From contig QCCP01000008.1 of NCBI GenBank assembly GCA_003281225.1, positions 1 to 64,000 of the forward strand: a DNA stretch of 64,000 nucleotides, read 5' to 3'. This document shows, piece by piece, positions 1-64,000 of this stretch. Every line of letters begins with the position of its first letter. Positions within the stretch are counted from its first letter, which is position 1. This DNA is from Prochlorococcus sp. AG-347-L20. GTDB taxonomy: Bacteria; Cyanobacteriota; Cyanobacteriia; PCC-6307; Cyanobiaceae. A model generated the notes under the pieces. The model was given only the letters and a program-made list of their open reading frames with translations. It made no database searches and was not told the DNA's origin. The position numbers were made by a program, and so were the translations under genes.

Positions 1-18
1 AAAATATGACCACTCGTA

Positions 19-39
19 ATGTGGTCAAATAGTGGTCAA
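19..39 (+). repeat. Direct repeat, copy A (GTGGTCA type)
   Basis: A 21-base sequence, ATGTGGTCAAAT followed by AGTGGTCAA, recurs at 1940-1960 with one mismatch. Inside it GTGGTCA occurs twice, 11 bases apart, and a third inverted copy (GACCAC) lies at 8-13. Helically phased short repeats like these resemble arm-type binding sites of tyrosine integrases; that function is inference. The two copies bracket the SdhA-like gene. Confidence 0.6.
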
Positions 40-113
40 GAATTTATTTTTAATTAATTTAAATCTTTTATAAGGACGTAATTAATCGTTTAATTTAGTA
101 TTAAATATCCATA

Positions 114-1868
114 TTACTCAAGAAGTTTATTTCTGATATCCTCTTCTCTTTTTGCATTTTTAACAATTATTTTTTGTTCCTCATTTAATTCTTTTAGAGG
201 TACTTTAGAGATTTGTAAATTATTATCATCATCCATGCTTACTACACAATTAAATTGAAATAAGGGGTCAAGTAATGGAAAATCACTTCTTTGATGTGCG
301 CCCCTACTCTCATTTCTTTGTAAAGCTGAAACAACTGTGGCTTTTGCACTAAACAAAGAAGATTGTAAATCAAAAATCAATGCTAGATCTTCGCAATTAA
401 ATTGATCGATTCTTACATCAACATCACTAAGTTTTGTTTTGATACTTTCAATTTTTGATAACCCCTCTAGAAGTAATGTCTCATTTTTAATCACCCCACA
501 ATATTTCCACATTATTAATCGCAATTCATTTTGAAGAGGCCTCACTAATTCATTACCTTTTTTAATAAACTTATTAATATTTTCATGGGCAATGGCAATG
601 GCTTTATTTGATCTAATTTGCTGATCTATATTTTTTGAATATTTTGAAGCCGCAATACCAGCACGTCTCCCAAATATAATAATTTCTGCTAAAGAATTAC
701 CACCCAAACGATTAGCTCCATGAAGTCCTCCTGCAACTTCACCAGCCGCAAAAAGACCCTCTACAGAGGTAGATAAATCCATTGGATTAACTAAAATTCC
801 ACCCATAGAATAGTGAGCAGTTGGTGCAACTTCCATTGGTGATTTTGAAATATCAAGCATTTGGGCTTCAAGAAATTGTCTGTATATGCTTGGCAGTTTT
901 TCAATAATGAAATCTTTACTTTTATGGCTTATATCAAGAAAAACACCCCCATTTTTTGTTCCTCTGCCTTCAATTATTTCTGTATAGTTAGCAATTGCTA
1001 CTTTATCTCTTGTAGATAATTCCATCCTTTTCGGATCATATTCTTTCATAAATCTTTCGCCTTTATTATTTATTAACTTTCCACCCTCACCTCTTACCGC
1101 TTCTGTAACCAAAGTTCCCTCAATTTCTTCGGGTAAGACCATTCCCGATGGATGGAATTGTACCATTTCCATATCTATTAATTCACATCCTCCTTTTAGA
1201 CTTAAATAATAACCATCACCTGTATTTTCATTTTTTCTAGATGAACTTTTTTTCCATAATCTTGTATGCCCTCCTGTACATAAAATAACTGCATCTGCTA
1301 AGTGCACAGTCCTCTCTGAAGTAGACAAATTAAATGACATTGCTCCAAAGCAGGTATTTTCCCTAATCAATAATTCAGTTACATATTGATTGTCATAAAT
1401 AGGAATCTTTAAATCATCTGATTTTTTTAAGAGAGTTTTTAAAATTGACAATCCGGTAAAATCCCCTGAATAACAAGTTCTGCGATATTTGTGCGCACCA
1501 AAAAATCTTTGATCAAGTTCACCATTTTTTAATTTTGCAAAGTTAGCCCCCCATTTATCTATTTCTTTTACTAAAGTTGGTGATTCTTTAGCCATTATTT
1601 CAACCTTTAAAGGATCACCAATGCCATAACCCTCTAAATAAGTATCAATAAAATGCTGTTCCCATGAGTCTTCTTTATCTAAGTTGCCTAAAGCTGCATT
1701 TATGCCTCCTGCGGCTAAGACGGTATGAGCATCTGTCTTCGGTCTTTTTCCTAGAATACATACATCGAGACCAGATTTTTTAATTTCAATAGCAGATCTT
1801 AAACCAGCTCCACCGCATCCAATCACGAGAACATTTGATATCTGAGTGAGATGTTCTTTAACGATCAA
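114..1868 (-). CDS. sdhA: Succinate dehydrogenase/fumarate reductase flavoprotein subunit (SdhA-like)
   Basis: 584 residues, the usual length of the FAD-containing subunit that oxidises succinate to fumarate. Visible: an N-terminal dinucleotide-binding loop GCGGAG (about residue 18), the FAD-attachment region HTVLAAGGINAA (about 48), HPSGM, TEAVRGEGG, the substrate-binding HYSMGG, and the C-terminal FAD site GEVAGGLHGANRLGG. HYSMGG favours SDH/FRD over L-aspartate oxidase, but the families are close. No iron-sulphur or membrane-anchor subunit lies beside it in the window, so its electron acceptor is unclear. It stands alone between two copies of a direct repeat, which suggests it may belong to a mobile or island segment. 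Confidence 0.85.
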   Translation of the reverse strand: MIVKEHLTQISNVLVIGCGGAGLRSAIEIKKSGLDVCILGKRPKTDAHTVLAAGGINAALGNLDKEDSWEQHFIDTYLEGYGIGDPLKVEIMAKESPTLVKEIDKWGANFAKLKNGELDQRFFGAHKYRRTCYSGDFTGLSILKTLLKKSDDLKIPIYDNQYVTELLIRENTCFGAMSFNLSTSERTVHLADAVILCTGGHTRLWKKSSSRKNENTGDGYYLSLKGGCELIDMEMVQFHPSGMVLPEEIEGTLVTEAVRGEGGKLINNKGERFMKEYDPKRMELSTRDKVAIANYTEIIEGRGTKNGGVFLDISHKSKDFIIEKLPSIYRQFLEAQMLDISKSPMEVAPTAHYSMGGILVNPMDLSTSVEGLFAAGEVAGGLHGANRLGGNSLAEIIIFGRRAGIAASKYSKNIDQQIRSNKAIAIAHENINKFIKKGNELVRPLQNELRLIMWKYCGVIKNETLLLEGLSKIESIKTKLSDVDVRIDQFNCEDLALIFDLQSSLFSAKATVVSALQRNESRGAHQRSDFPLLDPLFQFNCVVSMDDDNNLQISKVPLKELNEEQKIIVKNAKREEDIRNKLLE

Positions 1869-1939
1869 TTTTAAGTTAATTTATTAATTTAATCTTAACG
1901 CTTTGCTTTCGAAAGTTATAAATAATTTTAATATTTTAA

Positions 1940-1960
1940 ATGTGGTCAAATAGTGGGCAA
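1940..1960 (+). repeat. Direct repeat, copy B (GTGGTCA type)
   Basis: Matches copy A at 19-39 except for one base (GTGGTCA to GTGGGCA in the second half). It lies about 90 bases before the tRNA 3' fragment at 2050-2096. In this copy a short frame (1940-2011) runs in-phase through the repeat, but it is too short to call a gene. Confidence 0.55.
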
Positions 1961-2049
1961 ATGTTGCTTAATTTGTCTAAACAAACTGCGGATTACTTAG
2001 CAAAAAATTAATTATAGCTTTTAAACCTAGTGATGCACTAAAGCTGTTA

Positions 2050-2096
2050 AGTGCTTTAGGAGCACTAGTTCGCAGGTTCGAATCCTGTCGCCCCGA
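2050..2096 (+). pseudogene. 3' half of a decayed tRNA, probably tRNA-Pro
   Basis: Reading rightward there is an anticodon arm (AGTGC, loop TTTAGGA, GCACT), a five-base variable loop, a perfect T-arm (GCAGG TTCGAAT CCTGT), the 3' acceptor strand CGCCCCG and discriminator A. No matching 5' acceptor (CGGGGCG) or clear D-arm is found upstream, so this is not a complete tRNA. A C1-G72 acceptor with discriminator A fits tRNA-Pro; the anticodon position now reads TAG, where TGG would be expected for Pro. Duplicated tRNA 3' ends are the usual scar of integration at tRNA genes. Confidence 0.65.
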
Positions 2097-2225
2097 CTCT
2101 TAAAAACTAACTCATACTGGCTAGCTAGTTACTCAGAATCGCTTTTTTATTGTGAGAATTCGCATCATTCTTTTGATGTCAATTTGAGATTTTCTTAAAA
2201 TTTCAGTTCTCCAAAAATTTATTTT

Positions 2226-2249
2226 TTGAAAGTCGATCTACAATAAGGG
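2226..2249 (+). promoter_or_regulatory. Shared promoter-like element, instance 1
   Basis: TTGAAA, then GTCGATC, then TACAAT, with exactly seven bases between the hexamers, 20 bases before the next start codon. Four more instances with the same spacing lie before genes at 4721, 6777, 7843 and 9029. TACAAT fits a -10 box; the close upstream TTGAMA is too near to be a standard -35 box, so a regulator site or unusual promoter is likely. Confidence 0.55.
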
Positions 2250-2268
2250 ACAATTATTTCCTTTTTTA

Positions 2269-2652
2269 ATGTTAAGTACTCAAGCCATAGAAAATTTAAT
2301 TAATGGTTATGCAACCAGTGAAGATTCTTCTTTTCTAATACCGAATGCAACTGAAGATTTTATGGCTATAAGGCCAAGTGGAAATCCAATCTCTGCGCAG
2401 GGATTAGTTGGAATGTTTGATAGTAAAGACTTAGTTGCAGAATCCTCAGAACTAATCAAAACCCACAAAATTGAAATTTACGGTGAAATAGCATACGCGG
2501 TTTTCACTTTGAATGAAATCTTCAGTTATAAAGGAAATCAAAATAAAGATCTTTCAACTTACACTTGCATTTTTAAAAATGAAAATGGTACATGGAAATA
2601 TGCCTGGATGCAAAGATCACAAGGAACTACTGATATGAAATCTTGGGAATAA
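2269..2652 (+). CDS. NTF2-like / SnoaL-fold protein
   Basis: 127 residues. The pattern is that of a cone-shaped NTF2-like domain: an N-terminal helix (AIENLINGYATSED), then alternating strands ending in TYTCIFKNENGTWKYAWMQ, which resembles the last two strands of SnoaL/DUF4440 proteins. No catalytic residues can be assigned. The gene is preceded by shared promoter-like element 1 with a short leader. It is the first gene after the tRNA fragment. Family assignment is moderate; substrate and role unknown. Confidence 0.6.
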   Translation: MLSTQAIENLINGYATSEDSSFLIPNATEDFMAIRPSGNPISAQGLVGMFDSKDLVAESSELIKTHKIEIYGEIAYAVFTLNEIFSYKGNQNKDLSTYTCIFKNENGTWKYAWMQRSQGTTDMKSWE

Positions 2653-2738
2653 ATAAAACGCTTACTACTTGCACCGCAGGTCAATTAAGGCTTGGTTATC
2701 CTGAATCAATAATCCCTGAAGAAATACCTTTTTGATTA

Positions 2739-3056
2739 ATGTTGCGAATTCTTCCGTTACCGATTTTTATTTGCATTTATCTATTCTCTTGGTGGAGTTG
2801 TAAAAAAAATATTATCGCTAGTGATAAGCAACTAAAACCTTGCATTGATTGGGCATATATAAAAAATTTACCTCTCCCACCAAAACCTTCTTTTGTAGAG
2901 TTTTATATTGTTTATGTCTCTTCTTTTTTTAAATTTCCCTTTGGGATAATTATTCAACAACTACCTTTTGCGAAGAAAGTAAGATATTACGAAAGAGAAA
3001 TGAAATTAATATTTGATAAATGGAATCTAGAAAAAATTAAAAAAATAATTAACTAA
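2739..3056 (+). CDS. Hypothetical membrane protein
   Basis: 105 residues with a hydrophobic N-terminus (LRILPLPIFICIYLFSWW) that would act as a signal anchor, a Pro-rich middle (LPLPPKPSF), a second hydrophobic stretch (FYIVYVSSFFKFPFGIII) and a basic C-terminal helix. Not recognised. Just upstream (about 2652-2735) an open frame without a start codon ends in EIPF and may be the tail of a lost gene. Confidence 0.45.
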   Translation: MLRILPLPIFICIYLFSWWSCKKNIIASDKQLKPCIDWAYIKNLPLPPKPSFVEFYIVYVSSFFKFPFGIIIQQLPFAKKVRYYEREMKLIFDKWNLEKIKKIIN

Positions 3057-3057
3057 T

Positions 3058-3171
3058 TTATTGATATGTCTGGAGTAAAGATATATAAATTCCTATTAAT
3101 ACAAATATTGCTACACCTATTCCCATAACTGTAGTGGGTTGATTATTCCAAAAATTACTCAGAAATTACAT
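3058..3171 (-). pseudogene. Small membrane protein broken by a stop at codon 2
   Basis: From the ATG at 3171 the second codon is TAA, after which the frame stays open for 35 codons: a polar start (LSNFWNNQPTTVM), one clear membrane helix (GIGVAIFVLIGIYISLL) and a short tail. The downstream peptide looks like an intact single-span small protein. Either it is a recent nonsense mutant or it starts at the CTG at 3162 or at the internal ATG. Compare 3991-4176, which has the same pattern. Confidence 0.4.
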
Positions 3172-3183
3172 TGATTGGGAAGT

Positions 3184-3348
3184 TTAAATTTTTTTAGCTC
3201 TATTAGCTCTATTCATAACTTTTCTCAAAATATTATTTTTAATTGATAAATCAGAAATACAATAAAGAGTTAAAAACAAAACTACTTTTGCAAAAAATGA
3301 GATTTGCATAATAAAAATAACTCTACACCTAATAAAAGCAAATTTCAT
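3184..3348 (-). CDS. Hypothetical small membrane protein
   Basis: 54 codons from ATG; a second ATG 13 codons later gives a 41-residue alternative. One hydrophobic segment (ISFFAKVVLFLTLYCISDL) is followed by a basic tail (LRKVMNRANRAKKI), consistent with a single-span protein with cytoplasmic positive charges. Not recognised. It fills a stretch that otherwise holds no gene. Confidence 0.45.
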   Translation of the reverse strand: MKFAFIRCRVIFIMQISFFAKVVLFLTLYCISDLSIKNNILRKVMNRANRAKKI

Positions 3349-3500
3349 TAAAACTGCCAATTTTTTGAAGACCTTATAGGAGGTATTTTTAAAAGTTGAA
3401 TACGAAAGACTGAAGAAAAAACAAATGCAACAAGATCAACAGTCTTAGCGTTCGTAGAAGCTCCTGTTAGATATAAGATAGAGTTAATATAAAGAGACTT

Positions 3501-3650
3501 ATGAAGGAATTAGAAGAAAATACTATCGAACAAATAAGAACTCTTCTTAATTATTTAGAGCAAACAGATCTATTAAAAAACAAGGAAATTCTTAGATGCT
3601 TAGACGTAATAGCAAGAGAGTATGGCGGAGAAGTAGTTGACAAAAATTAA
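3501..3650 (+). CDS. Hypothetical small acidic protein
   Basis: 49 residues, helical and charged (MKELEENTIEQIRTLLNYLE at the start), no membrane segment. Its TAA stop is immediately followed by the ATG of the next gene, so the two form a tight co-transcribed pair. Function unknown; probably a conserved picocyanobacterial small protein. Confidence 0.6.
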   Translation: MKELEENTIEQIRTLLNYLEQTDLLKNKEILRCLDVIAREYGGEVVDKN

Positions 3651-3836
3651 ATGGCAAATCCAGATCAAAAAACAATATTGCTAAAACAAGCTTATGACGA
3701 ACTAAAGGCAATTTGCACCAAGTTCCAAGACCAATCTGGAGCTACAGATATGGAAGTAAAAACTTTGCTTCGAGAACTTGCGAGGGTTTATGAAAAAGAT
3801 ATGGATGACAACTATGACATAGATTGGGAAGTTTAA
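3651..3836 (+). CDS. Conserved hypothetical small protein
   Basis: 61 residues, soluble and helical, with an acidic C-terminus (KDMDDNYDIDWEV). It begins directly at the stop codon of the upstream 49-residue gene, indicating translational coupling. No motif recognised. Confidence 0.6.
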   Translation: MANPDQKTILLKQAYDELKAICTKFQDQSGATDMEVKTLLRELARVYEKDMDDNYDIDWEV

Positions 3837-3951
3837 ATAAGTTTATTTGATATTCTTTTGCTATAAATTAATTGAGGCCAAACCTCATCAGCACACTCTA
3901 CGTTTGCTACAAGACATAAATTGATTCTATATAGTTGCGAGTCGATTTAAT

Positions 3952-3985
3952 AACCCTTTCAGTAGTTGGAATTTCTGGAAGGGTT
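3952..3985. terminator. Stem-loop, probable terminator between convergent genes
   Basis: AACCCTT at 3952-3958 pairs with AAGGGTT at 3979-3985, followed rightward by a T-rich run. It lies between the rightward gene ending at 3836 and the leftward small gene ending at 3991, so it may serve both. Confidence 0.45.
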
Positions 3986-3990
3986 TCTTG

Positions 3991-4176
3991 TTACTGATAT
4001 TTATTTAGTAAATGGTTATAAATTACCAACAATACTATTACCCCAGCCATTCCATAAATTGCATGGAATGGATCGTGATGATTCTGCCAAAGTTCCTTTA
4101 AAAATCCCTTCAATACTTCATATCCAATGCCCCATGAGAATAACACCCATAAGATTTTTCTCTAATTAATTTGCAT
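3991..4176 (-). pseudogene. Small membrane protein with an early in-frame stop (or GTG start)
   Basis: ATG at 4176 is followed by three sense codons and TAG (4162-4164); the frame then stays open to 3991. The downstream peptide has two hydrophobic segments (ILWVLFSWGIGYEVL and MAGVIVLLVIYNHLL) separated by a His-rich linker (QNHHDPFHAIYG). A GTG at 4146 would give an intact 51-residue protein. Either the gene is a recent nonsense mutant or it uses GTG. The opposite-strand 67-codon frame here is judged spurious. Confidence 0.5.
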
Positions 4177-4220
4177 AATTTCTTACAACTGGTAATTTTA
4201 GTGGGCTTCAATAAATTCAA

Positions 4221-4445
4221 ATGCAAGATCAAAAAATTGAAAAGATAGCAGCTTTAGCAGTAAACATAACTAAGGTGCTGGTAATAATTTATCTAGGCTT
4301 CGTAGAAGTATTTAAAATTGCCAAATTACTTCGAGAGCAGTTAGATGCTGAATTTGATATTTCTCGAAAATGGGCTTCACAAAATTATTCAATTCTAAAA
4401 AAACGACTAGCGGAAAGAAAAGTAGCGGGAGTTCTAGAAAATTAG
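4221..4445 (+). CDS. Hypothetical membrane-anchored protein
   Basis: 74 residues. One hydrophobic helix (AVNITKVLVIIYLGFVEVF, about residues 13-31) follows a short charged N-terminus; the rest is amphipathic and basic (WASQNYSILKKRLAERKV). Not recognised. It converges with the leftward gene that ends at 4458. Confidence 0.5.
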   Translation: MQDQKIEKIAALAVNITKVLVIIYLGFVEVFKIAKLLREQLDAEFDISRKWASQNYSILKKRLAERKVAGVLEN

Positions 4446-4457
4446 TAAGCGTTTTAT

Positions 4458-4721
4458 TTACGCAACAAGTTTGATCGAATATACGGTATCCTTACAATTA
4501 TTTTTTTTATCCCATTCCTTTGCGAAAGGAGATTCCATCTCTGCACCTAGTTTTTCTAAGTCGGTACAGTTCATTAATAAATGAGATTTGTGTTCATTCA
4601 CTTTTACAAACTCATAATCAGTTACAAACTCCTTACACATTTCTTCAAGAAATAATGTTGTTACATCATTTTTAAATTCATCAAATGTACAGCTAAAAGT
4701 TGAAATTATGAGAGTGTTCAT
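4458..4721 (-). CDS. DUF3764-like small protein
   Basis: 87 residues. The start (MNTLIISTFSCTFDEFKNDV) and alternating strand-helix pattern resemble the ferredoxin-like DUF3764 proteins also seen here at 14738 and 19016. Key conserved residues cannot be confirmed. It is preceded by shared promoter-like element 2 (4747-4765) with a leader of about 25 bases. Function unknown. Confidence 0.5.
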   Translation of the reverse strand: MNTLIISTFSCTFDEFKNDVTTLFLEEMCKEFVTDYEFVKVNEHKSHLLMNCTDLEKLGAEMESPFAKEWDKKNNCKDTVYSIKLVA

Positions 4722-4746
4722 AAAAAAAAGGAGCTAATTGCCCCTT

Positions 4747-4765
4747 ATTGTAGATCGACTGTCAA
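4747..4765 (-). promoter_or_regulatory. Shared promoter-like element, instance 2
   Basis: Read leftward: TTGACA, GTCGATC, TACAAT. Identity with instance 1 extends past the hexamers through AAGGG and CAATTA, making this the closest pair of the five instances. Confidence 0.55.
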
Positions 4766-4772
4766 TCTCTAT

Positions 4773-5045
4773 CTATGAGTAGACTTTGGCAACTATTGGA
4801 CCAGCTTCTTCATCAGTAAATACAGGTGTAGTTTCCCAATTGAGAAATTCACCCCATTCAGCGGCATGTTGATATATTGCCTTTGGATCATTAGTCTTTA
4901 AAACTATCCAACCCTCTAAAGAACCTGGTGCGTGATATCTTCCAATCATCTCAACTCCAGGATAATCTCCTCCACCACCAAGAAATTTTTCTGCACCTTT
5001 TTGATGATATCCGGCCTTAAATGACCAATGCTGAACATAAAGCAT
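4773..5045 (-). CDS. DUF3303 family protein
   Basis: 90 residues with the family pattern: a start like MLYVQHWSFKAGYHQKGAE, a central Gly-rich loop (LGGGGDYPGVEMIGRYHAPG), then GWIVLKTNDPKAIYQHAAEWGEFLNWETTPVF-like sequence, i.e. a single ferredoxin-like alpha/beta domain. Related copies lie at 5248 (divergent) and 9090. Biochemical role unknown; the family is common in marine picocyanobacteria. Confidence 0.7.
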   Translation of the reverse strand: MLYVQHWSFKAGYHQKGAEKFLGGGGDYPGVEMIGRYHAPGSLEGWIVLKTNDPKAIYQHAAEWGEFLNWETTPVFTDEEAGPIVAKVYS

Positions 5046-5247
5046 TTTATTTTTTAATTTTTATTGGCTTTCTATTACTAGCAAAAAAAATAATTTCTGA
5101 AAATAAATAGTTTTAATTGCCCATTTTGAAAGATACATTATTGAAACCATTAATTTAGAGTACAGGTCATATTTACGATTCAACTGTTATTTCAAGCTAC
5201 TTTTAAGTTAAATTCAAACTAAAATAAGAGAAAGTTAGCACCTTTTT

Positions 5248-5529
5248 ATGCTGTTTCTAATTTCTTATAAATTCACTGATGCAAACGCCCAAGACAAGGG
5301 ATCCAAAATGTTAAAAGAATGGTACGACAAAGGAGGGCCACAAAATAGACCAGAGGCTTATGACGTTAAATCTTGGATTTTCTTACCTCAACATGGCAAT
5401 GGTTACTCTGTTGTAGATGCTGATTCTTTAGAAACTATTTGGAAACAGTGGAGTCCTTGGAGAGAGTTATTGGAATTCACTATTGAACCTTGTGCGGATT
5501 TAGATCAAACAGTAGCTCTATATTGTTAA
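5248..5529 (+). CDS. DUF3303-like family protein
   Basis: 93 residues: MLFLISYKFTDANAQDKGSK, a loop rich in Gly and Pro, a strand SWIFLPQHGNGYSVVDADS, then WKQWSPWRELLEFTIEPC. It shares the overall order of DUF3303 members at 4773 and 9090 but is divergent. Transcribed away from the copy at 4773, with about 200 bases of shared promoter region between them. Confidence 0.6.
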   Translation: MLFLISYKFTDANAQDKGSKMLKEWYDKGGPQNRPEAYDVKSWIFLPQHGNGYSVVDADSLETIWKQWSPWRELLEFTIEPCADLDQTVALYC

Positions 5530-5657
5530 TGAAACACTTTTTACTTGTATAAAATATAAGACTTAGCAATTATGTAGCGATTCAAAAAATAATGCTTATT
5601 TAACCTATTTAGCCTTTTTATTTTTTAATATATAAGAAATCAAACTCTTAAATAATA

Positions 5658-5912
5658 ATGAATAAATTTAAAGACAACTTTTCAAGTGAAAGCTTTTATC
5701 CAGATAGTAATTATTATCTTGACCAAGATAATGCTACTAAAGAGGACCAACTTACAGAAGAACAAAAATCCAACATAAGTGGGAGTTTTGAATGGCCAAA
5801 CACCTATTGGTTCATTGCTGAAAGAACAAATGGAAGGCTTGCAATGATAGGTTTCATGGCTGTCATTATTAACTATGCCTTGTTTGGATGGATAGCTTAC
5901 CCCATCCTTTAA
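5658..5912 (+). CDS. hli: High-light-inducible protein (Hli), long form
   Basis: 84 residues. The C-terminal half carries the chlorophyll-binding helix signature ERTNGRLAMIGFMAV and the ending FGWIAYPIL; the first 45 or so residues are a hydrophilic extension lacking in the shortest Hli proteins. Hli proteins are single-span thylakoid proteins that bind chlorophyll and carotenoid and protect photosystems under high light. Starts at an ATG after an A/T-rich leader. An open frame continues after the stop (see 5913-6026). Confidence 0.85.
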   Translation: MNKFKDNFSSESFYPDSNYYLDQDNATKEDQLTEEQKSNISGSFEWPNTYWFIAERTNGRLAMIGFMAVIINYALFGWIAYPIL

Positions 5913-6026
5913 ATTAGTAAGTCTAATTTTGACAAAAATGATTTAGATAAACCTGGAACACATTGCCTTCAATATGTTGTTTTTCATGCAACTCTATTAG
6001 CTATTTCTTTTGGGCAATTAACTTAA
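5913..6026 (+). other. In-frame open stretch after the hli stop codon, no standard start
   Basis: Directly after the hli TAA the same frame stays open for 37 codons to a TAA at 6024. It encodes a hydrophilic segment (SKSNFDKNDLDKPGTHC) and a short hydrophobic tail (YVVFHATLLAISFGQLT). No ATG, GTG or TTG precedes the plausible protein. It may be a decayed small gene, an ATT-started gene, or a readthrough extension; the sequence alone cannot decide. Confidence 0.3.
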
Positions 6027-6054
6027 ACTTCCAATTACTTTTATTGCCTTTTGA

Positions 6055-6777
6055 TTATTCATATGTTTTTGAGGAGTTTTCGAGTAATCTATTTAATTCT
6101 AAGAGTTCTTTTTTAGTCAGTTCTCTATACTTTCCTGTTGGCACGTCTAAGTTAATATTCATAATTCTTACACGCTTTAATGATCGAACTCTATATCCTA
6201 AGGCCTCACACATTCTTCTAATCTGACGGTTAAGTCCTTGCGTGAGTATTATTTTAAAATTTCTTGCACCCAATTGTTTTACGAAACAATTTTTAGTTAT
6301 TGTGTCTAATATTTGAACTCCATTACTCATACTTTGAATAAAGTCGCTATTAATAGGACGATTAACTTTTACAATATATTCTTTTTCATGATTATTTCTT
6401 GCCCTGAGTATTTTATTTACGATATCTCCATCATTAGTTAAGAAAATCAATCCCTCACTGAGCTTATCTAATCTTCCGATGGGGAAAATTCTTTTAGGAT
6501 ATTTAATGAAATCTATTACATTATTGGGTTCTACTTTTCTATCTGTTGTGCAAACAATTCCTACAGGTTTATTAAAGGCTAAGTATATGTTTTTTTGTCT
6601 CTTTGATTTTTCTATTCTTTGACCTTTAACTTCAACTTGGTCACTATCTTCTACTTTAGTTCCAATTTCTGGAATTTTGCCATTAATAGTTACCTTTCCT
6701 TCTAGGATTAATCTATCTGCTTCTCTTCTAGAACAATAACCTACTTCACTTAAATATTTATTTATTCGGGTAGCCAT
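6055..6777 (-). CDS. rluF: 23S rRNA pseudouridine synthase, RluF/RluB type
   Basis: 240 residues. An N-terminal S4 RNA-binding domain (MATRINKYLSEVGYCSRREA) is followed by the RsuA/RluB/RluF catalytic domain with the active-site motif GRLDKLSEG (catalytic Asp) and the C-terminal QGLNRQIRRMCEALGYRV motif. The sequence around NDGDIVNKILRARNNHEKEY and RVRIMNINLD is closest to RluF, which modifies U2604 of 23S rRNA in E. coli; target inferred. An unusual housekeeping-type enzyme inside an accessory region, possibly acquired. Preceded by shared promoter-like element 3. Confidence 0.85.
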   Translation of the reverse strand: MATRINKYLSEVGYCSRREADRLILEGKVTINGKIPEIGTKVEDSDQVEVKGQRIEKSKRQKNIYLAFNKPVGIVCTTDRKVEPNNVIDFIKYPKRIFPIGRLDKLSEGLIFLTNDGDIVNKILRARNNHEKEYIVKVNRPINSDFIQSMSNGVQILDTITKNCFVKQLGARNFKIILTQGLNRQIRRMCEALGYRVRSLKRVRIMNINLDVPTGKYRELTKKELLELNRLLENSSKTYE

Positions 6778-6830
6778 TTTGGATCTTTCATTTTTATCTG
6801 CACTAAAAATTAATTTACTAATCTCCTAAT

Positions 6831-6849
6831 ATTTTAGATCGGGTGTCAA
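6831..6849 (-). promoter_or_regulatory. Shared promoter-like element, instance 3
   Basis: Read leftward: TTGACA, CCCGATC, TAAAAT. Same seven-base spacing as the other instances; upstream of the rluF-like gene with a leader of about 50 bases. Confidence 0.45.
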
Positions 6850-6926
6850 TTTTAGTTAATATTCTCATTATTGAATTTCAGATTATTTTCATTAGTAATT
6901 TATAACGCACAGATATAACTCCCTTT

Positions 6927-7172
6927 TTAATTCCAATTTTTTTCAATTTTCCTCCATCCCTTAGAAAGTAATCTTTCATAGATTTCTCTAGCTAAATCTA
7001 TTTCAACAGAAACTGTATTTGTCATTACTGGTGGTTTGTTTCCTAACACCCCCACTATTTTTCCAGTATCTATAAACATATATTCAAAAACTCCATCAAT
7101 ACTCTTATCGTTTTTCATAAATCTTTTAACTTCTGACCTATTTGAATTAATCAACCAATAAGATTTAGCCAT
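6927..7172 (-). CDS. DUF1651 family protein
   Basis: 81 residues. Starts WLINSNRSEVKRF and ends with AREIYERLLSKGWRKI, the typical helix ending in L..GW of this picocyanobacterial family. Related genes in this window are at 9694 and 23971. It precedes the pseudouridine synthase on the same strand but with 150 bases between, so separate transcription is likely. Function unknown. Confidence 0.65.
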   Translation of the reverse strand: MAKSYWLINSNRSEVKRFMKNDKSIDGVFEYMFIDTGKIVGVLGNKPPVMTNTVSVEIDLAREIYERLLSKGWRKIEKNWN

Positions 7173-7204
7173 TAATCTAACCTTGAAATTAGTGAGCGTT
7201 CCAT

Positions 7205-7843
7205 TTAAAACAAACTCATTTGATCAGTTTCTTTTTTCTTTACATCCTCTACTAGCCAACCATCAGGGGGCCAACTCATCATGATTGCAAATAATCCTCT
7301 TATTTCATCTGCATTTTTAACTTGCTCTGTCCATTGTTCCTCATATCCATTAGGAACGATCACAGGCATGCGGTGATGTAAAGGTTTAATTAAATCATTT
7401 GGTTCAGTTGTTAAAACGCAGCAACTCTCAAGTTCTGCTCCATCTGGTGAGGTCCACTTACTCCAAATTCCGCCCAACCAAAAAGTCTCATAATTCGCTT
7501 TTCGAACACGATATTTTTTTTCAAAAAAACCGCTCGCAGGTATTAGGCACCTTTTATTTTTCCAACTTCCACTAAATAATTTTTTTTCTTCTACAGTTTC
7601 TGATCTTGCATTAAATGGTCTTGGTCTCTTTTTATCAAATGGGTCTTTCGCCCAAGGGGAAATAAAGCCCCATTTCATAAAAGTAGTTTTAATTCTTCCT
7701 TCGTTTTTAATTACAAGAACAGGATCATTAGGTCTTATTAGACTTTGAGTTTCATATTTAGAATCAAGTCCACTTGGATAGTCTTGTTTCAAAACCTTTG
7801 GCAACTTCTCAAATTTAGTTTTCAGCTCAAACCTTCCGCACAT
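7205..7843 (-). CDS. SRAP-domain protein (YedK/HMCES-like abasic-site DNA-protein crosslinker)
   Basis: 212 residues. The catalytic set of the SOS-response-associated peptidase family is present: Cys2 directly after the initiator Met (MCGRFE), Asn78 in FNARSE, Glu108 in IPASGFFE, and the HHRMPV histidine at about 157. Family members trap abasic sites in single-stranded DNA through Cys2. It lies 33 bases upstream of the DUF1651 gene on the same strand, so the two are likely co-transcribed. Preceded by shared promoter-like element 4; no LexA box was seen. Confidence 0.9.
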   Translation of the reverse strand: MCGRFELKTKFEKLPKVLKQDYPSGLDSKYETQSLIRPNDPVLVIKNEGRIKTTFMKWGFISPWAKDPFDKKRPRPFNARSETVEEKKLFSGSWKNKRCLIPASGFFEKKYRVRKANYETFWLGGIWSKWTSPDGAELESCCVLTTEPNDLIKPLHHRMPVIVPNGYEEQWTEQVKNADEIRGLFAIMMSWPPDGWLVEDVKKKETDQMSLF

Positions 7844-7896
7844 TGATTTTTAAAATATTTTTAAAACTCACTTAAAAAAAACAGTAAATTTACCTT

Positions 7897-7915
7897 ATTT
7901 TAGATCTACTTTCAG
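7897..7915 (-). promoter_or_regulatory. Shared promoter-like element, instance 4
   Basis: Read leftward: CTGAAA, GTAGATC, TAAAAT, then AAGG as in instances 1 and 2. Same seven-base spacing. It is 54 bases upstream of the SRAP gene. Confidence 0.45.
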
Positions 7916-8035
7916 TTTTCTCAAATAAAAAACAATTTTTTGATCGTAGAATTTTTTTTATCCAAATAATTAAAAGAAAATATAGATATTAAAAAAGCTT
8001 CCTCAAATTTAATTTAAATGATTCAAACTTAATTT

Positions 8036-8182
8036 ATGACAGACCCTATTCTTTATTTATCTATGTTATTAGGACTTGGAGGAGTTTATGTATTAATCTC
8101 TTCCTTCCATGATGATGACGATGGTGATGATGATGGAGAAAAATATATTTATAATCTCGAACAAACTTATTTAGCGAGATAG
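8036..8182 (+). CDS. Hypothetical single-span small protein with Asp-rich segment
   Basis: 48 residues: a hydrophobic N-terminus (DPILYLSMLLGLGGVYVLI) followed by an acidic run (HDDDDGDDDGE) and a polar tail. Probably one membrane helix with an acidic exposed domain that could bind cations; that is inference. Not recognised. Confidence 0.5.
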   Translation: MTDPILYLSMLLGLGGVYVLISSFHDDDDGDDDGEKYIYNLEQTYLAR

Positions 8183-8431
8183 TTGATTTGTTTATAAAAA
8201 AATTACCTACAAAAAGTTTCTTTCAAAAACAGGCTACCACTGAAAATAGTTTTAAAGGAGTAATGGAAATATTGTCTTTTATTTACGAAAAACAACCTGC
8301 TCATTATATTAATTTTTAAATTAGGTTGTTGGTCCTCTATCCGTATATGTTTGTGCCTTAAACCGTACATTTTTATTAGTCGATTGATAAGCATGCCTAG
8401 TTAGAACTTAGTGGTAACGGAGATTAATTAA

Positions 8432-8617
8432 ATGCCTTCAACGCCAATAAAATCTTGTAATAAATATGTGTTGAGTTACAAAGATTCAACTAACAAGACA
8501 CATGAAGTTGGCTTCTACGCTCGCGATGCATACGATTGCCTAATGCTTGCGAGAGAATTCAACACTTACGTACATGACAATCCAGGATCTGTAATCAGAA
8601 TCCAACAAAAATTTTGA
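8432..8617 (+). CDS. Conserved hypothetical small protein
   Basis: 61 residues: MPSTPIKSCNKYVLSYKD, then HEVGFYARDAYDCLMLAREF and a final strand SVIRIQQKF. The strand-helix-strand pattern suggests a small soluble domain. No membrane segment or known motif. Next gene starts 12 bases after it on the same strand, so they are probably co-transcribed. Confidence 0.6.
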   Translation: MPSTPIKSCNKYVLSYKDSTNKTHEVGFYARDAYDCLMLAREFNTYVHDNPGSVIRIQQKF

Positions 8618-8628
8618 ACAATTTAATT

Positions 8629-8793
8629 ATGAATTTAAAAAGATCACCATTCGCAATTCAAGATAAAAATGCTAGAGATCTTGATAATGCAAAAGATTAT
8701 CCAACAATTGCAGATTTAATTAGAGAACAGACAGAACCACAAGATTACGCTAATACAGTTCACTATCGGAGAGATTTAGACTCTCTCGGTTAA
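8629..8793 (+). CDS. Hypothetical small soluble protein
   Basis: 54 residues, hydrophilic (RSPFAIQDKNARDLDNAKDY, then TIADLIREQTEPQDY). It follows the 61-residue gene by 11 bases, suggesting an operon. Not recognised. Confidence 0.5.
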   Translation: MNLKRSPFAIQDKNARDLDNAKDYPTIADLIREQTEPQDYANTVHYRRDLDSLG

Positions 8794-8861
8794 TTTACGA
8801 GAATGGCTATTTACTAATTTCTAAAAATTAACGATTATAATTGATGTGATTTGTGATCCAT

Positions 8862-9029
8862 TCATAAGATAATATTTTCTTCCTCAAGTTTCTTTTTAAG
8901 CTCTATTGGCATATATGCAATATCTTTTTTTATTGCATTAATGGCATCTCTATACTTTTCGGGTTCAGCTAAAAGCATTTTTATTAAATTGTATTGACTT
9001 TCAATTTCTTCAGAAGAGAATTTTCCCAT
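8862..9029 (-). CDS. Hypothetical small helical protein
   Basis: 55 residues, entirely helical and charged (MGKFSSEEIESQYNLIKMLL; AIKKDIAYMPIELKKKLEEE). Has shared promoter-like element 5 just upstream (9052-9070). Not recognised. Confidence 0.6.
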   Translation of the reverse strand: MGKFSSEEIESQYNLIKMLLAEPEKYRDAINAIKKDIAYMPIELKKKLEEENIIL

Positions 9030-9051
9030 AAAAAATATGTACTACCCTTTT

Positions 9052-9070
9052 ATATTAAATCAACAGTCAA
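9052..9070 (-). promoter_or_regulatory. Shared promoter-like element, instance 5
   Basis: Read leftward: TTGACT, GTTGATT, TAATAT, followed by AAAAGGG. The weakest of the five in sequence, but it keeps the exact seven-base spacing and the position just upstream of a start codon. Confidence 0.4.
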
Positions 9071-9089
9071 ACACTAAAAAGATTATTTA

Positions 9090-9401
9090 TTAGTTAGAGG
9101 CTGCCGCAATTTCTTTATGGACGGAGAGAAATTCTTTATCTGTTAGAACTGGTGTAACTTCAATTTCTACGCCAAAATTATCGACCCAGATACTACTCCA
9201 TTTCCAAATATTCTGATGGTTTGAAGATTCAACTATTGCCCAACCATTAGCTCCCTCAGGATTTACTACTCGATTAAGAACTTTAAACCCATCAAATTCA
9301 TCACCTGCGCATCCTCCTTCCACAAAACCTGCAAAAGCTTCAGCCCCTTGCATATGACTTTCTTGATCTGGAAATTGCCAGTGTACGATGTAAGTTTGCA
9401 T
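9090..9401 (-). CDS. DUF3303 family protein
   Basis: 103 residues: MQTYIVHWQFPDQESHMQGA, a loop with one Cys and several Gly, then GANGWAIVESSNHQNIWKWS and ITPVLTDKE-like sequence (EVTPVLTDKEF). Same order as the copy at 4773, with which it shares HW.F and TPV.TD(K/E)E. Third family member in about 5 kb. Role unknown. Confidence 0.7.
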   Translation of the reverse strand: MQTYIVHWQFPDQESHMQGAEAFAGFVEGGCAGDEFDGFKVLNRVVNPEGANGWAIVESSNHQNIWKWSSIWVDNFGVEIEVTPVLTDKEFLSVHKEIAAASN

Positions 9402-9502
9402 GAATAAAATTATTTTTTTAATTATTAATTATCAAATTTAAAAATTAAATAAAAAGTCTTTAAACACTAATTAAAAACTCATTAACCCAAGGGCAAGAAA
9501 AC

Positions 9503-9587
9503 AAAAAAAAAGACTCTTACGAGCCTAGGTGATGGGGACTCCTATAATGACAAATTAAACAGAAACAAACAACCCCATCAATAGGTA
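9503..9587 (-). ncRNA. Candidate small RNA ending in a terminator hairpin
   Basis: Read leftward: GATGGGG (9579-9573) pairs with CCCCATC (9537-9531) to close a 35-base loop holding an AGGAGT element. A stem GGCTC-GTAA-GAGTC with a nine-T run (9525-9503) follows, a good factor-independent terminator on this strand. No leftward gene ends here, so the terminator must serve a non-coding transcript. A TTAAAAT-like -10 lies just upstream. The 5' end is estimated. Confidence 0.45.
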
Positions 9588-9637
9588 ATTTTAAATACTT
9601 ACAAACACCATATGTAGTGCTAAGATTTTAAAAAGGC

Positions 9638-9693
9638 CGGGTGATGGGGATTATCCCGCTTTTTGATTGGGGCGAAGCTAACGCCCTTTTTTT
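9638..9693 (+). terminator. Tandem terminator/attenuator hairpins abutting a start codon
   Basis: First hairpin: CGGG (9638-9641) with CCCG (9655-9658), then TTTTT. Second: GGGCG (9670-9674) with CGCCC (9682-9686), then seven T. The ATG of the DUF1651 gene is the next base (9694). GATGGGG at 9643-9649 inside the first hairpin can also pair with CCCCATC at 9573-9579, which alternatively pairs with GATGGGG at 9531-9537. Such mutually exclusive pairing is the usual layout of an attenuator. Regulation is inferred. Confidence 0.5.
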
Positions 9694-9954
9694 ATGGAAA
9701 AATTTACTTTAATCAATAAAGCCAGATCGAGGATTAAAGTATTTGAACCTTTTGAAGATAGTTCTAAGAACTCTTATATGGTTAATGCAATTTTAATCTC
9801 TTATGGTTGCGTTTTTAAGCGATCAAGTAAGCCAGTTATGAAAGGCTCTAGGGTTGAATCTATCGAAGAAGCGAGAAACGAATATAAAAAACTTTTAGAA
9901 CAAGGGTGGGAAAAAACTTATAGATTCACTAGTTTTTTTTTTAAAAAATGGTGA
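9694..9954 (+). CDS. DUF1651 family protein
   Basis: 86 residues: a strand-rich N-terminus (FTLINKARSRIKVFEPF), then SYGCVFKRSSKPVMKGSRVE and the family ending ARNEYKKLLEQGWEKTYRF. The start codon directly follows the U-tract of a strong terminator, leaving no room for a ribosome binding site if transcription begins upstream and reads through normally. Related to 6927 and 23971. Function unknown. Confidence 0.65.
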   Translation: MEKFTLINKARSRIKVFEPFEDSSKNSYMVNAILISYGCVFKRSSKPVMKGSRVESIEEARNEYKKLLEQGWEKTYRFTSFFFKKW

Positions 9955-10027
9955 ATAGGTACTTTACCTAAAATTTGACATTATTAAAAATTAATTGCTA
10001 GATAAGCTTCAGGATGGAAGATTGAAC

Positions 10028-10195
10028 ATGAAAAATGAAATTTATTCAAATATTAAAGATTCAGATGCTTTGAAAAGTTTTTTTGAATGTATAACTTCTT
10101 GTAGCATCAATAGTGAGGGAGTAGATTGCACAACAGCATGTTATGTAAAACATTTAGAACCAAACAATATTGATTATCCTTTAAAATTTTCATAA
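10028..10195 (+). CDS. Hypothetical Cys-rich small protein
   Basis: 55 residues from the ATG at 10028; a TTG at 9995 would add 11. Five cysteines (ECITSCSINSEGVDCTTACY region) in 20 residues suggest metal or disulphide binding; this is inference. No signal peptide. Not recognised. Confidence 0.55.
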   Translation: MKNEIYSNIKDSDALKSFFECITSCSINSEGVDCTTACYVKHLEPNNIDYPLKFS

Positions 10196-10227
10196 GCAAA
10201 GCTTATTAACAATTTTAAATTTCATTG

Positions 10228-10341
10228 ATGTTATTCCCACCTCCTCAAGTTATTTTTGGTCTATTGCTTTTATCTATAGCAGTAGTTCTTATCTGGGATA
10301 TTAGATACAATCCTTTTGGAGAAGACGAAGACGGAATTTAA
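10228..10341 (+). CDS. Hypothetical single-span small protein
   Basis: 37 residues: MLFPPPQVIFGLLLLSIAVV, a helix ending LIWD, then an acidic tail (PFGEDEDGI). One membrane helix with an acidic C-terminus. Size and shape are like photosystem or cytochrome b6f small subunits, but no family was recognised. Confidence 0.55.
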   Translation: MLFPPPQVIFGLLLLSIAVVLIWDIRYNPFGEDEDGI

Positions 10342-10344
10342 TCT

Positions 10345-10464
10345 TCAACTAGGAAGCTGATTTGTAGGTGGTGCGTGAAATTGCCGTTTCTTTCTTTTGA
10401 GTCTTTTGTAAGCGACTAAAGAGCCTAATAATAATAATAATGTAAAAGCTATTGAGTTAATCAT
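10345..10464 (-). CDS. Hypothetical single-span small protein
   Basis: 39 residues: a membrane helix (INSIAFTLLLLLGSLVAY) followed by a strongly basic segment (KRLKRKKRQFH) and a Pro-rich tail. Positive-inside rule places the C-terminus in the cytoplasm. Converges with the gene ending at 10341 with only three bases between. Not recognised. Confidence 0.55.
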   Translation of the reverse strand: MINSIAFTLLLLLGSLVAYKRLKRKKRQFHAPPTNQLPS

Positions 10465-10643
10465 ATCAAGTAGTTTTATATATATAAAAACAAATATGTT
10501 CTAAATATCAATGACTAAAGTTATTTTTTCAAAAAGTGTTTTATTATGGGCTAATTTTTAATATTTAGCTTTTTTCATTAGGTACCTAAAACAATTAAAA
10601 GAAAATGCTTATCTGACCAAAAGTAATTGCTATGTAATAGGAA

Positions 10644-10748
10644 TCACTTTTTCTTATTTCTCATTTGATATTGCAGAACAGCTTTAAGATGTTGTACTTC
10701 TTTTTCTAAAGTTTCAATTCTTTTTTCTAGTTCTTCATTAGTTGCCAT
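10644..10748 (-). CDS. Hypothetical coiled-coil microprotein
   Basis: 34 residues forming one heptad-patterned helix (LEKRIETLEKEVQHLKAVL) and a basic tail. The pattern resembles SlyX-type or leucine-zipper peptides, so dimerisation is likely. Target unknown. Confidence 0.5.
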   Translation of the reverse strand: MATNEELEKRIETLEKEVQHLKAVLQYQMRNKKK

Positions 10749-10893
10749 ATTTTTTTTAGATAAATTCCTTAATATTTATAATATTAAAAAAGCGATTTAT
10801 TACGCATGGTAAATGTCTAATAAGTAATAGAACCTATTGATGTGCATAATCTCTATAGATAAATTATGCAGAGTATAAATTTAGGGCTAATTT

Positions 10894-11037
10894 ATGAGTG
10901 GAGATTATGAGACACTAGAAATCAATCAACCTAAAATTACATATTTTCATAAAAGATCCGAAAGTAATACAGAATGGTTAGATGAATTAATCAACCAAAT
11001 TGAAGATATGAAAAACAATATCTCCAAATCTGCTTAA
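10894..11037 (+). CDS. Hypothetical small protein
   Basis: 47 residues, soluble: YETLEINQPKITYFHKRSES, then a helix WLDELINQIEDMKNNI. Its stop overlaps the next ATG (TAATG), starting a run of five tightly packed genes to 11865. An inverted repeat GCATAAT/ATTATGC precedes the start. Not recognised. Confidence 0.6.
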   Translation: MSGDYETLEINQPKITYFHKRSESNTEWLDELINQIEDMKNNISKSA

Positions 11038-11153
11038 TGACAGAAAAAGAGTTGAAGGAATTAGAGAAATTTGCGAAAGAAAATGGATACAATGACGAGC
11101 TAAAAGATATATATTTAAGAGAAGTTATTGACAGAAATAAAGAATACGAATGA
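11037..11153 (+). CDS. Hypothetical small helical protein
   Basis: 38 residues, all helical and charged (EKELKELEKFAKENGYNDEL). It overlaps the previous gene by one base and the next by four (ATGA), so translational coupling is very likely. Not recognised. Confidence 0.55.
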   Translation: MTEKELKELEKFAKENGYNDELKDIYLREVIDRNKEYE

Positions 11154-11380
11154 GATCAAATTTTCGACCAAATATTCGACTAGCTACAAACATTCTTTTA
11201 GTTATTGGTACTTTTGCTATTGCTTTAAAGATCGCTCCAATAGCAGTGGTATATCAGGAAAAAAATTTATGTATTAAATATTTAAAACATCAAATAGATC
11301 GAGACGAACTTATCAAAAGACTAAAAATAGTTAAACAAGCAAATCCATCTAGTATTTGTGACTCTATCCTCAAAAGTTAA
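11150..11380 (+). CDS. Hypothetical membrane-anchored protein
   Basis: 76 residues: one helix (LATNILLVIGTFAIALKIAP) near the N-terminus, then a polar domain with two Cys (NLCIKY, SSICDS). Could be exported with a disulphide. Third gene of the packed run. Not recognised. Confidence 0.55.
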   Translation: MRSNFRPNIRLATNILLVIGTFAIALKIAPIAVVYQEKNLCIKYLKHQIDRDELIKRLKIVKQANPSSICDSILKS

Positions 11381-11382
11381 AA

Positions 11383-11604
11383 ATGCTTATTATTCTTAGA
11401 AATTTTAAATTTTTTATTTTTTTATTTCTCTTATCTCTAAATTTCAATAATTATTCTCTTTCACATATGAGGGGTACATTTCTTTCTGAGGAGGAAGCTG
11501 AAAAAAGGGCTTTAGAACTTGGTTGCGAAGGAATACATAAGAACCAGGATAAATGGATGCCATGCAAAAACGAGAAAGAATTACATATTTTTTTGAGGAA
11601 ATAG
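11383..11604 (+). CDS. Secreted DUF3721-like protein
   Basis: 73 residues. A signal-peptide-like N-terminus (KFFIFLFLLSLNFNNYSLS) is followed by the short DUF3721 pattern: EEEAEKRALELGCEGIH, then DKWMPC. The two Cys probably pair or bind a ligand. Family is small and of unknown function; assignment from memory of the motif ELGC...W.PC. Confidence 0.6.
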   Translation: MLIILRNFKFFIFLFLLSLNFNNYSLSHMRGTFLSEEEAEKRALELGCEGIHKNQDKWMPCKNEKELHIFLRK

Positions 11605-11865
11605 ATGGAAAGATTAAAAACCAATAAAAGAAAAATTCACAGAAAAATAACCGCAATTTCAGCAATCCCCTTACTAATTACTATTGTATCTGGGACTATT
11701 TATAGTATTCTTCAACCATTAGGAGTAGATGCTTTTTGGTTAATAAAATGGCATACGGGTAATTTTGGCATTATTAATTTACAACCTTTTTACTCTATAT
11801 TTCTTGGTATAGCTTCAATAATCTCAATAATATCTGGCGTTAAACTATTACAAAAAGAATCTTAG
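11605..11865 (+). CDS. Two-span membrane protein, PepSY-TM-like
   Basis: 86 residues. HRKITAISAIPLLITIVSG and a second helix (FYSIFLGIASIISIISGVKL), with His residues at the membrane edge (HRK; WHTGNFG). The layout resembles a minimal PepSY-associated or b-type haem membrane domain; haem binding is possible but unproven. It starts at the base after the upstream stop codon, so it is co-transcribed with the DUF3721-like gene. Confidence 0.55.
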   Translation: MERLKTNKRKIHRKITAISAIPLLITIVSGTIYSILQPLGVDAFWLIKWHTGNFGIINLQPFYSIFLGIASIISIISGVKLLQKES

Positions 11866-11893
11866 ATATATTCTAAGCCAAGCCAAAATCTAA

Positions 11894-12091
11894 CTAATTA
11901 ATACTATTTGCGCCACCACTTACTAAGAAAATTATCGCTCCTAATGCCATTGTTGCTACACCCATATAAGGATATTTCTTAATTCTTGATTTAGTAATTG
12001 GAAGCCATGAAATGTATCTATCAGATTTATTTAATTCATTTTTTTGTCTAGGTGGCAATCCTAATTCTTCTCTTCTTTTAGCTTCGCCCAT
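11894..12091 (-). CDS. DUF2839-like membrane protein
   Basis: 65 residues starting MGEAKRREELGLPPRQK, the signature start of a cyanobacterial small-protein family, followed by a polar linker and one C-terminal helix (MGVATMALGAIIFLVSGG). A second member is at 14293. Function unknown. Confidence 0.65.
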   Translation of the reverse strand: MGEAKRREELGLPPRQKNELNKSDRYISWLPITKSRIKKYPYMGVATMALGAIIFLVSGGANSIN

Positions 12092-12195
12092 AATCTTAAA
12101 TTTGTTTATGTATCAATATTAAAAATTATGTTCAACACCTGCGAGTTAACTTTTTAAAACAAAGGTCATTTATAAATAAACAAATTATTTAAAAT

Positions 12196-12342
12196 TTATT
12201 TAGCCTTCTTTAAATATAGATTCTTTGTATTTGCCTGATCTGATGTAAATAACAAAATTAAGATAGTTCCAACTAGAAATGAAAAAATCATTGTCAAACC
12301 AACAACTTCAACCATTTCACTAGGCAGATAATTTAGAAACAT
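12196..12342 (-). CDS. Hypothetical single-span small protein
   Basis: 48 residues: MFLNYLPSEM, a helix (VVGLTMIFSFLVGTILILLF) and a basic tail (NTKNLYLKKAK). No family recognised. Confidence 0.55.
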   Translation of the reverse strand: MFLNYLPSEMVEVVGLTMIFSFLVGTILILLFTSDQANTKNLYLKKAK

Positions 12343-12497
12343 TAATGAATAGATCTCTTATCTTAAACTTAGCAATTGTATTTTTTATGTAAAGTAAGTA
12401 TTCCTCATTAAATTTCAAAAAGAACTTTCTGAGACTTTTTAATCTTTATTTATTTTTATTTGCGGGATAAATCTACTTCTGGCCGATCACAATTTTC

Positions 12498-12788
12498 TTA
12501 CTTAGCTATTCCTATTTTCTTAAGCAATTTCAGGTAAGGCAAGGCCCAATTACCAAAGGTAAAAGAGATTGTCGTATTTTTTGTTGTTGGTAATAATGTT
12601 TTAGAACGTGTAGAGGCTAATTTAGAAAATATCTTAATTGTCTCTGCTTCAAGATTATCCATATAGAATTTTTTTTGAACACCTCGATCTTTCTTTTGGG
12701 GCAAATAATTTTCTATAAACCATAAAACTTGATCTAAATTTGATTTATTGGGTGAGATTTTAATTTGTTTATTTTTATTTTTAAACAT
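12498..12788 (-). CDS. Hypothetical basic protein
   Basis: 96 residues, rich in Lys, no membrane helix: NKQIKISPNKSNLDQVLWFI, then KKFYMDNLEAETIKIFSKLA and a C-terminal segment NWALPYLKLLKKIGIAK. Might bind nucleic acid, judged only by charge. Not recognised. Confidence 0.5.
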   Translation of the reverse strand: MFKNKNKQIKISPNKSNLDQVLWFIENYLPQKKDRGVQKKFYMDNLEAETIKIFSKLASTRSKTLLPTTKNTTISFTFGNWALPYLKLLKKIGIAK

Positions 12789-12925
12789 ATTTATTTACCT
12801 CTTAATTACTGAGTTAAATTTGCCATTTATATAATTTAAATCAATAGTAAAAGCATCAAAATTATGTTCTTTTTAACAATCGATATTCGAAAAAATAAAT
12901 TAATAATTACGTTGTTTTTATAAAA

Positions 12926-12954
12926 ATAAAAAAAGAGGGATAAAACCCCCTTTA
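12926..12954 (-). terminator. Factor-independent terminator after the riboswitch-controlled small gene
   Basis: Read leftward: AAAGGGGG pairs with CCCTCTTT across a short T-rich loop, with T residues following the stem. It lies about 20 bases after the stop of the leftward gene at 12977. Confidence 0.65.
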
Positions 12955-12976
12955 TGGATCAGTTTCAAAAAAGAAT

Positions 12977-13147
12977 TTAATTTTTTGAGTCTTTCAATTT
13001 CATTTCTTTTTGTGTTTTCCTCATTCTTTCTTCAAAGACGGATCTTCTGTATGGAGTAACTTCTCCACTTCTAGTTGCCAAAATTTGGGCTTCATATAGC
13101 CTATTGGCTCTTTTGATTTTTTCTCTTATTTGTAAGAGGTTATTCAT
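12977..13147 (-). CDS. Small basic protein downstream of a glutamine-riboswitch candidate
   Basis: 56 residues, helical and basic: MNNLLQIREKIKRANRLYEA, then RSGEVTPYRRSVFEERM and a Lys-rich tail. No membrane segment. The leader (13169-13224) looks like a glutamine aptamer of the glnA/downstream-peptide class, which in picocyanobacteria is known to precede short open frames. In Synechocystis such an element controls a short inhibitor of glutamine synthetase. The present protein is not recognised; a role in nitrogen control is inference. Confidence 0.6.
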   Translation of the reverse strand: MNNLLQIREKIKRANRLYEAQILATRSGEVTPYRRSVFEERMRKTQKEMKLKDSKN

Positions 13148-13168
13148 GGTCTTTTGCAGTTAATGAGA

Positions 13169-13224
13169 ATCCCGTTCCCTACTCCCATATCATGCGTCCA
13201 GAGATATAAACTTGGATGAACGTT
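13169..13224 (-). promoter_or_regulatory. Candidate glutamine riboswitch (downstream-peptide/glnA class)
   Basis: Read leftward: ACGTTCATCC, a variable hairpin arm, GGACGCATGATAT, then AGGGAACGGG about 20 bases before the ATG. The conserved blocks of the class are all there in order: CGTTCA, a stem closing with CC...GG, GACGCA, and AGGGAACG pairing back with CGTTC. The candidate at 36117 shares the same blocks. Assignment is by pattern; no covariance search was run. Confidence 0.65.
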
Positions 13225-13334
13225 AATGAACGATAACATCTTCAAAAAAATTTCGCGAGAGTAATTTTTACTAATTTTTCTCAAAAAATAAACATCGCAA
13301 AAATAGTATAAATAAGCTTTTAAGAATAAGTAAA

Positions 13335-13610
13335 TTAAGATAAGAAAATTGTTTGCGACCCATCATTATTATCCTGAATCATTATTTTTTTATTTGGGAA
13401 AATATCTGATAATATTCTTTTCAAATTTGAATTATCTGAAGGAATTAAATTACTCATATTTTTTGAATTAATTTTCCAATTTTCATCTACAAATAGTTCT
13501 TTATCATCACCTTTTTTATTCTCCAGTGATGTCTTTTTTAGAATCTTAAGTAAAAGTTCTGAATCATAATCTTTAAATTCTTCAGGGCTCTCTTTTAAAT
13601 TTTCAATCAT
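13335..13610 (-). CDS. Hypothetical acidic protein with structured leader
   Basis: 91 residues, soluble: an acidic helical N-terminus (IENLKESPEEFKDYDSELLL), a middle rich in Asp, Lys and Asn, and a strand ending (KKIMIQDNNDGSQTIFLS). Not recognised. Its leader holds two hairpins (13613-13636 and 13637-13693), the nearer one touching the start codon. Confidence 0.5.
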   Translation of the reverse strand: MIENLKESPEEFKDYDSELLLKILKKTSLENKKGDDKELFVDENWKINSKNMSNLIPSDNSNLKRILSDIFPNKKIMIQDNNDGSQTIFLS

Positions 13611-13612
13611 TA

Positions 13613-13693
13613 TTTAGAAATCTAATGTTTCTAAATCTTGCATGAGAAATTTGAAGAATACAAGGTATTAATTACCTAAAAATTTCTCTCAAG
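13613..13693 (-). promoter_or_regulatory. Two-hairpin structured leader
   Basis: Distal hairpin: GAGAAATTT at 13644-13652 pairs with AAATTTCTC at 13680-13688, extended by CTTG/CAAG, with an inner inverted repeat GGTATTAATTACC. Proximal hairpin: TTTAGAAA with TTTCTAAA just before the ATG at 13610. Together they could control translation of the 91-residue protein. No known riboswitch class recognised. Confidence 0.4.
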
Positions 13694-13835
13694 ATAAAAA
13701 ATCCGGATTCAATTATAGTAATTTTCTTTAGAAAATTTAATTCTAAAATAGCCAAAGAATGATATTTAAAAAGATTAATTAATCATTTACACCATTTATT
13801 TACTTGTTAAGTTGTAATTAAGGTATTCAGAAAAG

Positions 13836-13967
13836 ATGCAAAGAGTAATTAACAAAAAAATTAGACTTTTAAGATGGTTAAACTCAGGCATGATACTACC
13901 ATTTATAATTATGGCTGCATCCTCATCAATTATTCTTTATGGTGTTTTATTTATCCTAATAAAATAA
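13836..13967 (+). CDS. Hypothetical single-span small protein
   Basis: 43 residues: a basic N-terminus (MQRVINKKIRLLRWLNSG) then a helix (MILPFIIMAASSSIILYGVL). Converges with the leftward gene ending at 13977. Not recognised. Confidence 0.5.
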   Translation: MQRVINKKIRLLRWLNSGMILPFIIMAASSSIILYGVLFILIK

Positions 13968-13976
13968 TTTTCTAAC

Positions 13977-14111
13977 TTAAGCAGCTAAGTTTTCCTCAGA
14001 TTTAGACATTATCATTGCAGCTTTTTTTAATAAACTAACTACTTCTTTTCTTCCTACTGCATTATCAGCTTGACGCATTATTTCAGCATATTTTTTATTT
14101 ATTTTTTTCAT
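13977..14111 (-). CDS. Small helical protein, GRKE family
   Basis: 44 residues: KKYAEIMRQADNAVGRKEVV and SLLKKAAMIMSKSEE. It matches the protein at 36810 over KKYA, QA.N and GRKE..S..K.A, so both belong to one unnamed small-protein family. Function unknown. A TTGACA with a TAATTT about 16 bases later lies upstream (near 14120-14147) and may be its promoter. Confidence 0.6.
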   Translation of the reverse strand: MKKINKKYAEIMRQADNAVGRKEVVSLLKKAAMIMSKSEENLAA

Positions 14112-14292
14112 AAATAGTTTTAATTTAATCTAAAATTACAGCACTTCAAGATGGTGTCAATCGTAAATAATTATCATCTATTATTTTTTCATCATTCATT
14201 ACACATTTATTTTTGATAATTTAATATCTTTAAAAATTTTTTAAACAATGGTTACAAAGAGTCATCAATGTCAAAATTCACAATCCACATAA

Positions 14293-14508
14293 TTAAGCAA
14301 TATTAAAGGATTTGAAAACATAAAATAAACCTCCTATTAGGATAACTATGGCAGCTCCATAAAACAGAAAAGGGATAATTGGATATTTATATAGTGTAGA
14401 CCTAACTTTTTGCTGTATGGCTTTTTTATCGAGTTGGGGCAACTTTATGTCTCCATTTTTTTCTCTAGGCGGAATACCTAAATTTCTTCTTCTTTTTGCC
14501 TCTCCCAT
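14293..14508 (-). CDS. DUF2839-like membrane protein
   Basis: 71 residues from the ATG at 14508, chosen because the family starts with MGEAKRR; an in-frame ATG at 14535 would add nine residues without similarity. A polar linker leads to one C-terminal helix (IIPFLFYGAAIVILIGGLFY). Second copy of the gene at 11894. Two bases separate it from an upstream gene remnant. Confidence 0.65.
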   Translation of the reverse strand: MGEAKRRRNLGIPPREKNGDIKLPQLDKKAIQQKVRSTLYKYPIIPFLFYGAAIVILIGGLFYVFKSFNIA

Positions 14509-14510
14509 AA

Positions 14511-14651
14511 TTAATACTGAGGTATGCCAATACATTTTAAATAATTGTTATCAGCTAAATCTAAAATTTGATTCCATTCTTCATGAGATGTTTCCAAATG
14601 ATTTTTAAAATCTTTTTCAAATTTAAAAATACATCTTTTTTCTACATTTTC
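14511..14651 (-). pseudogene. Gene remnant without start codon
   Basis: Read leftward, a protein-like frame of about 46 codons (PENVEKRCIFKFEKDF, then HLETSHEEWNQILDLADNNY) ends with TAA at 14511, but no ATG, GTG or TTG precedes it before an in-frame TAA. An ATG at 14694 opens a different frame that ends after 11 codons, so a frameshift could have split one gene. Its end sits two bases before the DUF2839 start. Confidence 0.4.
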
Positions 14652-14737
14652 TGGAGAATTATAATTTCTTTAAAAAGTAATACTCAAATAACATAATGAT
14701 GAAAAAAATATAATTACTTTAGCAATTCTAAAACTAT

Positions 14738-15013
14738 TCATATCCAAGATGATTCTTCCATACTTGAGAAATTAACTTTATGACTTTTTATCCATTCACT
14801 ATTTGCTTGAACAAACTTTTCAATATTTCCCTCTGGAGCCTGATGTATACAAATTACTTTTTTAGGATCATCTTTACTCAATCCTCTAAATAGTGGTTTG
14901 ATATCAAATTCAGAATGTCTTAGATCTGTTTCTTTACTATCAAAAATTTTTACCCATTCTTTAAATGTACTTTCAATTTTAAAAGAAATTACGGTTGTTA
15001 TTTTTCTAGACAT
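14738..15013 (-). CDS. DUF3764 family protein
   Basis: 91 residues: ITTVISFKIESTFKEWVKIF, DSKETD, then GLSKDDPKKVICIHQAPEGN and FVQANSEWIKSHKV. This is the pattern of the small ferredoxin-like DUF3764 domain; compare 19016 and, more distantly, 4458. Role unknown. Confidence 0.65.
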   Translation of the reverse strand: MSRKITTVISFKIESTFKEWVKIFDSKETDLRHSEFDIKPLFRGLSKDDPKKVICIHQAPEGNIEKFVQANSEWIKSHKVNFSSMEESSWI

Positions 15014-15212
15014 TAAAGAATAAGATATTTTTTTTATATTAAAAGGTATGTCAAATATTCTTAATTATTGAAACCATCTAATTTTGAAAACAAAATAACT
15101 CTAAGATAAAAAATTGTATATTAATCTTTTAAGTAATTTTCAATAGAACTTTAAAAGAAAAATAATATAATTTTAGTTATCCTAAAAATTAAAGATTTGA
15201 TCTTAGAAATAC

Positions 15213-15635
15213 TTAATTAAAAGGTGTAATGTTATTAGTAGGAGCTATTAATAGGATTTCAAAAACTATCCCAGTTATGGCAATTGGTAAAACCCAAATA
15301 CCAATAAATCTATGATCAAAAAATCTCAAATGATCTTCACCCTTAAAAACATTCCTCAAAGCAGTAAATAGTGTTTCTGGTTGTTTATATGATGGACCAT
15401 TTTTAGAGGGAGAATATGGTTTAACAAAAGCGGATGAGGAAGAGAACTTTGCAAACTTTCTAATGAAATAAATTGGCAAAACCCATATAGCAACAAATCT
15501 TCCTCCTAACCATTGCCTAGCATTAGGAAGGGCATACTCTTTTATAGATTTATTCTCTGGCATCCCAGATTCTAAATCTCTATAAATATTTTCTAAAGTA
15601 TCTTTTTTATTTAATTCATTAATCATTAAATTCAC
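15213..15635 (-). CDS. Two-span membrane protein with an internal duplication
   Basis: 140 residues; a second ATG at 15626 gives a shorter version. Two membrane segments begin with nearly the same sequence, GRFVAIWVLPIYFI and HRFIGIWVLPIAIT, joined by a 50-residue soluble linker. This points to internal duplication of a single-span unit. The protein opens the 15-18 kb cluster of small membrane proteins. Not recognised. Confidence 0.6.
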   Translation of the reverse strand: MNLMINELNKKDTLENIYRDLESGMPENKSIKEYALPNARQWLGGRFVAIWVLPIYFIRKFAKFSSSSAFVKPYSPSKNGPSYKQPETLFTALRNVFKGEDHLRFFDHRFIGIWVLPIAITGIVFEILLIAPTNNITPFN

Positions 15636-16107
15636 CTATAGATGAGATAAATTCTCTAAAATTTAAATATTTAATAAAAATATTCCTAACTACTAAAATA
15701 ACTAAAACGTAGTTAAGAATATTTTTGTTGGCTAGGTTCATAAAGACGGATTGTAAACCGTTGCAGATGCGCCAAATATCTACATATTCTTTATAAATAA
15801 AAAACTTTTTTTTTAAAAGTAAATAATATACAAAGGCATAGATATTTTTTAATTGAAAGAGTTTATATTTGATACTGAAGATTAACCTTATATTATTTTC
15901 TTTTCTAAAAATATTTAAACCTCATTTTCTAAGATTGCGAAAAAGAAAATGAGGTTAAAGGGAGGTTCTCATTACAAACCGTACTTATCAAAGCTAGCGG
16001 CTAGTAGATTGCCCTAATATCTACTTTTATATTTATATAATGATTTTCTTAATTTAGAAAGATTAATTTTATACAAATAAGTGTTTTATATTTTATGTAA
16101 TTTTTAT
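15636..16107. other. 470-base non-coding interval with a 13-bp hairpin
   Basis: No coding frame is supported. It contains a perfect inverted repeat, AACCTCATTTTCT at 15918-15930 with AGAAAATGAGGTT at 15944-15956, lacking a clear T-run, and a tRNA-anticodon-arm-like stretch near 15746-15761 that does not fold into a tRNA. Confidence 0.4.
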
Positions 16108-16206
16108 TTAGGAAAAGCTAATTAAGGCACTTACTATTCTTATTGAAAGATGAAAAAAAGCGTAAAGAGAAACTGCAAAAAATAAATACTGTTCTATTGG
16201 AATCAT
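16108..16206 (-). CDS. Hypothetical 32-residue membrane peptide
   Basis: MIPIEQYLFFAVSLYAFFHL then SIRIVSALISFS: one membrane helix with His in the middle. Length and shape match PetG/PetL/PsbM-like peptides, but the sequence does not match any of them as remembered. It follows the two PsbY-like genes on the same strand with 34 bases between, so it may be in their operon. Confidence 0.45.
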   Translation of the reverse strand: MIPIEQYLFFAVSLYAFFHLSIRIVSALISFS

Positions 16207-16240
16207 GACAATTTAATAAATAAAAATAAATGAATTTAAT

Positions 16241-16429
16241 TTAATTTTTTGTTAAAAAGATATTTTCCAAAATATAACTTTGCTCTACTGATTGATTTTT
16301 TAAAGTCATTTTTTTTGACAAATTATCATCAGGCAATTTAAAAGCTCCCCATTTCCTGAGCCAAAATAAAGTATAGAAAAAGGCAATTACGAAGGGGGCT
16401 CCAACAATAAAGAATCTTATATCCATCAA
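16241..16429 (-). CDS. PsbY-like single-span protein
   Basis: 62 residues, or 61 from the second Met. Its first 30 residues (MDIRFFIVGAPFVIAFFYTL then FWLRKWGAFKL) match the N-terminus of the neighbour at 16439 and the start pattern of PsbY (MD-RVLVV--P). The rest is polar and unmatched. It begins 10 bases after the upstream gene's stop, so the two are co-transcribed. Role in photosystem II is inference. Confidence 0.55.
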   Translation of the reverse strand: MMDIRFFIVGAPFVIAFFYTLFWLRKWGAFKLPDDNLSKKMTLKNQSVEQSYILENIFLTKN

Positions 16430-16438
16430 ATTACCAAA

Positions 16439-16735
16439 TTAATAAGATTTGAACTGCATTGCCAAAATTGCTCCAAGAAAGAAAACAGTTGGAATTCCTA
16501 AAGCGTTTACAGCTGCAGTTCTTACTGTAAACACAGGATAACCTTCTGTTGGTCTGCCTTTATCTGGAATTAGTGCAGAATCTTCCCATACTTGATAGTT
16601 TTTGAAAGGAGCAACTCCCTTCTTTGGTAGTCCAAGTGGTGTCAATCTAAATACATCCCATCTACCTAACCAAAAAACTGTAAATATCCAAGAAAATACT
16701 ATTGGTGTAATAACAAGTAAAACTCTAAAATCCAT
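16439..16735 (-). CDS. Fusion-like protein: PsbY-like N-terminus and PsbF-like C-terminus without haem ligand
   Basis: 98 residues with two membrane helices. Residues 1-30 resemble PsbY ([21 protein letters not shown]). Residues 67-98 match the beta subunit of cytochrome b559 (PsbF): [23 protein letters not shown]. In PsbF the haem is bound by a His in the pattern AVH-LG; here position 77 is Asn (AAVNALG), so it should not bind haem in the normal way. The linker between is about 35 residues. It could be a photosystem II assembly or protection factor that mimics the b559 site. Family similarity is from memory, not a search. Confidence 0.6.
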
Positions 16736-16962
16736 TTTTATAAAGTAATAATAAATTTGGTAATTATTTTGACCTTTTAAAATTAATAATTGATTAAATC
16801 ATTAACTTATATTTATATAAAAACACTTAATAACATTATTTTTAATCATTAATCACAACTAATTATGATTAATTGATTTTTTTTAAGTATATTTTTTAAA
16901 TAAAAATATTTGAATATTTAGTTTGATGTAGATTTAATTTAATTAGAAAATTAAAAAAAAAT

Positions 16963-17328
16963 ATGGAAAATTTTAGATTTTTACTTTTTGGAATCTCAGG
17001 AGTAAGCGTTGTTTTTTGGGTTGCAGTAATAACATTGTGGCATACTTATATGTTCCCAAAATTCTTTAATGAAGATAAAGGTTTAAATTCAGTTATCAAT
17101 CAAGAATTGAATGTCTCAACCGACCCCATTTTAGGCAACTTGGTTAAAAGTAGCAATTTCAAAAGTAGGGATAAATATTCAATGAAAAATTTTGTTGTGG
17201 CAGATTTTTCATCAAGCAATAATTTCACATTAAATAAACTCTATACAACGGTAATGATTGGAGTAACATTTGCAAGTTTTATATTTCTCACTTATGGATT
17301 AAGTAGCTCTATTACATCGATTAGTTAA
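16963..17328 (+). CDS. Two-span membrane protein of the photosystem-like small-protein cluster
   Basis: 121 residues: an N-terminal helix (FRFLLFGISGVSVVFWVAVI), a 60-residue soluble linker, and a C-terminal helix (LYTTVMIGVTFASFIFLTYG). The plan, helix-linker-helix with an N-terminal M--FR-LL, parallels the fusion protein at 16439. The FTLNKLY before the second helix recalls the LNR-SLY of PsbL, a weak resemblance. Divergently transcribed from 16439. Confidence 0.5.
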   Translation: MENFRFLLFGISGVSVVFWVAVITLWHTYMFPKFFNEDKGLNSVINQELNVSTDPILGNLVKSSNFKSRDKYSMKNFVVADFSSSNNFTLNKLYTTVMIGVTFASFIFLTYGLSSSITSIS

Positions 17329-17412
17329 ATGGATTCTATATATGTAATTGTTTTCTTAATTTGCTTCCTTTATTTTATTTTCGACTCTTTAAAAAATACA
17401 GGTATCAAATAA
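17329..17412 (+). CDS. 27-residue membrane peptide
   Basis: MDSIYVIVFLICFLYFIFDS then LKNTGIK. It starts directly at the stop of the 121-residue gene, so translation is probably coupled. One short hydrophobic helix; not recognised. Very short frames can be chance, but the position supports it. Confidence 0.4.
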   Translation: MDSIYVIVFLICFLYFIFDSLKNTGIK

Positions 17413-17416
17413 ATTG

Positions 17417-17542
17417 CTAATGTTTTTTACCCTTCAATAAAATTTTTCTCCTTATATAAAAGAAAACTAATGTAGTTATTATCATCACCGGGGGATGAAT
17501 TGAGATTGAATTAAGATATTCATAATAACTAAAGTTTTCCAA
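17417..17542 (-). CDS. Hypothetical 41-residue membrane protein (TTG start)
   Basis: From TTG at 17542: MENFSYYEYLNSISIHPPV, a short helix (MIITTLVFFYI) and a basic tail (RRKILLKGKKH). An AAGG is placed five bases before the TTG. Ends five bases from the converging peptide gene at 17412. Start choice is uncertain. Confidence 0.4.
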   Translation of the reverse strand: MENFSYYEYLNSISIHPPVMIITTLVFFYIRRKILLKGKKH

Positions 17543-17793
17543 ATCCTTAAAAACAAACTCTTAAAAATATATCCTTTTTTCCAATCTCAAATTGATATAA
17601 ATAAATCATTCTCATGTATAAAATGTTTATTTAATTTATATATTTATTTAAAGTTTTTGATAAATAAAGATTTTTAAATAGGATGATAATCTAATCTTTC
17701 TCTTAAAAGAACTCAAAGTAAGTAAAAACTAATTAGTAAATAATTCTCTATCTGGGTTTATAATTTTTTAATCTATATATTTACAATAATCAA

Positions 17794-17991
17794 ATGATTA
17801 GTTCTTTTAATTTAAAAGATTTGCCTATTAAGGATTTGGTTATCTCAGGGTTAATAATATTTATTATGTCGACAATTATTGCCAATATTTATGACCCATT
17901 ATTAGGAATAACTTATGCATTTGGTAATATACTCACTCTTACTTTTTTGAGTTGGTTATACAAAGAGACTTGGAGTGATCCAAGGAAATAA
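17794..17991 (+). CDS. Hypothetical two-span membrane protein
   Basis: 65 residues: a polar start (FNLKDLPIKDL), one clear helix (VISGLIIFIMSTIIANIY), a second weaker one (AFGNILTLTFLSWLY) and a short polar end. Not recognised. Part of the small membrane-protein cluster. Confidence 0.5.
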   Translation: MISSFNLKDLPIKDLVISGLIIFIMSTIIANIYDPLLGITYAFGNILTLTFLSWLYKETWSDPRK

Positions 17992-18021
17992 ATCTAATTA
18001 AGAAAAAAGATAAATTAAAAA

Positions 18022-18135
18022 CTACTTCTGTATTTTTAATTTTGAAGAATACTTTAAATTAACAATGTACGTTGCAAGAAGAGAAAGTATCAAAAAAAAT
18101 AATAAGCTTTCCAAGGTAGATTGGGGCATAACCAT
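18022..18135 (-). CDS. Hypothetical 37-residue membrane protein
   Basis: MVMPQSTLESLLFFLILSLL, then ATYIVNLKYSSKLKIQK; an ATG two codons later is an alternative start. One helix followed by a basic tail, PetM-like in size only. Not recognised. Confidence 0.45.
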   Translation of the reverse strand: MVMPQSTLESLLFFLILSLLATYIVNLKYSSKLKIQK

Positions 18136-18252
18136 GAGTAGTACCAAAAATGATATATCTTTAAAGAAACGAATTCTGAAAAAAAATCAACCCTTTCATT
18201 ATTTTTTATTCTTAAACTTATAAATTTAATTTGTCTTATAAAATCTCTGAGA

Positions 18253-18621
18253 TTAAATTTGATTTAAATTTAAAAAATATTTTTCTGCCCTCCTAAAGGC
18301 TTTTATTGCACCTTTATAATCATGACTTTTTAATTTTTCCTTACTTTTTTGTTCCAGCATTTTTACTATTTCATTCCTCTTTATTTCATCTATTTTCAGC
18401 TTATGATCAAAAATAAGATCAAATTTTGAGGAATACAATCTAGATAATTCTTCTCTATATTTTTCAATGATTTTTTCATCACAAGATTTGGATTTCAATA
18501 TTGCATTAGCCTTCATTTTGTCATCTATTGCCCCTTTAAAGTTTCCTAGTTTAAATTTCTTTTCACTTGATCTAGTTAGATTAATAATATTTACTAATAT
18601 CAATTCATTAGAATCTTTCAT
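18253..18621 (-). CDS. Hypothetical helical protein with two TPR-like motifs
   Basis: 122 residues, all helical and highly charged. Two similar segments, KFKLGNFKGAIDDKMKANAI (about 22-41) and KLKSHDYKGAIKAFRRAEKY (about 97-116), follow the TPR pattern of a small residue and GAI before the second helix. Probably a protein-binding scaffold; partner unknown. Confidence 0.5.
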   Translation of the reverse strand: MKDSNELILVNIINLTRSSEKKFKLGNFKGAIDDKMKANAILKSKSCDEKIIEKYREELSRLYSSKFDLIFDHKLKIDEIKRNEIVKMLEQKSKEKLKSHDYKGAIKAFRRAEKYFLNLNQI

Positions 18622-18701
18622 TTATTTATCTGACCTTAGGTTAATGCTATCAGAATAAAGAAAAAACAACTTATTTTTTTAATACTCAAATAATTAAATC
18701 A

Positions 18702-19001
18702 TTAACCAATAACAAGTCCTTTTTCAAGAAGTAAATCGAAAACCTCCACACTTTTCGTTTTCCCAAATTTGGGGGGCTTATGTAAATCTAATATTTCAGC
18801 AAGGCACATAATCCAATAAGTATCTTTTTTTAAATTTAGACCTTCGCAAATATGGGTGGGGGCCGATTTAAAGCAACCAAAATCTGTTGATATATTTATG
18901 TTCATGATTTGAGTTTCAAGTTCCAGACTTAAAAGTTCTATTTCTTGCTCAGAAAGTGATGTCCCAAAAGAATATGATTCAATTAAAAGTTGATAATTCA
19001 T
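18702..19001 (-). CDS. Small protein, ICxxLxL-W-C family (paralogue of 37060)
   Basis: 99 residues from the ATG at 19001; an upstream ATG at 19028 overlaps the previous gene. It shares with 37060 a helical N-terminus and a conserved C-terminal block: ICEGLNLKKDTYWIMCLAEI followed by LD---P---G---V--F. Cys and Trp are conserved in both. Function unknown. Confidence 0.55.
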   Translation of the reverse strand: MNYQLLIESYSFGTSLSEQEIELLSLELETQIMNINISTDFGCFKSAPTHICEGLNLKKDTYWIMCLAEILDLHKPPKFGKTKSVEVFDLLLEKGLVIG

Positions 19002-19015
19002 AAATGATTTATTTT

Positions 19016-19297
19016 TCAAGAAATCCATCGAGTTATTTTTGTCCCCGCATAAATATGCCCTGAATCTTCAACAATAGGTTTTGTTTCAGGATTCATAAAA
19101 ATATCGTATAGAACATTTTCTGGTCCTTGAAAAATTACAGTTGCCCTTTGAGGATCATCTAATGATTTACCAATATAAAATGTTTTAACTCCCATTTCTT
19201 TAAACATCGACTGCTGATCCTCAGCATTCATATGAGATTCATATTGTTCGAACGTATTACTAAGTTGAAAATCTAGAATAGTCGTTTCAATGGTCAT
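19016..19297 (-). CDS. DUF3764 family protein
   Basis: 93 residues from the ATG at 19297 (an upstream ATG at 19339 adds 14). MTIETTILDFQLSNTFEQYE, then MGVKTFYIGKSLDDPQRATV and PIVEDSGHIYAGTKI give the ferredoxin-like DUF3764 pattern. It is followed by the gene at 18702 on the same strand. Role unknown. Confidence 0.65.
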   Translation of the reverse strand: MTIETTILDFQLSNTFEQYESHMNAEDQQSMFKEMGVKTFYIGKSLDDPQRATVIFQGPENVLYDIFMNPETKPIVEDSGHIYAGTKITRWIS

Positions 19298-19435
19298 AGC
19301 AGTAATAAGATGTTTTTTAGATTTTAAATCTATTTGCAAAAAAATAATTCAATAAAGATTAGTTTTTATTAAGCAATGTATTAACTAATTTTTATTTATG
19401 GGTTATAAATCAACTATAAAAAACAGATTTTAATT

Positions 19436-20779
19436 TTGGACTCAAAAATTTCTTTAAGAGAACAATGGACTAGTAAGTTGGGATTCATTCTTGCGGCTGC
19501 TGGTAGCGCAGTAGGTCTTGGTAACCTTTGGGGTTTCGCCTACAGAGCCTCTCAAGGTGGAGGTGCTGCTTTTGTACTTTTATACATACTAATCGTTTTA
19601 GTTGTATGCCTTCCGGTATTTGTTGCTGAAATGGCTTTAGGAAGAAACGCTACTGCCAGCACATTGCTTGCACCAGTAAAGTTAGCTGGGAAAAATTGGT
19701 ATCCATTAGGAATTCTTTTCTTTATAGCTCCCTTGGGAATAGCATCATATTATTCAGTCATAATGGGGTGGACCGCAGATACCTTGTTCCATTCATTATT
19801 TTTTGGATTACCAAAAAATTTAAGTGAAGCAGAAGCTTTCTTTGGCTCAATTAGTAGTGGTAGCAGTGTTTTATTGGGGCACCTATTAAGTCTTGTTCTT
19901 ACAGCCATAATAGTTTCATCAGGGATAAAAAAAGGAATCGAAAAGGTAACACGATTCTTTATGCCTATACTTTTTATAATTCTTCTATCGCTAGCAATAT
20001 GGGCCACTTCACTTTCAGGCGCATGGGAAGGATACAAAACATTTTTGTTTAAGTTTGACTTTGATGAATTGAGGAACCCTCAAACAATAAGAAATGCTTT
20101 TACACAAGCTTTCTTTTCTTTAAGTTTAGGAATTGGAGTTATGGTAACTTATGCTTCATATTTAAATAAAAAGAGTAATCTTCCAAAACTAAGTGTTGGA
20201 GTTGCATCATTGGATACTTTGGTGGGTCTTATGGCAGGACTTATTACTTTTCCTATTGTTTTAACATTTGGTTTAAGTGATGCTATTTCTGAATCGACAG
20301 TTGGTGCATTATTTATATCAATTCCTACGGGACTTGGTTCATATGGAGCGGTTGGGAGAATTGTAGCTGTTGCATTTTTTGCACTAGCTTATATTGCAGC
20401 AATAACTTCCTCTGTTTCATTATTGGAAGTTCCAGTTTCCTCTTTAATGGATAAATTTGGTTTAAAAAGAGAAAAATCTGTTTGGCTGATAACTCTTTTC
20501 CTATTCTTAGCAGGCATTCCTTCTGCATTGAACTTAAACATTCTTGGAACTATTGATTCGATTTTTGGAGGGGTATTACTTATCTTTGGTGGATTCTTGG
20601 TTACTTTCTTTATGGGATGGGTAGTACCTGGAAAGTTTAATGAAGAACTCAGTGATTCAAAAGTAGGAATCAAAACTACACGTTATTTGAAATTCATGAC
20701 AAGATGGGTTGCGCCCCCAATTATTGGTTTTGGACTATTTATTAGTGTGTTTGATTTGCTGAAAGGCTGGGTAAGTTAA
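19436..20779 (+). CDS. Sodium-dependent symporter, NSS (SNF) family
   Basis: 447 residues with about 11 or 12 membrane helices. The family's first helix is intact: WTSKLGFILAAAGSAVGLGN and LWGFAYRASQGGGAAF, which forms the Na+ and substrate sites in LeuT-type carriers. Bacterial NSS proteins import amino acids or related amines with Na+; the substrate is not evident. Start is TTG at 19436: an ATG upstream at 19398 is out of frame and soon stopped. Single gene, no partner. Confidence 0.85.
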   Translation: MDSKISLREQWTSKLGFILAAAGSAVGLGNLWGFAYRASQGGGAAFVLLYILIVLVVCLPVFVAEMALGRNATASTLLAPVKLAGKNWYPLGILFFIAPLGIASYYSVIMGWTADTLFHSLFFGLPKNLSEAEAFFGSISSGSSVLLGHLLSLVLTAIIVSSGIKKGIEKVTRFFMPILFIILLSLAIWATSLSGAWEGYKTFLFKFDFDELRNPQTIRNAFTQAFFSLSLGIGVMVTYASYLNKKSNLPKLSVGVASLDTLVGLMAGLITFPIVLTFGLSDAISESTVGALFISIPTGLGSYGAVGRIVAVAFFALAYIAAITSSVSLLEVPVSSLMDKFGLKREKSVWLITLFLFLAGIPSALNLNILGTIDSIFGGVLLIFGGFLVTFFMGWVVPGKFNEELSDSKVGIKTTRYLKFMTRWVAPPIIGFGLFISVFDLLKGWVS

Positions 20780-21181
20780 AATATATTAAAAATAATAATG
20801 TATAAAATTGAATAAATTTACTGCAATATAGTGCAAAAATAGGGGGAGGGGTACAAGTCAAAAAAAGATTAATTATTTTAACTTTTTTGCATTATTTTTG
20901 AGGAAACTCAAAAAAATACTTGTCAATAATTAAGTAATTGCAATGCTTATTATTTAAAAAATTGATATGAAGGCTAAGTGCTTTGTTTTATTTTTAAAGT
21001 CTAAATATTTTTCTAAAGAAAAATTTTACTGCGAAACCTTTTTTAGTAAATATTAAATTTTAACTTCTATTTAATCTCAAACTTATCGGCAAAAACCATC
21101 CCTAATAGAATCTATATAAAATATATTCAGGTATTCAATTTTAAGAAATTAGAGAGCCTTCAAGAATAGATAACAAATTTG
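20780..21181. other. 400-base non-coding interval with a GAAA-loop hairpin
   Basis: No coding frame. A perfect hairpin TTTTTGAG-GAAA-CTCAAAAA lies at 20895-20914, preceded by a G-rich stretch (GGGGGAGGGG, about 20841-20850). ACAAGTC near 20854 and ACTTGT near 20917 could extend the pairing over a longer fold. A transcribed RNA is possible but not shown. Confidence 0.35.
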
Positions 21182-22885
21182 ATGTCAAACAAATCTGATT
21201 CATTAAAAGGAAAGCTTACAGAAAATTTTTCTGAATTTTCTCAACTATCTGACTATTCTTTTATGGATTCTCTTAAAGCAGATCCTCAATCAACAAAAGA
21301 TGGGCATGATCATAAACCGCGTTCAGTATATTCGGGTCATTACGTACCAGTTGTTCCAACTGCTATTCCAGAACCAGAATATATTTCCCATAGCAACAAA
21401 CTTTTTAAGGAACTAAGGCTAAGTTCAGAACTTGCTAAAGACAAGAATTTTTGTCGTTTTTTCTCAGGTGATATTTCTGTTGCTAATTATCCAATGAGTC
21501 CTGTTGGTTGGGCAACAGGTTATGCATTATCAATTTACGGGACTGAATATACCCAGCAATGTCCCTTTGGCACTGGGAATGGTTATGGCGATGGCAGAGC
21601 AATTTCTGTTTTTGAAGGTTTATTCCATGGGAAAAGAATGGAAATGCAACTTAAAGGAGGAGGTCCAACTCCCTACTGTCGTGGAGCAGATGGTAGAGCT
21701 GTCTTAAGGTCTAGCGTACGAGAATTTCTCGCACAAGAATTAATGGATGCCTTGGGAATCCCTACCTCAAGATCTTTAACACTTTATGTCTCACGTTCAG
21801 AAATAGTTAGAAGACCGTGGTATTCCAAAGGGTCCAGATATTTTGAACCTGATATCATGATTGATAATCAAGCGGCAATTACTACGAGAGTCGCTCCATC
21901 TTTTTTACGTGTAGGCCAGATTGAACTTTTTGCAAGACGAGTTCGTAATAATGCGCATGATGAGGCCCTCAATGAACTAAAGATGATAGTTCAACATCTA
22001 ATTGATAGAAATTATAAAGATGAAATTGAACATGAGATTTCAATTGAAAGTAAAGTAATAAAACTTGCTTCTTTATACAGATCAAGACTTATCTCACTTA
22101 TAGCCAACTGGATGAGAGTTGGGTATTGCCAGGGTAATTTCAATAGTGATAATTGTGCTGCTGGAGGTTATACCTTGGATTATGGCCCCTTTGGATTCTG
22201 TGAATTATTTGATCCAAGATTTCAGCCATGGACGGGTGGAGGTGAACATTTCTCATTTTTTAACCAGCCTTCTGCAGCGGCAATCAACTTTAAAACATTC
22301 TGTTCATCTCTTAGTCCGTTACTTTCACAAAGCAAACAAGATCAAGAAAAGTTAGATCAAATCGAAAAAGACTTTTCTGAATTAATGAATAAGGAATTGA
22401 TGAAAATGTGGGCAAACAAGCTTGGTTTAGAACATTACAACGAAACTCTAATAAATGAATTTTTTAATCTCATGGTCATTTCAAAAGCAGACTATACAAT
22501 TTTGTTCCGTAAACTGTCTGAAATACCTGATAACTTAGATTCTTTAAAAGACTGTTTCTATTTACCAATTAATGACGAGCTCACTAATAGGTGGGAAGTA
22601 TGGCTTGAAAACTGGCAATCAGTCTTGAAGAAAGAGGGAAATATTAAAGCAAAATCGGCATCAATGAAATCCCTTAATCCAGTCTATACTTGGCGCGAAT
22701 GGATGGTCGTTCCCGCATATGAAGAAGCTGAAAAGGGAAATTACAAAAAAATAAAAGAGTTACAGGATGTCTTTAGCAATCCATATGTAGAACAATCCCC
22801 AGAAATAGATCAAAAATATAATCGACTAAAGCCAAGCCAGTATTTTAACTATGGAGGAGTATCTCATTACAGTTGTTCTTCATAA
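21182..22885 (+). CDS. selO: SelO/YdiU family pseudokinase (protein AMPylase)
   Basis: 567 residues from the ATG at 21182. Conserved features of SelO: GYGDGRAISVFE (about 133), the nucleotide-binding block KGGGPTPYCRGADGRAVLRSS then REFL (about 159-185), GIPTSRSLTL, and the metal site NSDNCAAGG then DYGPFGF. SelO proteins transfer AMP to Ser/Thr/Tyr of target proteins and respond to redox stress. The usual N-terminal WNLG-type start is replaced by an extended region. No partner genes nearby. Confidence 0.85.
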   Translation: MSNKSDSLKGKLTENFSEFSQLSDYSFMDSLKADPQSTKDGHDHKPRSVYSGHYVPVVPTAIPEPEYISHSNKLFKELRLSSELAKDKNFCRFFSGDISVANYPMSPVGWATGYALSIYGTEYTQQCPFGTGNGYGDGRAISVFEGLFHGKRMEMQLKGGGPTPYCRGADGRAVLRSSVREFLAQELMDALGIPTSRSLTLYVSRSEIVRRPWYSKGSRYFEPDIMIDNQAAITTRVAPSFLRVGQIELFARRVRNNAHDEALNELKMIVQHLIDRNYKDEIEHEISIESKVIKLASLYRSRLISLIANWMRVGYCQGNFNSDNCAAGGYTLDYGPFGFCELFDPRFQPWTGGGEHFSFFNQPSAAAINFKTFCSSLSPLLSQSKQDQEKLDQIEKDFSELMNKELMKMWANKLGLEHYNETLINEFFNLMVISKADYTILFRKLSEIPDNLDSLKDCFYLPINDELTNRWEVWLENWQSVLKKEGNIKAKSASMKSLNPVYTWREWMVVPAYEEAEKGNYKKIKELQDVFSNPYVEQSPEIDQKYNRLKPSQYFNYGGVSHYSCSS

Positions 22886-22927
22886 AAGTTCAATCCTCAT
22901 ACTAATAGAACAACGTTGAGAAAAATC

Positions 22928-23350
22928 TTATTTATTTATGGCCGTAGGCATTCCAACTACTGATACAACTCCCACATGAAGTATGGCCGACTTCTTTCCA
23001 ACATTTTTCACATAGTGTGGTGCCCCATTATTACTCTCTATAAATGCATCGCCTGCTTTAAAGAAATTAATTTCTTCACCCCTCACATGCTTTAATCTTC
23101 CTCTGGTGACATGAATCAACATTGGGGAAGGATGAGTATGAATTGGAGTTTTCAACCCAACTGGAATTTTTACTTTTAAGAGTCTTAATTCAGGTTTACC
23201 CTCAAGATAATTAAAATTTTTACCACTTAGTCCTTTTGAACTTTGAATAATAGGTATAACTTCAATCTTTTCTTCAGCAAGAGAAGGTTGTGGTAAAGCT
23301 AAAGTCCCAATAAAAAGGAAACAAAATGGAATAAATGTTTTTATTTTCAT
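22928..23350 (-). CDS. Periplasmic cupin-domain protein
   Basis: 140 residues. A signal peptide (KTFIPFCFLFIGTLALPQPS then LAEE, cleavage after LA) precedes a cupin barrel with metal-binding pattern: PIHTHPSPMLIHVTRGRL (two His) and GDAFIESNNGAPHYVKNVG (Gly-Asp and His). Likely binds a divalent metal in the periplasm. Small secreted cupins of this kind are often sugar- or metal-related, but the substrate is unknown. Confidence 0.75.
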   Translation of the reverse strand: MKIKTFIPFCFLFIGTLALPQPSLAEEKIEVIPIIQSSKGLSGKNFNYLEGKPELRLLKVKIPVGLKTPIHTHPSPMLIHVTRGRLKHVRGEEINFFKAGDAFIESNNGAPHYVKNVGKKSAILHVGVVSVVGMPTAINK

Positions 23351-23403
23351 TAGATATTTGAGTTTTACTAATAATAGGTAGTTTGCAAAAATAATAAACT
23401 AAT

Positions 23404-23565
23404 TTATTTTTTATATAACTTTTCTAATTGTTTAATTTCCTCTCTTAAATCCTTACCTCTCTTATTTAATTTATTATTTTTAATAACTATTGGGATAATC
23501 CACCAGGCTTGAAGACCTAAAAAGATAAATACAAGGATCAATAATTCAAAATTACCAGGTTGCAT
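23404..23565 (-). CDS. Hypothetical single-span small protein
   Basis: 53 residues: MQPGNFELLILVFIFLGLQA, WWIIPIVI, then a basic coiled-coil-like tail (LNKRGKDLREEIKQLEKLYK). The membrane helix plus amphipathic tail resembles a small membrane scaffold. Not recognised. Confidence 0.55.
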   Translation of the reverse strand: MQPGNFELLILVFIFLGLQAWWIIPIVIKNNKLNKRGKDLREEIKQLEKLYKK

Positions 23566-23638
23566 TTGATAAATAACCCTTCTTTGTTAATAACATTATT
23601 CTAAAAGTTATTAAACATTCATGAGATTTAGAATTTTT

Positions 23639-23821
23639 CTAGGCCACCTCTAATTCAATATTAAGTTCAATTCCCTTTGAAATGATTGCTTCTTTAAATT
23701 CTATAAGTTTGGAAATTATTCTTTGCTTCTCAGGATCAGTTTTGTGGATATCATCTACAACTTCCTGCATTGCAAGTGTTACTTTTTGTAGTTTGATTTC
23801 TAGATCTTCCCTGTAATTCAT
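23639..23821 (-). CDS. Hypothetical small helical protein
   Basis: 60 residues forming two amphipathic helices (LEIKLQKVTLAMQEVVDDIH and KQRIISKLIEFKEAIISKGI). No motif recognised. Read in the same direction as the preceding small membrane gene, 70 bases apart. Confidence 0.5.
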   Translation of the reverse strand: MNYREDLEIKLQKVTLAMQEVVDDIHKTDPEKQRIISKLIEFKEAIISKGIELNIELEVA

Positions 23822-23970
23822 AAGCTAAAAGAAATTATCTTATTTATTAAAAAACAAAATAATTATTAGTAAATAAGTACTTAACCTTAAAAGGATTGAC
23901 AGCAAAACAAGGAGGATATAATTTATAGTACAAACGTATTAATAGTCAACCAGCCGATTAAAGGTAAAGT

Positions 23971-24240
23971 ATGGAGCCTAAGTACTCATTTGGTTGTAGC
24001 ACTAGCAAACCAAACGGATGCCTACTAAATCCCGAAGGCAGCAGAATGATCTTTTTCGAAGAATGCAAAAATTCTCCTAAACCTAATTTAAAAATTCATA
24101 CTCATCTTTTCTACACAAATCACCTTGGAGAACCTGGAGGGTACAAATCCTCTGAAAAACTCAACATAGATTCAGCATGGGAAAAGTGGCACGAACTTCA
24201 CCAAAAAGGATGGACAGAAGTATCCCATAATTACGGATAA
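23971..24240 (+). CDS. DUF1651-like protein
   Basis: 89 residues: MEPKYSFGCSTSKPNGCLLN, EGSRMIFFEECKNSPKP, HTHLFYTNH, and the family ending AWEKWHELHQKGWTEV. A TTGACA at about 23896 with TATAAT 15 bases later may be its promoter. Third family member in this window, after 6927 and 9694. Confidence 0.6.
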   Translation: MEPKYSFGCSTSKPNGCLLNPEGSRMIFFEECKNSPKPNLKIHTHLFYTNHLGEPGGYKSSEKLNIDSAWEKWHELHQKGWTEVSHNYG

Positions 24241-24343
24241 GTGATCCTGCCAAGAAAAAGTACTTATGTTTTTATGAGCTTAAGAGTTTCCTAAAATATG
24301 GAATTCGGTATCAAAAATAAATAATCAATATTTATTGACATTT

Positions 24344-24357
24344 GTATAAGAGGAAAC
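24344..24357 (+). promoter_or_regulatory. Possible NtcA box upstream of nirA
   Basis: GTA-TAAGAGGA-AAC, one base off the GTA-N8-TAC consensus, 46 bases before the nirA start. A TTGACA hexamer overlaps just upstream. nirA is a classical NtcA target in cyanobacteria, but this site is imperfect and the -10 is not clear. Confidence 0.3.
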
Positions 24358-24403
24358 ATTAAATTGTCTAAAATCTCATAAGAATAAATGAATAAAAATT
24401 AAT

Positions 24404-25927
24404 ATGCAATATTATTTAAATGATAAAAAATTAAATAAGATTGAAAAGCAAAAGGCGGAGAAAGATGGTCTGAAAATTTTTGAAGAATTAGACGATTATG
24501 CTCTTAAAGGGTGGGAAGAGATGGATGAAGTAGATTTGCAAATGCGCTTAAAGTGGTATGGCCTTTTTTGGAGACCAAAAACTCCTGGAAGATTTATGAT
24601 GAGGCTTAGAGTTCCCAATGGAATTTTAAACTCTAATCAGTTGAGAGTAATCGCTTCAATAGTTGCTAGATACGGAGAAGACGGTTCTGCAGATATAACA
24701 ACTAGGCAAAATATTCAATTAAGGGGGGTTTTGATAAATGATCTGCCAGATATTATTAAAAGACTTAGAGAGGTTGATATTACATCCGTTCAGTCTGGAA
24801 TGGATAACCCAAGGAATGTTACTGGCAATCCACTAGCGGGAATTGATCCTGCAGAAATTATAGATACAAGAAAATATACTTCTGAATTAGAAAATTACTT
24901 AACAAATTCTGGTAATGGCAACCCCGAATTCTCGAATTTACCAAGGAAGTGGAATACTGCAGTTGCAGGAGCAAAAGATAATTTTCTTCTACACAATGAT
25001 CTTATCTTTCATCCTGTTTTTAAAAATGGAATATTAGGCTTTGGTGTCTGGGTAGGAGGAATTTTATCAGCAACTTTGAATGCTTATGCTATACCTCTAG
25101 ATGTCTGGGTAGAAGAAAAAGATATATGCAAAATAACTGGAATTATTTGTTCCCTTTGGCGAGATAATGGGGATAGATTTCTAAGAAATAAGGGAAGATT
25201 TAGATATTATTTGAACTCTATAGGTATCGAAAAATTTAGAGAACTTGTAGAAGAAAAATTTGGAACTTTATCGAACGATCCAGGCTCAATTTTCAACGAA
25301 AAACAAAGAAGTTTATTTGGTATTAATAAACAAAAACAGAATAATCTTTACTTTGCTGGATTACATGTTCCGGTAGGAAGATTATGTGTAGAAGACATAC
25401 AAGAAATTGCAAGATTAAGTGAAAAATATGGACAGAGTGAAGTAAGACTAACCGAAGATCAAAATCTAATTATTGTTGGCCTGAAAGATAATATTTTAGA
25501 AGAATTTGGTAATGAAGAAATTATTAATAAATTCAAATTAAATCCATCCCATTTTTCAGCGAGTACTGTTTCATGTACAGGGAGTAGTTATTGTAGCTTT
25601 GCTCTTGCAAATACCAAAGATATAGCAAGGAATATTTCTGAAAAATTAGATCGAGAACTTGAATTATCAGAGGAGGTTAAAATCCATTGGACAGGTTGTC
25701 CAAATAATTGTGGACAAGCTCATATGGGTGGTATTGGCATGACTGGTACAAAGGTAAAAAAAGAGGGAGGAGGAACTGAGGATGGATATAATGTCAGTAT
25801 TGGAGGAAGACAAGATCACCTGCAAACATTAGGTGAAACCGAATTTAAAAAAGTTAGTAAACATGAAATTTATAATTTAATCAAAGAAATTTTAATCAAC
25901 AAGTTTAATGCAAAGTTAAAAACCTAA
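24404..25927 (+). CDS. nirA: Ferredoxin-nitrite reductase
   Basis: 507 residues. Reduces nitrite to ammonium with six electrons from ferredoxin. Cys ligands of the 4Fe-4S/sirohaem centre are visible: SCTGSSYC at about 389-395 and TGCPNNCG at about 430-436. The two ferredoxin-like halves each carry the sulphite/nitrite reductase pattern (TTRQNIQLRG; RLTEDQNLIIVG). Normal length. Starts the rightward operon with the nirX-like gene nine bases after it. Confidence 0.95.
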   Translation: MQYYLNDKKLNKIEKQKAEKDGLKIFEELDDYALKGWEEMDEVDLQMRLKWYGLFWRPKTPGRFMMRLRVPNGILNSNQLRVIASIVARYGEDGSADITTRQNIQLRGVLINDLPDIIKRLREVDITSVQSGMDNPRNVTGNPLAGIDPAEIIDTRKYTSELENYLTNSGNGNPEFSNLPRKWNTAVAGAKDNFLLHNDLIFHPVFKNGILGFGVWVGGILSATLNAYAIPLDVWVEEKDICKITGIICSLWRDNGDRFLRNKGRFRYYLNSIGIEKFRELVEEKFGTLSNDPGSIFNEKQRSLFGINKQKQNNLYFAGLHVPVGRLCVEDIQEIARLSEKYGQSEVRLTEDQNLIIVGLKDNILEEFGNEEIINKFKLNPSHFSASTVSCTGSSYCSFALANTKDIARNISEKLDRELELSEEVKIHWTGCPNNCGQAHMGGIGMTGTKVKKEGGGTEDGYNVSIGGRQDHLQTLGETEFKKVSKHEIYNLIKEILINKFNAKLKT

Positions 25928-25936
25928 AATATATTA

Positions 25937-26665
25937 ATGAGCAAAAGTGAATCTGAAATATTAGAAGTTTTAAATGGATTAGGTTCAAAAAAATTAGATC
26001 TTGATATTCTTTTTTCCTACTATTCATTGAAATTATCTTTTGAGATTCGCAAAGTTATTTCGGAAAAAATAGGAATGCAAGAAAGAAAAGGCTATTTTTT
26101 ACTTGAAAAGATGATAAAAAAATTTGGCCTTAAAGTTGAATTTATTGAGGCCCTTAAATTAACAAATGAAAAAGATGCAAAAGATCTTTTACTAAAAAAT
26201 CTTTATCAAAATAATAAGTTAAATATTCACATAATTAATGCTTTAGAGCCCTGGGGAGGAGAAATCGAACTTACATTAATAAGAGAAATATTCGATATTT
26301 GCGAAATAGATTTTTGGATTGCAGGTCTTAATATTCTTCATTTCAAAGCTCATCAATTAACTGATCAAATATTATTATCTTTTATTGATCAAATAAAAAT
26401 TTACGATGATTTCAAAATCAACTACAAGATAATCTCTATTTTAAAAAGAAGAGAAAGCGAAATAGTTTGTAAATTACTTTATAAATATTCTTTAAATAAA
26501 GAATTAGAAATCGCTAAATATGCAATTTTTTCTTTAGGGAGCATTTGGAATGATAATAGTTTTGAACAATTATCAAAATTAGAAAATGAGATAAAAGATC
26601 CTTCTCTACTTAAATGCATAAAAAATCAAAAATTGATCTCAAATCAATTTCTAATAAATAAATAA
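25937..26665 (+). CDS. nirX: NirX-like HEAT-repeat protein of the nitrite/nitrate cluster
   Basis: 242 residues, all helical with repeating HEAT-like pairs (for example WIAGLNILHFKAHQLTDQIL and KYAIFSLGSIWNDNSFEQLS). Not an enzyme by sequence. A gene called nirX follows nirA in Prochlorococcus nitrate clusters; its position nine bases after nirA supports that name. Role unproven, perhaps assembly or partner docking. Confidence 0.65.
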   Translation: MSKSESEILEVLNGLGSKKLDLDILFSYYSLKLSFEIRKVISEKIGMQERKGYFLLEKMIKKFGLKVEFIEALKLTNEKDAKDLLLKNLYQNNKLNIHIINALEPWGGEIELTLIREIFDICEIDFWIAGLNILHFKAHQLTDQILLSFIDQIKIYDDFKINYKIISILKRRESEIVCKLLYKYSLNKELEIAKYAIFSLGSIWNDNSFEQLSKLENEIKDPSLLKCIKNQKLISNQFLINK

Positions 26666-26674
26666 ACTAGAGAA

Positions 26675-27169
26675 TTATTTTTTTAACTTATCAATGAGAT
26701 TTATTAAATTACAAGGTTTTGTATTTTGATTAAGTTGATAAGAAATTATATCTTGCCAACCTGTCATAACAGCATCCTTAGATCCTGGCAAAACGAATAA
26801 AAATTTACCATTTGCAGACCCCGCAATACACCTACTTTGTAAAGTACTAGTTCCTATCTTTTTAAATGATAAAAATCTAAAAGTCTCCCCAAAACCATCA
26901 ATCTCTTTATCTAATAAAGGTCTAATAGCTTCAGGAGTAACGTCCCTAGCTGTAATTCCTGTACCACCTGTAGTTATAATCACATCAATATTTGGATCTG
27001 AGATCCAATCGCTTGTATATTTTCTAATTAAATAAATATCATCTTTGCAAATTATCTTATCAACGACATTGTGTCCTGATCTCTCGGCCTCGTTAAGGAG
27101 ATAATTTCCACTCTCATCATTTTTTGTGTTACGAGTATCAGAAACAGTAAGCAAAGCTATAGAAACCAC
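26675..27169 (-). CDS. moaB: Molybdenum cofactor biosynthesis protein MoaB (MogA/MoaB family)
   Basis: 164 residues, a single MoCF-binding domain. Landmarks: LTVSDTRNTKNDESG at the start, TTGGTGITARDVTPEA (molybdopterin-binding loop) and LPGSKDAVMTGW. MoaB/MogA adenylates molybdopterin before Mo insertion. Converges with nirX and diverges from moaD. Confidence 0.92.
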   Translation of the reverse strand: MVSIALLTVSDTRNTKNDESGNYLLNEAERSGHNVVDKIICKDDIYLIRKYTSDWISDPNIDVIITTGGTGITARDVTPEAIRPLLDKEIDGFGETFRFLSFKKIGTSTLQSRCIAGSANGKFLFVLPGSKDAVMTGWQDIISYQLNQNTKPCNLINLIDKLKK

Positions 27170-27204
27170 TTAAAATTAAACCATTAGTTACTAGATCACT
27201 ATAG

Positions 27205-27456
27205 ATGGAAAGTGAAAAATCTAACAAAATTAAGGTGGTTTTATTATCTAGTGTCGCTGAAGATCTAGGATGGAATGAAAAATTTCTTACAATTGAAGGG
27301 TCTCAAATGAAGGTTTTTTCTGTATGGAATTTAATTAATTCTAATTTACCGCAAGATAATATTATCGTTTCTATTAATCAAGAAATTACAGATATGGATG
27401 CGATGATTAATCCGGATGATGAGGTGGCATTTATGCCAATGTTTACCGGTGGATAA
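27205..27456 (+). CDS. moaD: Molybdopterin synthase sulphur carrier subunit MoaD
   Basis: 83 residues, ubiquitin-like. Ends in MFTGG; the C-terminal Gly-Gly is thiocarboxylated to carry sulphur to precursor Z. The 3' end overlaps the moaE start. Divergent from moaB with a 35-base gap. Confidence 0.9.
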   Translation: MESEKSNKIKVVLLSSVAEDLGWNEKFLTIEGSQMKVFSVWNLINSNLPQDNIIVSINQEITDMDAMINPDDEVAFMPMFTGG

Positions 27457-27901
27457 TTTAAGAATAAAATTTAAAATCCTAGAAGAGACTTTTAACCCTT
27501 ATAAAGAATTCGAACTTTGGGAAAAGGTAAATAAAAATTCAGCAAACTCATTTTTTATTGGGAGAGTAAGGCCCTTTGATCAATTTGGAAATGATTTAAA
27601 GAAACTAGAAATTGTTCATTATAAAGGAATGACCGAAAATTATATTAAAAAATATTTAATGAAAATTTCTGAAAAACAGGATGATTTATGTATTTTTCTC
27701 TTGCACAGGATAGGTTTCATTTACCCTAACGAGCCTATTATTTTAATAGCAGTGAGTGCTAATCATAGAGGCATTGCAAATAAATATCTCCAAGAAATAC
27801 TTGAATTTACAAAATACAAAATTCCTTTTTGGAAAAAAGAATGGACTTTCAAAGGATCCTCATGGGTAAAAAAGAATACTGACTTAGGCTTTGAATTATA
27901 A
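27449..27901 (+). CDS. moaE: Molybdopterin synthase catalytic subunit MoaE
   Basis: 150 residues. Start chosen at GTG 27449, which overlaps the moaD stop by eight bases and gives the usual MoaE length. Landmarks: FFIGRVRPFD (typically F-G-VR), HRIGFIYPNEP, and the C-terminal PFWKKEWTFKGSSWV, whose Lys residues correspond to the catalytic lysines. Forms the alpha2-beta2 synthase with MoaD. Confidence 0.88.
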   Translation: MDNLRIKFKILEETFNPYKEFELWEKVNKNSANSFFIGRVRPFDQFGNDLKKLEIVHYKGMTENYIKKYLMKISEKQDDLCIFLLHRIGFIYPNEPIILIAVSANHRGIANKYLQEILEFTKYKIPFWKKEWTFKGSSWVKKNTDLGFEL

Positions 27902-29158
27902 AAAATTATTTTTTAAAAGTTGTGCCCATAATAAATTTCCTTTTTGACAAAAATCAATTTCAGAGGGTATTTCTATTAATAAATCTGAATTAGATATTGA
28001 ACTAATCTTTGATGAGGATTGTTCTTCAGAAATATCTGCAATTAATTCACCTTCTTCATTAACGATAAGTTTTCCTCTAAGCAATTCAGGTCTCCCTTTT
28101 CTTCTTTTCAAATCAGAATTCAGCTTAACCTTAATCCTAAGAGGGAATTCAATATTAGTAATTCCTTCAAGTTTCTGAAGTGCGGGCCAAACAAGTTGGA
28201 TAAAAGTAATAGCTGCTGAAGCGGGATTCCCAGGTAATCCAAAATAAGGAATTTTTTTGTTTATCAATCCAAAAGCGAAGGGTTTTCCTGGCTTTAAAAA
28301 TAGTTTCCAAAATTTAATCTCTCCTATCTCGTTAATAATATCTTTTAAAAAATCTTTTTTACCCACTGATATCCCACCAACTGAAATAACCACATCATTA
28401 AATTCAGAAATATTTCTAAGAGAATTTTTAATATTTTGATAATTATCTTTTTCTATATGAATTTCATTAATTTCAAATCCAAGATTTTTTGCGATTGATT
28501 TTATCAAAATACTATTACTTTCCCATATTTCTCCTTTTTTTCTTGCAGATCCTGATTTGATAAGTTCATCTCCAGTAATTAGTAAACCTAATTTAGAAAA
28601 TTTACTAACTTTTATAGTTTTTATCCCACAACTTGCTAATTTACTTAAAATCCCAGGTGTAATCTTTACCCCTTTCTTGATTAATATTTCACCTTTAAAT
28701 ACTTGATCATTTTTTTCTCTAATCCAAGAGTTATTAGATGATGTTTCTTTTTTAACAATATACTCATTTCCGTTTAAAAATTCTAAAGAAACTTGTTCTT
28801 GAGGTATCACAGAAAAACAATTATCTGGCACAAATGAACCTGTGCTAATAGTTACAGCTTCACCTTTTTTAAGAAGATCATTAAATGGCTTTCCGGGGAA
28901 AGACTCTCCAACAATTTTCCATTTATTCACTTTAGTTGATTCTCCTAACGCATATCCATCCATAACTGATGATCTATAACCTGGTATATCTTCCTCAGAT
29001 AAGATTTCCTCCATAGAAACTTTTCCAAGTGCTTCGTCTAAGTTGATCTCTTCCTTATGTAAAATTGCATTATTCACTATTAAAGTATCTATCTCTTCCA
29101 AGATTTTTTTAATAGCATCGTTTAAATAAAGACCCTGATTATTGATATCAATTCCCAT
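27896..29158 (-). CDS. moeA: Molybdopterin molybdenumtransferase MoeA
   Basis: 420 residues with the usual MoeA domain order. Landmarks: YRSSVMDGYALG, ITGDEL, GGISVGKKDFLKDI and GLPGNPASA, all of the MoCF-binding and interdomain regions. Inserts molybdenum into adenylated molybdopterin. Ends overlap moaE on the other strand by six bases; lies 12 bases after moaC on the same strand. Confidence 0.93.
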   Translation of the reverse strand: MGIDINNQGLYLNDAIKKILEEIDTLIVNNAILHKEEINLDEALGKVSMEEILSEEDIPGYRSSVMDGYALGESTKVNKWKIVGESFPGKPFNDLLKKGEAVTISTGSFVPDNCFSVIPQEQVSLEFLNGNEYIVKKETSSNNSWIREKNDQVFKGEILIKKGVKITPGILSKLASCGIKTIKVSKFSKLGLLITGDELIKSGSARKKGEIWESNSILIKSIAKNLGFEINEIHIEKDNYQNIKNSLRNISEFNDVVISVGGISVGKKDFLKDIINEIGEIKFWKLFLKPGKPFAFGLINKKIPYFGLPGNPASAAITFIQLVWPALQKLEGITNIEFPLRIKVKLNSDLKRRKGRPELLRGKLIVNEEGELIADISEEQSSSKISSISNSDLLIEIPSEIDFCQKGNLLWAQLLKNNFL

Positions 29159-29170
29159 TATTGTGAGTAC

Positions 29171-29650
29171 TTAACTTCTTTTTAATATTCCATTTTTACC
29201 ACCTTTTTTTTCTAAAAGGCGAATATTATCAATAGTCATAAAAGGATCTAAAGCTTTAAGCATGTCATATAGAGTGAGAAGACCAATTGAAACTGATGTA
29301 AGAGCCTCCATCTCAACACCTGTTTTAGAATGAGATTTGCAAAAAGCAATAATTTTAATTGCTTTAATTGATTCACAAATTTCAAAATCAATTGAGATTT
29401 TATTCAATGATAAATTATGACAGAGAGGAATAAGTTCTGAGGTTTTTTTTGCACCATTTATTGCAGAAAATCTAGCCGCCGCAAAAATATCACCTTTTTT
29501 AATTTTTTCATTTTTTATTTTTTCTAATATTTCTTTGTTTAAATTAATATATCCTTCTGCTAAAGCCTCTCTTTTAGTTTCTACTTTATCTGAAATATCA
29601 ACTATGTTCATTTCTCCCCTTGCATTAATATGAGTTAAAGATTTATCCAT
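29171..29650 (-). CDS. moaC: Cyclic pyranopterin monophosphate synthase MoaC
   Basis: 159 residues, full length. Landmarks: MDKSLTHINARGEMNIVDIS, IPLCHNLSLNKISIDF, and KTGVEMEALTSVSIGLLTLY with DMLKA. With MoaA it makes precursor Z from GTP. Read with moeA, 12 bases apart, as a moaC-moeA operon. Confidence 0.94.
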   Translation of the reverse strand: MDKSLTHINARGEMNIVDISDKVETKREALAEGYINLNKEILEKIKNEKIKKGDIFAAARFSAINGAKKTSELIPLCHNLSLNKISIDFEICESIKAIKIIAFCKSHSKTGVEMEALTSVSIGLLTLYDMLKALDPFMTIDNIRLLEKKGGKNGILKRS

Positions 29651-29757
29651 TTTTATTTAGCAATTTATCCAATAATACAAAAAATAAAATTTTTGATAAA
29701 GCTAATATCAATTTTTTATACTTAGCATTAATTTATTAATAAAATATCAATTTAATT

Positions 29758-30219
29758 TTGGTTAAGAGTCAATCAAATCATTATTTTAATTTCGAGGATG
29801 ATTTTATTAAAGACTTAAGATGCATTCCTCTCTGTGTAAGAAGGAAACTTGATTTAATTGGAATAAAATTAAAACTTACTCATTGGCAAGATTTTAATTT
29901 AATTGAAAAAAATAAGATAGTTGATTGGCCAGATTCAAAAAACGATCTCATTGATTTAAAAACTTTTTTAAAAGAAATTACATCTAATTCAAAATATGGA
30001 GAAGCAAAAGAAATAGAAATTTCAATTAATCAACCTTGGCAAAATAAAAATAAAGTTCCTGACCAAGTTTTAAAATCGGCACTAGCGAGGGGAATTAATA
30101 TTTCAGTTAAAAAATGGAGAAATTTAAACGAATTAGATAGATTTGCTTTTTGCAAATTAGTTAGACCAAGTCATGAACACAACAATTTGGATAGAGCATT
30201 TGATGAGATTCTGAAATAA
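29758..30219 (+). CDS. narM: Nitrate reductase associated protein (NarM-like)
   Basis: 153 residues: FNFEDDFIKDLRCIPLCVRR, KLDLIGIKLKLTHW, and a Trp- and Pro-containing C-terminus. The pattern F-FE-DF--LRCIP--VR-KLD is that of the cyanobacterial nitrate-reductase-associated proteins needed for active NarB. Starts with TTG (29758); no ATG lies in the correct place. Converges with narB. Confidence 0.75.
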   Translation: MVKSQSNHYFNFEDDFIKDLRCIPLCVRRKLDLIGIKLKLTHWQDFNLIEKNKIVDWPDSKNDLIDLKTFLKEITSNSKYGEAKEIEISINQPWQNKNKVPDQVLKSALARGINISVKKWRNLNELDRFAFCKLVRPSHEHNNLDRAFDEILK

Positions 30220-30228
30220 GATTATTGC

Positions 30229-32340
30229 CTAGTTTGGAATAATTATTACTGAGCATGCTTTTAATTCCGGTTGTTTTGATATCGGGCATGACTTTTCATG
30301 CATCAAAGAGTTTACTTCACACATATTTTTTTGACTAAAACCCCAATGCATTGGTAAAAAAACTGTACCTGCTTTAATTTTGTCAGTAATCTGAACTTTT
30401 GCTTGAACTTCCCCTCTTTTAGATTTAATTTTTACTATTTCTTCATTTTTGATTTTTAAAGATAAAGCATCTTTAGAATTAATTTCCAATAACGGTTCTG
30501 GATTCTTTTTTGTAAGTTTTTGAACTTTAGAAGTTCTTGTCATTGTATGCCATTGACTTAGATATCTTCCAATTGTCAAAATTAGTGGGAACTCATCTGA
30601 AGGGGGTTCAGCCAACCCAATAGGATCATCAATACAAAAATTTGCTTTGCCAGTCTCAGTTGGGAAATAACCATCTTCATACAATCTTTTTGAAGATGTA
30701 CTAGGTACGCTGCCTTTAGGATAAGGCCATTGTTGAGGACCATGATTTTTTAATAATTGATATGATAATCCGCTCATATCGCATAATCTTTTTGTAGTAG
30801 TTTTTAAAAATTCATCATAAACTTCCGATGAAGATTCATATTCAAATTGTTTGAAATAGCCTATCTTCTGTCCTAATTCAGCAAATATTTGCCAATCTGG
30901 TTTTGAATTTTTATTCGATTCTCTGAAAGATGGGCAAAGGGTTACTCTCCTTTCTGAATTTGTCATAACACCATCTTTTTCGCTCCATTGAGCTGCGGGC
31001 AATACTAGATGAGCATATTTAATTGATTCACTTTGTTCATAAGATTCGTTGAGGATAATTAAAGGACATTTTAAAAGTGCTTTTTTTACAAAGTTTAAAT
31101 TAGGCATGCTAACCAAAGGGTTCGTAGCTGCAATCCACCAAATTTTCACAGATCCTTTTTTTATAGCTTCTATTTGTTCAAATGCAGATAGACCCTGTTT
31201 TGCAGATATCTTTCCCTCAGGGAACCCCCATATTTTTTCAATTTCATTCCTATCTATTTTATTTTTTACAAACCTATATCCTGGAAGAAGGTGAGATAGT
31301 CCTCCTGCTTCTCTCCCACCCATAGCGTTTGGTTGGCCAGTTAAGGAAAAAGGACCAGAACCTTCTTTGCCTATTTGGCCGGTCATTAAATGAAGATTTA
31401 TTAGCCCATTTACTGCTGCTGTACCCTCTTGCCTTTGATTCAAACCCATCGACCAAAGACTTAGAACATTTTTGCTTTCTCCCCATAATTTTGCAATATC
31501 AATAATTGTTTTCTCCGATATATTGCAAATTTCACTTATTTTTTTTAAATCCCATTTTTGTATGTGTTTTACAAAATCAAGATAGCTTTCGGTCGACTTA
31601 TCAATGAAATTTTGATCAGTTAATTGATTCTTATAAAGATAATTCGCAATCCCAATAAATAAAAATAGATCTGTTCCAGAAGAAATTTGTAAATAAAAAT
31701 CTGCTATGGATGAAGTTTCAGTTTCTCTTGGATCAATTACTATTACTTTTAAATTATCATTTAGATTTCTTTTACGTTTTTTAATTCGATCAAAAAGAAC
31801 GGGATGACATTCTGCAGTATTTGTCCCTATTAATAAAATTAAAGAGCAATGATCAATATCTTCATAACAACAAGGTGGGCCATCAGAGCCAAAACTTCTG
31901 TTATATCCAGCTACTGCTGAGCTCATACATAGTCTTGAATTAGCATCAAAATTATTTGTGCCTATTGCTCCCTTGAGAAGCTTTTGGGCTACGTAATAAT
32001 CTTCAGTATGAAATTGACCTGAACCATACATAGCTATTGAATCAGGTCCATAATTTTTTATAGAACTCAAAATATTTTCTTTCAGAATTTCGTATGATTT
32101 GTCCCAGGAAATTTCTTTAAATTCTTCATTCAAATTTTCCCTATAAAGTGGTTCTTTTAATCTCCCGTCTTTTAAAGTCTCACATACTGTTGCTCCTTTT
32201 ACGCACAATTTACCTTGAGTTGAAGGACTATCCCTATCTCCACTTACTAACCATTTATCATCAGAAACCGAACTTTTAGGCTTCATTTTTAAACCACATC
32301 CAACACCGCAATATGGGCATTGACTTTTAGCAAAATTCAT
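30229..32340 (-). CDS. narB: Assimilatory nitrate reductase, ferredoxin-dependent
   Basis: 703 residues. The N-terminal 4Fe-4S site is complete: CPYCGVGC at residues 8-15 and KLCVKG at about 46. The molybdenum-binding region contains DANSRLCMSSAVAGYN, with the ligand Cys, and the C-terminal domain has LTIGRYLSQWHTMTR, the bis-MGD-binding barrel. Converts nitrate to nitrite with ferredoxin. nrtP lies 35 bases upstream on the same strand, consistent with an nrtP-narB operon. Confidence 0.95.
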   Translation of the reverse strand: MNFAKSQCPYCGVGCGLKMKPKSSVSDDKWLVSGDRDSPSTQGKLCVKGATVCETLKDGRLKEPLYRENLNEEFKEISWDKSYEILKENILSSIKNYGPDSIAMYGSGQFHTEDYYVAQKLLKGAIGTNNFDANSRLCMSSAVAGYNRSFGSDGPPCCYEDIDHCSLILLIGTNTAECHPVLFDRIKKRKRNLNDNLKVIVIDPRETETSSIADFYLQISSGTDLFLFIGIANYLYKNQLTDQNFIDKSTESYLDFVKHIQKWDLKKISEICNISEKTIIDIAKLWGESKNVLSLWSMGLNQRQEGTAAVNGLINLHLMTGQIGKEGSGPFSLTGQPNAMGGREAGGLSHLLPGYRFVKNKIDRNEIEKIWGFPEGKISAKQGLSAFEQIEAIKKGSVKIWWIAATNPLVSMPNLNFVKKALLKCPLIILNESYEQSESIKYAHLVLPAAQWSEKDGVMTNSERRVTLCPSFRESNKNSKPDWQIFAELGQKIGYFKQFEYESSSEVYDEFLKTTTKRLCDMSGLSYQLLKNHGPQQWPYPKGSVPSTSSKRLYEDGYFPTETGKANFCIDDPIGLAEPPSDEFPLILTIGRYLSQWHTMTRTSKVQKLTKKNPEPLLEINSKDALSLKIKNEEIVKIKSKRGEVQAKVQITDKIKAGTVFLPMHWGFSQKNMCEVNSLMHEKSCPISKQPELKACSVIIIPN

Positions 32341-32375
32341 AAAATTTCTTTTATAAATATCTAAAAAGTTATTGG

Positions 32376-33929
32376 TTAAACATAATTTTCAGCTTTTTCT
32401 CCTTCATAAGCATCCGCGAATGATCCTTGAGGTTCCTTTAAAAAGAAATAACAGAAGAATCCAACTATTAATCCTGCTATACCTAAAACTTGGAAGAAGG
32501 CACTATTTGAAGCGGCAATTATTTCTGGAGAAGGATCTTTGCCTCCACCCATCCATAAAGGTAAAAGGCTATAAATATTTAAATAAGTTACCGCACCAAC
32601 ATTTCCATAAGCCCCAACCAATCCAGCTATTTGTCCTGTTACTCTTTTTTTAACTAAGGGTACTAAAGCAAAAGTTGAACCTTCTCCAGATTGTACAAAA
32701 AATGAACAAAGCATCGTTAAAAATACAGCCATAAGAATTCCTGCTGATCCTGTAAAAGTTCCAGGTTTTATTAAAGACATCAATAGATATCCAAACCCTA
32801 ATCCCATAGTTAGGAATCCCATTGTATTTTTTCTATTGCCTGTTCTGTCAGATATCAATCCTCCGGCAGGTCTAGCTATTAAATTCACAAATGCATAACA
32901 TGATGCAAGAATTCCGGCTACAGCTTTAGGTAAATCAAATGTAAATTCAAAGAAACTAGGAAGCATTGAAACTACTGCCAATTCTGATCCAAAATTTACG
33001 ATGTATGTTAATTCTAAGATCGCTACTTGTTTGAATTCATATCTATCTTCTTTAGGGTAAATTTTAGTTCCATTTAATAGTTCAATATTCGTTCTTATAA
33101 TTCCCCAAGTTTGGAAAATAAACCAAGCAAGGACTGCGATTAAGGCTATTGGATAAGTAGATGAAGTAAGGAAACCTACTTTTTGAAGTCTCCAACATAG
33201 GACTGAAAGAATTGCTGCGAATGGGACATTCATTCCAATTAAACCCCAGAAATCTCTTACGCTCGTTACTTCTAAACCAGCTGTTTTTGCAGGCCTTTGA
33301 TAAGGTTTTCCTGGAGGTGTATCAGTCACACTAAAGAAATAAATAATTCCATAAACGAAAGAAATAATTCCTGTAAGAGCAATAGCTCCCCTCCAATTAA
33401 GTACAGCTCCAGTAGGTAACTCAAACCCTCCTGAAAAAGACAAGAATCCAGCTACGGCAACAAGAGAAAGAGCAGAAAAGGCAGATCCAAAATTCCCCCA
33501 TCCTCCATATATTCCCTCAGCCAAACCAATTTCTTTCGGAGGGAACCACTCAGAGACCATTCTTATTCCGATAACAAAACCTGCTCCTACTATTGATAAA
33601 AGCAATCTAGCAATAACAAGTTGATTGAAGTCTTGAGCACTAGCAAATAATAAACATGGCACGACAGAAAATATCAAAATTGTTGAGTAAGTTTTTCTTG
33701 GGCCAAATTTATCCAATAACATTCCAATCAAAACTCTTGCAGGGATAGTCAAAGCGACATTACATATTGCTACTGTTCTAATTTGAGCAACAGATAAACC
33801 TAAATCGGCTTTAACAGTAGTTGCAAGAGGAGCGAGGTTAAACCAAACAACAAAAGTAAGGAAAAAAGCAAACCAGGTGAGGTGAAGAGTTCTATATCTG
33901 CCATTTAAAGACCAAACGTCACTTAACAT
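32376..33929 (-). CDS. nrtP: Nitrate/nitrite permease of the MFS (NrtP/NapA)
   Basis: 517 residues with about 12 helices. The nitrate signature region is present: GIYGGWGNFGSAFSALSLVA and, in the second half, ARPAGGLISDRTGNRKN. The large loop after helix 6 (FSVTDTPPGKPYQRP) and the general NNP-family sequence support this over other MFS groups. Imports nitrate and nitrite. First gene of the leftward nrtP-narB pair. Confidence 0.92.
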   Translation of the reverse strand: MLSDVWSLNGRYRTLHLTWFAFFLTFVVWFNLAPLATTVKADLGLSVAQIRTVAICNVALTIPARVLIGMLLDKFGPRKTYSTILIFSVVPCLLFASAQDFNQLVIARLLLSIVGAGFVIGIRMVSEWFPPKEIGLAEGIYGGWGNFGSAFSALSLVAVAGFLSFSGGFELPTGAVLNWRGAIALTGIISFVYGIIYFFSVTDTPPGKPYQRPAKTAGLEVTSVRDFWGLIGMNVPFAAILSVLCWRLQKVGFLTSSTYPIALIAVLAWFIFQTWGIIRTNIELLNGTKIYPKEDRYEFKQVAILELTYIVNFGSELAVVSMLPSFFEFTFDLPKAVAGILASCYAFVNLIARPAGGLISDRTGNRKNTMGFLTMGLGFGYLLMSLIKPGTFTGSAGILMAVFLTMLCSFFVQSGEGSTFALVPLVKKRVTGQIAGLVGAYGNVGAVTYLNIYSLLPLWMGGGKDPSPEIIAASNSAFFQVLGIAGLIVGFFCYFFLKEPQGSFADAYEGEKAENYV

Positions 33930-34099
33930 GAAAATTTTCGAGATTAATTTTTAAGCAATTTATATTTCGATCAATGCATTCATTTGTATTATTTAATACG
34001 AAATCTAGTTTTTAAGAAATACAACTTTTTTAAAAGGCTAGAATTAATAGTCAGCACTAATAAAATCAAAGTTGGGGAAAATTAGCAATCTGATTATTG

Positions 34100-34113
34100 G
34101 TATTATCCGATAC
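34100..34113. promoter_or_regulatory. NtcA-type box between nrtP and mobA
   Basis: GTA-TTATCCGA-TAC is a perfect match to the palindromic GTA-N8-TAC consensus. It lies 33 bases before the mobA start and 170 bases before nrtP on the opposite strand. NtcA activates nitrate genes in cyanobacteria. No canonical -10 with the 22-base offset is clear, so which gene it serves is uncertain. Confidence 0.5.
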
Positions 34114-34146
34114 ATAAAGTACTCGTGGAAAAATATTGCCTAAGTT

Positions 34147-34752
34147 ATGGAAATAAAACTTAAAAAATTTAAAGCATTCATTTTGGCTGGTGGCAAGAGT
34201 TCAAGGATGGGATCTGATAAAGCACTAATTAAACATCATGAAGGAGGAAATTGGCTGACTCACAAAATAAAAATATTAAATAACCTTAATTTAGAGACTT
34301 TTGTAATAACAAATTATACTTCTCATTTAAAGGAAGATGATAAGAGCAATAATGTTGAGTTTATTTCAGATGCCCAACCCTTTGATGGACCATTAACTTG
34401 TATAGAACAAATTTTTTCATCTTTTAAAAAAACTACTAAAAATATCCTAATTGTCCCAGTCGATATGCCTAATTTGAATACAAAATTAATTTATTCACTT
34501 TTTAAATCATGGGAAGAAAATCAAAATTTTGCGTTAATATCCCATGATGGAATTTTTGCACAACCATTATTCGGAATTTATCCCATCAATGAAGAAAATC
34601 ATTTTAAATTAAAAAGAAAATTATCCTCTGGGAAGAAAAATTTTCTCGGATGGGTTGATCAAATTCCCCATAAATATTTCTATGCAAAAAATGGGGATTT
34701 AATTAATATAAATTCCAAGAGAGAATTCTTAAATATGAATAATGGGATTTAA
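34147..34752 (+). CDS. mobA: Molybdenum cofactor guanylyltransferase MobA
   Basis: 201 residues. The nucleotidyltransferase signature FILAGGKSSRMGSDKALI lies at about 12-29, and VPVDMPNLN supplies the metal-binding Asp. Attaches GMP to Mo-molybdopterin to form MGD needed by NarB. Overlaps moaA by 11 bases. Confidence 0.92.
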   Translation: MEIKLKKFKAFILAGGKSSRMGSDKALIKHHEGGNWLTHKIKILNNLNLETFVITNYTSHLKEDDKSNNVEFISDAQPFDGPLTCIEQIFSSFKKTTKNILIVPVDMPNLNTKLIYSLFKSWEENQNFALISHDGIFAQPLFGIYPINEENHFKLKRKLSSGKKNFLGWVDQIPHKYFYAKNGDLININSKREFLNMNNGI

Positions 34753-35803
34753 GCAATTGGAGGATAATAGAAAAAGAAAGTTAAAAGTTTTAAGGTTATC
34801 TCTTAAACAAAATTGCAATTTTTCGTGTATTTACTGTAAGCCTGAGAACTATAGTTTGGAGGTTTTAAATATTGAACAATTTAAAAAGTTAATTTTAGTC
34901 AGTTGTCGATTAGGGGTAAATTCTTTAAGAATCACTGGAGGAGAACCTTTATTGAGTTCTCAATTAGATGAACTTCTTTATGAAATTAAATCGCAAAGAT
35001 TAGAAGAATCAAATCCAGTATCTAATTTACAGGATATTTCTCTAACCACAAATGGATATTTGCTCTCTAAGAAAAAAGCTAATGAGCTTTTTCAAAATGG
35101 TTTAGACCGTATAACCGTAAGTTTAGATGCGATTGATCCTGATATTTTTTCAAACATGATCGGAGAGGAAAATAAAATTATTGGCAAAGAAAAATTATTT
35201 ACTGTCCTTGAAGGAATAGATCATGCAATTAATGCTGGATTTAATCCAAAGGCGGGGAAATTAAAAATAAATGCAGTTATAAAAAAAGAGATTAATGATA
35301 ATCAAATTTTTGAATTAGTTGATTTTGCAAAAAAAAGGTCTATAGAAATTCGTTTCATTGAGTATATGGACGTAGGGATATCTAATAATTGGCAGCCATC
35401 AGATGTTTTTTTCTCTGAAAGAATTATTAGGCTATTAAAGAAGAAACATCGATTAAAAGACTACGGAAGAAAGGAGGGACAAACTGCTAATAGATGGTAC
35501 ATGAGTGATTCAAATAGTTTTGTAAGTACAATCTCTTCAATAAGTAATCCTTTTTGTTCAGACTGTAATAGATTGAGGATAACTAGCGATGGTTATGCTT
35601 ATACATGTCTTTTTTCTAATGAAGGTATAAATCTAAACCCATGGTTGTCTCTACCAATTAATCTCCATGAATTGGAAAATAAAATCAAGAGCATTTGGGA
35701 AGCTAGAGAAGATAACTATAGTGAAGATCGATTTGAAGTATTAGAGGAAACAACTGACAAAAATCAAAAAATTCATCCATCAATGTCATATCTTGGGGGA
35801 TAA
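34742..35803 (+). CDS. moaA: GTP 3',8-cyclase MoaA (radical SAM)
   Basis: 353 residues. Radical SAM motif CNFSCIYC at residues 25-32; second cluster near the C-terminus in FCSDCNRLRITSDGYAYTC, three Cys. Ends in GG, as MoaA does. First step in molybdopterin synthesis from GTP. Its start overlaps the end of mobA, so the two are one operon. Confidence 0.94.
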   Translation: MGFKQLEDNRKRKLKVLRLSLKQNCNFSCIYCKPENYSLEVLNIEQFKKLILVSCRLGVNSLRITGGEPLLSSQLDELLYEIKSQRLEESNPVSNLQDISLTTNGYLLSKKKANELFQNGLDRITVSLDAIDPDIFSNMIGEENKIIGKEKLFTVLEGIDHAINAGFNPKAGKLKINAVIKKEINDNQIFELVDFAKKRSIEIRFIEYMDVGISNNWQPSDVFFSERIIRLLKKKHRLKDYGRKEGQTANRWYMSDSNSFVSTISSISNPFCSDCNRLRITSDGYAYTCLFSNEGINLNPWLSLPINLHELENKIKSIWEAREDNYSEDRFEVLEETTDKNQKIHPSMSYLGG

Positions 35804-35878
35804 AAAATTATTTAGTATAAATAACAACATCATATATTCTTAATTCGAGGGAAATTAACTTCAAATTTATATTCTTGG

Positions 35879-36019
35879 ATGCGTTTAGCGATCTTACTTG
35901 GTTTTATTTTTGGGGTAACTCACGGAACTGTTGTTTCCGAAAGTTATTCTGCAAACAATTATGAAAATAATCAATTATTTTTTAATCAAAAAAATTCAAA
36001 TATATTTTCTTCACTTTAA
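35879..36019 (+). CDS. Hypothetical small exported protein
   Basis: 46 residues: MRLAILLGFIFGVTHGTVVS is a signal-peptide-like start, followed by a polar Asn/Ser-rich tail (SYSANNYENNQLFFNQKNS). Follows moaA by about 75 bases. Not recognised. Confidence 0.45.
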   Translation: MRLAILLGFIFGVTHGTVVSESYSANNYENNQLFFNQKNSNIFSSL

Positions 36020-36116
36020 AATTTAATTTCTTATTTTTTAATAAGTTTTTGTATTGACATTAACATCTTGTAAATTAAACTATACTTATAGTTAAAATGT
36101 AGCGTAGACTACATAA

Positions 36117-36169
36117 ACGTTCATCTCGTTTTACGAGCCGCATTAAGATTGAAGCCAAGGAACGGGGAC
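36117..36169 (+). promoter_or_regulatory. Candidate glutamine riboswitch (downstream-peptide/glnA class)
   Basis: ACGTTCATCTCG, TTTTA loop, CGAG (arm CTCG/CGAG), CCGCATTAAGATT, then AAGGAACGGGG about 12 bases before the start codon. Outer stem: CGTTC with GAACG. The blocks and order match the candidate at 13169-13224 and the known glutamine aptamers. A plausible promoter TTGACA near 36055 and TATACT near 36080 lies upstream. It closes the region of the nitrate cluster, which fits nitrogen control. Confidence 0.65.
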
Positions 36170-36180
36170 TTCAGTCAAAA

Positions 36181-36510
36181 ATGAAATTTAGTCACATAAC
36201 TATTATGTCTAATAACGTATCTACCTCAGTAAGTAGTAACAATATTACTGCTGTATTTGCAGGTTTTCTTGGGGCATTTATTGTTGGTTCTCTTGGAGTC
36301 CAACTTGTAAGAACCCAAAAGCCTTCTTTTCAATCTCAACCATTAAAAGTTCAACCAGTTATCGCTCATCAATCAACTTTATGGGCAGCTTTAGGAGAAC
36401 AAGATACTCCTATTGTTAAAAATAAAGTTTCTAAGGCAAAAACTACAGGAGTTGTCCCTGTTATAGGTTCTGAAGCAACTCTTTGGGCTCCTCTAGGTTT
36501 AGGTAATTAG
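36181..36510 (+). CDS. Membrane protein with two ATLWA-LG repeats, under a glutamine riboswitch candidate
   Basis: 109 residues; an ATG at 36205 gives a 101-residue version. One membrane helix (AVFAGFLGAFIVGSLGVQLV) then a polar chain with two similar motifs: HQSTLWAALGEQ and SEATLWAPLGLGN at the very end. The same protein shape recalls small thylakoid-linked proteins, but no family is recognised. Regulation by glutamine is inferred from the leader. A strong terminator follows. Confidence 0.65.
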   Translation: MKFSHITIMSNNVSTSVSSNNITAVFAGFLGAFIVGSLGVQLVRTQKPSFQSQPLKVQPVIAHQSTLWAALGEQDTPIVKNKVSKAKTTGVVPVIGSEATLWAPLGLGN

Positions 36511-36530
36511 TAAATTAGGTCTTTTAATAA

Positions 36531-36559
36531 AAAAAGGGGGTTTTTAACCCCCTTTTTTT
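36531..36559 (+). terminator. Factor-independent terminator
   Basis: AAAAAGGGGG with CCCCCTTTTTTT across a TTTTTAA loop, 20 bases after the stop of the 109-residue gene. Strong GC stem and a seven-T run. Confidence 0.85.
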
Positions 36560-36602
36560 ATTAATTGCATTAAAAAGATGATTAAAAAACTTTAAATCCA
36601 AT

Positions 36603-36785
36603 TCATGGATAACTATAAATTAAATCAGGGTTTGAAAACAATGTAATCGTAGATACCAACAGCTTTTTAAATAATTGATTATAAATTAAAACACAAGTTA
36701 ATCCGTTCAAATTTGTTGACTCTGAGGTTTTAACCGTTGACTCCTTATCTACTTCTAGTTGTGACTCGCTAGTTTCAAGATTCAA
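36603..36785 (-). CDS. Hypothetical small protein
   Basis: 60 residues: a polar N-terminus (NLETSESQLEVDKESTVKTS) and a more hydrophobic C-terminus (LTCVLIYNQLFKKLLVSTIT). No membrane topology or family clear. Divergent from the gene at 36810. Could be a chance frame. Confidence 0.35.
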   Translation of the reverse strand: MNLETSESQLEVDKESTVKTSESTNLNGLTCVLIYNQLFKKLLVSTITLFSNPDLIYSYP

Positions 36786-36809
36786 AACGGAATTTACAAA
36801 GCTTAAATT

Positions 36810-36947
36810 ATGGAAAAAAAAATTGCAAAGAAATACGCCGATCTTATAGTCCAGGCTAATAATTCAACTGGCAGAAAAGAAGCTTTGTCATTTATTAAAC
36901 AAGCAACAAAATTAAAAACCAAACTTGATCAATACGAAATGATGTAG
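36810..36947 (+). CDS. Small helical protein, GRKE family
   Basis: 45 residues, paralogue of 13977: KKIAKKYADLIVQANNSTGR then KEALSFIKQATKLKTKLD. The shared core is KKYA, QA-N, GRKE--S--K-A. Function unknown. Followed by a terminator-like hairpin near 36981-37003. Confidence 0.6.
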   Translation: MEKKIAKKYADLIVQANNSTGRKEALSFIKQATKLKTKLDQYEMM

Positions 36948-36980
36948 TCTCTTAATATCTAAAGGATATTAAAGATGAGG

Positions 36981-37003
36981 TAGAAACTAGCTCCTTTTTT
37001 TTT
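36981..37003 (+). terminator. Weak terminator hairpin
   Basis: GAGGTAG with CTAGCTC (one mismatch) followed by TCC and an eight-T run. Serves the small gene ending at 36947. Confidence 0.5.
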
Positions 37004-37059
37004 ATCTTGCTATACAAATACTAAAAGATGATTTAACTTCTCTGCTTTAAAAAAATAAC

Positions 37060-37350
37060 GTGGAATTAACTGAGCTAATTAAGGATTACGTTGCTACAGA
37101 ATTATTATCCAGTATTGAAATTGATTTTCTTGAAGGAGAATTATGGGAAACCACTCAACATATTGCAGAAATAAATACAGTTATCAAAGCTCCAAAAAAT
37201 ATATGCAAAAAATTGGGACTAGATGAAAAATCCTGCTGGCAATTATGTTGTGCCGCCGTTCTTGACTCCTCAAGACCATTAAAAAATGGACAAAATAGAG
37301 TAGATGATTTTAAAAAATTAATTAATCGATATGAAATTAGCTACATATAA
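37060..37350 (+). CDS. Small protein, ICxxLxL-W-C family (paralogue of 18702)
   Basis: 96 residues with a GTG start at 37060. Conserved C-terminal block: ICKKLGLDEKSCWQLCCAAV then LDSSRPLKNG and V-DF--LI. The paralogue at 18702 has the same spacing of IC, W, C and the LD---P. Two Cys near the Trp suggest metal or disulphide chemistry, not proven. Confidence 0.55.
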   Translation: MELTELIKDYVATELLSSIEIDFLEGELWETTQHIAEINTVIKAPKNICKKLGLDEKSCWQLCCAAVLDSSRPLKNGQNRVDDFKKLINRYEISYI

Positions 37351-37362
37351 ACTAAAGACTCA

Positions 37363-37659
37363 ATGATACGTTTACTTATTGCATCAATTCTTTTTTTCCT
37401 ACCATTAGGAGGTTTTGCTGATGAAAAGCAAAGAGAGATTGAGAATGAAGCTATAAATCTTGTTATTAAAAAATATGGAAAAGGCTTAGAAAATAGATTA
37501 AAAGGAACGGGAGTAACTCCCAGTTATCGAAGTTGGTATGAAAATGATTGTTTTGTAAGTATTGCAGCAGGTACATACCAAGAAGATACTTGGTCGGCAA
37601 TGAAGTGGTTTAGCGTTAATGTCTGTTCTGAATCAGCTGAAATAATGGAAAGTGAATGA
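37363..37659 (+). CDS. Hypothetical exported protein
   Basis: 98 residues. A signal peptide (MIRLLIASILFFLPLGGFAD, probable cut after FA) precedes a small domain with two Cys (DCFVSIAAG and VNVCSE) that could form a disulphide. Aromatic-rich loop SYRSWYENDCF. Its stop overlaps the start of the amidotransferase gene by four bases, so they are coupled. Unknown function. Confidence 0.6.
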   Translation: MIRLLIASILFFLPLGGFADEKQREIENEAINLVIKKYGKGLENRLKGTGVTPSYRSWYENDCFVSIAAGTYQEDTWSAMKWFSVNVCSESAEIMESE

Positions 37660-38393
37660 AGTTAATAAGACGCGTATTAGTTTTGCAGCATTTAGAAATA
37701 GAGGGGCCAGGTCTTTTTGAACAATTTGCTAAAGAAAGAGATTTGAAAATCGAAATTATTCGTTTAGATAATAAAAATGCTCTGCCTCAAACAAAAAAAG
37801 GTGACTTAATTCTAATTATGGGTGGACCAATGGGAGTTAAAGATATTGGAAGCGACAAATATCCCTGGCTCAAGTTAGAAAGAGATTTTATAAAAAAAGA
37901 ATTAGAAAATGAGAGACCTATAGTCGGTATTTGCTTAGGTGCTCAGTTGCTTGCGAGTGCTGCTGGGGGAGATGTAGAAATTCTTAAAGATGGATCACCT
38001 CCAAAAGCATTACCAGAAATTGGATGGTCTCAAATTTTTATTAATAAATCAAATAAAGACTTTAAAGCACTGTTTGAAGACCCTTTTCATGTACTGCATT
38101 GGCATGGAGATAGGATTTTATTACCTAATAAAGCAGTACTCATTGCTAGTAGTGCACGTTGTAAGGAACAGTTTTTTAGGATTGGTAATTTTGCTTACGG
38201 ATTACAATTCCATATAGAGACGACGGGGGGAATGATAGATAACTGGATTAAAGAAGATAAAGAGTTTATCCTTAAAGGATTAGGCTTAAATGGTCAGGAA
38301 ATTTTAAAAGAAGAGAATAAAAAATATATTGATAAAACTTTTTCAAGAAGAAAGCTTTTAATAAGAAGATTATTTGAATTATTAGATAATTAA
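37656..38393 (+). CDS. Class I glutamine amidotransferase-like protein
   Basis: 245 residues, a single GATase1 domain. Catalytic Cys in GICLGAQLL (about residue 93), His in GLQFHIETT (about 188). Similar in size to stand-alone GMP-synthase-like amidotransferases. Partner enzyme not evident; the substrate could be a peptide or gamma-glutamyl compound. ATG overlaps the stop of the exported-protein gene. Confidence 0.85.
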   Translation: MKLIRRVLVLQHLEIEGPGLFEQFAKERDLKIEIIRLDNKNALPQTKKGDLILIMGGPMGVKDIGSDKYPWLKLERDFIKKELENERPIVGICLGAQLLASAAGGDVEILKDGSPPKALPEIGWSQIFINKSNKDFKALFEDPFHVLHWHGDRILLPNKAVLIASSARCKEQFFRIGNFAYGLQFHIETTGGMIDNWIKEDKEFILKGLGLNGQEILKEENKKYIDKTFSRRKLLIRRLFELLDN

Positions 38394-38410
38394 AAAGGGC
38401 ATAATCCAGT

Positions 38411-38434
38411 AAAAAGGGCTTGATAAAGCCCTGA
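38411..38434 (-). terminator. Terminator for the leftward hli gene
   Basis: Read leftward: AGGGCTT, loop, AAGCCCT followed by TTTTT. On the rightward strand the stem is not followed by T, so this serves the leftward gene at 38456. Confidence 0.7.
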
Positions 38435-38455
38435 AAAATTAAAAAAGGATTTTTA

Positions 38456-38584
38456 TTAGAAAATACCTGGAAGAATTTGACCAGTAAAATAGTAGGCTCC
38501 TACAAGAGCAAACATTCCAAGCATTGCTGCTTTACCATTAAGCTTTTCAGCTTTTTCGGTCATGATTTTTTTTGCGAATTCCAT
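38456..38584 (-). CDS. hli: High-light-inducible protein (Hli)
   Basis: 42 residues: AEKLNGKAAMLGMFALVGAY then YFTGQILPGIF. It has the Hli helix signature (E--NG--AM-G--A) with Lys in place of the usual Arg after NG. Single-span thylakoid protein. Transcribed away from the four-gene hli operon at 38888, with about 300 bases of regulatory region between. Confidence 0.85.
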   Translation of the reverse strand: MEFAKKIMTEKAEKLNGKAAMLGMFALVGAYYFTGQILPGIF

Positions 38585-38887
38585 AATAAAGTGAAATAAA
38601 TTATATCTAAAAACTAATTATTCAAATTTCAGAATGATGTAGTTTTTTCTACCAAATTGAAATCTTTACTAAGGATTTAAAAATAAATACTTAACAAAAA
38701 TTGAACTCTCAATAGTTTTCGAGCCAATCTGTAAAGCTTAGCAAGCCTAAAAAACAACTATTTATATATACACGTTACATTTTTGTAACAGTAATGTAGT
38801 AAATATCTTGAAAATAACTTAATTTCGGCTTAATACTTTACATTTGTTAATAGTAGTGTTACATTAATTAACAATTACACAACTTTA
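38585..38887. promoter_or_regulatory. Divergent hli regulatory region with TTACA-type half-sites
   Basis: No gene. It contains GTTACA-TTTT-TGTAAC, a perfect inverted repeat (38774-38789), a TTTACATT half-site (38837-38844), and GTTACATT-AA-TTAACAAT (38858-38875), which fits the HLR1 direct repeat (G/T)TTACAWW-NN-(G/T)TTACAWW with one mismatch. HLR1 is bound by RpaB and controls high-light genes in cyanobacteria. Confidence 0.5.
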
Positions 38888-39094
38888 ATGGCTAATTCAA
38901 ACGTTACTACTGAATCAGGTGGCAGACAGAATATGTTTCCTACTGAGACACGTCCTTACATAGATGAGTCTGTTTCTTACGACAGCTACCCACAAAATGC
39001 AGAAAAAGTTAATGGTCGTTGGGCAATGATTGGCCTTGTTGCGTTAGTAGGTGCTTACGTTTCAACCGGACAAATTATTCCTGGCATTTTTTAA
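38888..39094 (+). CDS. hli: High-light-inducible protein (Hli)
   Basis: 68 residues: a 35-residue polar N-terminus then EKVNGRWAMIGLVALVGAYV and STGQIIPGIF, the Hli helix. Its stop overlaps the next ATG (TAATG), so the four genes to 39698 form an operon. Role: chlorophyll-binding photoprotection. Confidence 0.9.
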   Translation: MANSNVTTESGGRQNMFPTETRPYIDESVSYDSYPQNAEKVNGRWAMIGLVALVGAYVSTGQIIPGIF

Positions 39095-39354
39095 TGAGTC
39101 CACTTTCAGGTTTCTTAGCCGTAATTGTATTCTTTACAGCCATCCTCGTTGCTTATTTAACCAAGCAATTTCAAAACGAAAATTTAAACTATTCATCTTC
39201 TAATCAAATGAAAAACACAAACAAAAAAGTCAAAACTATCGAAAAAGAAAAAGTTGTTGCTGAAACTCTTAACGGCAGATTCGCAATGCTTGGATTAATT
39301 GCTGCTGTTGGAGCATACCTAACAACAGGTCAAATAATTCCTGGTTTCGTTTAA
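39094..39354 (+). CDS. hli: High-light-inducible protein (Hli) with extra N-terminal helix
   Basis: 86 residues from the ATG overlapping the previous stop. It has two membrane helices: an N-terminal one (LSGFLAVIVFFTAILVAYLT) and the Hli helix (ETLNGRFAMLGLIAAVGAYL then TTGQIIPGFV). A 30-residue basic linker joins them. Two-helix Hli forms are less common than single-helix ones. Confidence 0.88.
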   Translation: MSPLSGFLAVIVFFTAILVAYLTKQFQNENLNYSSSNQMKNTNKKVKTIEKEKVVAETLNGRFAMLGLIAAVGAYLTTGQIIPGFV

Positions 39355-39388
39355 AAACCTACTATTTACATTTCTACAAATCAGAAAA

Positions 39389-39517
39389 ATGGAAAATTCA
39401 AAAACAACTTATTGGCAAAACGCCGAGAGAACTAATGGAAGAATGGCAATGATGGGCTTATTTGCATTAGTTGTAAATTATGGCTTATTCGGATGGATAA
39501 TCCCAGGAATTTTTTAA
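39389..39517 (+). CDS. hli: High-light-inducible protein (Hli)
   Basis: 42 residues: YWQNAERTNGRMAMMGLFAL then VVNYGLFGWIIPGIF. Short Hli with the ER-NGR-AM-G signature. Ends two bases before the next gene. Confidence 0.9.
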   Translation: MENSKTTYWQNAERTNGRMAMMGLFALVVNYGLFGWIIPGIF

Positions 39518-39518
39518 A

Positions 39519-39698
39519 ATGAATTTAGGCTTACTTTTTCTTAAAGTAAATACTTTAGGAGTTATAACTCTTTCTGAACTTGATTGGATAACTAACCATC
39601 AATCTGAATTTTCAAGGTTAGATATGGCTTTAGTTATTAAGATCGGCCGTCTTATGGATTCTGGAGTAGTAGAAATTGATAATAGATTGCCTGTTTAA
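39519..39698 (+). CDS. Conserved small protein of the hli operon
   Basis: 59 residues, soluble: MNLGLLFLKVNTLGVITLSE, then ITNHQSEFSRLDMALVIKIG and DSGVVEIDNRL. Alternating helix and strand suggest a compact fold. Last gene of the hli operon, followed by a strong terminator. Function unknown, likely linked to high-light response by position. Confidence 0.6.
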   Translation: MNLGLLFLKVNTLGVITLSELDWITNHQSEFSRLDMALVIKIGRLMDSGVVEIDNRLPV

Positions 39699-39720
39699 TT
39701 TTTAAAAAATTATCGTCATG

Positions 39721-39758
39721 AGTGTTTGTCAATAGGGATACTGACAAACACTTTTTTT
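39721..39758 (+). terminator. Strong factor-independent terminator of the hli operon
   Basis: AGTGTTTGTCA pairs with TGACAAACACT (11 bp, perfect), followed by seven T. Confidence 0.9.
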
Positions 39759-39775
39759 ATGAGAAAAAATATTTG

Positions 39776-39812
39776 TAGAAAAAGAGATTGTTTCTTAGCT
39801 AAAAACAATCTC
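39776..39812 (-). terminator. Terminator for the leftward membrane-protein gene
   Basis: Read leftward: GAGATTGTTT, loop, AAACAATCTC followed by TTTTTC. Faces the hli terminator, so the two convergent transcripts end here. Confidence 0.7.
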
Positions 39813-39906
39813 TCAATTACCTAATTCTTACGTGAAAATTTCAAGTAAGCTTTCAGATCTTAACTGATTTGTTTTTATAGTAAATCCGTAAAAATGCTTT
39901 TGTAAT

Positions 39907-40122
39907 TTATTTTTTTAAACCACCTCTTTTTATCCAAAGGAACCATGTAACCCAAATAGGAGGGAGGAATCTTATTAAAAAAGAAATTTTATACATATAA
40001 AATGGGGCATTTTCACTTTGAAATAAATTCATCAAAAAGGAAGATATAGTTACCCAAAGTAAAATTATTAATATATTTACTCCCAACAAAGCGAACTTAT
40101 TTTGTTTGAATATTTTTGGCAT
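39907..40122 (-). CDS. Hypothetical two-span membrane protein
   Basis: 71 residues: helix 1 (FALLGVNILIILLWVTISSF) and helix 2 (FLIRFLPPIWVTWFLWI) with a basic C-terminus (KRGGLKK). Not recognised. Ends near a good terminator. Confidence 0.55.
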   Translation of the reverse strand: MPKIFKQNKFALLGVNILIILLWVTISSFLMNLFQSENAPFYMYKISFLIRFLPPIWVTWFLWIKRGGLKK

Positions 40123-40180
40123 AAGTTTATTTTTTTATATTCTTAATTTTAAATAACCTTGGGAAATAAATTATACATTT

Positions 40181-40432
40181 TCAAAAAAACTTTAAATTTA
40201 AAATCCATATCCAAATAAAAAAAATACTAAATTTTAATCCCTCTCCAAATAATATTCCGTAAGTAATAGGAGGCGAAAATATTAAAAAAAGAATAGAGAA
40301 TAAACTAAATAAAGCAAATGATCCTCTTAAAAAATAATTCTTTCTTTTTGTTCTTCTTAGATTTTTTAAGGTATTCCACTCCCATTGAATAAGCCTGTAG
40401 AACTTTTCTGATAATAAAAATAAATACTTCAT
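40181..40432 (-). CDS. Hypothetical membrane protein
   Basis: 83 residues: an amphipathic basic N-terminus (WNTLKNLRRTKRKNYFLRGS) and two hydrophobic helices (FALFSLFSILFLIFSPPI; FSIFFIWIWILNLKFF). Not recognised. Two other leftward small membrane genes flank it. Confidence 0.5.
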   Translation of the reverse strand: MKYLFLLSEKFYRLIQWEWNTLKNLRRTKRKNYFLRGSFALFSLFSILFLIFSPPITYGILFGEGLKFSIFFIWIWILNLKFF

Positions 40433-40485
40433 TAATATTATTAATTTCTATCGGCTTTTCTTATTTATAAAATTAATTTCACCTG

Positions 40486-40776
40486 TTAGCAATAAACCTT
40501 ATCCCCTTCTTCAGAAAGATAGTAAATTTTATTTTCTGAACTTACGAAGAAAGTTAATCCCTTATATTGTGATCTTTTAAATTTATCTAATCTAAGTTTG
40601 TGTAAATCCCAATTATCAGTACTTATGTCAGGATTAAATTCTTGTTCTTTTAAGAAAGGTACATAAGTTGGACTAATTGTTGTTTTTTGGGCTAACCCTT
40701 TATTTCGTTTTGAATAAAAAAGTAATAAAAATAAAAGTACAAAAAAAAGAATTAATAATATATTTGTCATTGTCAA
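40486..40776 (-). CDS. Hypothetical membrane-anchored protein
   Basis: 96 residues: N-terminal anchor (NILLILFFVLLFLLLFY) then a soluble domain with GLTFFVSSENKIYYLSEEGD, which looks like a short beta hairpin. Not recognised. Confidence 0.5.
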   Translation of the reverse strand: MTMTNILLILFFVLLFLLLFYSKRNKGLAQKTTISPTYVPFLKEQEFNPDISTDNWDLHKLRLDKFKRSQYKGLTFFVSSENKIYYLSEEGDKVYC

Positions 40777-40931
40777 TTTTTCTAATTTGAAAAAACTTTA
40801 TTTGGAGAATCAAGAACTTTTCACAATAAATTTCTTAGTAAGTAAAAAATCCTATTTTTATATTCTTGTATTTTTGAATACTTATCAAGGGGTTACCTAA
40901 ATCAGATTATAAAGTGAGTCGCATTTTCAAC

Positions 40932-41075
40932 ATGACTCAAAATTCCATGAATACTCCTTATGCAAAAAGAGTAGCTGAAAAATTTAGAGAGGCTCAAAAC
41001 TATTTAAAAACTAATGGTTTTAGTAGATCAACTAAACATTTACTGGAAGATATTGAAAATTCTGTTGAAAAATAA
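40932..41075 (+). CDS. Hypothetical small helical protein
   Basis: 47 residues from the ATG at 40932 (a second ATG at 40947 is possible). Helical: YAKRVAEKFREAQNYLKTNG, then STKHLLEDIENSVEK. Its stop overlaps the next start (TAATG). Not recognised. Confidence 0.55.
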   Translation: MTQNSMNTPYAKRVAEKFREAQNYLKTNGFSRSTKHLLEDIENSVEK

Positions 41076-41233
41076 TGCCAATACCTCCTCACTTACCACA
41101 ACTACAATATGGCTACGATGATGGCTTTACAACCATTGTTTTTGGGTTAATAGGAAGTTGCTTAGGATGTATCTTAATTTTATTAATTTCATTTTTTGAA
41201 TTTAAATTCAAAAAGCAAAATAGTAAGCCTTAA
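41075..41233 (+). CDS. Hypothetical single-span small protein
   Basis: 52 residues: a Pro-rich polar start (PIPPHLPQLQYGYDDG), one helix (IVFGLIGSCLGCILILLISF), and a basic tail. Coupled to the previous gene by a one-base overlap. Not recognised. Confidence 0.5.
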   Translation: MPIPPHLPQLQYGYDDGFTTIVFGLIGSCLGCILILLISFFEFKFKKQNSKP

Positions 41234-41241
41234 GAGACTTA

Positions 41242-42333
41242 CTAAACGTTAAATAAGAACTCCATTACATCACCTTCGTTAACAATATATTCCTTACCTT
41301 CACTTCTTAAAAGACCTTTAGTTTTTGCATTGGCAATTGAACCTGAATCAATTAAATTTTGATACGAAATAGTCTGAGCTCTTATAAATCCTTTTTCAAA
41401 ATCAGTATGAATTACTCCTGCTGCCTGTGGCGCAGTCATCCCATCTTTTATTGTCCAAGCTTTTGTCTCCTTTTCTCCGGTAGTGAAATAAGTTTTTAAT
41501 CCCAATAATTTATATGTCGATCTAATTAAAGAACTTAATCCCCCTTCTTCTACTCCTAAGCCAATAAGGTAGTCTTTTTTATCTTCTGGTTCTAACTCTA
41601 TTAATTCAGATTCGACTTGCGCTGATATTTTTATACATTCTGTATTTTCATTGCATGCAAAACTCTGAACTGTTGATGAAAAATCATTACCTTCAGCTAA
41701 ATCATTTTCATTCAAATTAGTTGCGTAAATAATTGGTTTAGCCGTAAGGAAGCCTAATTGCTTAATTATTAAATTTTCTTCTTCATTCAAAGATATTGAT
41801 CTAACTGAAAGGCCTTTCTCTAGCTCTTCTTCAATTTTTTCTAGTAAGGTATCTTCTTTAGCTGCCTCTTTACTAGTTCTAACCTGTTTTTTAATTCTTT
41901 CTCTTCTTTTTTGGAGTTGAGATAAATCAGCTAAATTCAATTCCAGATTAATTATCTCAATGTCATCCAGGGGATCTACCTTTCCAGAAACATGAATTAC
42001 ATCACTATCTTCAAAGCATCTTACAACATGAACTATTGCATCAACCTCCCTAATATTTGATAAAAATTTATTCCCCAAACCTTCGCCTTTACTAGCTCCT
42101 TTTACTAGTCCTGCGATATCTACAAATTCAATTTTTGTTGGAATAATATTTTGGCTAGAACTTAAATTACCTAACTCTTGCAACCTTTGATCTGGGACTG
42201 AGACTATGCCTTTATTAGGTTCTATAGTACAAAAGGGAAAATTAGCAGCTTGGGCCTTAGCATTTTCTACAAGTGCATTAAATAGAGTTGATTTTCCAAC
42301 ATTTGGTAATCCAATAATACCTGCTTTTAACAT
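41242..42333 (-). CDS. ychF: Redox-regulated ATPase/GTPase YchF
   Basis: 363 residues. G1 loop GLPNVGKSTLF at residues 7-17, G3 DIAGLVKGASKGEGLG, the altered G4 motif NLNEND typical of YchF (NxxE, which favours ATP), and a C-terminal TGS domain (KAWTIKDGMTAPQAAGVIHT). Conserved in bacteria; binds ribosomes. Confidence 0.95.
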   Translation of the reverse strand: MLKAGIIGLPNVGKSTLFNALVENAKAQAANFPFCTIEPNKGIVSVPDQRLQELGNLSSSQNIIPTKIEFVDIAGLVKGASKGEGLGNKFLSNIREVDAIVHVVRCFEDSDVIHVSGKVDPLDDIEIINLELNLADLSQLQKRRERIKKQVRTSKEAAKEDTLLEKIEEELEKGLSVRSISLNEEENLIIKQLGFLTAKPIIYATNLNENDLAEGNDFSSTVQSFACNENTECIKISAQVESELIELEPEDKKDYLIGLGVEEGGLSSLIRSTYKLLGLKTYFTTGEKETKAWTIKDGMTAPQAAGVIHTDFEKGFIRAQTISYQNLIDSGSIANAKTKGLLRSEGKEYIVNEGDVMEFLFNV

Positions 42334-42477
42334 TTGAAAAAACTTATGGAAAAATTATCAAGAAAACATCTTCTAGTAATATAGTATTTACTTAACCAAT
42401 CTTGGATAAGTTAATTATAATCGTTTTGATTATTTATTTAGTTCCTAAATATTCTCTACTTCTGCTTTTAAAAAGAA

Positions 42478-43539
42478 ATGTTTGATTTAATAAAAAAAAA
42501 TATGAATCTAAGAAGTGGAATTATATTGCTTTCTCTAGCTATATTTTTCGTTTTTATAACCAATTCCTTCAAGAAAAATAAGTCAAAAGATATTTCTGAT
42601 TTTGTAGTTCAAGTTGAAAAAGGAATCCTCTCAGATTCAATTAATACTAGTGGTGAAGTAAAAGCAATAAGGACAAGCAATATTGGGCCTCGGAAGCAAG
42701 GCGTAATAAAAGAAATCAAAGTAGATGAGGGCGATCTTGTAAAAAAAGATCAGGTTTTAGCTTCTCTTGATGATGAAGACTTTATCTATAAAATTGAAGA
42801 ACTTGAATTAAATGTAGAAAAACAAAAATCTGAATTTTTAAGAAGGGAATATTTATATCAAGAAGGCGCGGTAAGTAAAGAAGACTATGAAAGTTATAAA
42901 AATAACTACAACATTAGTAGCGTAAAGCTTAATGATGCAAAAGCTGAAAAAAGTTTCTATCTAATTAAAGCTCCTTATGGAGGAAAAATAACTGCAAAAT
43001 ATGCTGAGATAGGATCTTATGTCACACCAAGTACAAACTTAAGTTCAGACCCTAAAACCAAAAACTTTATTTTTGAACTATCAGAGGGCCTAGAAATTGT
43101 TGCTAAAGTTCCTGAGAGTGACATTGGCAGAATAAAAATAGGTCAAGAAGCCTCAGTAAGAATTGAGGCTTATCCCTCAAAAAAATATAGTGCCCTAGTT
43201 AAAAAAATAGCTACAAGAGCTGTAAAAGATAACAATGTAACCTCATTCGAAGTAACTTTAAATTTTAAAGATATTTTTGAAGAAATTAAAATTGGAATGA
43301 CTGCAGATCTTGAATTTAGAGTCGAAGGTAATGAAGAAAAAATCTTAGTACCAACAGTTTCTATTGTCACTGAAAAAGGTGAAAAAGGAATTTTGAAAGT
43401 TGATAAAAACAATTCTCCCATATTTGAAAAAATCGAAATTGGTATTAGCAGTGGAAATAAAACTTCAGTCATTAATGGATTAGAACCTGGAGAGCAAATC
43501 TTTATTGATATTCCACCTTGGGCTAAGAAGAGAAAATGA
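42478..43539 (+). CDS. HlyD/MFP-type efflux adaptor protein
   Basis: 353 residues. N-terminal membrane anchor (SGIILLSLAIFFVFITNSF), lipoyl-like half domains (IKEIKVDEGDLVKKDQVLAS and FYLIKAPYGGKITAKY), a coiled-coil hairpin between, then beta-barrel and membrane-proximal domains (VPESDIGRIKIGQEASVRIE). Probably works with an ABC or RND pump coded elsewhere. The stop overlaps polA's start by four bases (ATGA). Confidence 0.85.
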   Translation: MFDLIKKNMNLRSGIILLSLAIFFVFITNSFKKNKSKDISDFVVQVEKGILSDSINTSGEVKAIRTSNIGPRKQGVIKEIKVDEGDLVKKDQVLASLDDEDFIYKIEELELNVEKQKSEFLRREYLYQEGAVSKEDYESYKNNYNISSVKLNDAKAEKSFYLIKAPYGGKITAKYAEIGSYVTPSTNLSSDPKTKNFIFELSEGLEIVAKVPESDIGRIKIGQEASVRIEAYPSKKYSALVKKIATRAVKDNNVTSFEVTLNFKDIFEEIKIGMTADLEFRVEGNEEKILVPTVSIVTEKGEKGILKVDKNNSPIFEKIEIGISSGNKTSVINGLEPGEQIFIDIPPWAKKRK

Positions 43540-46466
43540 GTTTAAAATCTGAAAACTCTAAAAAACCAATTTTACTTTTAGTCGATGGCCACTCTCTTGC
43601 TTTTAGAAGCTTCTATGCATTTAGCAAAGGGATTGATGGAGGTTTAACTACCAAAGAGGGATTTCCAACAAGTGTCACTTATGGATTCCTAAAAAGTCTT
43701 CTGGATAATTGCAAAAATATTAGTCCTGAGGGTGTTTGTATTACGTTTGATACCGAAAAACCAACTTTCAGACATGAATTAGATCCAAATTATAAGGCCA
43801 ATAGAGATGTGGCACCAGATGTTTTTTTTCAGGATATTGAACAACTAGAAATCATCTTAGAAGAAAGCCTTAATTTACCAATTTTTAAATCTCCAGGATA
43901 CGAAGCAGATGATCTCCTAGGCACAATTGCAAATGATGCTTCATCTAAAGGATGGTGCGTGAATATTCTTTCTGGAGATAGGGACTTATTTCAATTAGTA
44001 GATGATCAAAAAGATATTTATGTACTTTATATGGGTGGTGGTCCATATGCGAAAAGTGGAAATCCAACTCTTATGAATGAAAATGGGGTAAAAGAAAAAT
44101 TAGGTGTTGCGCCAGAAAGAGTAGTTGATCTTAAAGCCCTAACTGGTGATAGTTCTGATAATATTCCAGGTATTAAAGGGGTAGGTCCAAAAACTGCAAT
44201 TAATCTACTAAAAGAGAACGACACGCTTGATGGAATCTATCAGGCTTTGGACAAGATTCAGCAGAACAACGATAAGAAATATAAAGGATTTATCAAAGGT
44301 TCAGTTATAGAAAAGCTAAGAAACGATAAACATAATGCTTTTCTTTCCAGGGATTTAGCAAAAATAAATACTGAGGTGCCTTTAATTTTAAGTAATGGTT
44401 ATGAATTAAAAAATATAAATCAAGAACTACTTTCAGAGTCACTGAAAAAATTAGAACTATCAACACTACTTAGACAAATTGATATTTTCAATTCAACTTT
44501 CAGCAAAGGTGGTTTTGACAAAAATAGTGTAGCTAAAGAGGAGGAGAAGGCACCAAAAGTCGCAGGCAATAATGAATTAGAAAATAGTGAAAATAAAATC
44601 CCTAAAATCAACGTAACTGTTGTAAATGATTTCGAATTACTTGATAAATTAATTCAAAGATTAGACAAGACTAATCAAATAGTTTCTTTAGATACAGAGA
44701 CCAATAGTTTGAATCCAATCGATGCGGAACTTGTTGGGATAGGGTTATGTCTTGGAGAAGAAAATGATGATTTATTTTATATACCTCTTGGTCATCAAAC
44801 AAAAAAGGAGACCTCCAATCAATTATCAATAGAAGATGTTTTCTCAAAGCTAAGAAATTGGATAGAAGATCCAAAAAAAGAAAAGGCACTCCAAAATTCA
44901 AAATTTGATAGGCAAATATTTTTTAATCATGGACTTGATCTTAAAGGCGTAACCTTTGACACCTTGTTAGCAGACTACCTTCTTAATAATCAGGAGAAAC
45001 ATGGGTTAAGTGAAATTAGTTTTAGATTATTTGGATTTAAGCCTCCTTCATTTAAGGAGACAGTTGGAAAAAATAAAGACTTTTCATTGGTTGATATTGA
45101 TGAAGCAAGTATTTACTGCGGTTATGATGTTTTTCTAACTTTTAAGATTGTCAAAATTTTTAAAGAAAGTTTTTCAAAGGAAAAAGATGAATTAATCAAA
45201 TTGTTCGAAGAAATCGAGTTGCCTTTAGAGCCGATATTGTCCCAAATGGAAATGAATGGCATAACCATCGACATCCCTTATTTGGATAAACTCTCAAAAG
45301 AATTAAAAAGCACCTTAGAAGATATTGAAAATAAAGTTTATGAGTTAGCAGAGGAGAGTTTCAATCTATCTTCACCAAAACAACTTGGTGAGATCTTGTT
45401 TGAAAAATTAAATTTGGATAAGAAAAAATCACGTAAAACAAAAACAGGATGGAGTACAGATGCAGTAGTTCTGGAAAGATTAGTCGACGAACATGAAATA
45501 ATCCAACATTTAATAAAACATAGAACTCTTAGCAAATTACTTAGCACCTATATTGATGCTCTTCCAAATCTTATTAACGAAAAGACAGGAAGAGTTCATA
45601 CAAACTTTAATCAAGCGGCTACAGCGACTGGGAGACTAAGTAGTAGCAATCCTAATCTTCAGAATATCCCGGTTAGGACTGAATTTAGTAGGAGAATCAG
45701 AAAAGCATTCTTGCCTGAAAAAAATTGGAAACTTTTATCAGCTGATTATTCTCAGATCGAATTAAGAATACTCGCTCACTTAGCGGATGAAGAAATACTA
45801 ATAAATGCATTTCATAAAAATGATGACATTCATTCTTTGACTGCAAGATTAATTTTTGAGAAAGAGGAAATTTCTTCTGATGAGAGGAGAGTTGGGAAAA
45901 CAATAAATTTCGGAGTTATCTATGGTATGGGGATAAAAAAGTTTGCCCGTTCAACAGGAGTAAGTACTCCAGAAGCAAAAGAATTCCTAATAAAATACAA
46001 AGAAAGATATTCAAAAATTTTCAAATTTCTTGAACTTCAAGAAAGGCTTGCCTTATCAAAAGGTTATGTAAAAACAATTTTTGGTCGAAAAAGAGAATTT
46101 AAGTTTGATAAAAATGGACTTGGAAGACTACTAGGAAAAGATCCTTACGAAATTGACTTGCAATCCGCAAGAAGAGCTGGCATGGAAGCACAGTCACTAA
46201 GAGCCGCCGCCAATGCCCCAATTCAGGGTTCAAGTGCAGATATTATTAAAATTGCAATGGTTCAACTAAATAAAAAATTCATAGAAATGAATGTTCCAGT
46301 AAAGATGCTTTTACAAGTACATGATGAATTATTGTTTGAAGTTGAACCAGATTTTTTGGAAATTACGACGAAATTAGTAAAGAAGACTATGGAAGATTGT
46401 GTAAAATTAAATGTGCCTCTTTTAGTTGATATTGGAATTGGAGACAATTGGATGGAGACAAAATAA
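43536..46466 (+). CDS. polA: DNA polymerase I
   Basis: 976 residues with three domains: a 5'-3' exonuclease (LLLVDGHSLAFRSFYAF; YEADDLLGTIA; LTGDSSDNIPGIKGVGPKTA), a 3'-5' exonuclease whose DTETNSL and YCGYD motifs suggest it is active, and family A polymerase motifs SADYSQIELRILAHLAD (about 734), RRVGKTINFGVIYGMG and QVHDELLFEVE (about 926). Coupled to the upstream adaptor gene. Confidence 0.97.
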   Translation: MSLKSENSKKPILLLVDGHSLAFRSFYAFSKGIDGGLTTKEGFPTSVTYGFLKSLLDNCKNISPEGVCITFDTEKPTFRHELDPNYKANRDVAPDVFFQDIEQLEIILEESLNLPIFKSPGYEADDLLGTIANDASSKGWCVNILSGDRDLFQLVDDQKDIYVLYMGGGPYAKSGNPTLMNENGVKEKLGVAPERVVDLKALTGDSSDNIPGIKGVGPKTAINLLKENDTLDGIYQALDKIQQNNDKKYKGFIKGSVIEKLRNDKHNAFLSRDLAKINTEVPLILSNGYELKNINQELLSESLKKLELSTLLRQIDIFNSTFSKGGFDKNSVAKEEEKAPKVAGNNELENSENKIPKINVTVVNDFELLDKLIQRLDKTNQIVSLDTETNSLNPIDAELVGIGLCLGEENDDLFYIPLGHQTKKETSNQLSIEDVFSKLRNWIEDPKKEKALQNSKFDRQIFFNHGLDLKGVTFDTLLADYLLNNQEKHGLSEISFRLFGFKPPSFKETVGKNKDFSLVDIDEASIYCGYDVFLTFKIVKIFKESFSKEKDELIKLFEEIELPLEPILSQMEMNGITIDIPYLDKLSKELKSTLEDIENKVYELAEESFNLSSPKQLGEILFEKLNLDKKKSRKTKTGWSTDAVVLERLVDEHEIIQHLIKHRTLSKLLSTYIDALPNLINEKTGRVHTNFNQAATATGRLSSSNPNLQNIPVRTEFSRRIRKAFLPEKNWKLLSADYSQIELRILAHLADEEILINAFHKNDDIHSLTARLIFEKEEISSDERRVGKTINFGVIYGMGIKKFARSTGVSTPEAKEFLIKYKERYSKIFKFLELQERLALSKGYVKTIFGRKREFKFDKNGLGRLLGKDPYEIDLQSARRAGMEAQSLRAAANAPIQGSSADIIKIAMVQLNKKFIEMNVPVKMLLQVHDELLFEVEPDFLEITTKLVKKTMEDCVKLNVPLLVDIGIGDNWMETK

Positions 46467-46490
46467 ACCTTATGAAATACTTATTTTAAG

Positions 46491-47960
46491 ATGATCAAAC
46501 TTTTTAATACTTTAAGCAAAAAAGTTGAGGTTTTTAAGCCTATTGATGATGTAGTAAAAATTTATTGTTGTGGGGTAACTGTTTATGATTTATGTCATCT
46601 TGGTCATGCCAGAAGTTATATCGCTTGGGATGTATTGAGAAGATTTTTAATTTACAGTGATTTCAAAGTGAAGTATGTCCAAAATTTTACAGATATTGAT
46701 GACAAGATCTTAAAAAGAGCGAAAGAAGAAAGCAGTTCAATGAAGGAAGTATCTGAAAAAAATATCATTGAATTTCATAAAGATATGGATTCTTTAGGGA
46801 TAATGCGTCCGGATAGCATGCCAAGAGCAACGAATCATATATGCAATATCTGCTCCTTCATAACAATCCTTGAGGATAAAGGTTATGCATACTCCAGGGA
46901 TGGAGATGTTTATTATTCTGTTTTCAAAAATAAAAATTATGGAAAGCTAAGTAATCAAAATTTACAAGAACAAAATATCAATCAGCAAGGAAGAATGGTT
47001 AATGAAGAAAATAGTAAAAAACTTAATCCGCAAGATTTTGCGCTATGGAAAAAAGCCAAAGATGATGAACCATTTTTTGATTCGCCATGGGGTAAAGGTA
47101 GGCCAGGATGGCATATTGAATGTTCGGCAATGGTTAAAGATGAATTAGGAGATACTATCGATATCCATTTAGGTGGTTCTGATTTGATTTTTCCACATCA
47201 TGAGAATGAAATCGCCCAATCAGAAGCAGCCAATGGTAAAAAGCTAGCGAACTATTGGTTACACAATGGGATGGTCAATGTAAATGGACAAAAGATGAGT
47301 AAATCCCTTAAAAATTTTAAAACTATCAGAGAGCTAATTAATTCAGGTATAAGCCCTATGACTTTGCGATATTTTGTGATGACTGTGAATTATAGAAAAC
47401 CACTTGATTTTACTGATGAATCTTTAAGGAGTGCTTCAGAAGCTTGGAAAAACATTAATGTAGCCCTTTCTTTTTTGGACCTTACAAAAGATGCTTTTAA
47501 ATCTATTGATAAGAATGAATCTATCGAAGACGAATATAAAGAGAAAATAAGCTTTGAATTATCTCAAAAAAAGCTTAAATTTTCTGAGGCTCTAGGAAAT
47601 GACCTTAATACAGCAGGTGCTATTGCAATTATTTACGATTTAGCAAAACCATTAAAAAACTTTTTAAACCAATTTCAAAGGATCGAAGGTTTTAAAATAG
47701 ACCTAAATGAAAAATTCTTTCTACTTGAGAATTTTAAAACTCTTGAAAAGTTGACTGAGGTACTTGGTCTTAAAAAAGAGGTTTTAGTAAAAGAAAGTAA
47801 AATAAAAGAAGAAGAAATATCAATGCTTATTAATGAAAGATTGAAAGCAAAAAAAGAAAAGAATTATACGAAGGCCGATGAAATTAGGAATTTGTTAAAA
47901 GAAAAAGGTATTGAACTTATTGATCAATCAAAGGAAATAACAACATGGATAAGGGTCTAA
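46491..47960 (+). CDS. cysS: Cysteinyl-tRNA synthetase
   Basis: 489 residues. Zn-binding CCGVTVYDLCHLGHAR holds the HIGH-type motif (HLGH); HIECSAM supplies another Cys, and KMSKSLKN is the KMSKS loop. The C-terminal helical bundle is present. Lies 25 bases after polA. Confidence 0.96.
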   Translation: MIKLFNTLSKKVEVFKPIDDVVKIYCCGVTVYDLCHLGHARSYIAWDVLRRFLIYSDFKVKYVQNFTDIDDKILKRAKEESSSMKEVSEKNIIEFHKDMDSLGIMRPDSMPRATNHICNICSFITILEDKGYAYSRDGDVYYSVFKNKNYGKLSNQNLQEQNINQQGRMVNEENSKKLNPQDFALWKKAKDDEPFFDSPWGKGRPGWHIECSAMVKDELGDTIDIHLGGSDLIFPHHENEIAQSEAANGKKLANYWLHNGMVNVNGQKMSKSLKNFKTIRELINSGISPMTLRYFVMTVNYRKPLDFTDESLRSASEAWKNINVALSFLDLTKDAFKSIDKNESIEDEYKEKISFELSQKKLKFSEALGNDLNTAGAIAIIYDLAKPLKNFLNQFQRIEGFKIDLNEKFFLLENFKTLEKLTEVLGLKKEVLVKESKIKEEEISMLINERLKAKKEKNYTKADEIRNLLKEKGIELIDQSKEITTWIRV

Positions 47961-48042
47961 ATTTTAAGAAAAAAACCAATTTGAAATTTTTGTTTTTTAA
48001 ATACACCTTTAAATGGGAAGATATTAGAAATATCAGAGAAAA

Positions 48043-49272
48043 TTGAAATACATTACTGTGCTCGGTTCTACTGGTTCAATTGGGACTCAAACTCTCGAAA
48101 TAGCTAGTGAGCAACCTGATAAGTTTAAAGCCGTAGCTCTTTCGGCAGGAAGAAATATTAATTTATTAACAGAACAAGTTAAAACACATAAACCAGAAGT
48201 AGTTGCGATTGAGGATGAAAATCTTATAGAAGATTTAAAAGATAATATTAATAACTTAGATTTGGATAGTACTCCCTTGGTTTTGAGTGGCAAGGAGGGG
48301 ATTAACGCTGTTGCGGCATGGGATAAGGCAGATACTGTGGTTACAGGGATAGTAGGATGTGCAGGCTTAATTCCAACAATGTCAGCAATTAATGCGGGGA
48401 AAAATATTGCACTTGCTAACAAAGAAACTTTAATTGCGGCAGGACCAATTGTTATTCCTGCATTAAAGAAAAATAATAGTAGGCTTTTACCTGCTGATTC
48501 AGAACATTCTGCTATCTTTCAATGTTTACAAGGATTACCCAATTATGAAAATGCAGATTTTTCAACAGGAGAGATACCTAAAGGTTTAAAAGCTATACAT
48601 TTAACAGCTTCTGGTGGTGCTTTCAGAGATTGGGCCGTTGAGGATTTAAAACATGTCACAGTGGAAGATGCAACTTCACATCCTAATTGGGATATGGGAA
48701 AAAAAATAACTGTAGATTCTGCAACTCTTATGAATAAAGGATTAGAAGTTATAGAAGCTCACTATTTATTTGGGACCTCTTACGAAAATATCGAAATAGT
48801 TATCCACCCTCAAAGCATTATTCATTCAATGATTGAGATGGAAGATTCTTCAGTATTAGCTCAATTAGGTTGGCCAGATATGAAACTACCCATTTTATAT
48901 GCGATGAGTTGGCCTGAAAGATTTAAAACAAATTGGAAAAGATTAAACCTTAGTGAAATTGGAAAATTAACTTTTAAAGAGCCAGACGAGTTTAAATATC
49001 CATGCATGGGACTTGCCTATGCCGCAGGAAAATCTTCTGGGACTATGCCTGCAGTCTTAAATGCTGCTAATGAAATGGCTGTTGAACAATTCCTTAAAGA
49101 AAAAATTTCTTTTCAAGAAATTCCAACATTTATAAGTAAAGCTTGTGAATCACATAAGGAGAATTTGAATTTGAGTCCCGAATTGGAGGATATTCTTGAA
49201 GTAGACAATTGGGCCAGACTTTTTGTTGAGCAAGAAATTAAAAAAGGAAAAAAATACGTAAGTATTGGATAA
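48043..49272 (+). CDS. dxr: 1-deoxy-D-xylulose 5-phosphate reductoisomerase
   Basis: 409 residues with a TTG start (48043). NADPH-binding [15 protein letters not shown] at the N-terminus, NKETLIAAG, the metal-binding [15 protein letters not shown], and [20 protein letters not shown]. Makes MEP for isoprenoid, carotenoid and phytol synthesis. Confidence 0.96.
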
Positions 49273-49274
49273 AA

Positions 49275-49619
49275 GTGAATATTAAAAAGCATCTTCTACT
49301 ATGCGCAACACCCACAAAACAGAAATGCTTTAAAGGCAATGAAGGTCAAAAAACATGGGAATGCCTGAAAAAGACTTTAAAAAAATTTGAGAATGATCCC
49401 TGTACAAAAAACGTTCATATATTAAGATCAAAAGCTGACTGTTTAAGGATATGTAAGAACGGCCCAATTCTTCTTGTTTGGCCTGATGGTATTTGGTACG
49501 AGAAAGTTTCTCCAGAAAAAATTTCAGAAATTTTTACCTCACACATTATTAACGACAAGCCAATAGAAAAATGGATTTTTAAAAAAACCCCATTTTTAAA
49601 TAGTCCTAGATACTTATAA
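49275..49619 (+). CDS. Thioredoxin-like [2Fe-2S] ferredoxin
   Basis: 114 residues with a GTG start two bases after dxr. Conserved Cys pattern: LLLCATPTKQKCFKG near the N-terminus, then CLRICKNGPILLVWPDGIWY, typical of thioredoxin-fold 2Fe-2S proteins. A third class of electron carrier, possibly serving dxr or its pathway by position only. Confidence 0.8.
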   Translation: MNIKKHLLLCATPTKQKCFKGNEGQKTWECLKKTLKKFENDPCTKNVHILRSKADCLRICKNGPILLVWPDGIWYEKVSPEKISEIFTSHIINDKPIEKWIFKKTPFLNSPRYL

Positions 49620-50691
49620 ACCAGTTCTTTACGACTTCGTCTGACCAGCAACCATTAATCGAGTGAAAACCATTATGACCTCCTTTTTCAGTTATGAGAA
49701 TAGTAAATTTATCAATAAGTTCTTTTCTTAAATTTAAAGTATCCTTATATGGAACCCAAGGATCATCTTTGGCATGAATGAAAAGCATTTTAGGTAATTT
49801 TTTTATTGAGTTTTGGATTCTAAATATTGGAGATGCTTTAACATAATAATCTTCTAAAGAATCAAATCCCCAACTTGGAGCTGTAAATTTCTGATCAAAT
49901 TCCCTTATACTTTTTAAAGCTCTAATTTTTTTTCTTAATTTCTTATTATTAAGAATTATGCCTTCATCATTAAATCCTTCCCATAACTGATTTTTTAAGC
50001 TATGAAGTAACCATTTTTGGTATATATAATTTCTAGATTTTTCAATACAGAGACTGCATGATGATAAATCTAAAGGGCTACTCACGCAGGCTAGGCCATC
50101 TAAAAGTTTTTCTTCTTTGTTTTCATCGTAATCTAAGCAGGCATTTAAAAGAATTGTTCCACCTAAAGATAATCCAACTCCGTAAATTGGAAGATTATTC
50201 ATCTTAATGAGATCTTTAAACTCTAAATTAATAAATTTTTTAAAATAATTAATTGCTGAAATAACATCACTGGAGCATCTAGCACAATAATTTCCTTTAG
50301 CTAAATATCTCGCAGATCCAGATCCTCTCAGATTTAATTTAAGAACTCCAAAACCATTATTTGCTAATTTCCTAGAGATTCTTCTTAAACCAAACCGTTT
50401 AGTTGAGCCCCCTAAACCATGCGTAACGATTGCAAAACCCCTAAGTGAGTCTAAGTTTTCAGGTAGTTCTAAAAACCCTAGAAGATAATCAAATTCAAAT
50501 TTTTTAGAAAGAATTTTATTAATCGGAAAGAATATTTTTTTATTTTTTTTTGATTTACCAAGATCAATAACAAAAGTATCTCTCAAAGTTTGTAAGTCGC
50601 CACCTATCCAAGGTAAGACTTCCCGAAATGGCTTATTTTTTAAGTAATCTGAAAAACTAAAATATATACTATTATTTCTCCCCAACTCCAA
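49606..50691 (-). CDS. Alpha/beta hydrolase, YheT/abhydrolase-4 type
   Basis: 361 residues. Strand-loop VTHGLGGSTKR (oxyanion region), GVGLSLGGTILLN with nucleophile Ser (GLSLGG), the Asp in HAKDDPWVP, and the final His in EKGGHNGFHS. Esterase/lipase-like of unknown substrate. Ends overlap the ferredoxin gene by 14 bases and the pntB end by 20 bases. Confidence 0.85.
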   Translation of the reverse strand: MELGRNNSIYFSFSDYLKNKPFREVLPWIGGDLQTLRDTFVIDLGKSKKNKKIFFPINKILSKKFEFDYLLGFLELPENLDSLRGFAIVTHGLGGSTKRFGLRRISRKLANNGFGVLKLNLRGSGSARYLAKGNYCARCSSDVISAINYFKKFINLEFKDLIKMNNLPIYGVGLSLGGTILLNACLDYDENKEEKLLDGLACVSSPLDLSSCSLCIEKSRNYIYQKWLLHSLKNQLWEGFNDEGIILNNKKLRKKIRALKSIREFDQKFTAPSWGFDSLEDYYVKASPIFRIQNSIKKLPKMLFIHAKDDPWVPYKDTLNLRKELIDKFTILITEKGGHNGFHSINGCWSDEVVKNWFISI

Positions 50692-52111
50692 GATCCTTTA
50701 ATTCTCCAATCAAATCATTCAATACCTTTTTTGCATCACCAAAGACCATTGAGGTATTTGGCAGATCAAATAAATCATTTTTTATTCCGGAGTAACCTGC
50801 ACTCATACCACGTTTAATTACAAATACCGTTCTTGCTTCCTGCACGTCAAGAACTGGCATGCCATATAAAGGAGAAGAGCTATCATTTTTAGCTTGAGGA
50901 TTAACCACATCATTTGCTCCTAAAACTAAAACAACATCCGTTGCTGGAAAATCAGGATTTACAACGTCCATCTCTTTAAGTTGTTCGTAAGGAACATCTG
51001 CTTCTGCTAGAAGTACATTCATATGTCCAGGCATCCTCCCTGCTACAGGATGAATTGCGTAAACAACTTCAATACCATTTTGCTCTAGTTTTTTTGTCAC
51101 TTCCCTTAAAGTATGTTGAGCTTGAGCTACTGCCAGACCATAACCAGGAACAATAATTACCTTGTTGGCCGCCTCTAAAGTCAATGCGCATTCTTCAACA
51201 CTGCAAGAAGTTATATTTGTATATTCTCCTGAACCAGAAGAGGATGTACTTTGTGCCGATAAAGATCCTCCAAAAAGAACTGAGACCAATGATCTATTCA
51301 TACCCTTGCACATTACTTGAGTAAGTATTAGACCTGCCGCTCCAACCATTGCGCCTGCTACTATCAAAAGCTGACTATCTACAACGAAACCTGCTGCTGC
51401 CGCTGCAATCCCTGAATAGCTATTTAATAAAGATATAACGACTGGCATATCAGCTCCACCAATTGGCAAAGTAACTCCAATACCTAATAAAGAAGAAACT
51501 ATAACTAAAAGCCAAATAGAACTTGTATTGCCGTTTATCAAATCAAAAAAGGCTATCAAGGAAGCAACTGCAAAAACAATATTTACAAAATGTCTAACTT
51601 TGCTCTGAGTCCATCCTGGAGTTGACAACCAACCCTGTAACTTTGCCATCGCCACAATTGAACCTGTAAAAGTTATGGCACCAACAAATATAGAAACAGA
51701 TATTGAAACTTCGTTAATCAGTGACTTAAAAAAATCAAGATTTTCTAAACTATTAGAAATAGGGAAAATAGCTACTCCTAGGGCCACCAAAAGTGATGAC
51801 ATTCCCCCACAACCATTGAACAATGCCACTGTTTCAGGCATGGAGGTCATAGGTACTTTTTTTGCAAGAATTGCTCCGAATAAACTACCTATTATTGATC
51901 CAATTATTATCCAAATCCAAGACTGAATAGCAATTCCAGAAGTGCCTAAATAATAAGAAAGTAATCCTACTACTGATAGCGACATTGCAAATGCAGCTAA
52001 TCTATTGGCATCCCTTGCTGATTTTACTTTTGACAATCCTTTTATTCCCAAAGCCAGTAAAAGTACTGCTAGAAGGTCAATAACGAATTTAATGATTACA
52101 GGTAGATTCAT
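50672..52111 (-). CDS. pntB: NAD(P) transhydrogenase beta subunit
   Basis: 479 residues: nine or so membrane helices, then a soluble NADP-binding domain with VIIVPGYGLAVAQAQHTLRE and GRMPGHMNVLLAEADVPYEQ, VLVLGANDVVNPQA. Uses the proton gradient to drive NADPH formation. Third of three in the operon. Confidence 0.95.
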   Translation of the reverse strand: MNLPVIIKFVIDLLAVLLLALGIKGLSKVKSARDANRLAAFAMSLSVVGLLSYYLGTSGIAIQSWIWIIIGSIIGSLFGAILAKKVPMTSMPETVALFNGCGGMSSLLVALGVAIFPISNSLENLDFFKSLINEVSISVSIFVGAITFTGSIVAMAKLQGWLSTPGWTQSKVRHFVNIVFAVASLIAFFDLINGNTSSIWLLVIVSSLLGIGVTLPIGGADMPVVISLLNSYSGIAAAAAGFVVDSQLLIVAGAMVGAAGLILTQVMCKGMNRSLVSVLFGGSLSAQSTSSSGSGEYTNITSCSVEECALTLEAANKVIIVPGYGLAVAQAQHTLREVTKKLEQNGIEVVYAIHPVAGRMPGHMNVLLAEADVPYEQLKEMDVVNPDFPATDVVLVLGANDVVNPQAKNDSSSPLYGMPVLDVQEARTVFVIKRGMSAGYSGIKNDLFDLPNTSMVFGDAKKVLNDLIGELKDLGVGEK

Positions 52112-52119
52112 TTTAAAAA

Positions 52120-52413
52120 TTACTTCTTATTTGATGGTTTACGACTAAACATCGCGAGCATTCGATCAGTTACAAAGAAACCGCCTACAACGTTGAAAAG
52201 AGCAAATCCAAGAGAAACTGAACCAATGATTAAAAGTGGTACGTTACCTTCTGCTTTTACAATTAAAGTCAAGGCTGCAAGCATTGTTATTCCCGAAATT
52301 GCATTTGCTCCACTCATTAGAGGTGTGTGAAGAGTAGGAGGAACTTTTCCAATTAACTCGAGGCCTAATAAACTACCTAGTAAAAGAACCCAAAGAAGAC
52401 TTATAAAAGACAT
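52120..52413 (-). CDS. pntA2: NAD(P) transhydrogenase alpha subunit, membrane part
   Basis: 97 residues: three helices (LLWVLLLGSLLGLELIGKVP; ITMLAALTLIV; LLIIGSVSLGFALFNVVGGF) and the motif TPLMSGANAISG. In cyanobacteria the alpha subunit is split in two; this is the membrane piece. Eight bases before pntB. Confidence 0.92.
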   Translation of the reverse strand: MSFISLLWVLLLGSLLGLELIGKVPPTLHTPLMSGANAISGITMLAALTLIVKAEGNVPLLIIGSVSLGFALFNVVGGFFVTDRMLAMFSRKPSNKK

Positions 52414-52425
52414 AATTTTAAAACC

Positions 52426-53556
52426 TCAATTTTCAAAAACTTTATTTTGAAGAACAACTCCTTCATCGCTTAATAAACATCCAGAAATGAGTTCATCCTC
52501 TTTATCTAATTTAATTAGACCATCTTTTATAAATGGTGTAATCAAAGATGTTAAGTTTTTAGCATAAAGTGAACTTGCATCATAAGGAACTGAAGAGGGT
52601 AATTCCCCCGCTCCTATTAGTTTTACCCCATCTTTGATAATAGTTTCATTTGATTTTGTTCCTTCGCAGTTCCCTCCCTGAGAAACTGCTAAATCAATAA
52701 CTACTGCTCCAGGCCTCATTTTTTTAATCATGGGTGAGTCTATTAAAACAGGGGCCTTTTTACCTAGAACTTGCGCAGTACATATAGCAACATCAGCTTC
52801 AGATAAATATTTAGTTAAAGTTGCCTTCTGTTTTGAGAGGAATTCAGGTGTTACAGCTTTTGCATAACCTCCTGCCTCTCCTGGCTTTTCCTCAATTTCA
52901 GGAAGTTCTATAAATCTTGCTCCGAGGGACTCTACTTGTTCTTTAACAGCAGGTCTAATATCAGATACAAATACTATTGCTCCAAGTCTTTTTGCTGTCG
53001 CAACTGCCTGTAATCCTGCAACGCCTCCACCAAGAACCACTACTTTGGCAGGTTGGACTGTCCCAGCTGCAGTCATAAGCATTGGGAAATATCTATCTAA
53101 CTCACTTGCAGCCAAAAGAACTGCTTTGTATCCAGCAATATTGGCCTGTGAAGAAAGAACATCAGAAGATTGAGCTCTACTAATTCTCGGAAGCAACTCT
53201 AGTGATAAAGCTGAAATCTTATTACTATTTATAATCCTTAGAAGCTCCTTATTACCATATGGGTTAAGAAGACCGAGAAGAACAGCGCCTTTCTTTAACT
53301 TAGTTAAATTATCCTCTGATGGAGTTTGAACACAAAATATTAAGTCAGCTTCACCCCAAATTTTTTGATCTAAGTTGTTTATTATTGTTCCGCCCGATTC
53401 TTCATATGATAAGTCACTAAATCCTGATAATTTCCCTGCTGAACTTTCAATATAAACATCACATCCAAGGCTTTTTAATTTCTTTACCGCTTCTGGTGTA
53501 GCTGAAACTCTCCTTTCACCAGAGCTTGTTTCGGAAGGAATAAGTATCTTTGTCAA
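52426..53556 (-). CDS. pntA: NAD(P) transhydrogenase alpha subunit, NAD-binding part
   Basis: 376 residues: PSETSSGERRVSATPEAVKK at the start and the NAD-binding loop VVLGGGVAGLQAVATAKRLG, then the RQD-like loop region (ARSQ-type, ALSLELLPRISRAQ). First gene of pntA-pntA2-pntB, 12 bases before the membrane piece. Confidence 0.94.
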   Translation of the reverse strand: MTKILIPSETSSGERRVSATPEAVKKLKSLGCDVYIESSAGKLSGFSDLSYEESGGTIINNLDQKIWGEADLIFCVQTPSEDNLTKLKKGAVLLGLLNPYGNKELLRIINSNKISALSLELLPRISRAQSSDVLSSQANIAGYKAVLLAASELDRYFPMLMTAAGTVQPAKVVVLGGGVAGLQAVATAKRLGAIVFVSDIRPAVKEQVESLGARFIELPEIEEKPGEAGGYAKAVTPEFLSKQKATLTKYLSEADVAICTAQVLGKKAPVLIDSPMIKKMRPGAVVIDLAVSQGGNCEGTKSNETIIKDGVKLIGAGELPSSVPYDASSLYAKNLTSLITPFIKDGLIKLDKEDELISGCLLSDEGVVLQNKVFEN

Positions 53557-53683
53557 TTTATTTATTTTTTTAACATACTAAATATAAATTGAAGAAAGTC
53601 AAAAGTCTTGGATTTTTGTTAAAAATATATTTTCTTTTTTATAAAAAATAGCTATCTAGAATATATAAGTACTAAATAATCCA

Positions 53684-54262
53684 ATGAGTATAAAAGCAAT
53701 CGAATGTCCTGATGGAGTGTGCCACAGTCATCATGGTGGTCATGCTGTTCCAAGGCAAGCTATGCAGAAAAATCTAGAAAAGCATGGTAAAGACTGGTGC
53801 GAGAAATTAGCAGAGAGAATTTATGAAATGTCAGTTGATACTTATTCACAGACAGTCATGCCCAGTCTCCACTCGGCAGGTTGGCAAAGAAGACATTTAG
53901 ATTGGGAATTTAAGCTGGCAGAAAATGATTCTGAACCTGATGAAGCTCTTGTTGAAGGAATTATTAATGCCACAGAAAGCTTTCTAAGGAGTAGTGAGGT
54001 TCATCGATTATTTATTCAAGAATTAGTTCAGGGCACATTCGAGGAAGCAAATGATAAAAAAATAATTTCTAAAGCAATAAAATCTATCATTGAAGAAGAA
54101 ATTGTTAGTTCACTAAGAGAAAAGAAAGAGACTCTTTTAAAGAAAATATCCGCAAAATTAATATCAGAAGAAAAAGTTAGCGAGGAACTTGCAATAAATT
54201 CAGCTAAAGAAGGTTTTGAGGAAGTTGAAAGGCTACTTGCAAATCACAGCGAGGCAGTCTAA
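53684..54262 (+). CDS. Conserved hypothetical protein
   Basis: 192 residues. Starts with a Cys/His cluster CPDGVCHSHHGGHAVPRQAM, which may bind metal, then WCEKLAERIYEMSVDTYSQT and a long charged helical tail. No family name recognised; likely a conserved marine cyanobacterial protein. Confidence 0.6.
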   Translation: MSIKAIECPDGVCHSHHGGHAVPRQAMQKNLEKHGKDWCEKLAERIYEMSVDTYSQTVMPSLHSAGWQRRHLDWEFKLAENDSEPDEALVEGIINATESFLRSSEVHRLFIQELVQGTFEEANDKKIISKAIKSIIEEEIVSSLREKKETLLKKISAKLISEEKVSEELAINSAKEGFEEVERLLANHSEAV

Positions 54263-54383
54263 CTCTATTTCTTTATATTTTCTTTATAATTCCCCCCAAA
54301 ATGGGCTCAAATATAAATTAAAGATTAAATTATTGTTTGGAAATACAAAGTTGTAACTTATTAGACAATACATAGGTTATCTG

Positions 54384-54641
54384 ATGTGTTTATCTATATA
54401 CAACTTAAATCTTTCAATGGACGATTTCGTTAGAAAAAGGATCGACATAGCGACCTGTTGGGCAACCAATAGAATTTCTGCAATGGATACTTTAGAAAGG
54501 TATGAAGACAGTTATGCAATCGCAGAAGAATTTAGAGAGTGGATATTACATATTGGAGAAAATAACGAAAATTTAAAAGATTCTGTTTTAAACTTCCCAA
54601 ATGAATTAAAAAAGTTATTAGACCAAAAAGTCAACGATTGA
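54384..54641 (+). CDS. Hypothetical small soluble protein
   Basis: 85 residues, helical: FVRKRIDIATCWATNRISAM, then YAIAEEFREWILHIGENNEN and LKKLLDQK. One Cys. Not recognised. Upstream of trxB by about 80 bases. Confidence 0.55.
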   Translation: MCLSIYNLNLSMDDFVRKRIDIATCWATNRISAMDTLERYEDSYAIAEEFREWILHIGENNENLKDSVLNFPNELKKLLDQKVND

Positions 54642-54720
54642 GTAATAAATCTATCGAGTGAAATCCGCCCTACATTATTTGGGGTAGTTTACTATCATTA
54701 ATAGTGAAATTAGCAAATAA

Positions 54721-56097
54721 ATGGAAAATAAAGAGAAGATCTCAAACATAGAAAATGTTGTAATTATAGGTTCGGGACCTGCTGGTTTCACTGCTGCAAT
54801 ATATGCCGCACGAGCAAATCTTCAACCATTACTTGTAACAGGATTTAATTCTGGTGGAATTCCAGGTGGGCAATTAATGACTACAACATTTGTTGAAAAT
54901 TATCCAGGTTTCCCAGATGGAGTACTGGGGCCTGAATTGATGGATCTAATGAAGGCTCAAGCAGAAAGATGGGGCACTAATTTATACGAAAGTGATGTGG
55001 TCTCAATTAATACCGATTCACATCCCTTTGAATTAAAAACTTTAGAAGGAACTATAAAATCAAACTCAATTATTATTGCAACTGGAGCAAGTGCAAATAG
55101 ATTAGGCGTAATTAATGAAGATAAATTCTGGAGTAAAGGAATAAGTGCTTGTGCAATATGTGATGGAGCCACCCCACAATTTAGAGATGAAGAATTAGCT
55201 GTTATTGGAGGGGGCGACTCTGCATGTGAAGAAGCAGCATATCTCACAAAGTATGGAAGCAAAGTGCATTTGATTGTTCGATCAGAAAAATTAAGGGCTA
55301 GCGCAGCAATGGTTGACAGAGTAAAAGCTAATCCAAAGATAGAAATTCATTGGAATACAAAAGTTGATAAAGCGGATGGTACTGAATGGCTTGAGAGAAT
55401 AGAAACTATTCACTCTCAAGAAGGTAAAGGGGAAATCAATATAAAAGGTCTTTTTTACGCGATAGGGCACACACCTAATACGAAATTCTTGGGCAACAAA
55501 ATTGATTTAGATAATAAAGGCTACATTGCTTGCAAATCAGGAAGGCCGGAAACATCAATTGAAGGCATCTTCGCTGCAGGTGATGTTGTTGATTCTGAGT
55601 GGAGACAAGGAGTTACCGCTGCAGGAACTGGATGCATGGCAGCATTAGCTACTGAAAGATGGCTAGCTGAGAAAAACTTAGCAAAAACTATAGTCAGAGA
55701 AACACCAGAACCAGAAAAAAAGCTTAATTCATCAGATTTTAATGAAGAAGAAGTTAATGAAGATACTTTCGATTCAAATTCTGAATGGCAAAAAGGCAGT
55801 TATGCATTAAGGAAACTTTATCACGAGAGTAAAAAACCTATCTTAGTAATTTTTAGTTCCCCTAGCTGCGGTCCATGTCATGTTTTGAAACCTCAGTTAA
55901 AAAGGGTAATTAAAGAACTTGATGGTGCAGTTCTTGGCGTTGAAATAGATATTGATAAAGATCAAGATATTGCGAAACAAGCTGGTATTAATGGCACACC
56001 AACAGTTCAACTTTTTAAAGAAAAATTATTAAAAAAACAATGGCAAGGTGTTAAACAAAGAAGTGAGTTTAAAGAAGCGATAAAAAATATTATCTAA
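54721..56097 (+). CDS. trxB: Thioredoxin reductase fused to thioredoxin (NTRC-like)
   Basis: 458 residues. FAD loop GSGPAGFTAAIYAARA, NADPH domain GGGDSACEEAAYL, and the redox pair CAICDG (about 142-147); the C-terminal 110 residues are a thioredoxin with SSPSCGPCHVLKPQL. The fusion is typical of the NADPH-dependent thioredoxin reductase C of cyanobacteria and plants, which reduces 2-Cys peroxiredoxins. Confidence 0.92.
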   Translation: MENKEKISNIENVVIIGSGPAGFTAAIYAARANLQPLLVTGFNSGGIPGGQLMTTTFVENYPGFPDGVLGPELMDLMKAQAERWGTNLYESDVVSINTDSHPFELKTLEGTIKSNSIIIATGASANRLGVINEDKFWSKGISACAICDGATPQFRDEELAVIGGGDSACEEAAYLTKYGSKVHLIVRSEKLRASAAMVDRVKANPKIEIHWNTKVDKADGTEWLERIETIHSQEGKGEINIKGLFYAIGHTPNTKFLGNKIDLDNKGYIACKSGRPETSIEGIFAAGDVVDSEWRQGVTAAGTGCMAALATERWLAEKNLAKTIVRETPEPEKKLNSSDFNEEEVNEDTFDSNSEWQKGSYALRKLYHESKKPILVIFSSPSCGPCHVLKPQLKRVIKELDGAVLGVEIDIDKDQDIAKQAGINGTPTVQLFKEKLLKKQWQGVKQRSEFKEAIKNII

Positions 56098-56106
56098 AGT
56101 AACTTT

Positions 56107-56373
56107 TTATTTATTATTTCTCTTGGGATTATTTTTATTAGTAGTAGGTCTAGCACCGCCTGCATTCCTCTCTCTATAAGTTATCCTCCCTCTAGAAAGA
56201 TCATAAGGACTTATCTCAACTAACACTTTGTCCCCAGCTAATAATTTAATTCTAAATTTAGTCAATTTACCTGCAGCTCTACATAAACATTGATGTCCTT
56301 CAGGTTGTTCTAAGGTAACCAAATAAAATCCATTTCCCTGCTCTTTTTCTATTACACCTGAAGTTTCAATCAT
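56107..56373 (-). CDS. infA: Translation initiation factor IF-1
   Basis: 88 residues, S1-like OB fold: MIETSGVIEKEQGNGFYLVT and DLSRGRITYRER, with a basic C-terminal tail (ARPTTNKNNPKRNNK). The LCRAAGKLTKFRIKLLAGDK segment matches IF-1 in the central strand. Somewhat longer than the 72-residue E. coli protein. Confidence 0.88.
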   Translation of the reverse strand: MIETSGVIEKEQGNGFYLVTLEQPEGHQCLCRAAGKLTKFRIKLLAGDKVLVEISPYDLSRGRITYRERNAGGARPTTNKNNPKRNNK

Positions 56374-56465
56374 TAATTAATATTCTACTAATTACATATT
56401 ATCAGAAAAAGATTGGCCAAAATTGATTCAAAAAAAATTACATACGTAAAAATATGCAATTAAAT

Positions 56466-56678
56466 TCAAATTGAAAATTTAATTTCATTAATTATTTGAA
56501 GTTGTCCATAGTAAAAATTTGCTTTCGCAATTTTTTCAGAATCTTCTAATTGATCAAAAAAAACAAACCCAAGGCTTTCCCATAATGAAGATCCGCAAAC
56601 ATTATTCAATTCATTTTTTGCTTCTTTTGCAAAATTATCTAGTTTTCGTTCAAGGTTTTTAGACTTAGAAACAGACAT
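56466..56678 (-). CDS. Hypothetical small protein
   Basis: 70 residues, soluble: NLERKLDNFAKEAKNELNNV, LWESLGFVFFDQ, and a helix ending NFYYGQLQIINEIKFSI. Not recognised. Confidence 0.5.
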   Translation of the reverse strand: MSVSKSKNLERKLDNFAKEAKNELNNVCGSSLWESLGFVFFDQLEDSEKIAKANFYYGQLQIINEIKFSI

Positions 56679-56734
56679 AGGTCAATAATATTTATAATAG
56701 TACAAATATACTATCTGATTCTAAAATTGCAATA

Positions 56735-57697
56735 TTAAAAAGGTAATCTCTTTTTTTCTTCAATATTAAGATCTGCTTCCATTTCCCTTAATCTTTTAAG
56801 TATTTGTTGATAGTACTCCTTTATATAACTCTCTAGTGAGGTCATATCCTCTTTTTTAAGTTCCAATATTTCATAAGTTTTGCTCATGTCAGCATCTAAT
56901 GATTCACCACTACTAGTTACTTCAGCAAAAGCCAATCGCTCAGCAACATTAAGAGAATCTTGGAAAAAGGAAACTACTTTTTGAGTGACACTAATAAGGA
57001 AGGGGGAAACCCTAAAAATTTTCGCCTTTTTTTCACTAAATTTTTCACATAAAGATATAACTTCATTTGAATCCCATGCTTTGGGGCCTACTAATGGCAA
57101 TGATGTTCTGTGAGTTTTGGGATTATTTACTGCAGATACAACAACTTTCGCCATATCTTGAGTATTCATATAAGCAATTTTAGTTGGAGTCCCACTCATC
57201 CACACTGCTTGACTATCCAAGATTGGTATTGCGAATTGACCAATAACTCCTTGCATAAAAGCTGCACATTTGAAGATTGTATAGTCTAAACCAGATTTTT
57301 CAAGAAGTTTTTCAGTACAAAATTTAATGTCCATTAAAGGAACATTTCTAAACTTTTCTGTTAAGAGGATAGAAAGGAATATTACCCTTTTTACGTTTAA
57401 AGATTCGCAAGCATTGAACAAGTTAAGTTTTCCATCCCAATCAATTTCATAAATACTTTTAGGATCATCTGGCCTACTAGTCGCTGCATCAATAACTACT
57501 TCAATATCTTGCAATGCATATTCGATATCAGAAGAATTTAATAAATTACCTTTTGTTAGCTCACAACCCCATTCTTGTAGAAAGGAAGCTTTTCTTGGAT
57601 TTCTTACAAAGCATCTTACTTCATGTCCCTCTTCTATAGCTTGCTTTGCTATTTGTCTACCAAGTGTCCCTGTTGCTCCCACTAAAAGAATCTTCAT
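56735..57697 (-). CDS. ycf39: NAD(P)-binding protein, Ycf39/NmrA-like
   Basis: 320 residues, extended short-chain dehydrogenase fold: GATGTLGRQIAKQAIEEGHE then VRCFVRNPRKA. Length and lack of a classic YxxxK suggest an atypical SDR. Ycf39 proteins act in photosystem II assembly with Hli proteins, which fits a genome rich in hli; identity to Ycf39 is from the general sequence. Confidence 0.75.
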   Translation of the reverse strand: MKILLVGATGTLGRQIAKQAIEEGHEVRCFVRNPRKASFLQEWGCELTKGNLLNSSDIEYALQDIEVVIDAATSRPDDPKSIYEIDWDGKLNLFNACESLNVKRVIFLSILLTEKFRNVPLMDIKFCTEKLLEKSGLDYTIFKCAAFMQGVIGQFAIPILDSQAVWMSGTPTKIAYMNTQDMAKVVVSAVNNPKTHRTSLPLVGPKAWDSNEVISLCEKFSEKKAKIFRVSPFLISVTQKVVSFFQDSLNVAERLAFAEVTSSGESLDADMSKTYEILELKKEDMTSLESYIKEYYQQILKRLREMEADLNIEEKKRLPF

Positions 57698-57754
57698 ACT
57701 TAAGATTTACTTAACTTTAAGACCATAACTCAAATTGTGATGTATCCGTGAGAA

Positions 57755-57853
57755 TCAGTCTCCCTGAAACTTTAATAACAAAGCACCACCAACTAATCCT
57801 ATTGGTATGAGTATCCAAAAAACTGCTGCAATACTAAAAATTTCTTTAGCCAT
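57755..57853 (-). CDS. petM: Cytochrome b6f complex subunit PetM
   Basis: 32 residues: [20 protein letters not shown] then [12 protein letters not shown]. The [17 protein letters not shown] core matches PetM (cytochrome b6f subunit VII). Too short for a standard frame search but clear by sequence. Confidence 0.88.
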
Positions 57854-57945
57854 AGTAAAATTGAATCATTACTATAATTTACATTCAAAATACATTTATT
57901 TGTTAAAAATGTAGATAATTCAAATATCTTGAAAATTTTTAATAT

Positions 57946-58887
57946 ATGAATAATAATTTTAAAAAAAATATAAACATTCCTAATTACTGGAATTGGAATG
58001 GTTTTAAAATTTGTTGGAGTGTTACAGGCGAAGAAAATGAGATTCCAATTATCTTTCTTCATGGATTTGGAGCAAGTCGAAAACATTGGAGAAACAATTT
58101 AGAGTATTTTGCGAAAAAGAATTTTGCCTCTTATTCTTTGGATTTAATAGGATTTGGGGATTCAGATCAACCTGGGATTAGACAAATTGGAAAATTAAAT
58201 AATGAGATTTGGTGTGATCAAGTGAAAGACTTTATTGCACAGGTAATAAGACCAAAGAATTCTGGGAAAGTAATTCTTATTGGCAATTCCCTTGGATCAC
58301 TAGTTGCTTTAACATGTGCTGTTTCATTAGAGGATCAGATTGCATCTGTTATTGCATCCCCTTTGCCAGATCAAATTCAAGAAAATAAAAAGTCCATAAC
58401 TAAAAATCCATCATTTAAGAAATTTCAAGATAGATTCATAACAATATTTTTTTTGTTTTTCCCTTTGGAGATTATTTTATTTTTAATAACTAAATTAGGG
58501 GTTATTAAACTGGGACTAAATTCTGCCTATTTCAAAAAAGATAATATTGATCGCGAACTAATAGATTTGGTAACAAAACCAGTTTTAAGGAGAACTTCAG
58601 CTAGATCATTAAGAGCAATGTGTATTGGAATGTCTTCTAGAGATGAAAAATTGAAAACTTCTCACCTTTTGAGAAAACTTAGCGCCTCAAAAAAAGTTCC
58701 TTTTTTATTGATTTGGGGCGAAAAAGATAATTTCATACCTTTGTTTGTTGGTAAAAAGATTGCAAATTTCCATAGATGGGTAAAATTAAAAATAGTATCC
58801 AATTCAGGGCATTGTATCCATGATGAAGACCCTTTAGTATTCAATAGAATTTCTTATGAATGGATTAGAGATTTAAAAACCTTTTAA
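57946..58887 (+). CDS. Alpha/beta hydrolase
   Basis: 313 residues. HGFGASRKHWR (oxyanion loop), LDLIGFGDSDQP, nucleophile in IGNSLGSLVAL, acid in WGEKDNFIPL, and His in NSGHCIHDEDP. Related to chlorophyllase-like or haloperoxidase-like plant/cyanobacterial hydrolases; substrate unknown. Lies three bases before ilvN. Confidence 0.85.
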   Translation: MNNNFKKNINIPNYWNWNGFKICWSVTGEENEIPIIFLHGFGASRKHWRNNLEYFAKKNFASYSLDLIGFGDSDQPGIRQIGKLNNEIWCDQVKDFIAQVIRPKNSGKVILIGNSLGSLVALTCAVSLEDQIASVIASPLPDQIQENKKSITKNPSFKKFQDRFITIFFLFFPLEIILFLITKLGVIKLGLNSAYFKKDNIDRELIDLVTKPVLRRTSARSLRAMCIGMSSRDEKLKTSHLLRKLSASKKVPFLLIWGEKDNFIPLFVGKKIANFHRWVKLKIVSNSGHCIHDEDPLVFNRISYEWIRDLKTF

Positions 58888-58890
58888 AAT

Positions 58891-59415
58891 ATGAAACATA
58901 CATTATCAGTTCTTGTAGAAGATGAATCTGGAGCCTTGAGTAGAATCTCAGGTCTCTTCGCTAGAAGGGGATTCAACATAGATAGCCTTGCAGTAGGACC
59001 TGCAGAATCTAAAGGAATTTCAAGGTTAACAATGGTAGTAGAGGGTGATGATGAAACTCTTCAACAAATGACTAAGCAACTTAATAAGTTATTTAATGTT
59101 CTAGGAGTTGTAGATTTTACTAATCTCGCAGCTGTTGAAAGGGAATTGATGTTACTAAAAGTTTCATCGAAAGAAGATACTAGGAGTAATATCCTTGATA
59201 TAGTGCAGATTTTCCGTGCAAAAGTTGTTGATGTATCAGATATGGCCTTAACTCTCGAAGTAGTTGGAGATCCTGGGAAGTTAGTTGCTCTAGAGAAATT
59301 ACTCGAGCCATACGGCATCCTTGAAATAGCGAGAACTGGTAAGGTAGCTCTTAAACGCTCTTCAGGAGTTAATACAGAAATGTTGAAAATAAATAAATAT
59401 TCTCTAGAAATTTAA
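58891..59415 (+). CDS. ilvN: Acetolactate synthase small (regulatory) subunit
   Basis: 174 residues. N-terminal ACT domain: [20 protein letters not shown] then [16 protein letters not shown], followed by the second ACT-like half. Gives valine feedback control to the catalytic subunit IlvB, not in this window. Confidence 0.94.
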
Positions 59416-60023
59416 TTAGATATCTGGACTGCCTTGATGTAGTCTTCTTTATTGATTTTTTCGAGTACGTCTAATCCTTTAATAATCTTTCCAAAAATCG
59501 AATATCTTCCATCTAGTTCTGGGATCTTAGTAGTTACAAAAAAAAATTCAGTAGATGAAGACTTATTCTTACCGCTTTTAACCATAGCGATTGATCCACT
59601 ATCAAAAGTATTTACTAAATTTACTGTTTCACTAGGATTTTTTATTTGATAGTTATATCTTGGTTTTATTTCTTCTTTAAATTTTATTTCTAAAGGTATT
59701 GTTGGACTTGTCTTATTCATGTTTTGTTTTCGTTCTATATAAGATTTACTTTCTGGATTAATGCCTCCATGTATAAACCTTATTTGGGGATAATTTATTA
59801 TTTTATAAAATTTTTTATTTTCATAAATATTATTGTCTATGTTTTCCAGAAAATTTGATACTGTTACTGGATTATCTTTACCAAATAATTTTACCTCAAA
59901 ATCACCTTTTGAAGTTTTAAAATTAACTACTTTATTACTCTGAATACAACTAAATTTAAGTTTTTGGCAGTAATAATTTGGATCAATCTTACTTTTATAA
60001 CTACAAGCTTGAACCAAAAACAA
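59412..60023 (-). CDS. Peptidyl-prolyl isomerase, cyclophilin type (likely lipoprotein)
   Basis: 203 residues from the TTG at 60023. Cyclophilin landmarks: [25 protein letters not shown], and [20 protein letters not shown]. In the same frame upstream there is a signal-peptide-like stretch ([20 protein letters not shown] then C) with a lipobox, but no standard start before it; an ATA at 60068 overlaps the ycf4 stop. So the true start may be ATA or another upstream codon, giving a lipoprotein. Confidence 0.85.
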
Positions 60024-60064
60024 AACCTGTATAAAAGATAATGTTTTTAAAAAATATTTTTTTT

Positions 60065-60622
60065 TTATTTTAGGCCCTCCAAATTAACATCTAAAAATTT
60101 AGCTAGACGAGCTCCTTCTTCTTCAACCTGAAGCAGTGGTTTTAGTTCACCTGCTCCGCTTAAAGGGAGAGGTTTTTTTCTACCTTTTAATACTAAGGCA
60201 ATTCTTCTTCTAGGATTAAATCCCTCACTTATATCCAACTTAACAGATTTAATTTCATCAAAATTTAATTTAACTTCAATATCTTTAAATAATCCCTTTC
60301 TTTTTATTTCTACAGATTTTGAGGATTTATCAAAATAATTACTTCCTGAACCAAAGTTTATGTAAACCAAATACCACAAGTAAAAATTTAATAAATTAGC
60401 TATTACTCCGTATGCTCCCATTATTATTCCTTGAGGGATAAACAACAAAGTTGAAGGATTTCCTAAAGGTAATAAATCCCTTCCTGTGTAGCTAGATATA
60501 GAGGCCAAAAGAAAACCAATACCCCCAATTGTTAGCATTCCTCCAATGATATAATTTGATATTTTTCTTGATCCACCAATTTTTTGTTCGATTTTATCGA
60601 ATGACGTGAGGTCTGAATTCAT
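60065..60622 (-). CDS. ycf4: Photosystem I assembly protein Ycf4
   Basis: 185 residues. Two membrane helices near the N-terminus (SNYIIGGMLTIGGIGFLLAS; LFIPQGIIMGAYGVIANLLN) and a soluble domain with YLVYINFGSGSNYFDKSS, typical of Ycf4. Assists PSI assembly in the thylakoid. Read with the cyclophilin gene downstream. Confidence 0.93.
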   Translation of the reverse strand: MNSDLTSFDKIEQKIGGSRKISNYIIGGMLTIGGIGFLLASISSYTGRDLLPLGNPSTLLFIPQGIIMGAYGVIANLLNFYLWYLVYINFGSGSNYFDKSSKSVEIKRKGLFKDIEVKLNFDEIKSVKLDISEGFNPRRRIALVLKGRKKPLPLSGAGELKPLLQVEEEGARLAKFLDVNLEGLK

Positions 60623-60763
60623 TTTTATCTTTTTTTAGAGCCTAATTCAGATAATTTAACAAACTAAGGGAGTATTCTTACCTAATTTTTAATAAAAAAG
60701 TCAGGAAAGCTTTACAAGGCATTTCAGATATACAAATATTTCCCCACTTTACTCTCAATCTTT

Positions 60764-60771
60764 GTTACAGT
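60764..60771 (+). promoter_or_regulatory. TTACA-type half-site in the psbD leader
   Basis: GTTACAGT, a single match to the HLR1 half-site, 34 bases before psbD. Only one half is clear; a direct repeat is not seen, so RpaB control is only suggested. Confidence 0.3.
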
Positions 60772-60804
60772 CACTGCGTATCCCGAAGCTAAAAACGATT
60801 TCTC

Positions 60805-61881
60805 ATGACGATCGCAGTTGGTAGCGCCCCACAAAGAGGATGGTTTGATGTCCTCGATGATTGGTTGAAGCGCGACCGCTTTGTATTTATTGGTTGGTCC
60901 GGACTACTTCTACTTCCTTGTGCATATCTTGCTATAGGTGGTTGGTTCGTCGGAACAACATTTGTTACCTCTTGGTACACACATGGAGTTGCAAGCTCAT
61001 ACCTTGAAGGTTGTAACTTTTTAACAGCAGCTGTAAGCACCCCTGGTGATGCCATGGGTCACAGTCTTCTATTTTTATGGGGTCCTGAAGCCCAAGGTAG
61101 TTTCGTAAGATGGCTACAACTTGGTGGACTTTGGAACTTCGTTGCATTACATGGAGTATTTGGCCTAATTGGTTTTATGCTTCGTCAGTTTGAAATTGCT
61201 GGCCTTGTTGGAATTAGACCATACAACGCTTTAGCATTCTCAGCAGTAATTGCAGTATTTACAAGTATTTTCCTTATTTATCCTTTAGGACAGCATAGTT
61301 GGTTCTTCGCACCTTCATTCGGTGTTGCAGCAATCTTCCGTTACATTCTGTTCATTCAAGGTTTTCACAATATTACTTTAAATCCATTTCACATGATGGG
61401 TGTTGCTGGAATTCTTGGTGGTGCTTTACTTTGTGCTATCCATGGAGCTACAGTTCAAAACACTTTATATGAAGATACAAGTATTTATACAGATGGTAAG
61501 GTTCAAAGTTCAACATTTAGAGCTTTTGACCCAACTCAAGAAGAAGAAACTTATTCAATGATTACAGCAAACAGATTCTGGAGTCAAATCTTCGGTATTG
61601 CTTTCTCAAACAAGCGTTTCTTACATTTCTTGATGCTATTTGTACCTGTTATGGGTATGTGGACATCTTCAATTGGTATTGTAGGTTTAGCACTAAACTT
61701 AAGAGCTTATGATTTCGTAAGCCAAGAAATCCGTGCAGCAGAAGATCCAGAATTTGAAACTTTCTATACAAAAAATATACTTTTGAACGAAGGTATGCGA
61801 GCATGGATGTCTTCTGTGGATCAACCACACGAAAACTTTGTATTCCCTGAGGAGGTTCTTCCACGTGGAAACGCCCTTTAA
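60805..61881 (+). CDS. psbD: Photosystem II D2 protein
   Basis: 358 residues with five membrane helices. Start [20 protein letters not shown], cofactor-binding His in [18 protein letters not shown] and [20 protein letters not shown] and LLCAIHG, and the C-terminal [17 protein letters not shown]. Reaction-centre core with D1. Overlaps psbC by 17 bases, the usual cyanobacterial psbDC layout. Confidence 0.98.
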
Positions 61882-63247
61882 TAATTTATTAAGAGCTCCA
61901 AACCAAAGTATTGAGGAAACTGGTTATGCCTGGTATGTAGGTAACGCTAGACTAATCAATTTATCTGGACGTTTATTAGGAGCTCACATTGCTCACTCTG
62001 GACTAATAGTTTTTTGGGCAGGAGCAATGATGCTCTTTGAGGTTAATCATTTTACTTTTGATAAGCCAATGTGGGAGCAAGGTTTAATCTGTATGCCACA
62101 CGTTGCAATGTTTGGCTATGGAATAGGTCCTGGTGGTGAAGTTACTGATATCATGCCTTTCTTCCAAGCTGGTGTGGTTCACTTGATAGCTTCCGCTGTT
62201 CTTGGTTTTGGTGGTATTTACCATTCATTAGCAGGTCCAGAAAAACTTGAAGAAGATTTTCCATTTTTCTCCACCGATTGGAGAGATAAGAATCAAATGA
62301 CAAACATTCTTGGTTATCATTTGATTGTTTTAGGTGTAGGTGCATTAGCATGGTCAGTAAACTGGTGTTTTATTGGTGGTGCATATGACACATGGGCACC
62401 TGGTGGTGGTGAAGTCAGACTTGTAAACCCAACTTTAGATCCAAGAGTTATTCTTGGTTATCTATTCAGGTCTCCATGGGGAGGAGCTGGTTCAATAATC
62501 GGTGTCAACTCCATTGAAGATATTGTTGGTGGACATGTTTACGTGGGTATTACTGCAATTATTGGAGGAATATTCCATATCTTTACTAAACCCTTTGGAT
62601 GGGCAAGAAGAGCATTCATATGGAACGGTGAAGGACTATTAAGTTATGCTCTTGGTGGAATTTGTGTAGCAAGTTTTATTGCTTCAACGTTCATCTGGTT
62701 TAACAACACTGCTTACCCTTCAGAATTTTATGGCCCAACAAATGCTGAAGCTTCACAGGCTCAAAGCTTTACTTTCCTAGTGAGAGATCAAAGAATTGGC
62801 GCTAACGTAGGTTCAACAATGGGACCAACAGGTCTAGGTAAGTATCTCATGAGATCTCCTACTGGTGAAATTATATTTGGTGGTGAAACAATGAGATTTT
62901 GGGATTTCAGAGGGCCATGGTTAGAGCCTTTAAGAGGACCTAATGGATTGAGCCTTGAAAAAATCCAAAATGATATTCAGCCTTGGCAGGTAAGAAGAGC
63001 AGCTGAATATATGACTCATGCTCCAAACGCTTCTATCAACTCTGTTGGTGGAATCATTACAGAGCCTAATGCTGTTAACTTCGTTAACTTAAGACAATGG
63101 TTAGCTGCAGCTCAATTCTTCCTAGGATGGTTTACATTCATTGGTCATCTCTGGCATGCTGGACGTGCTAGAGCAGCCGCTGCTGGTTTCGAAAAAGGAA
63201 TCGACAGAAAGAGTGAACCAGCTCTAGAAATGCCTGATTTAGATTAA
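61865..63247 (+). CDS. psbC: Photosystem II CP43 protein
   Basis: 460 residues with the conserved GTG start ([15 protein letters not shown]), inside the end of psbD. Six membrane helices with chlorophyll-binding His, for example [17 protein letters not shown], and the large lumenal loop with the conserved [14 protein letters not shown] (GGETMRFWD). Inner antenna; ends EMPDLD. An in-frame upstream ATG at 61838 is unlikely to be the start. Confidence 0.98.
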
Positions 63248-63268
63248 TTTCTATCTCAACTAAAAAAG

Positions 63269-63295
63269 CCCTATCTCTAGATAGGGTTTTTTTTT
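63269..63295 (+). terminator. Terminator of psbD-psbC
   Basis: CCCTATCT-CT-AGATAGGG with nine T, 22 bases after the psbC stop. Confidence 0.9.
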
Positions 63296-63306
63296 GCTCA
63301 ATTTTA

Positions 63307-63918
63307 TTATCTATATAAATTTTCTCTAAGCCATGGCAAACTTAAACCCATTACATTACTGAAGCAACCCTCTATTTTTTCTATATATTTACCGCCTATA
63401 CCTTCCAAGGCGAATCCTCCGGCGCAGTATAAAGGTTCATTTGTATCTACATAACTCTTGATTTCCCAATCCTCCAAATTAGAAAAATAAACTTTTGAAC
63501 TTACAGTTTTTTTTATTATTTCAGTCATTTTAAAAATTTTGGGAGTTGAATCAAAATTCCCAATTATTAGGGTATGACCAGTATGTAAAAATCCAAATTC
63601 TCCAGACATTTCTTTCCATCTAATGAATGCTTCCTCTTTATTAGATGGCTTTCCATAAGCTTCTCCTTTAAATTCAAAAATTGAATCGCACCCAAGTATT
63701 TCCAATGGACCATAATTAAATTCTTCGGGCAATGATATGTTTTGAATATTTTCAGATAAACTATTAGCCTTTTGAAAAGATAATTCCAAAGCTAAATTAA
63801 ATATATTCTTTTCTTGAATAGTAGTTTCATCAAAATCACTTGATATTTGGATAAATTCGATTTGACAATTTTCTAGTAATTTCTTTCTAGATTGAGAAGC
63901 AGAGGCTAGAATTAACAC
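63307..63918 (-). CDS. maf: Nucleotide pyrophosphatase, Maf family
   Basis: 203 residues. Family start [14 protein letters not shown], then SSDFDET, the catalytic-loop region [20 protein letters not shown] and a C-terminal [21 protein letters not shown]. Maf proteins hydrolyse non-canonical or ordinary nucleoside triphosphates. Converges on psbC. Confidence 0.92.
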
Positions 63919-63983
63919 AAATTTTTTACCAAATTATAATTCAATTTAATAATTAATAAATTTTAAAATTAATATAAATTACT

Positions 63984-64000
63984 AATGGAGTTAGAAGCAA
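63984..64000 (+). CDS. cobQ: Probable start of the next gene (cobyric acid synthase?), cut by the window
   Basis: ATG at 63984 opens MELEA before the window ends. In related Prochlorococcus the gene after maf is cobQ, which starts with MELE. Only five codons are visible, so this rests on gene order known from memory. Confidence 0.3.

What the first reader, a model, noticed from the sequence alone, without database searches (positions are those of the whole stretch)
16439..16735. PsbY-PsbF-like fusion protein that has lost the cytochrome b559 haem histidine
The C-terminal helix keeps PsbF's signature ([18 protein letters not shown]) but the haem-ligand His is Asn77. The N-terminal helix resembles PsbY, a neighbour of cytochrome b559 in PSII. 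A single polypeptide carrying both suggests a pseudo-b559 unit: it could replace PsbF/PsbY in damaged or assembling PSII and make a haem-free complex. I know of no described counterpart.
Basis: partly seen in the sequence, partly recalled or inferred. Interest (0 to 1): 0.8.

Follow-up and report, generated by a model that had tools for sequence, protein, structure and literature searches.

The report
Haem-ligand-less PsbY–PsbF fusion in Prochlorococcus
The marine cyanobacterium Prochlorococcus carries a fused photosystem II subunit whose haem-binding histidine has become asparagine, and in some lineages this fusion is the only version found, so a part thought universal in oxygen-making photosynthesis is probably altered there.

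Summary
Window 16439-16735 (-) encodes 98 aa: a PsbY-like helix, a loop, and a PsbF helix whose cytochrome b559 haem-ligand His is Asn77. All 112 distinct long-form ORFs matched in the loci held have Asn, none His. The gene is under strong purifying selection. NCBIfam already names the family 'cytochrome b559 subunit beta, long form'.

The new point is replacement. Genus g56 (14 of 14 listed genomes), complete genome G202 and a divergent clade of the window's genus (drafts, 55-67% complete) show no canonical psbF and no psbY above cut-off. Where psbE was seen, psbF is excised from psbE-psbL-psbJ (12 of 12 genomes). There the fusion is the only PsbF found. The window's own genome keeps canonical psbF and psbY as well.

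PsbE keeps its haem His in those 12 genomes, so b559 with altered ligation fits at least as well as a haem-free complex; untested. Two orphan membrane proteins, A and B, occur in 20 of 21 fusion-bearing genomes and, intact, in 1 of 12 without it.

Verdict: real; first reading partly supported; new variant of a known kind.

The parts
16439..16735 (-). F: 98-aa PsbY-PsbF fusion ('cytochrome b559 subunit beta, long form'), haem-ligand His replaced by Asn77
16616..16735 (-). PsbY-like N-terminal half of F (residues 1-40)
   Evidence: profile hits only PsbY chains in PDB, singly weak; hhalign against canonical PsbY 81.6%
16442..16543 (-). PsbF-like C-terminal half of F (residues 65-98), without haem-ligand His and with Thr73 in place of the PsbF Trp
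   Evidence: PF00283 above cut-off; alignments
16505..16507 (-). codon AAC, Asn77, at the haem-ligand position
   Evidence: sequence; 112 of 112 distinct matched long forms have Asn
16241..16429 (-). S: 62-aa protein (TTG start; ATG at 16426) related to the N-terminal half of F; S motif found in 65 of 80 named Prochlorococcus loci with F
   Evidence: hhalign 98.6% to the F N-terminal half
16108..16206 (-). T: 32-aa peptide, conserved downstream of F/S in high-light and some low-light genera
   Evidence: motif match in 138 F-bearing loci records, none of the printed ones from g56 or g4; no Pfam or NCBIfam match
15213..15635 (-). B: 137-140-aa membrane protein of unknown family, co-occurs with F
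   Evidence: no PDB, Pfam or credible NCBIfam match
16963..17328 (+). A: 121-aa membrane protein of unknown family, divergent from F, co-occurs with F
   Evidence: no credible PDB, Pfam or NCBIfam match
16736..16962 (.). A-F divergent intergenic region with an AATCAT...ATGATTA-type inverted repeat in most aligned high-light copies
   Evidence: alignment; function unknown

Best explanation
F is a genuine photosystem II subunit: one polypeptide that occupies the PsbY and PsbF positions next to PsbE and forms a cytochrome b559 whose beta subunit cannot supply the haem-ligating histidine. Shown by sequence: the fusion, the fixed Asn, strong purifying selection, and absence of both psbF and psbY only in genomes that have F. 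Inferred: (1) F assembles with PsbE in the normal b559 place; (2) in lineages without psbF every PSII has this altered b559, while in lineages with both (such as this genome) F gives a second, alternative b559/PSII form; (3) the haem is held by the PsbE His alone (or with another weak ligand) at altered redox potential, or is absent. F works with the co-inherited proteins A and B, and probably T and, in high-light strains, S. The flavodoxin and pcb genes near A in some low-light genomes suggest, weakly, a link to iron stress or Pcb antennas.
For: PsbF and PsbY matches. Asn in 112 of 112 distinct matched copies; no His anywhere in 99 of 99 trimmed copies. dN/dS 0.018 in the PsbF part. Only the long form, no second PsbF match at E up to 0.001, in 14 of 14 g56 genomes listed (5 genomes without any match are not listed, genus unknown). 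PF00283 above cut-off: psbE and F only, in 7 of 7 g56 genomes tested, in G202, and in 4 of 5 genomes of the G122 clade (the fifth, G163, shows F alone). psbE-psbL gap 29 bp (7 g56), 34 bp (G202) or 108-115 bp (4 of the G122 clade) against 157-172 bp in the 10 genomes with psbF. No PsbY over cut-off in 14 of 14 g56 genomes tested and in G202, against 7 of 7 F-less genomes with it. psbF-less state in two places on the psbB tree (2 changes; well-supported branches alone force only 1). A and B each in 20 of 21 F-bearing genomes and, intact, in 1 of 12 F-less genomes. His-ligand mutants of PsbE and PsbF in Synechocystis regained autotrophic growth when psbEFLJ was amplified (PMC9214863, passages).
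Against: No protein, spectroscopic or structural data. PsbF His mutants of Synechocystis (Asn is not among the replacements listed) lose photoautotrophic growth (PMC4709441, passages), so an Asn beta subunit would need compensating changes. F is found in only 89 of 200 genus genomes (many incomplete). G394 has A and B but no F. AlphaFold models are of low confidence (mean pLDDT 58.7 and 62.0) and give only two clear long helices. The psbY link is not exclusive: G104 and G105 have F and canonical psbF but no PsbY over cut-off. The psbF-less clade near the high-light group consists of drafts 55-67% complete.
Confidence: 0.7

Rival explanations
1. Haem-free variant: F with PsbE forms an apo-b559 that only scaffolds PSII, saving one iron per PSII, used always in psbF-less lineages and under stress (for example iron limitation) in strains that also keep psbF.
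For: No His in 99 of 99 trimmed F sequences. In T. elongatus, apo-b559 mutants (H23A-alpha, H23M-alpha) assemble active PSII (PMC4709441 passages). A flavodoxin gene (from general knowledge an iron-saving substitute; family confirmed in the 4 tested) lies beside A in 7 of 7 g4/g56 loci scanned and in G209.
Against: PsbE keeps its haem His in 12 of 12 psbF-less genomes, and F keeps the Arg of the TVR motif that contacts a haem propionate in known PSII (contact: PMC4709441 passages). No expression data. The flavodoxin motif was not found in the high-light loci scanned, 3-18 kb long.
Confidence: 0.3
2. F is not a PSII subunit in high-light strains but a paralogue recruited, with A, B, S and T, to another thylakoid complex (for example a Pcb antenna assembly); canonical PsbF does all the b559 work there.
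For: High-light strains with F keep canonical psbF, and most tested keep psbY. A lies near pcb genes in G209, G237 and G275. Unlinked A, B and F still co-occur.
Against: The same family replaces psbF and psbY in other lineages. The number of Pcb/CP43/CP47-family genes does not separate F-bearing from F-less genomes of the window's genus (4 in 18 of 20).
Confidence: 0.25
3. F is a decaying, non-functional psbF duplicate.
For: One copy of the window's genus is frameshifted near its end (G042), one is a fragment (G101), and F is missing from many genomes.
Against: dN/dS 0.07 overall, 0.018 in the PsbF part; invariant Asn; sole PsbF found in complete genomes.
Confidence: 0.02
4. psbF and psbY are present in g56, g4 and the G122 clade but missed by assembly gaps or divergence, so nothing was replaced.
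For: The G122-clade genomes are only 55-67% complete; PsbY is short and its profile is weak.
Against: Several g56 genomes and G202 are single contigs of 99-100% completeness. The psbE-psbL junction is contiguous with no room for psbF (29 or 34 bp). Six-frame searches with PF00283 at E up to 1 find only psbE and F above cut-off.
Confidence: 0.03

Closest known systems
PsbF (cytochrome b559 beta subunit; PF00283, TIGR01333)
   Same: YP[VI]FTVR...AMQF helix over the PsbF core; PF00283 above cut-off; sole PsbF homologue found in some genomes
   Different: Haem-ligand His is Asn, the neighbouring Trp is Thr (except in G212), and a PsbY-like helix and loop are fused in front; the window copy is below the TIGR01333 cut-off (54.5 against 61.15 bits), though the G212 and G202 copies pass it
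NCBIfam NF002720/NF002717 'cytochrome b559 subunit beta, long form'
   Same: The same protein family: full-length match, 8.9e-63 to NF002720 (above cut-off) and 1.9e-37 to NF002717 (below its cut-off)
   Different: The name implies an ordinary beta subunit; it does not mention ligand loss, the PsbY half or the replacement of psbF and psbY
PDB 7ymi/7ymm chain F, 99 aa, deposited as 'Photosystem II protein Y' (organism recalled as Acaryochloris marina)
   Same: One chain carrying both a PsbF and a PsbY helix
   Different: Opposite order (PsbF first) and the haem His is kept (alignment)
PsbY (PF06298)
   Same: MDxRxxLVxxPI start; a profile of the N-terminal halves hits only PsbY chains in PDB
   Different: Below the PF06298 cut-off on its own; lacks the FNIxxxA stretch of canonical PsbY
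Engineered b559 axial-ligand mutants (Synechocystis, Chlamydomonas, T. elongatus; reviewed in PMC4709441 and PMC9214863, passages read)
   Same: b559 without one His ligand
   Different: Laboratory mutants; here it is a natural state fixed in whole lineages, on the beta side

Membership tests
PsbF / cytochrome b559 beta | PsbF transmembrane segment recognised by family profile | tested here: met
   PF00283 32.1 bits against cut-off 30; TIGR01333 only 54.5 against 61.15
PsbF / cytochrome b559 beta | axial haem-ligating His | tested here: not met
   Asn77; 112 of 112 distinct matched long forms have Asn
PsbF / cytochrome b559 beta | encoded in the psbEFLJ operon | tested here: not met
   F lies elsewhere; psbE and psbF are on contig C7, F on C8
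PsbF / cytochrome b559 beta | assembles with PsbE in PSII | not testable with these tools
   inferred from replacement of psbF
PsbY | PF06298 match over cut-off | tested here: not met
   12.9 bits against 24
PsbY | homology by profile to PsbY | tested here: met
   8 of 8 PDB hits at E up to 1 are PsbY, best E 0.0012; hhalign 81.6%
NCBIfam 'cytochrome b559 subunit beta, long form' | full-length match above curated cut-off | tested here: met
   NF002720 208.8 bits against 127

The most novel reading that the evidence does not exclude
Natural Prochlorococcus lineages run all of their oxygen-evolving photosystem II without a bis-histidine cytochrome b559: psbF and psbY were deleted and replaced by one histidine-free fusion, so b559 there is mono-His or haem-free. 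High-light relatives, like this genome, can switch between a normal and an altered PSII using an accessory module (A, F, S, T, B), perhaps to save iron or retune photoprotection.
Probability: 0.5. Interest if true: 0.92.

Novelty: new variant of a known kind. Interest (0 to 1): 0.8.

Why it matters
[quoted passage not shown] A natural organism in which one ligand is permanently gone would make the question testable without mutants: compare redox potential, photoinhibition and iron quota in strains with psbF only, both genes, or the fusion only. It would also change the subunit inventory of PSII in Prochlorococcus and give a first functional handle on orphan small-protein families (A, B, T, S).

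Tried and rejected
Viral origin: no relative in viral contigs by the tool's peptide patterns, none in phage records by tblastn, and only a weak PHROGs match (E 0.36). Fusion outside Cyanobiaceae: in 292 phylum genomes (matches at E up to 1e-8) no match outside the family covers the N-terminal half without an internal stop. A reverse fusion suspected in G440 from a long open frame proved to be ordinary PsbF with an unrelated upstream frame. Pcb gene number as explanation of the distribution: rejected, 18 of 20 genomes of the window's genus have 4 PF00421 matches with or without F. Structure: AlphaFold on two alignments (13 and 14 sequences) gave low-confidence models, so no fold search was run. 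Charge on the loop (6 K/R, 5 D/E) only weakly supports a cytoplasmic loop. A, B and T: no credible relative in PDB (A and B only), Pfam or NCBIfam. Literature: 10 searches of the PMC library showed no description of ligand loss or of psbF/psbY replacement in Prochlorococcus in the listings, or in the passages I read of 9 papers; only PMC6517427 mentions a 'PsbF-like protein' gene. Most subscription papers and the supplements were not searchable.

Full report
What is there. The ORF at 16439-16735 is on the minus strand and encodes 98 aa. Its C-terminal third is PsbF by Pfam (32.1 bits, cut-off 30), by PDB matches and by full-length match to NCBIfam NF002720 'cytochrome b559 subunit beta, long form' (8.9e-63). 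It is below the cut-off of TIGR01333, the ordinary PsbF model (54.5 against 61.15). At the haem-ligand position it has Asn77. Its N-terminal half is below the PsbY Pfam cut-off, but a profile of 11 such halves, run against 177,635 PDB sequences at E up to 1, returned 8 chains, all PsbY, the best at E 0.0012. hhalign against 8 canonical PsbY sequences gave 81.6%. AlphaFold gives two long helices, about 3-25 and 69-96, at low confidence. The organism is Prochlorococcus: the 80 best named genome loci with F all carry Prochlorococcus titles or, in a few, uncultured Synechococcaceae (242 relatives were found, 80 kept).

It is conserved and selected. In the loci held, 171 records (112 distinct stop-to-stop ORFs, one cut by a contig end) matched by my PsbF motif are long forms with Asn and none has His; 17 records (8 distinct) of canonical PsbF all have His. 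Records overlap (one genome can appear several times), the loci are those the tools returned, not every match, and a copy too divergent for the motif would be missed; of 134 further profile hits outside the motif only those with PsbF-like strings were printed, two, both S. In the matched long forms the Trp of the PsbF 'VRW' is Thr except in G212. In 99 distinct trimmed F sequences there is no His at any position. Median dN/dS, from 1500 sampled pairs of 84 distinct gapless 98-codon genes (1181-1333 pairs kept, dS between 0.1 and 1.5), is 0.072 for the whole gene, 0.075 for the N-terminal 30 codons, 0.108 for the linker and 0.018 for the PsbF part.

Distribution. In the genus, 89 of 200 genomes have the long form (own included; one frameshifted, one a fragment; counted by me; many genomes incomplete). 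In the family sample, 44 of 251 genomes in 9 of 59 genera have it (counted). In a phylum sample of 292 genomes no match outside the family covers the N-terminal half without a stop. In the family sample, 163 of 168 genomes at least 90% complete had some match; 5 had none, unexplained. Strain names (MED4 = G015, MIT9301 = G172, AS9601 = G109, MIT9312 = G313, NATL2A = G306, SS120 = G209, MIT9211 = G275), and so the words high-light and low-light, are my recall from genome lengths.

Replacement of psbF and psbY. This is the main result. The window's genome has canonical psbE-psbF (C7), psbY (C3) and F (C8). In genus g56, 14 of 14 genomes listed show only the long form and no canonical PsbF match (5 no-match genomes are not listed and their genus is unknown). 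A PF00283 search of 7 of these, of G202 (g4) and of 4 genomes of a divergent clade of the window's genus (G122, G135, G078, G089) found psbE and F only above cut-off; a fifth clade member, G163, showed F alone. In G258, G291, G234 and G212 neither psbE nor canonical psbF was found above cut-off, so they say nothing. Below the cut-off the profile also hits unrelated control genomes, so such hits were ignored. At psbE the operon reads psbE-psbL-psbJ: the gap is 29 bp in 7 g56 genomes, 34 bp in G202 and 108-115 bp in the four clade genomes, against 157-172 bp in 10 genomes with psbF. In the clade that gap begins ATGAATAATT, which I read as a relic of the psbF start. No PsbY over cut-off was found in 14 of 14 g56 genomes, in G202, or in 5 of 5 clade genomes (55-67% complete); 7 of 7 F-less genomes tested have it. 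Exceptions: G104 and G105 have F and canonical psbF but no PsbY over cut-off; G212 (90% complete), G312 (89%), G258 (76%) and G264 (70%) also lack it. On a psbB tree of 28 genomes the psbF-less state needs 2 changes; starred branches alone force only 1. The 24 rows of F-bearing and window-genus genomes form one side of a branch (100/100) from four outgroups; G122 and G135 group beside the high-light genomes at 94/76, which is not strong.

What happens to the haem. PsbE keeps its His (RYWI[IV]HAV) in 12 of 12 psbF-less genomes, with HAVT to HAVA, FIAG to FVAG and STG to SSG in g56 and G202, and IAG to ISG in the G122 clade. A kept His argues against simple loss of the haem site, but PsbE could keep it for other reasons. 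In the literature, PsbF His mutants of Synechocystis lose photoautotrophic growth, whereas T. elongatus apo-b559 mutants on the alpha side assemble active PSII (PMC4709441, passages); His-ligand mutants of Synechocystis can regain growth by amplifying psbEFLJ, and PsbY is needed for the high-potential form in Arabidopsis (PMC9214863, passages). So altered ligation and no haem are both possible; I favour altered ligation slightly.

The neighbourhood. Next to F lie S (62 aa, related to the F N-terminal half; hhalign 98.6%), T (32 aa), B (137-140 aa) and, divergently, A (121 aa). In the 80 named loci a motif scan found B in 77, S in 65 and A in only 26, the A motif being strict and flanks sometimes cut. 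A and B belong to no family I could find. By profile search in 33 genomes, A and B each occur in 20 of 21 F-bearing genomes (the miss, G234, is 64% complete). Each occurs intact in 1 of 12 F-less genomes: G394, where F and S are missing between A and T. G172 also has a broken remnant of B. In g11, g39, g53, g14 and the G122 clade some of A, B and F lie apart yet still co-occur. T was matched by motif in 138 loci records with F; none of the distinct ones printed is from g56 or g4. A flavodoxin gene (NF006738 in the four tested) lies beside A in 7 of 7 g4/g56 loci scanned and in G209, where a pcb gene follows; the motif was not found in the high-light loci scanned. This is only a hint of an iron or antenna role.

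Mechanism, with steps marked. Shown: fusion, fixed Asn, selection, sole-copy state in some lineages, co-inheritance with A and B. Inferred: F sits at the PsbY and PsbF positions beside PsbE; the linker, about 43 aa, spans the cytoplasmic face (weakly supported by charge); haem ligation is changed; in strains with both genes F makes a second PSII form. Not shown: expression at protein level. A proteome of SS120 quantified 'PSBF_PROMA' (PMC5451487, passages), but I cannot tell whether that is canonical PsbF or F. A transcript of a 'PsbF-like protein' gene (PMT9312_RS06075) is reported in MIT9312 (PMC6517427, one passage); that it is F is my inference.

Known or new. The family is in NCBIfam, and a reverse-order fusion exists in PDB (7ymi_F). 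Ten library searches showed no account of ligand loss or of psbF/psbY replacement in Prochlorococcus (listings, and passages of 9 papers); the library lacks most subscription papers. I rate it a new variant of a known kind.

Noticed in passing
window 24404-33929: Nitrate assimilation cluster: nitrite/sulphite reductase-type gene, MoaC, nitrate-reductase-like molybdoenzyme and NarK-type nitrate transporter, which from general knowledge only some Prochlorococcus carry.
   Followed up: partly
window 15213-17328; A5 and A6 alignments: Two orphan membrane protein families (A and B) with near-perfect co-occurrence with F. Among A copies matched by my pattern, 147 of 148 records have His in the LWHTYMFP-type motif and one (G275) has Leu; the pattern may miss other variants.
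   Followed up: partly
L041, L042 (G050): One genome of the window's genus carries two copies of the A-F-S-B cassette at distant places.
   Followed up: no
G104, G105: Genomes with F and canonical psbF but no PsbY over cut-off: perhaps a separate loss of psbY.
   Followed up: no
window 16736-16962: Inverted repeat of the type AATCAT...ATGATTA between A and F in most high-light copies aligned, possibly a regulator site.
   Followed up: no
L228, L229, L230: Small proteins of the type LLDFATQLPHPSDIGxxKPSGGFxL interleaved with pcb genes in low-light genomes.
   Followed up: no
family sample: 5 of 168 genomes at least 90% complete had no PsbF-like match at E up to 0.001 (G267, G284 and G315 among those listed).
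   Followed up: no
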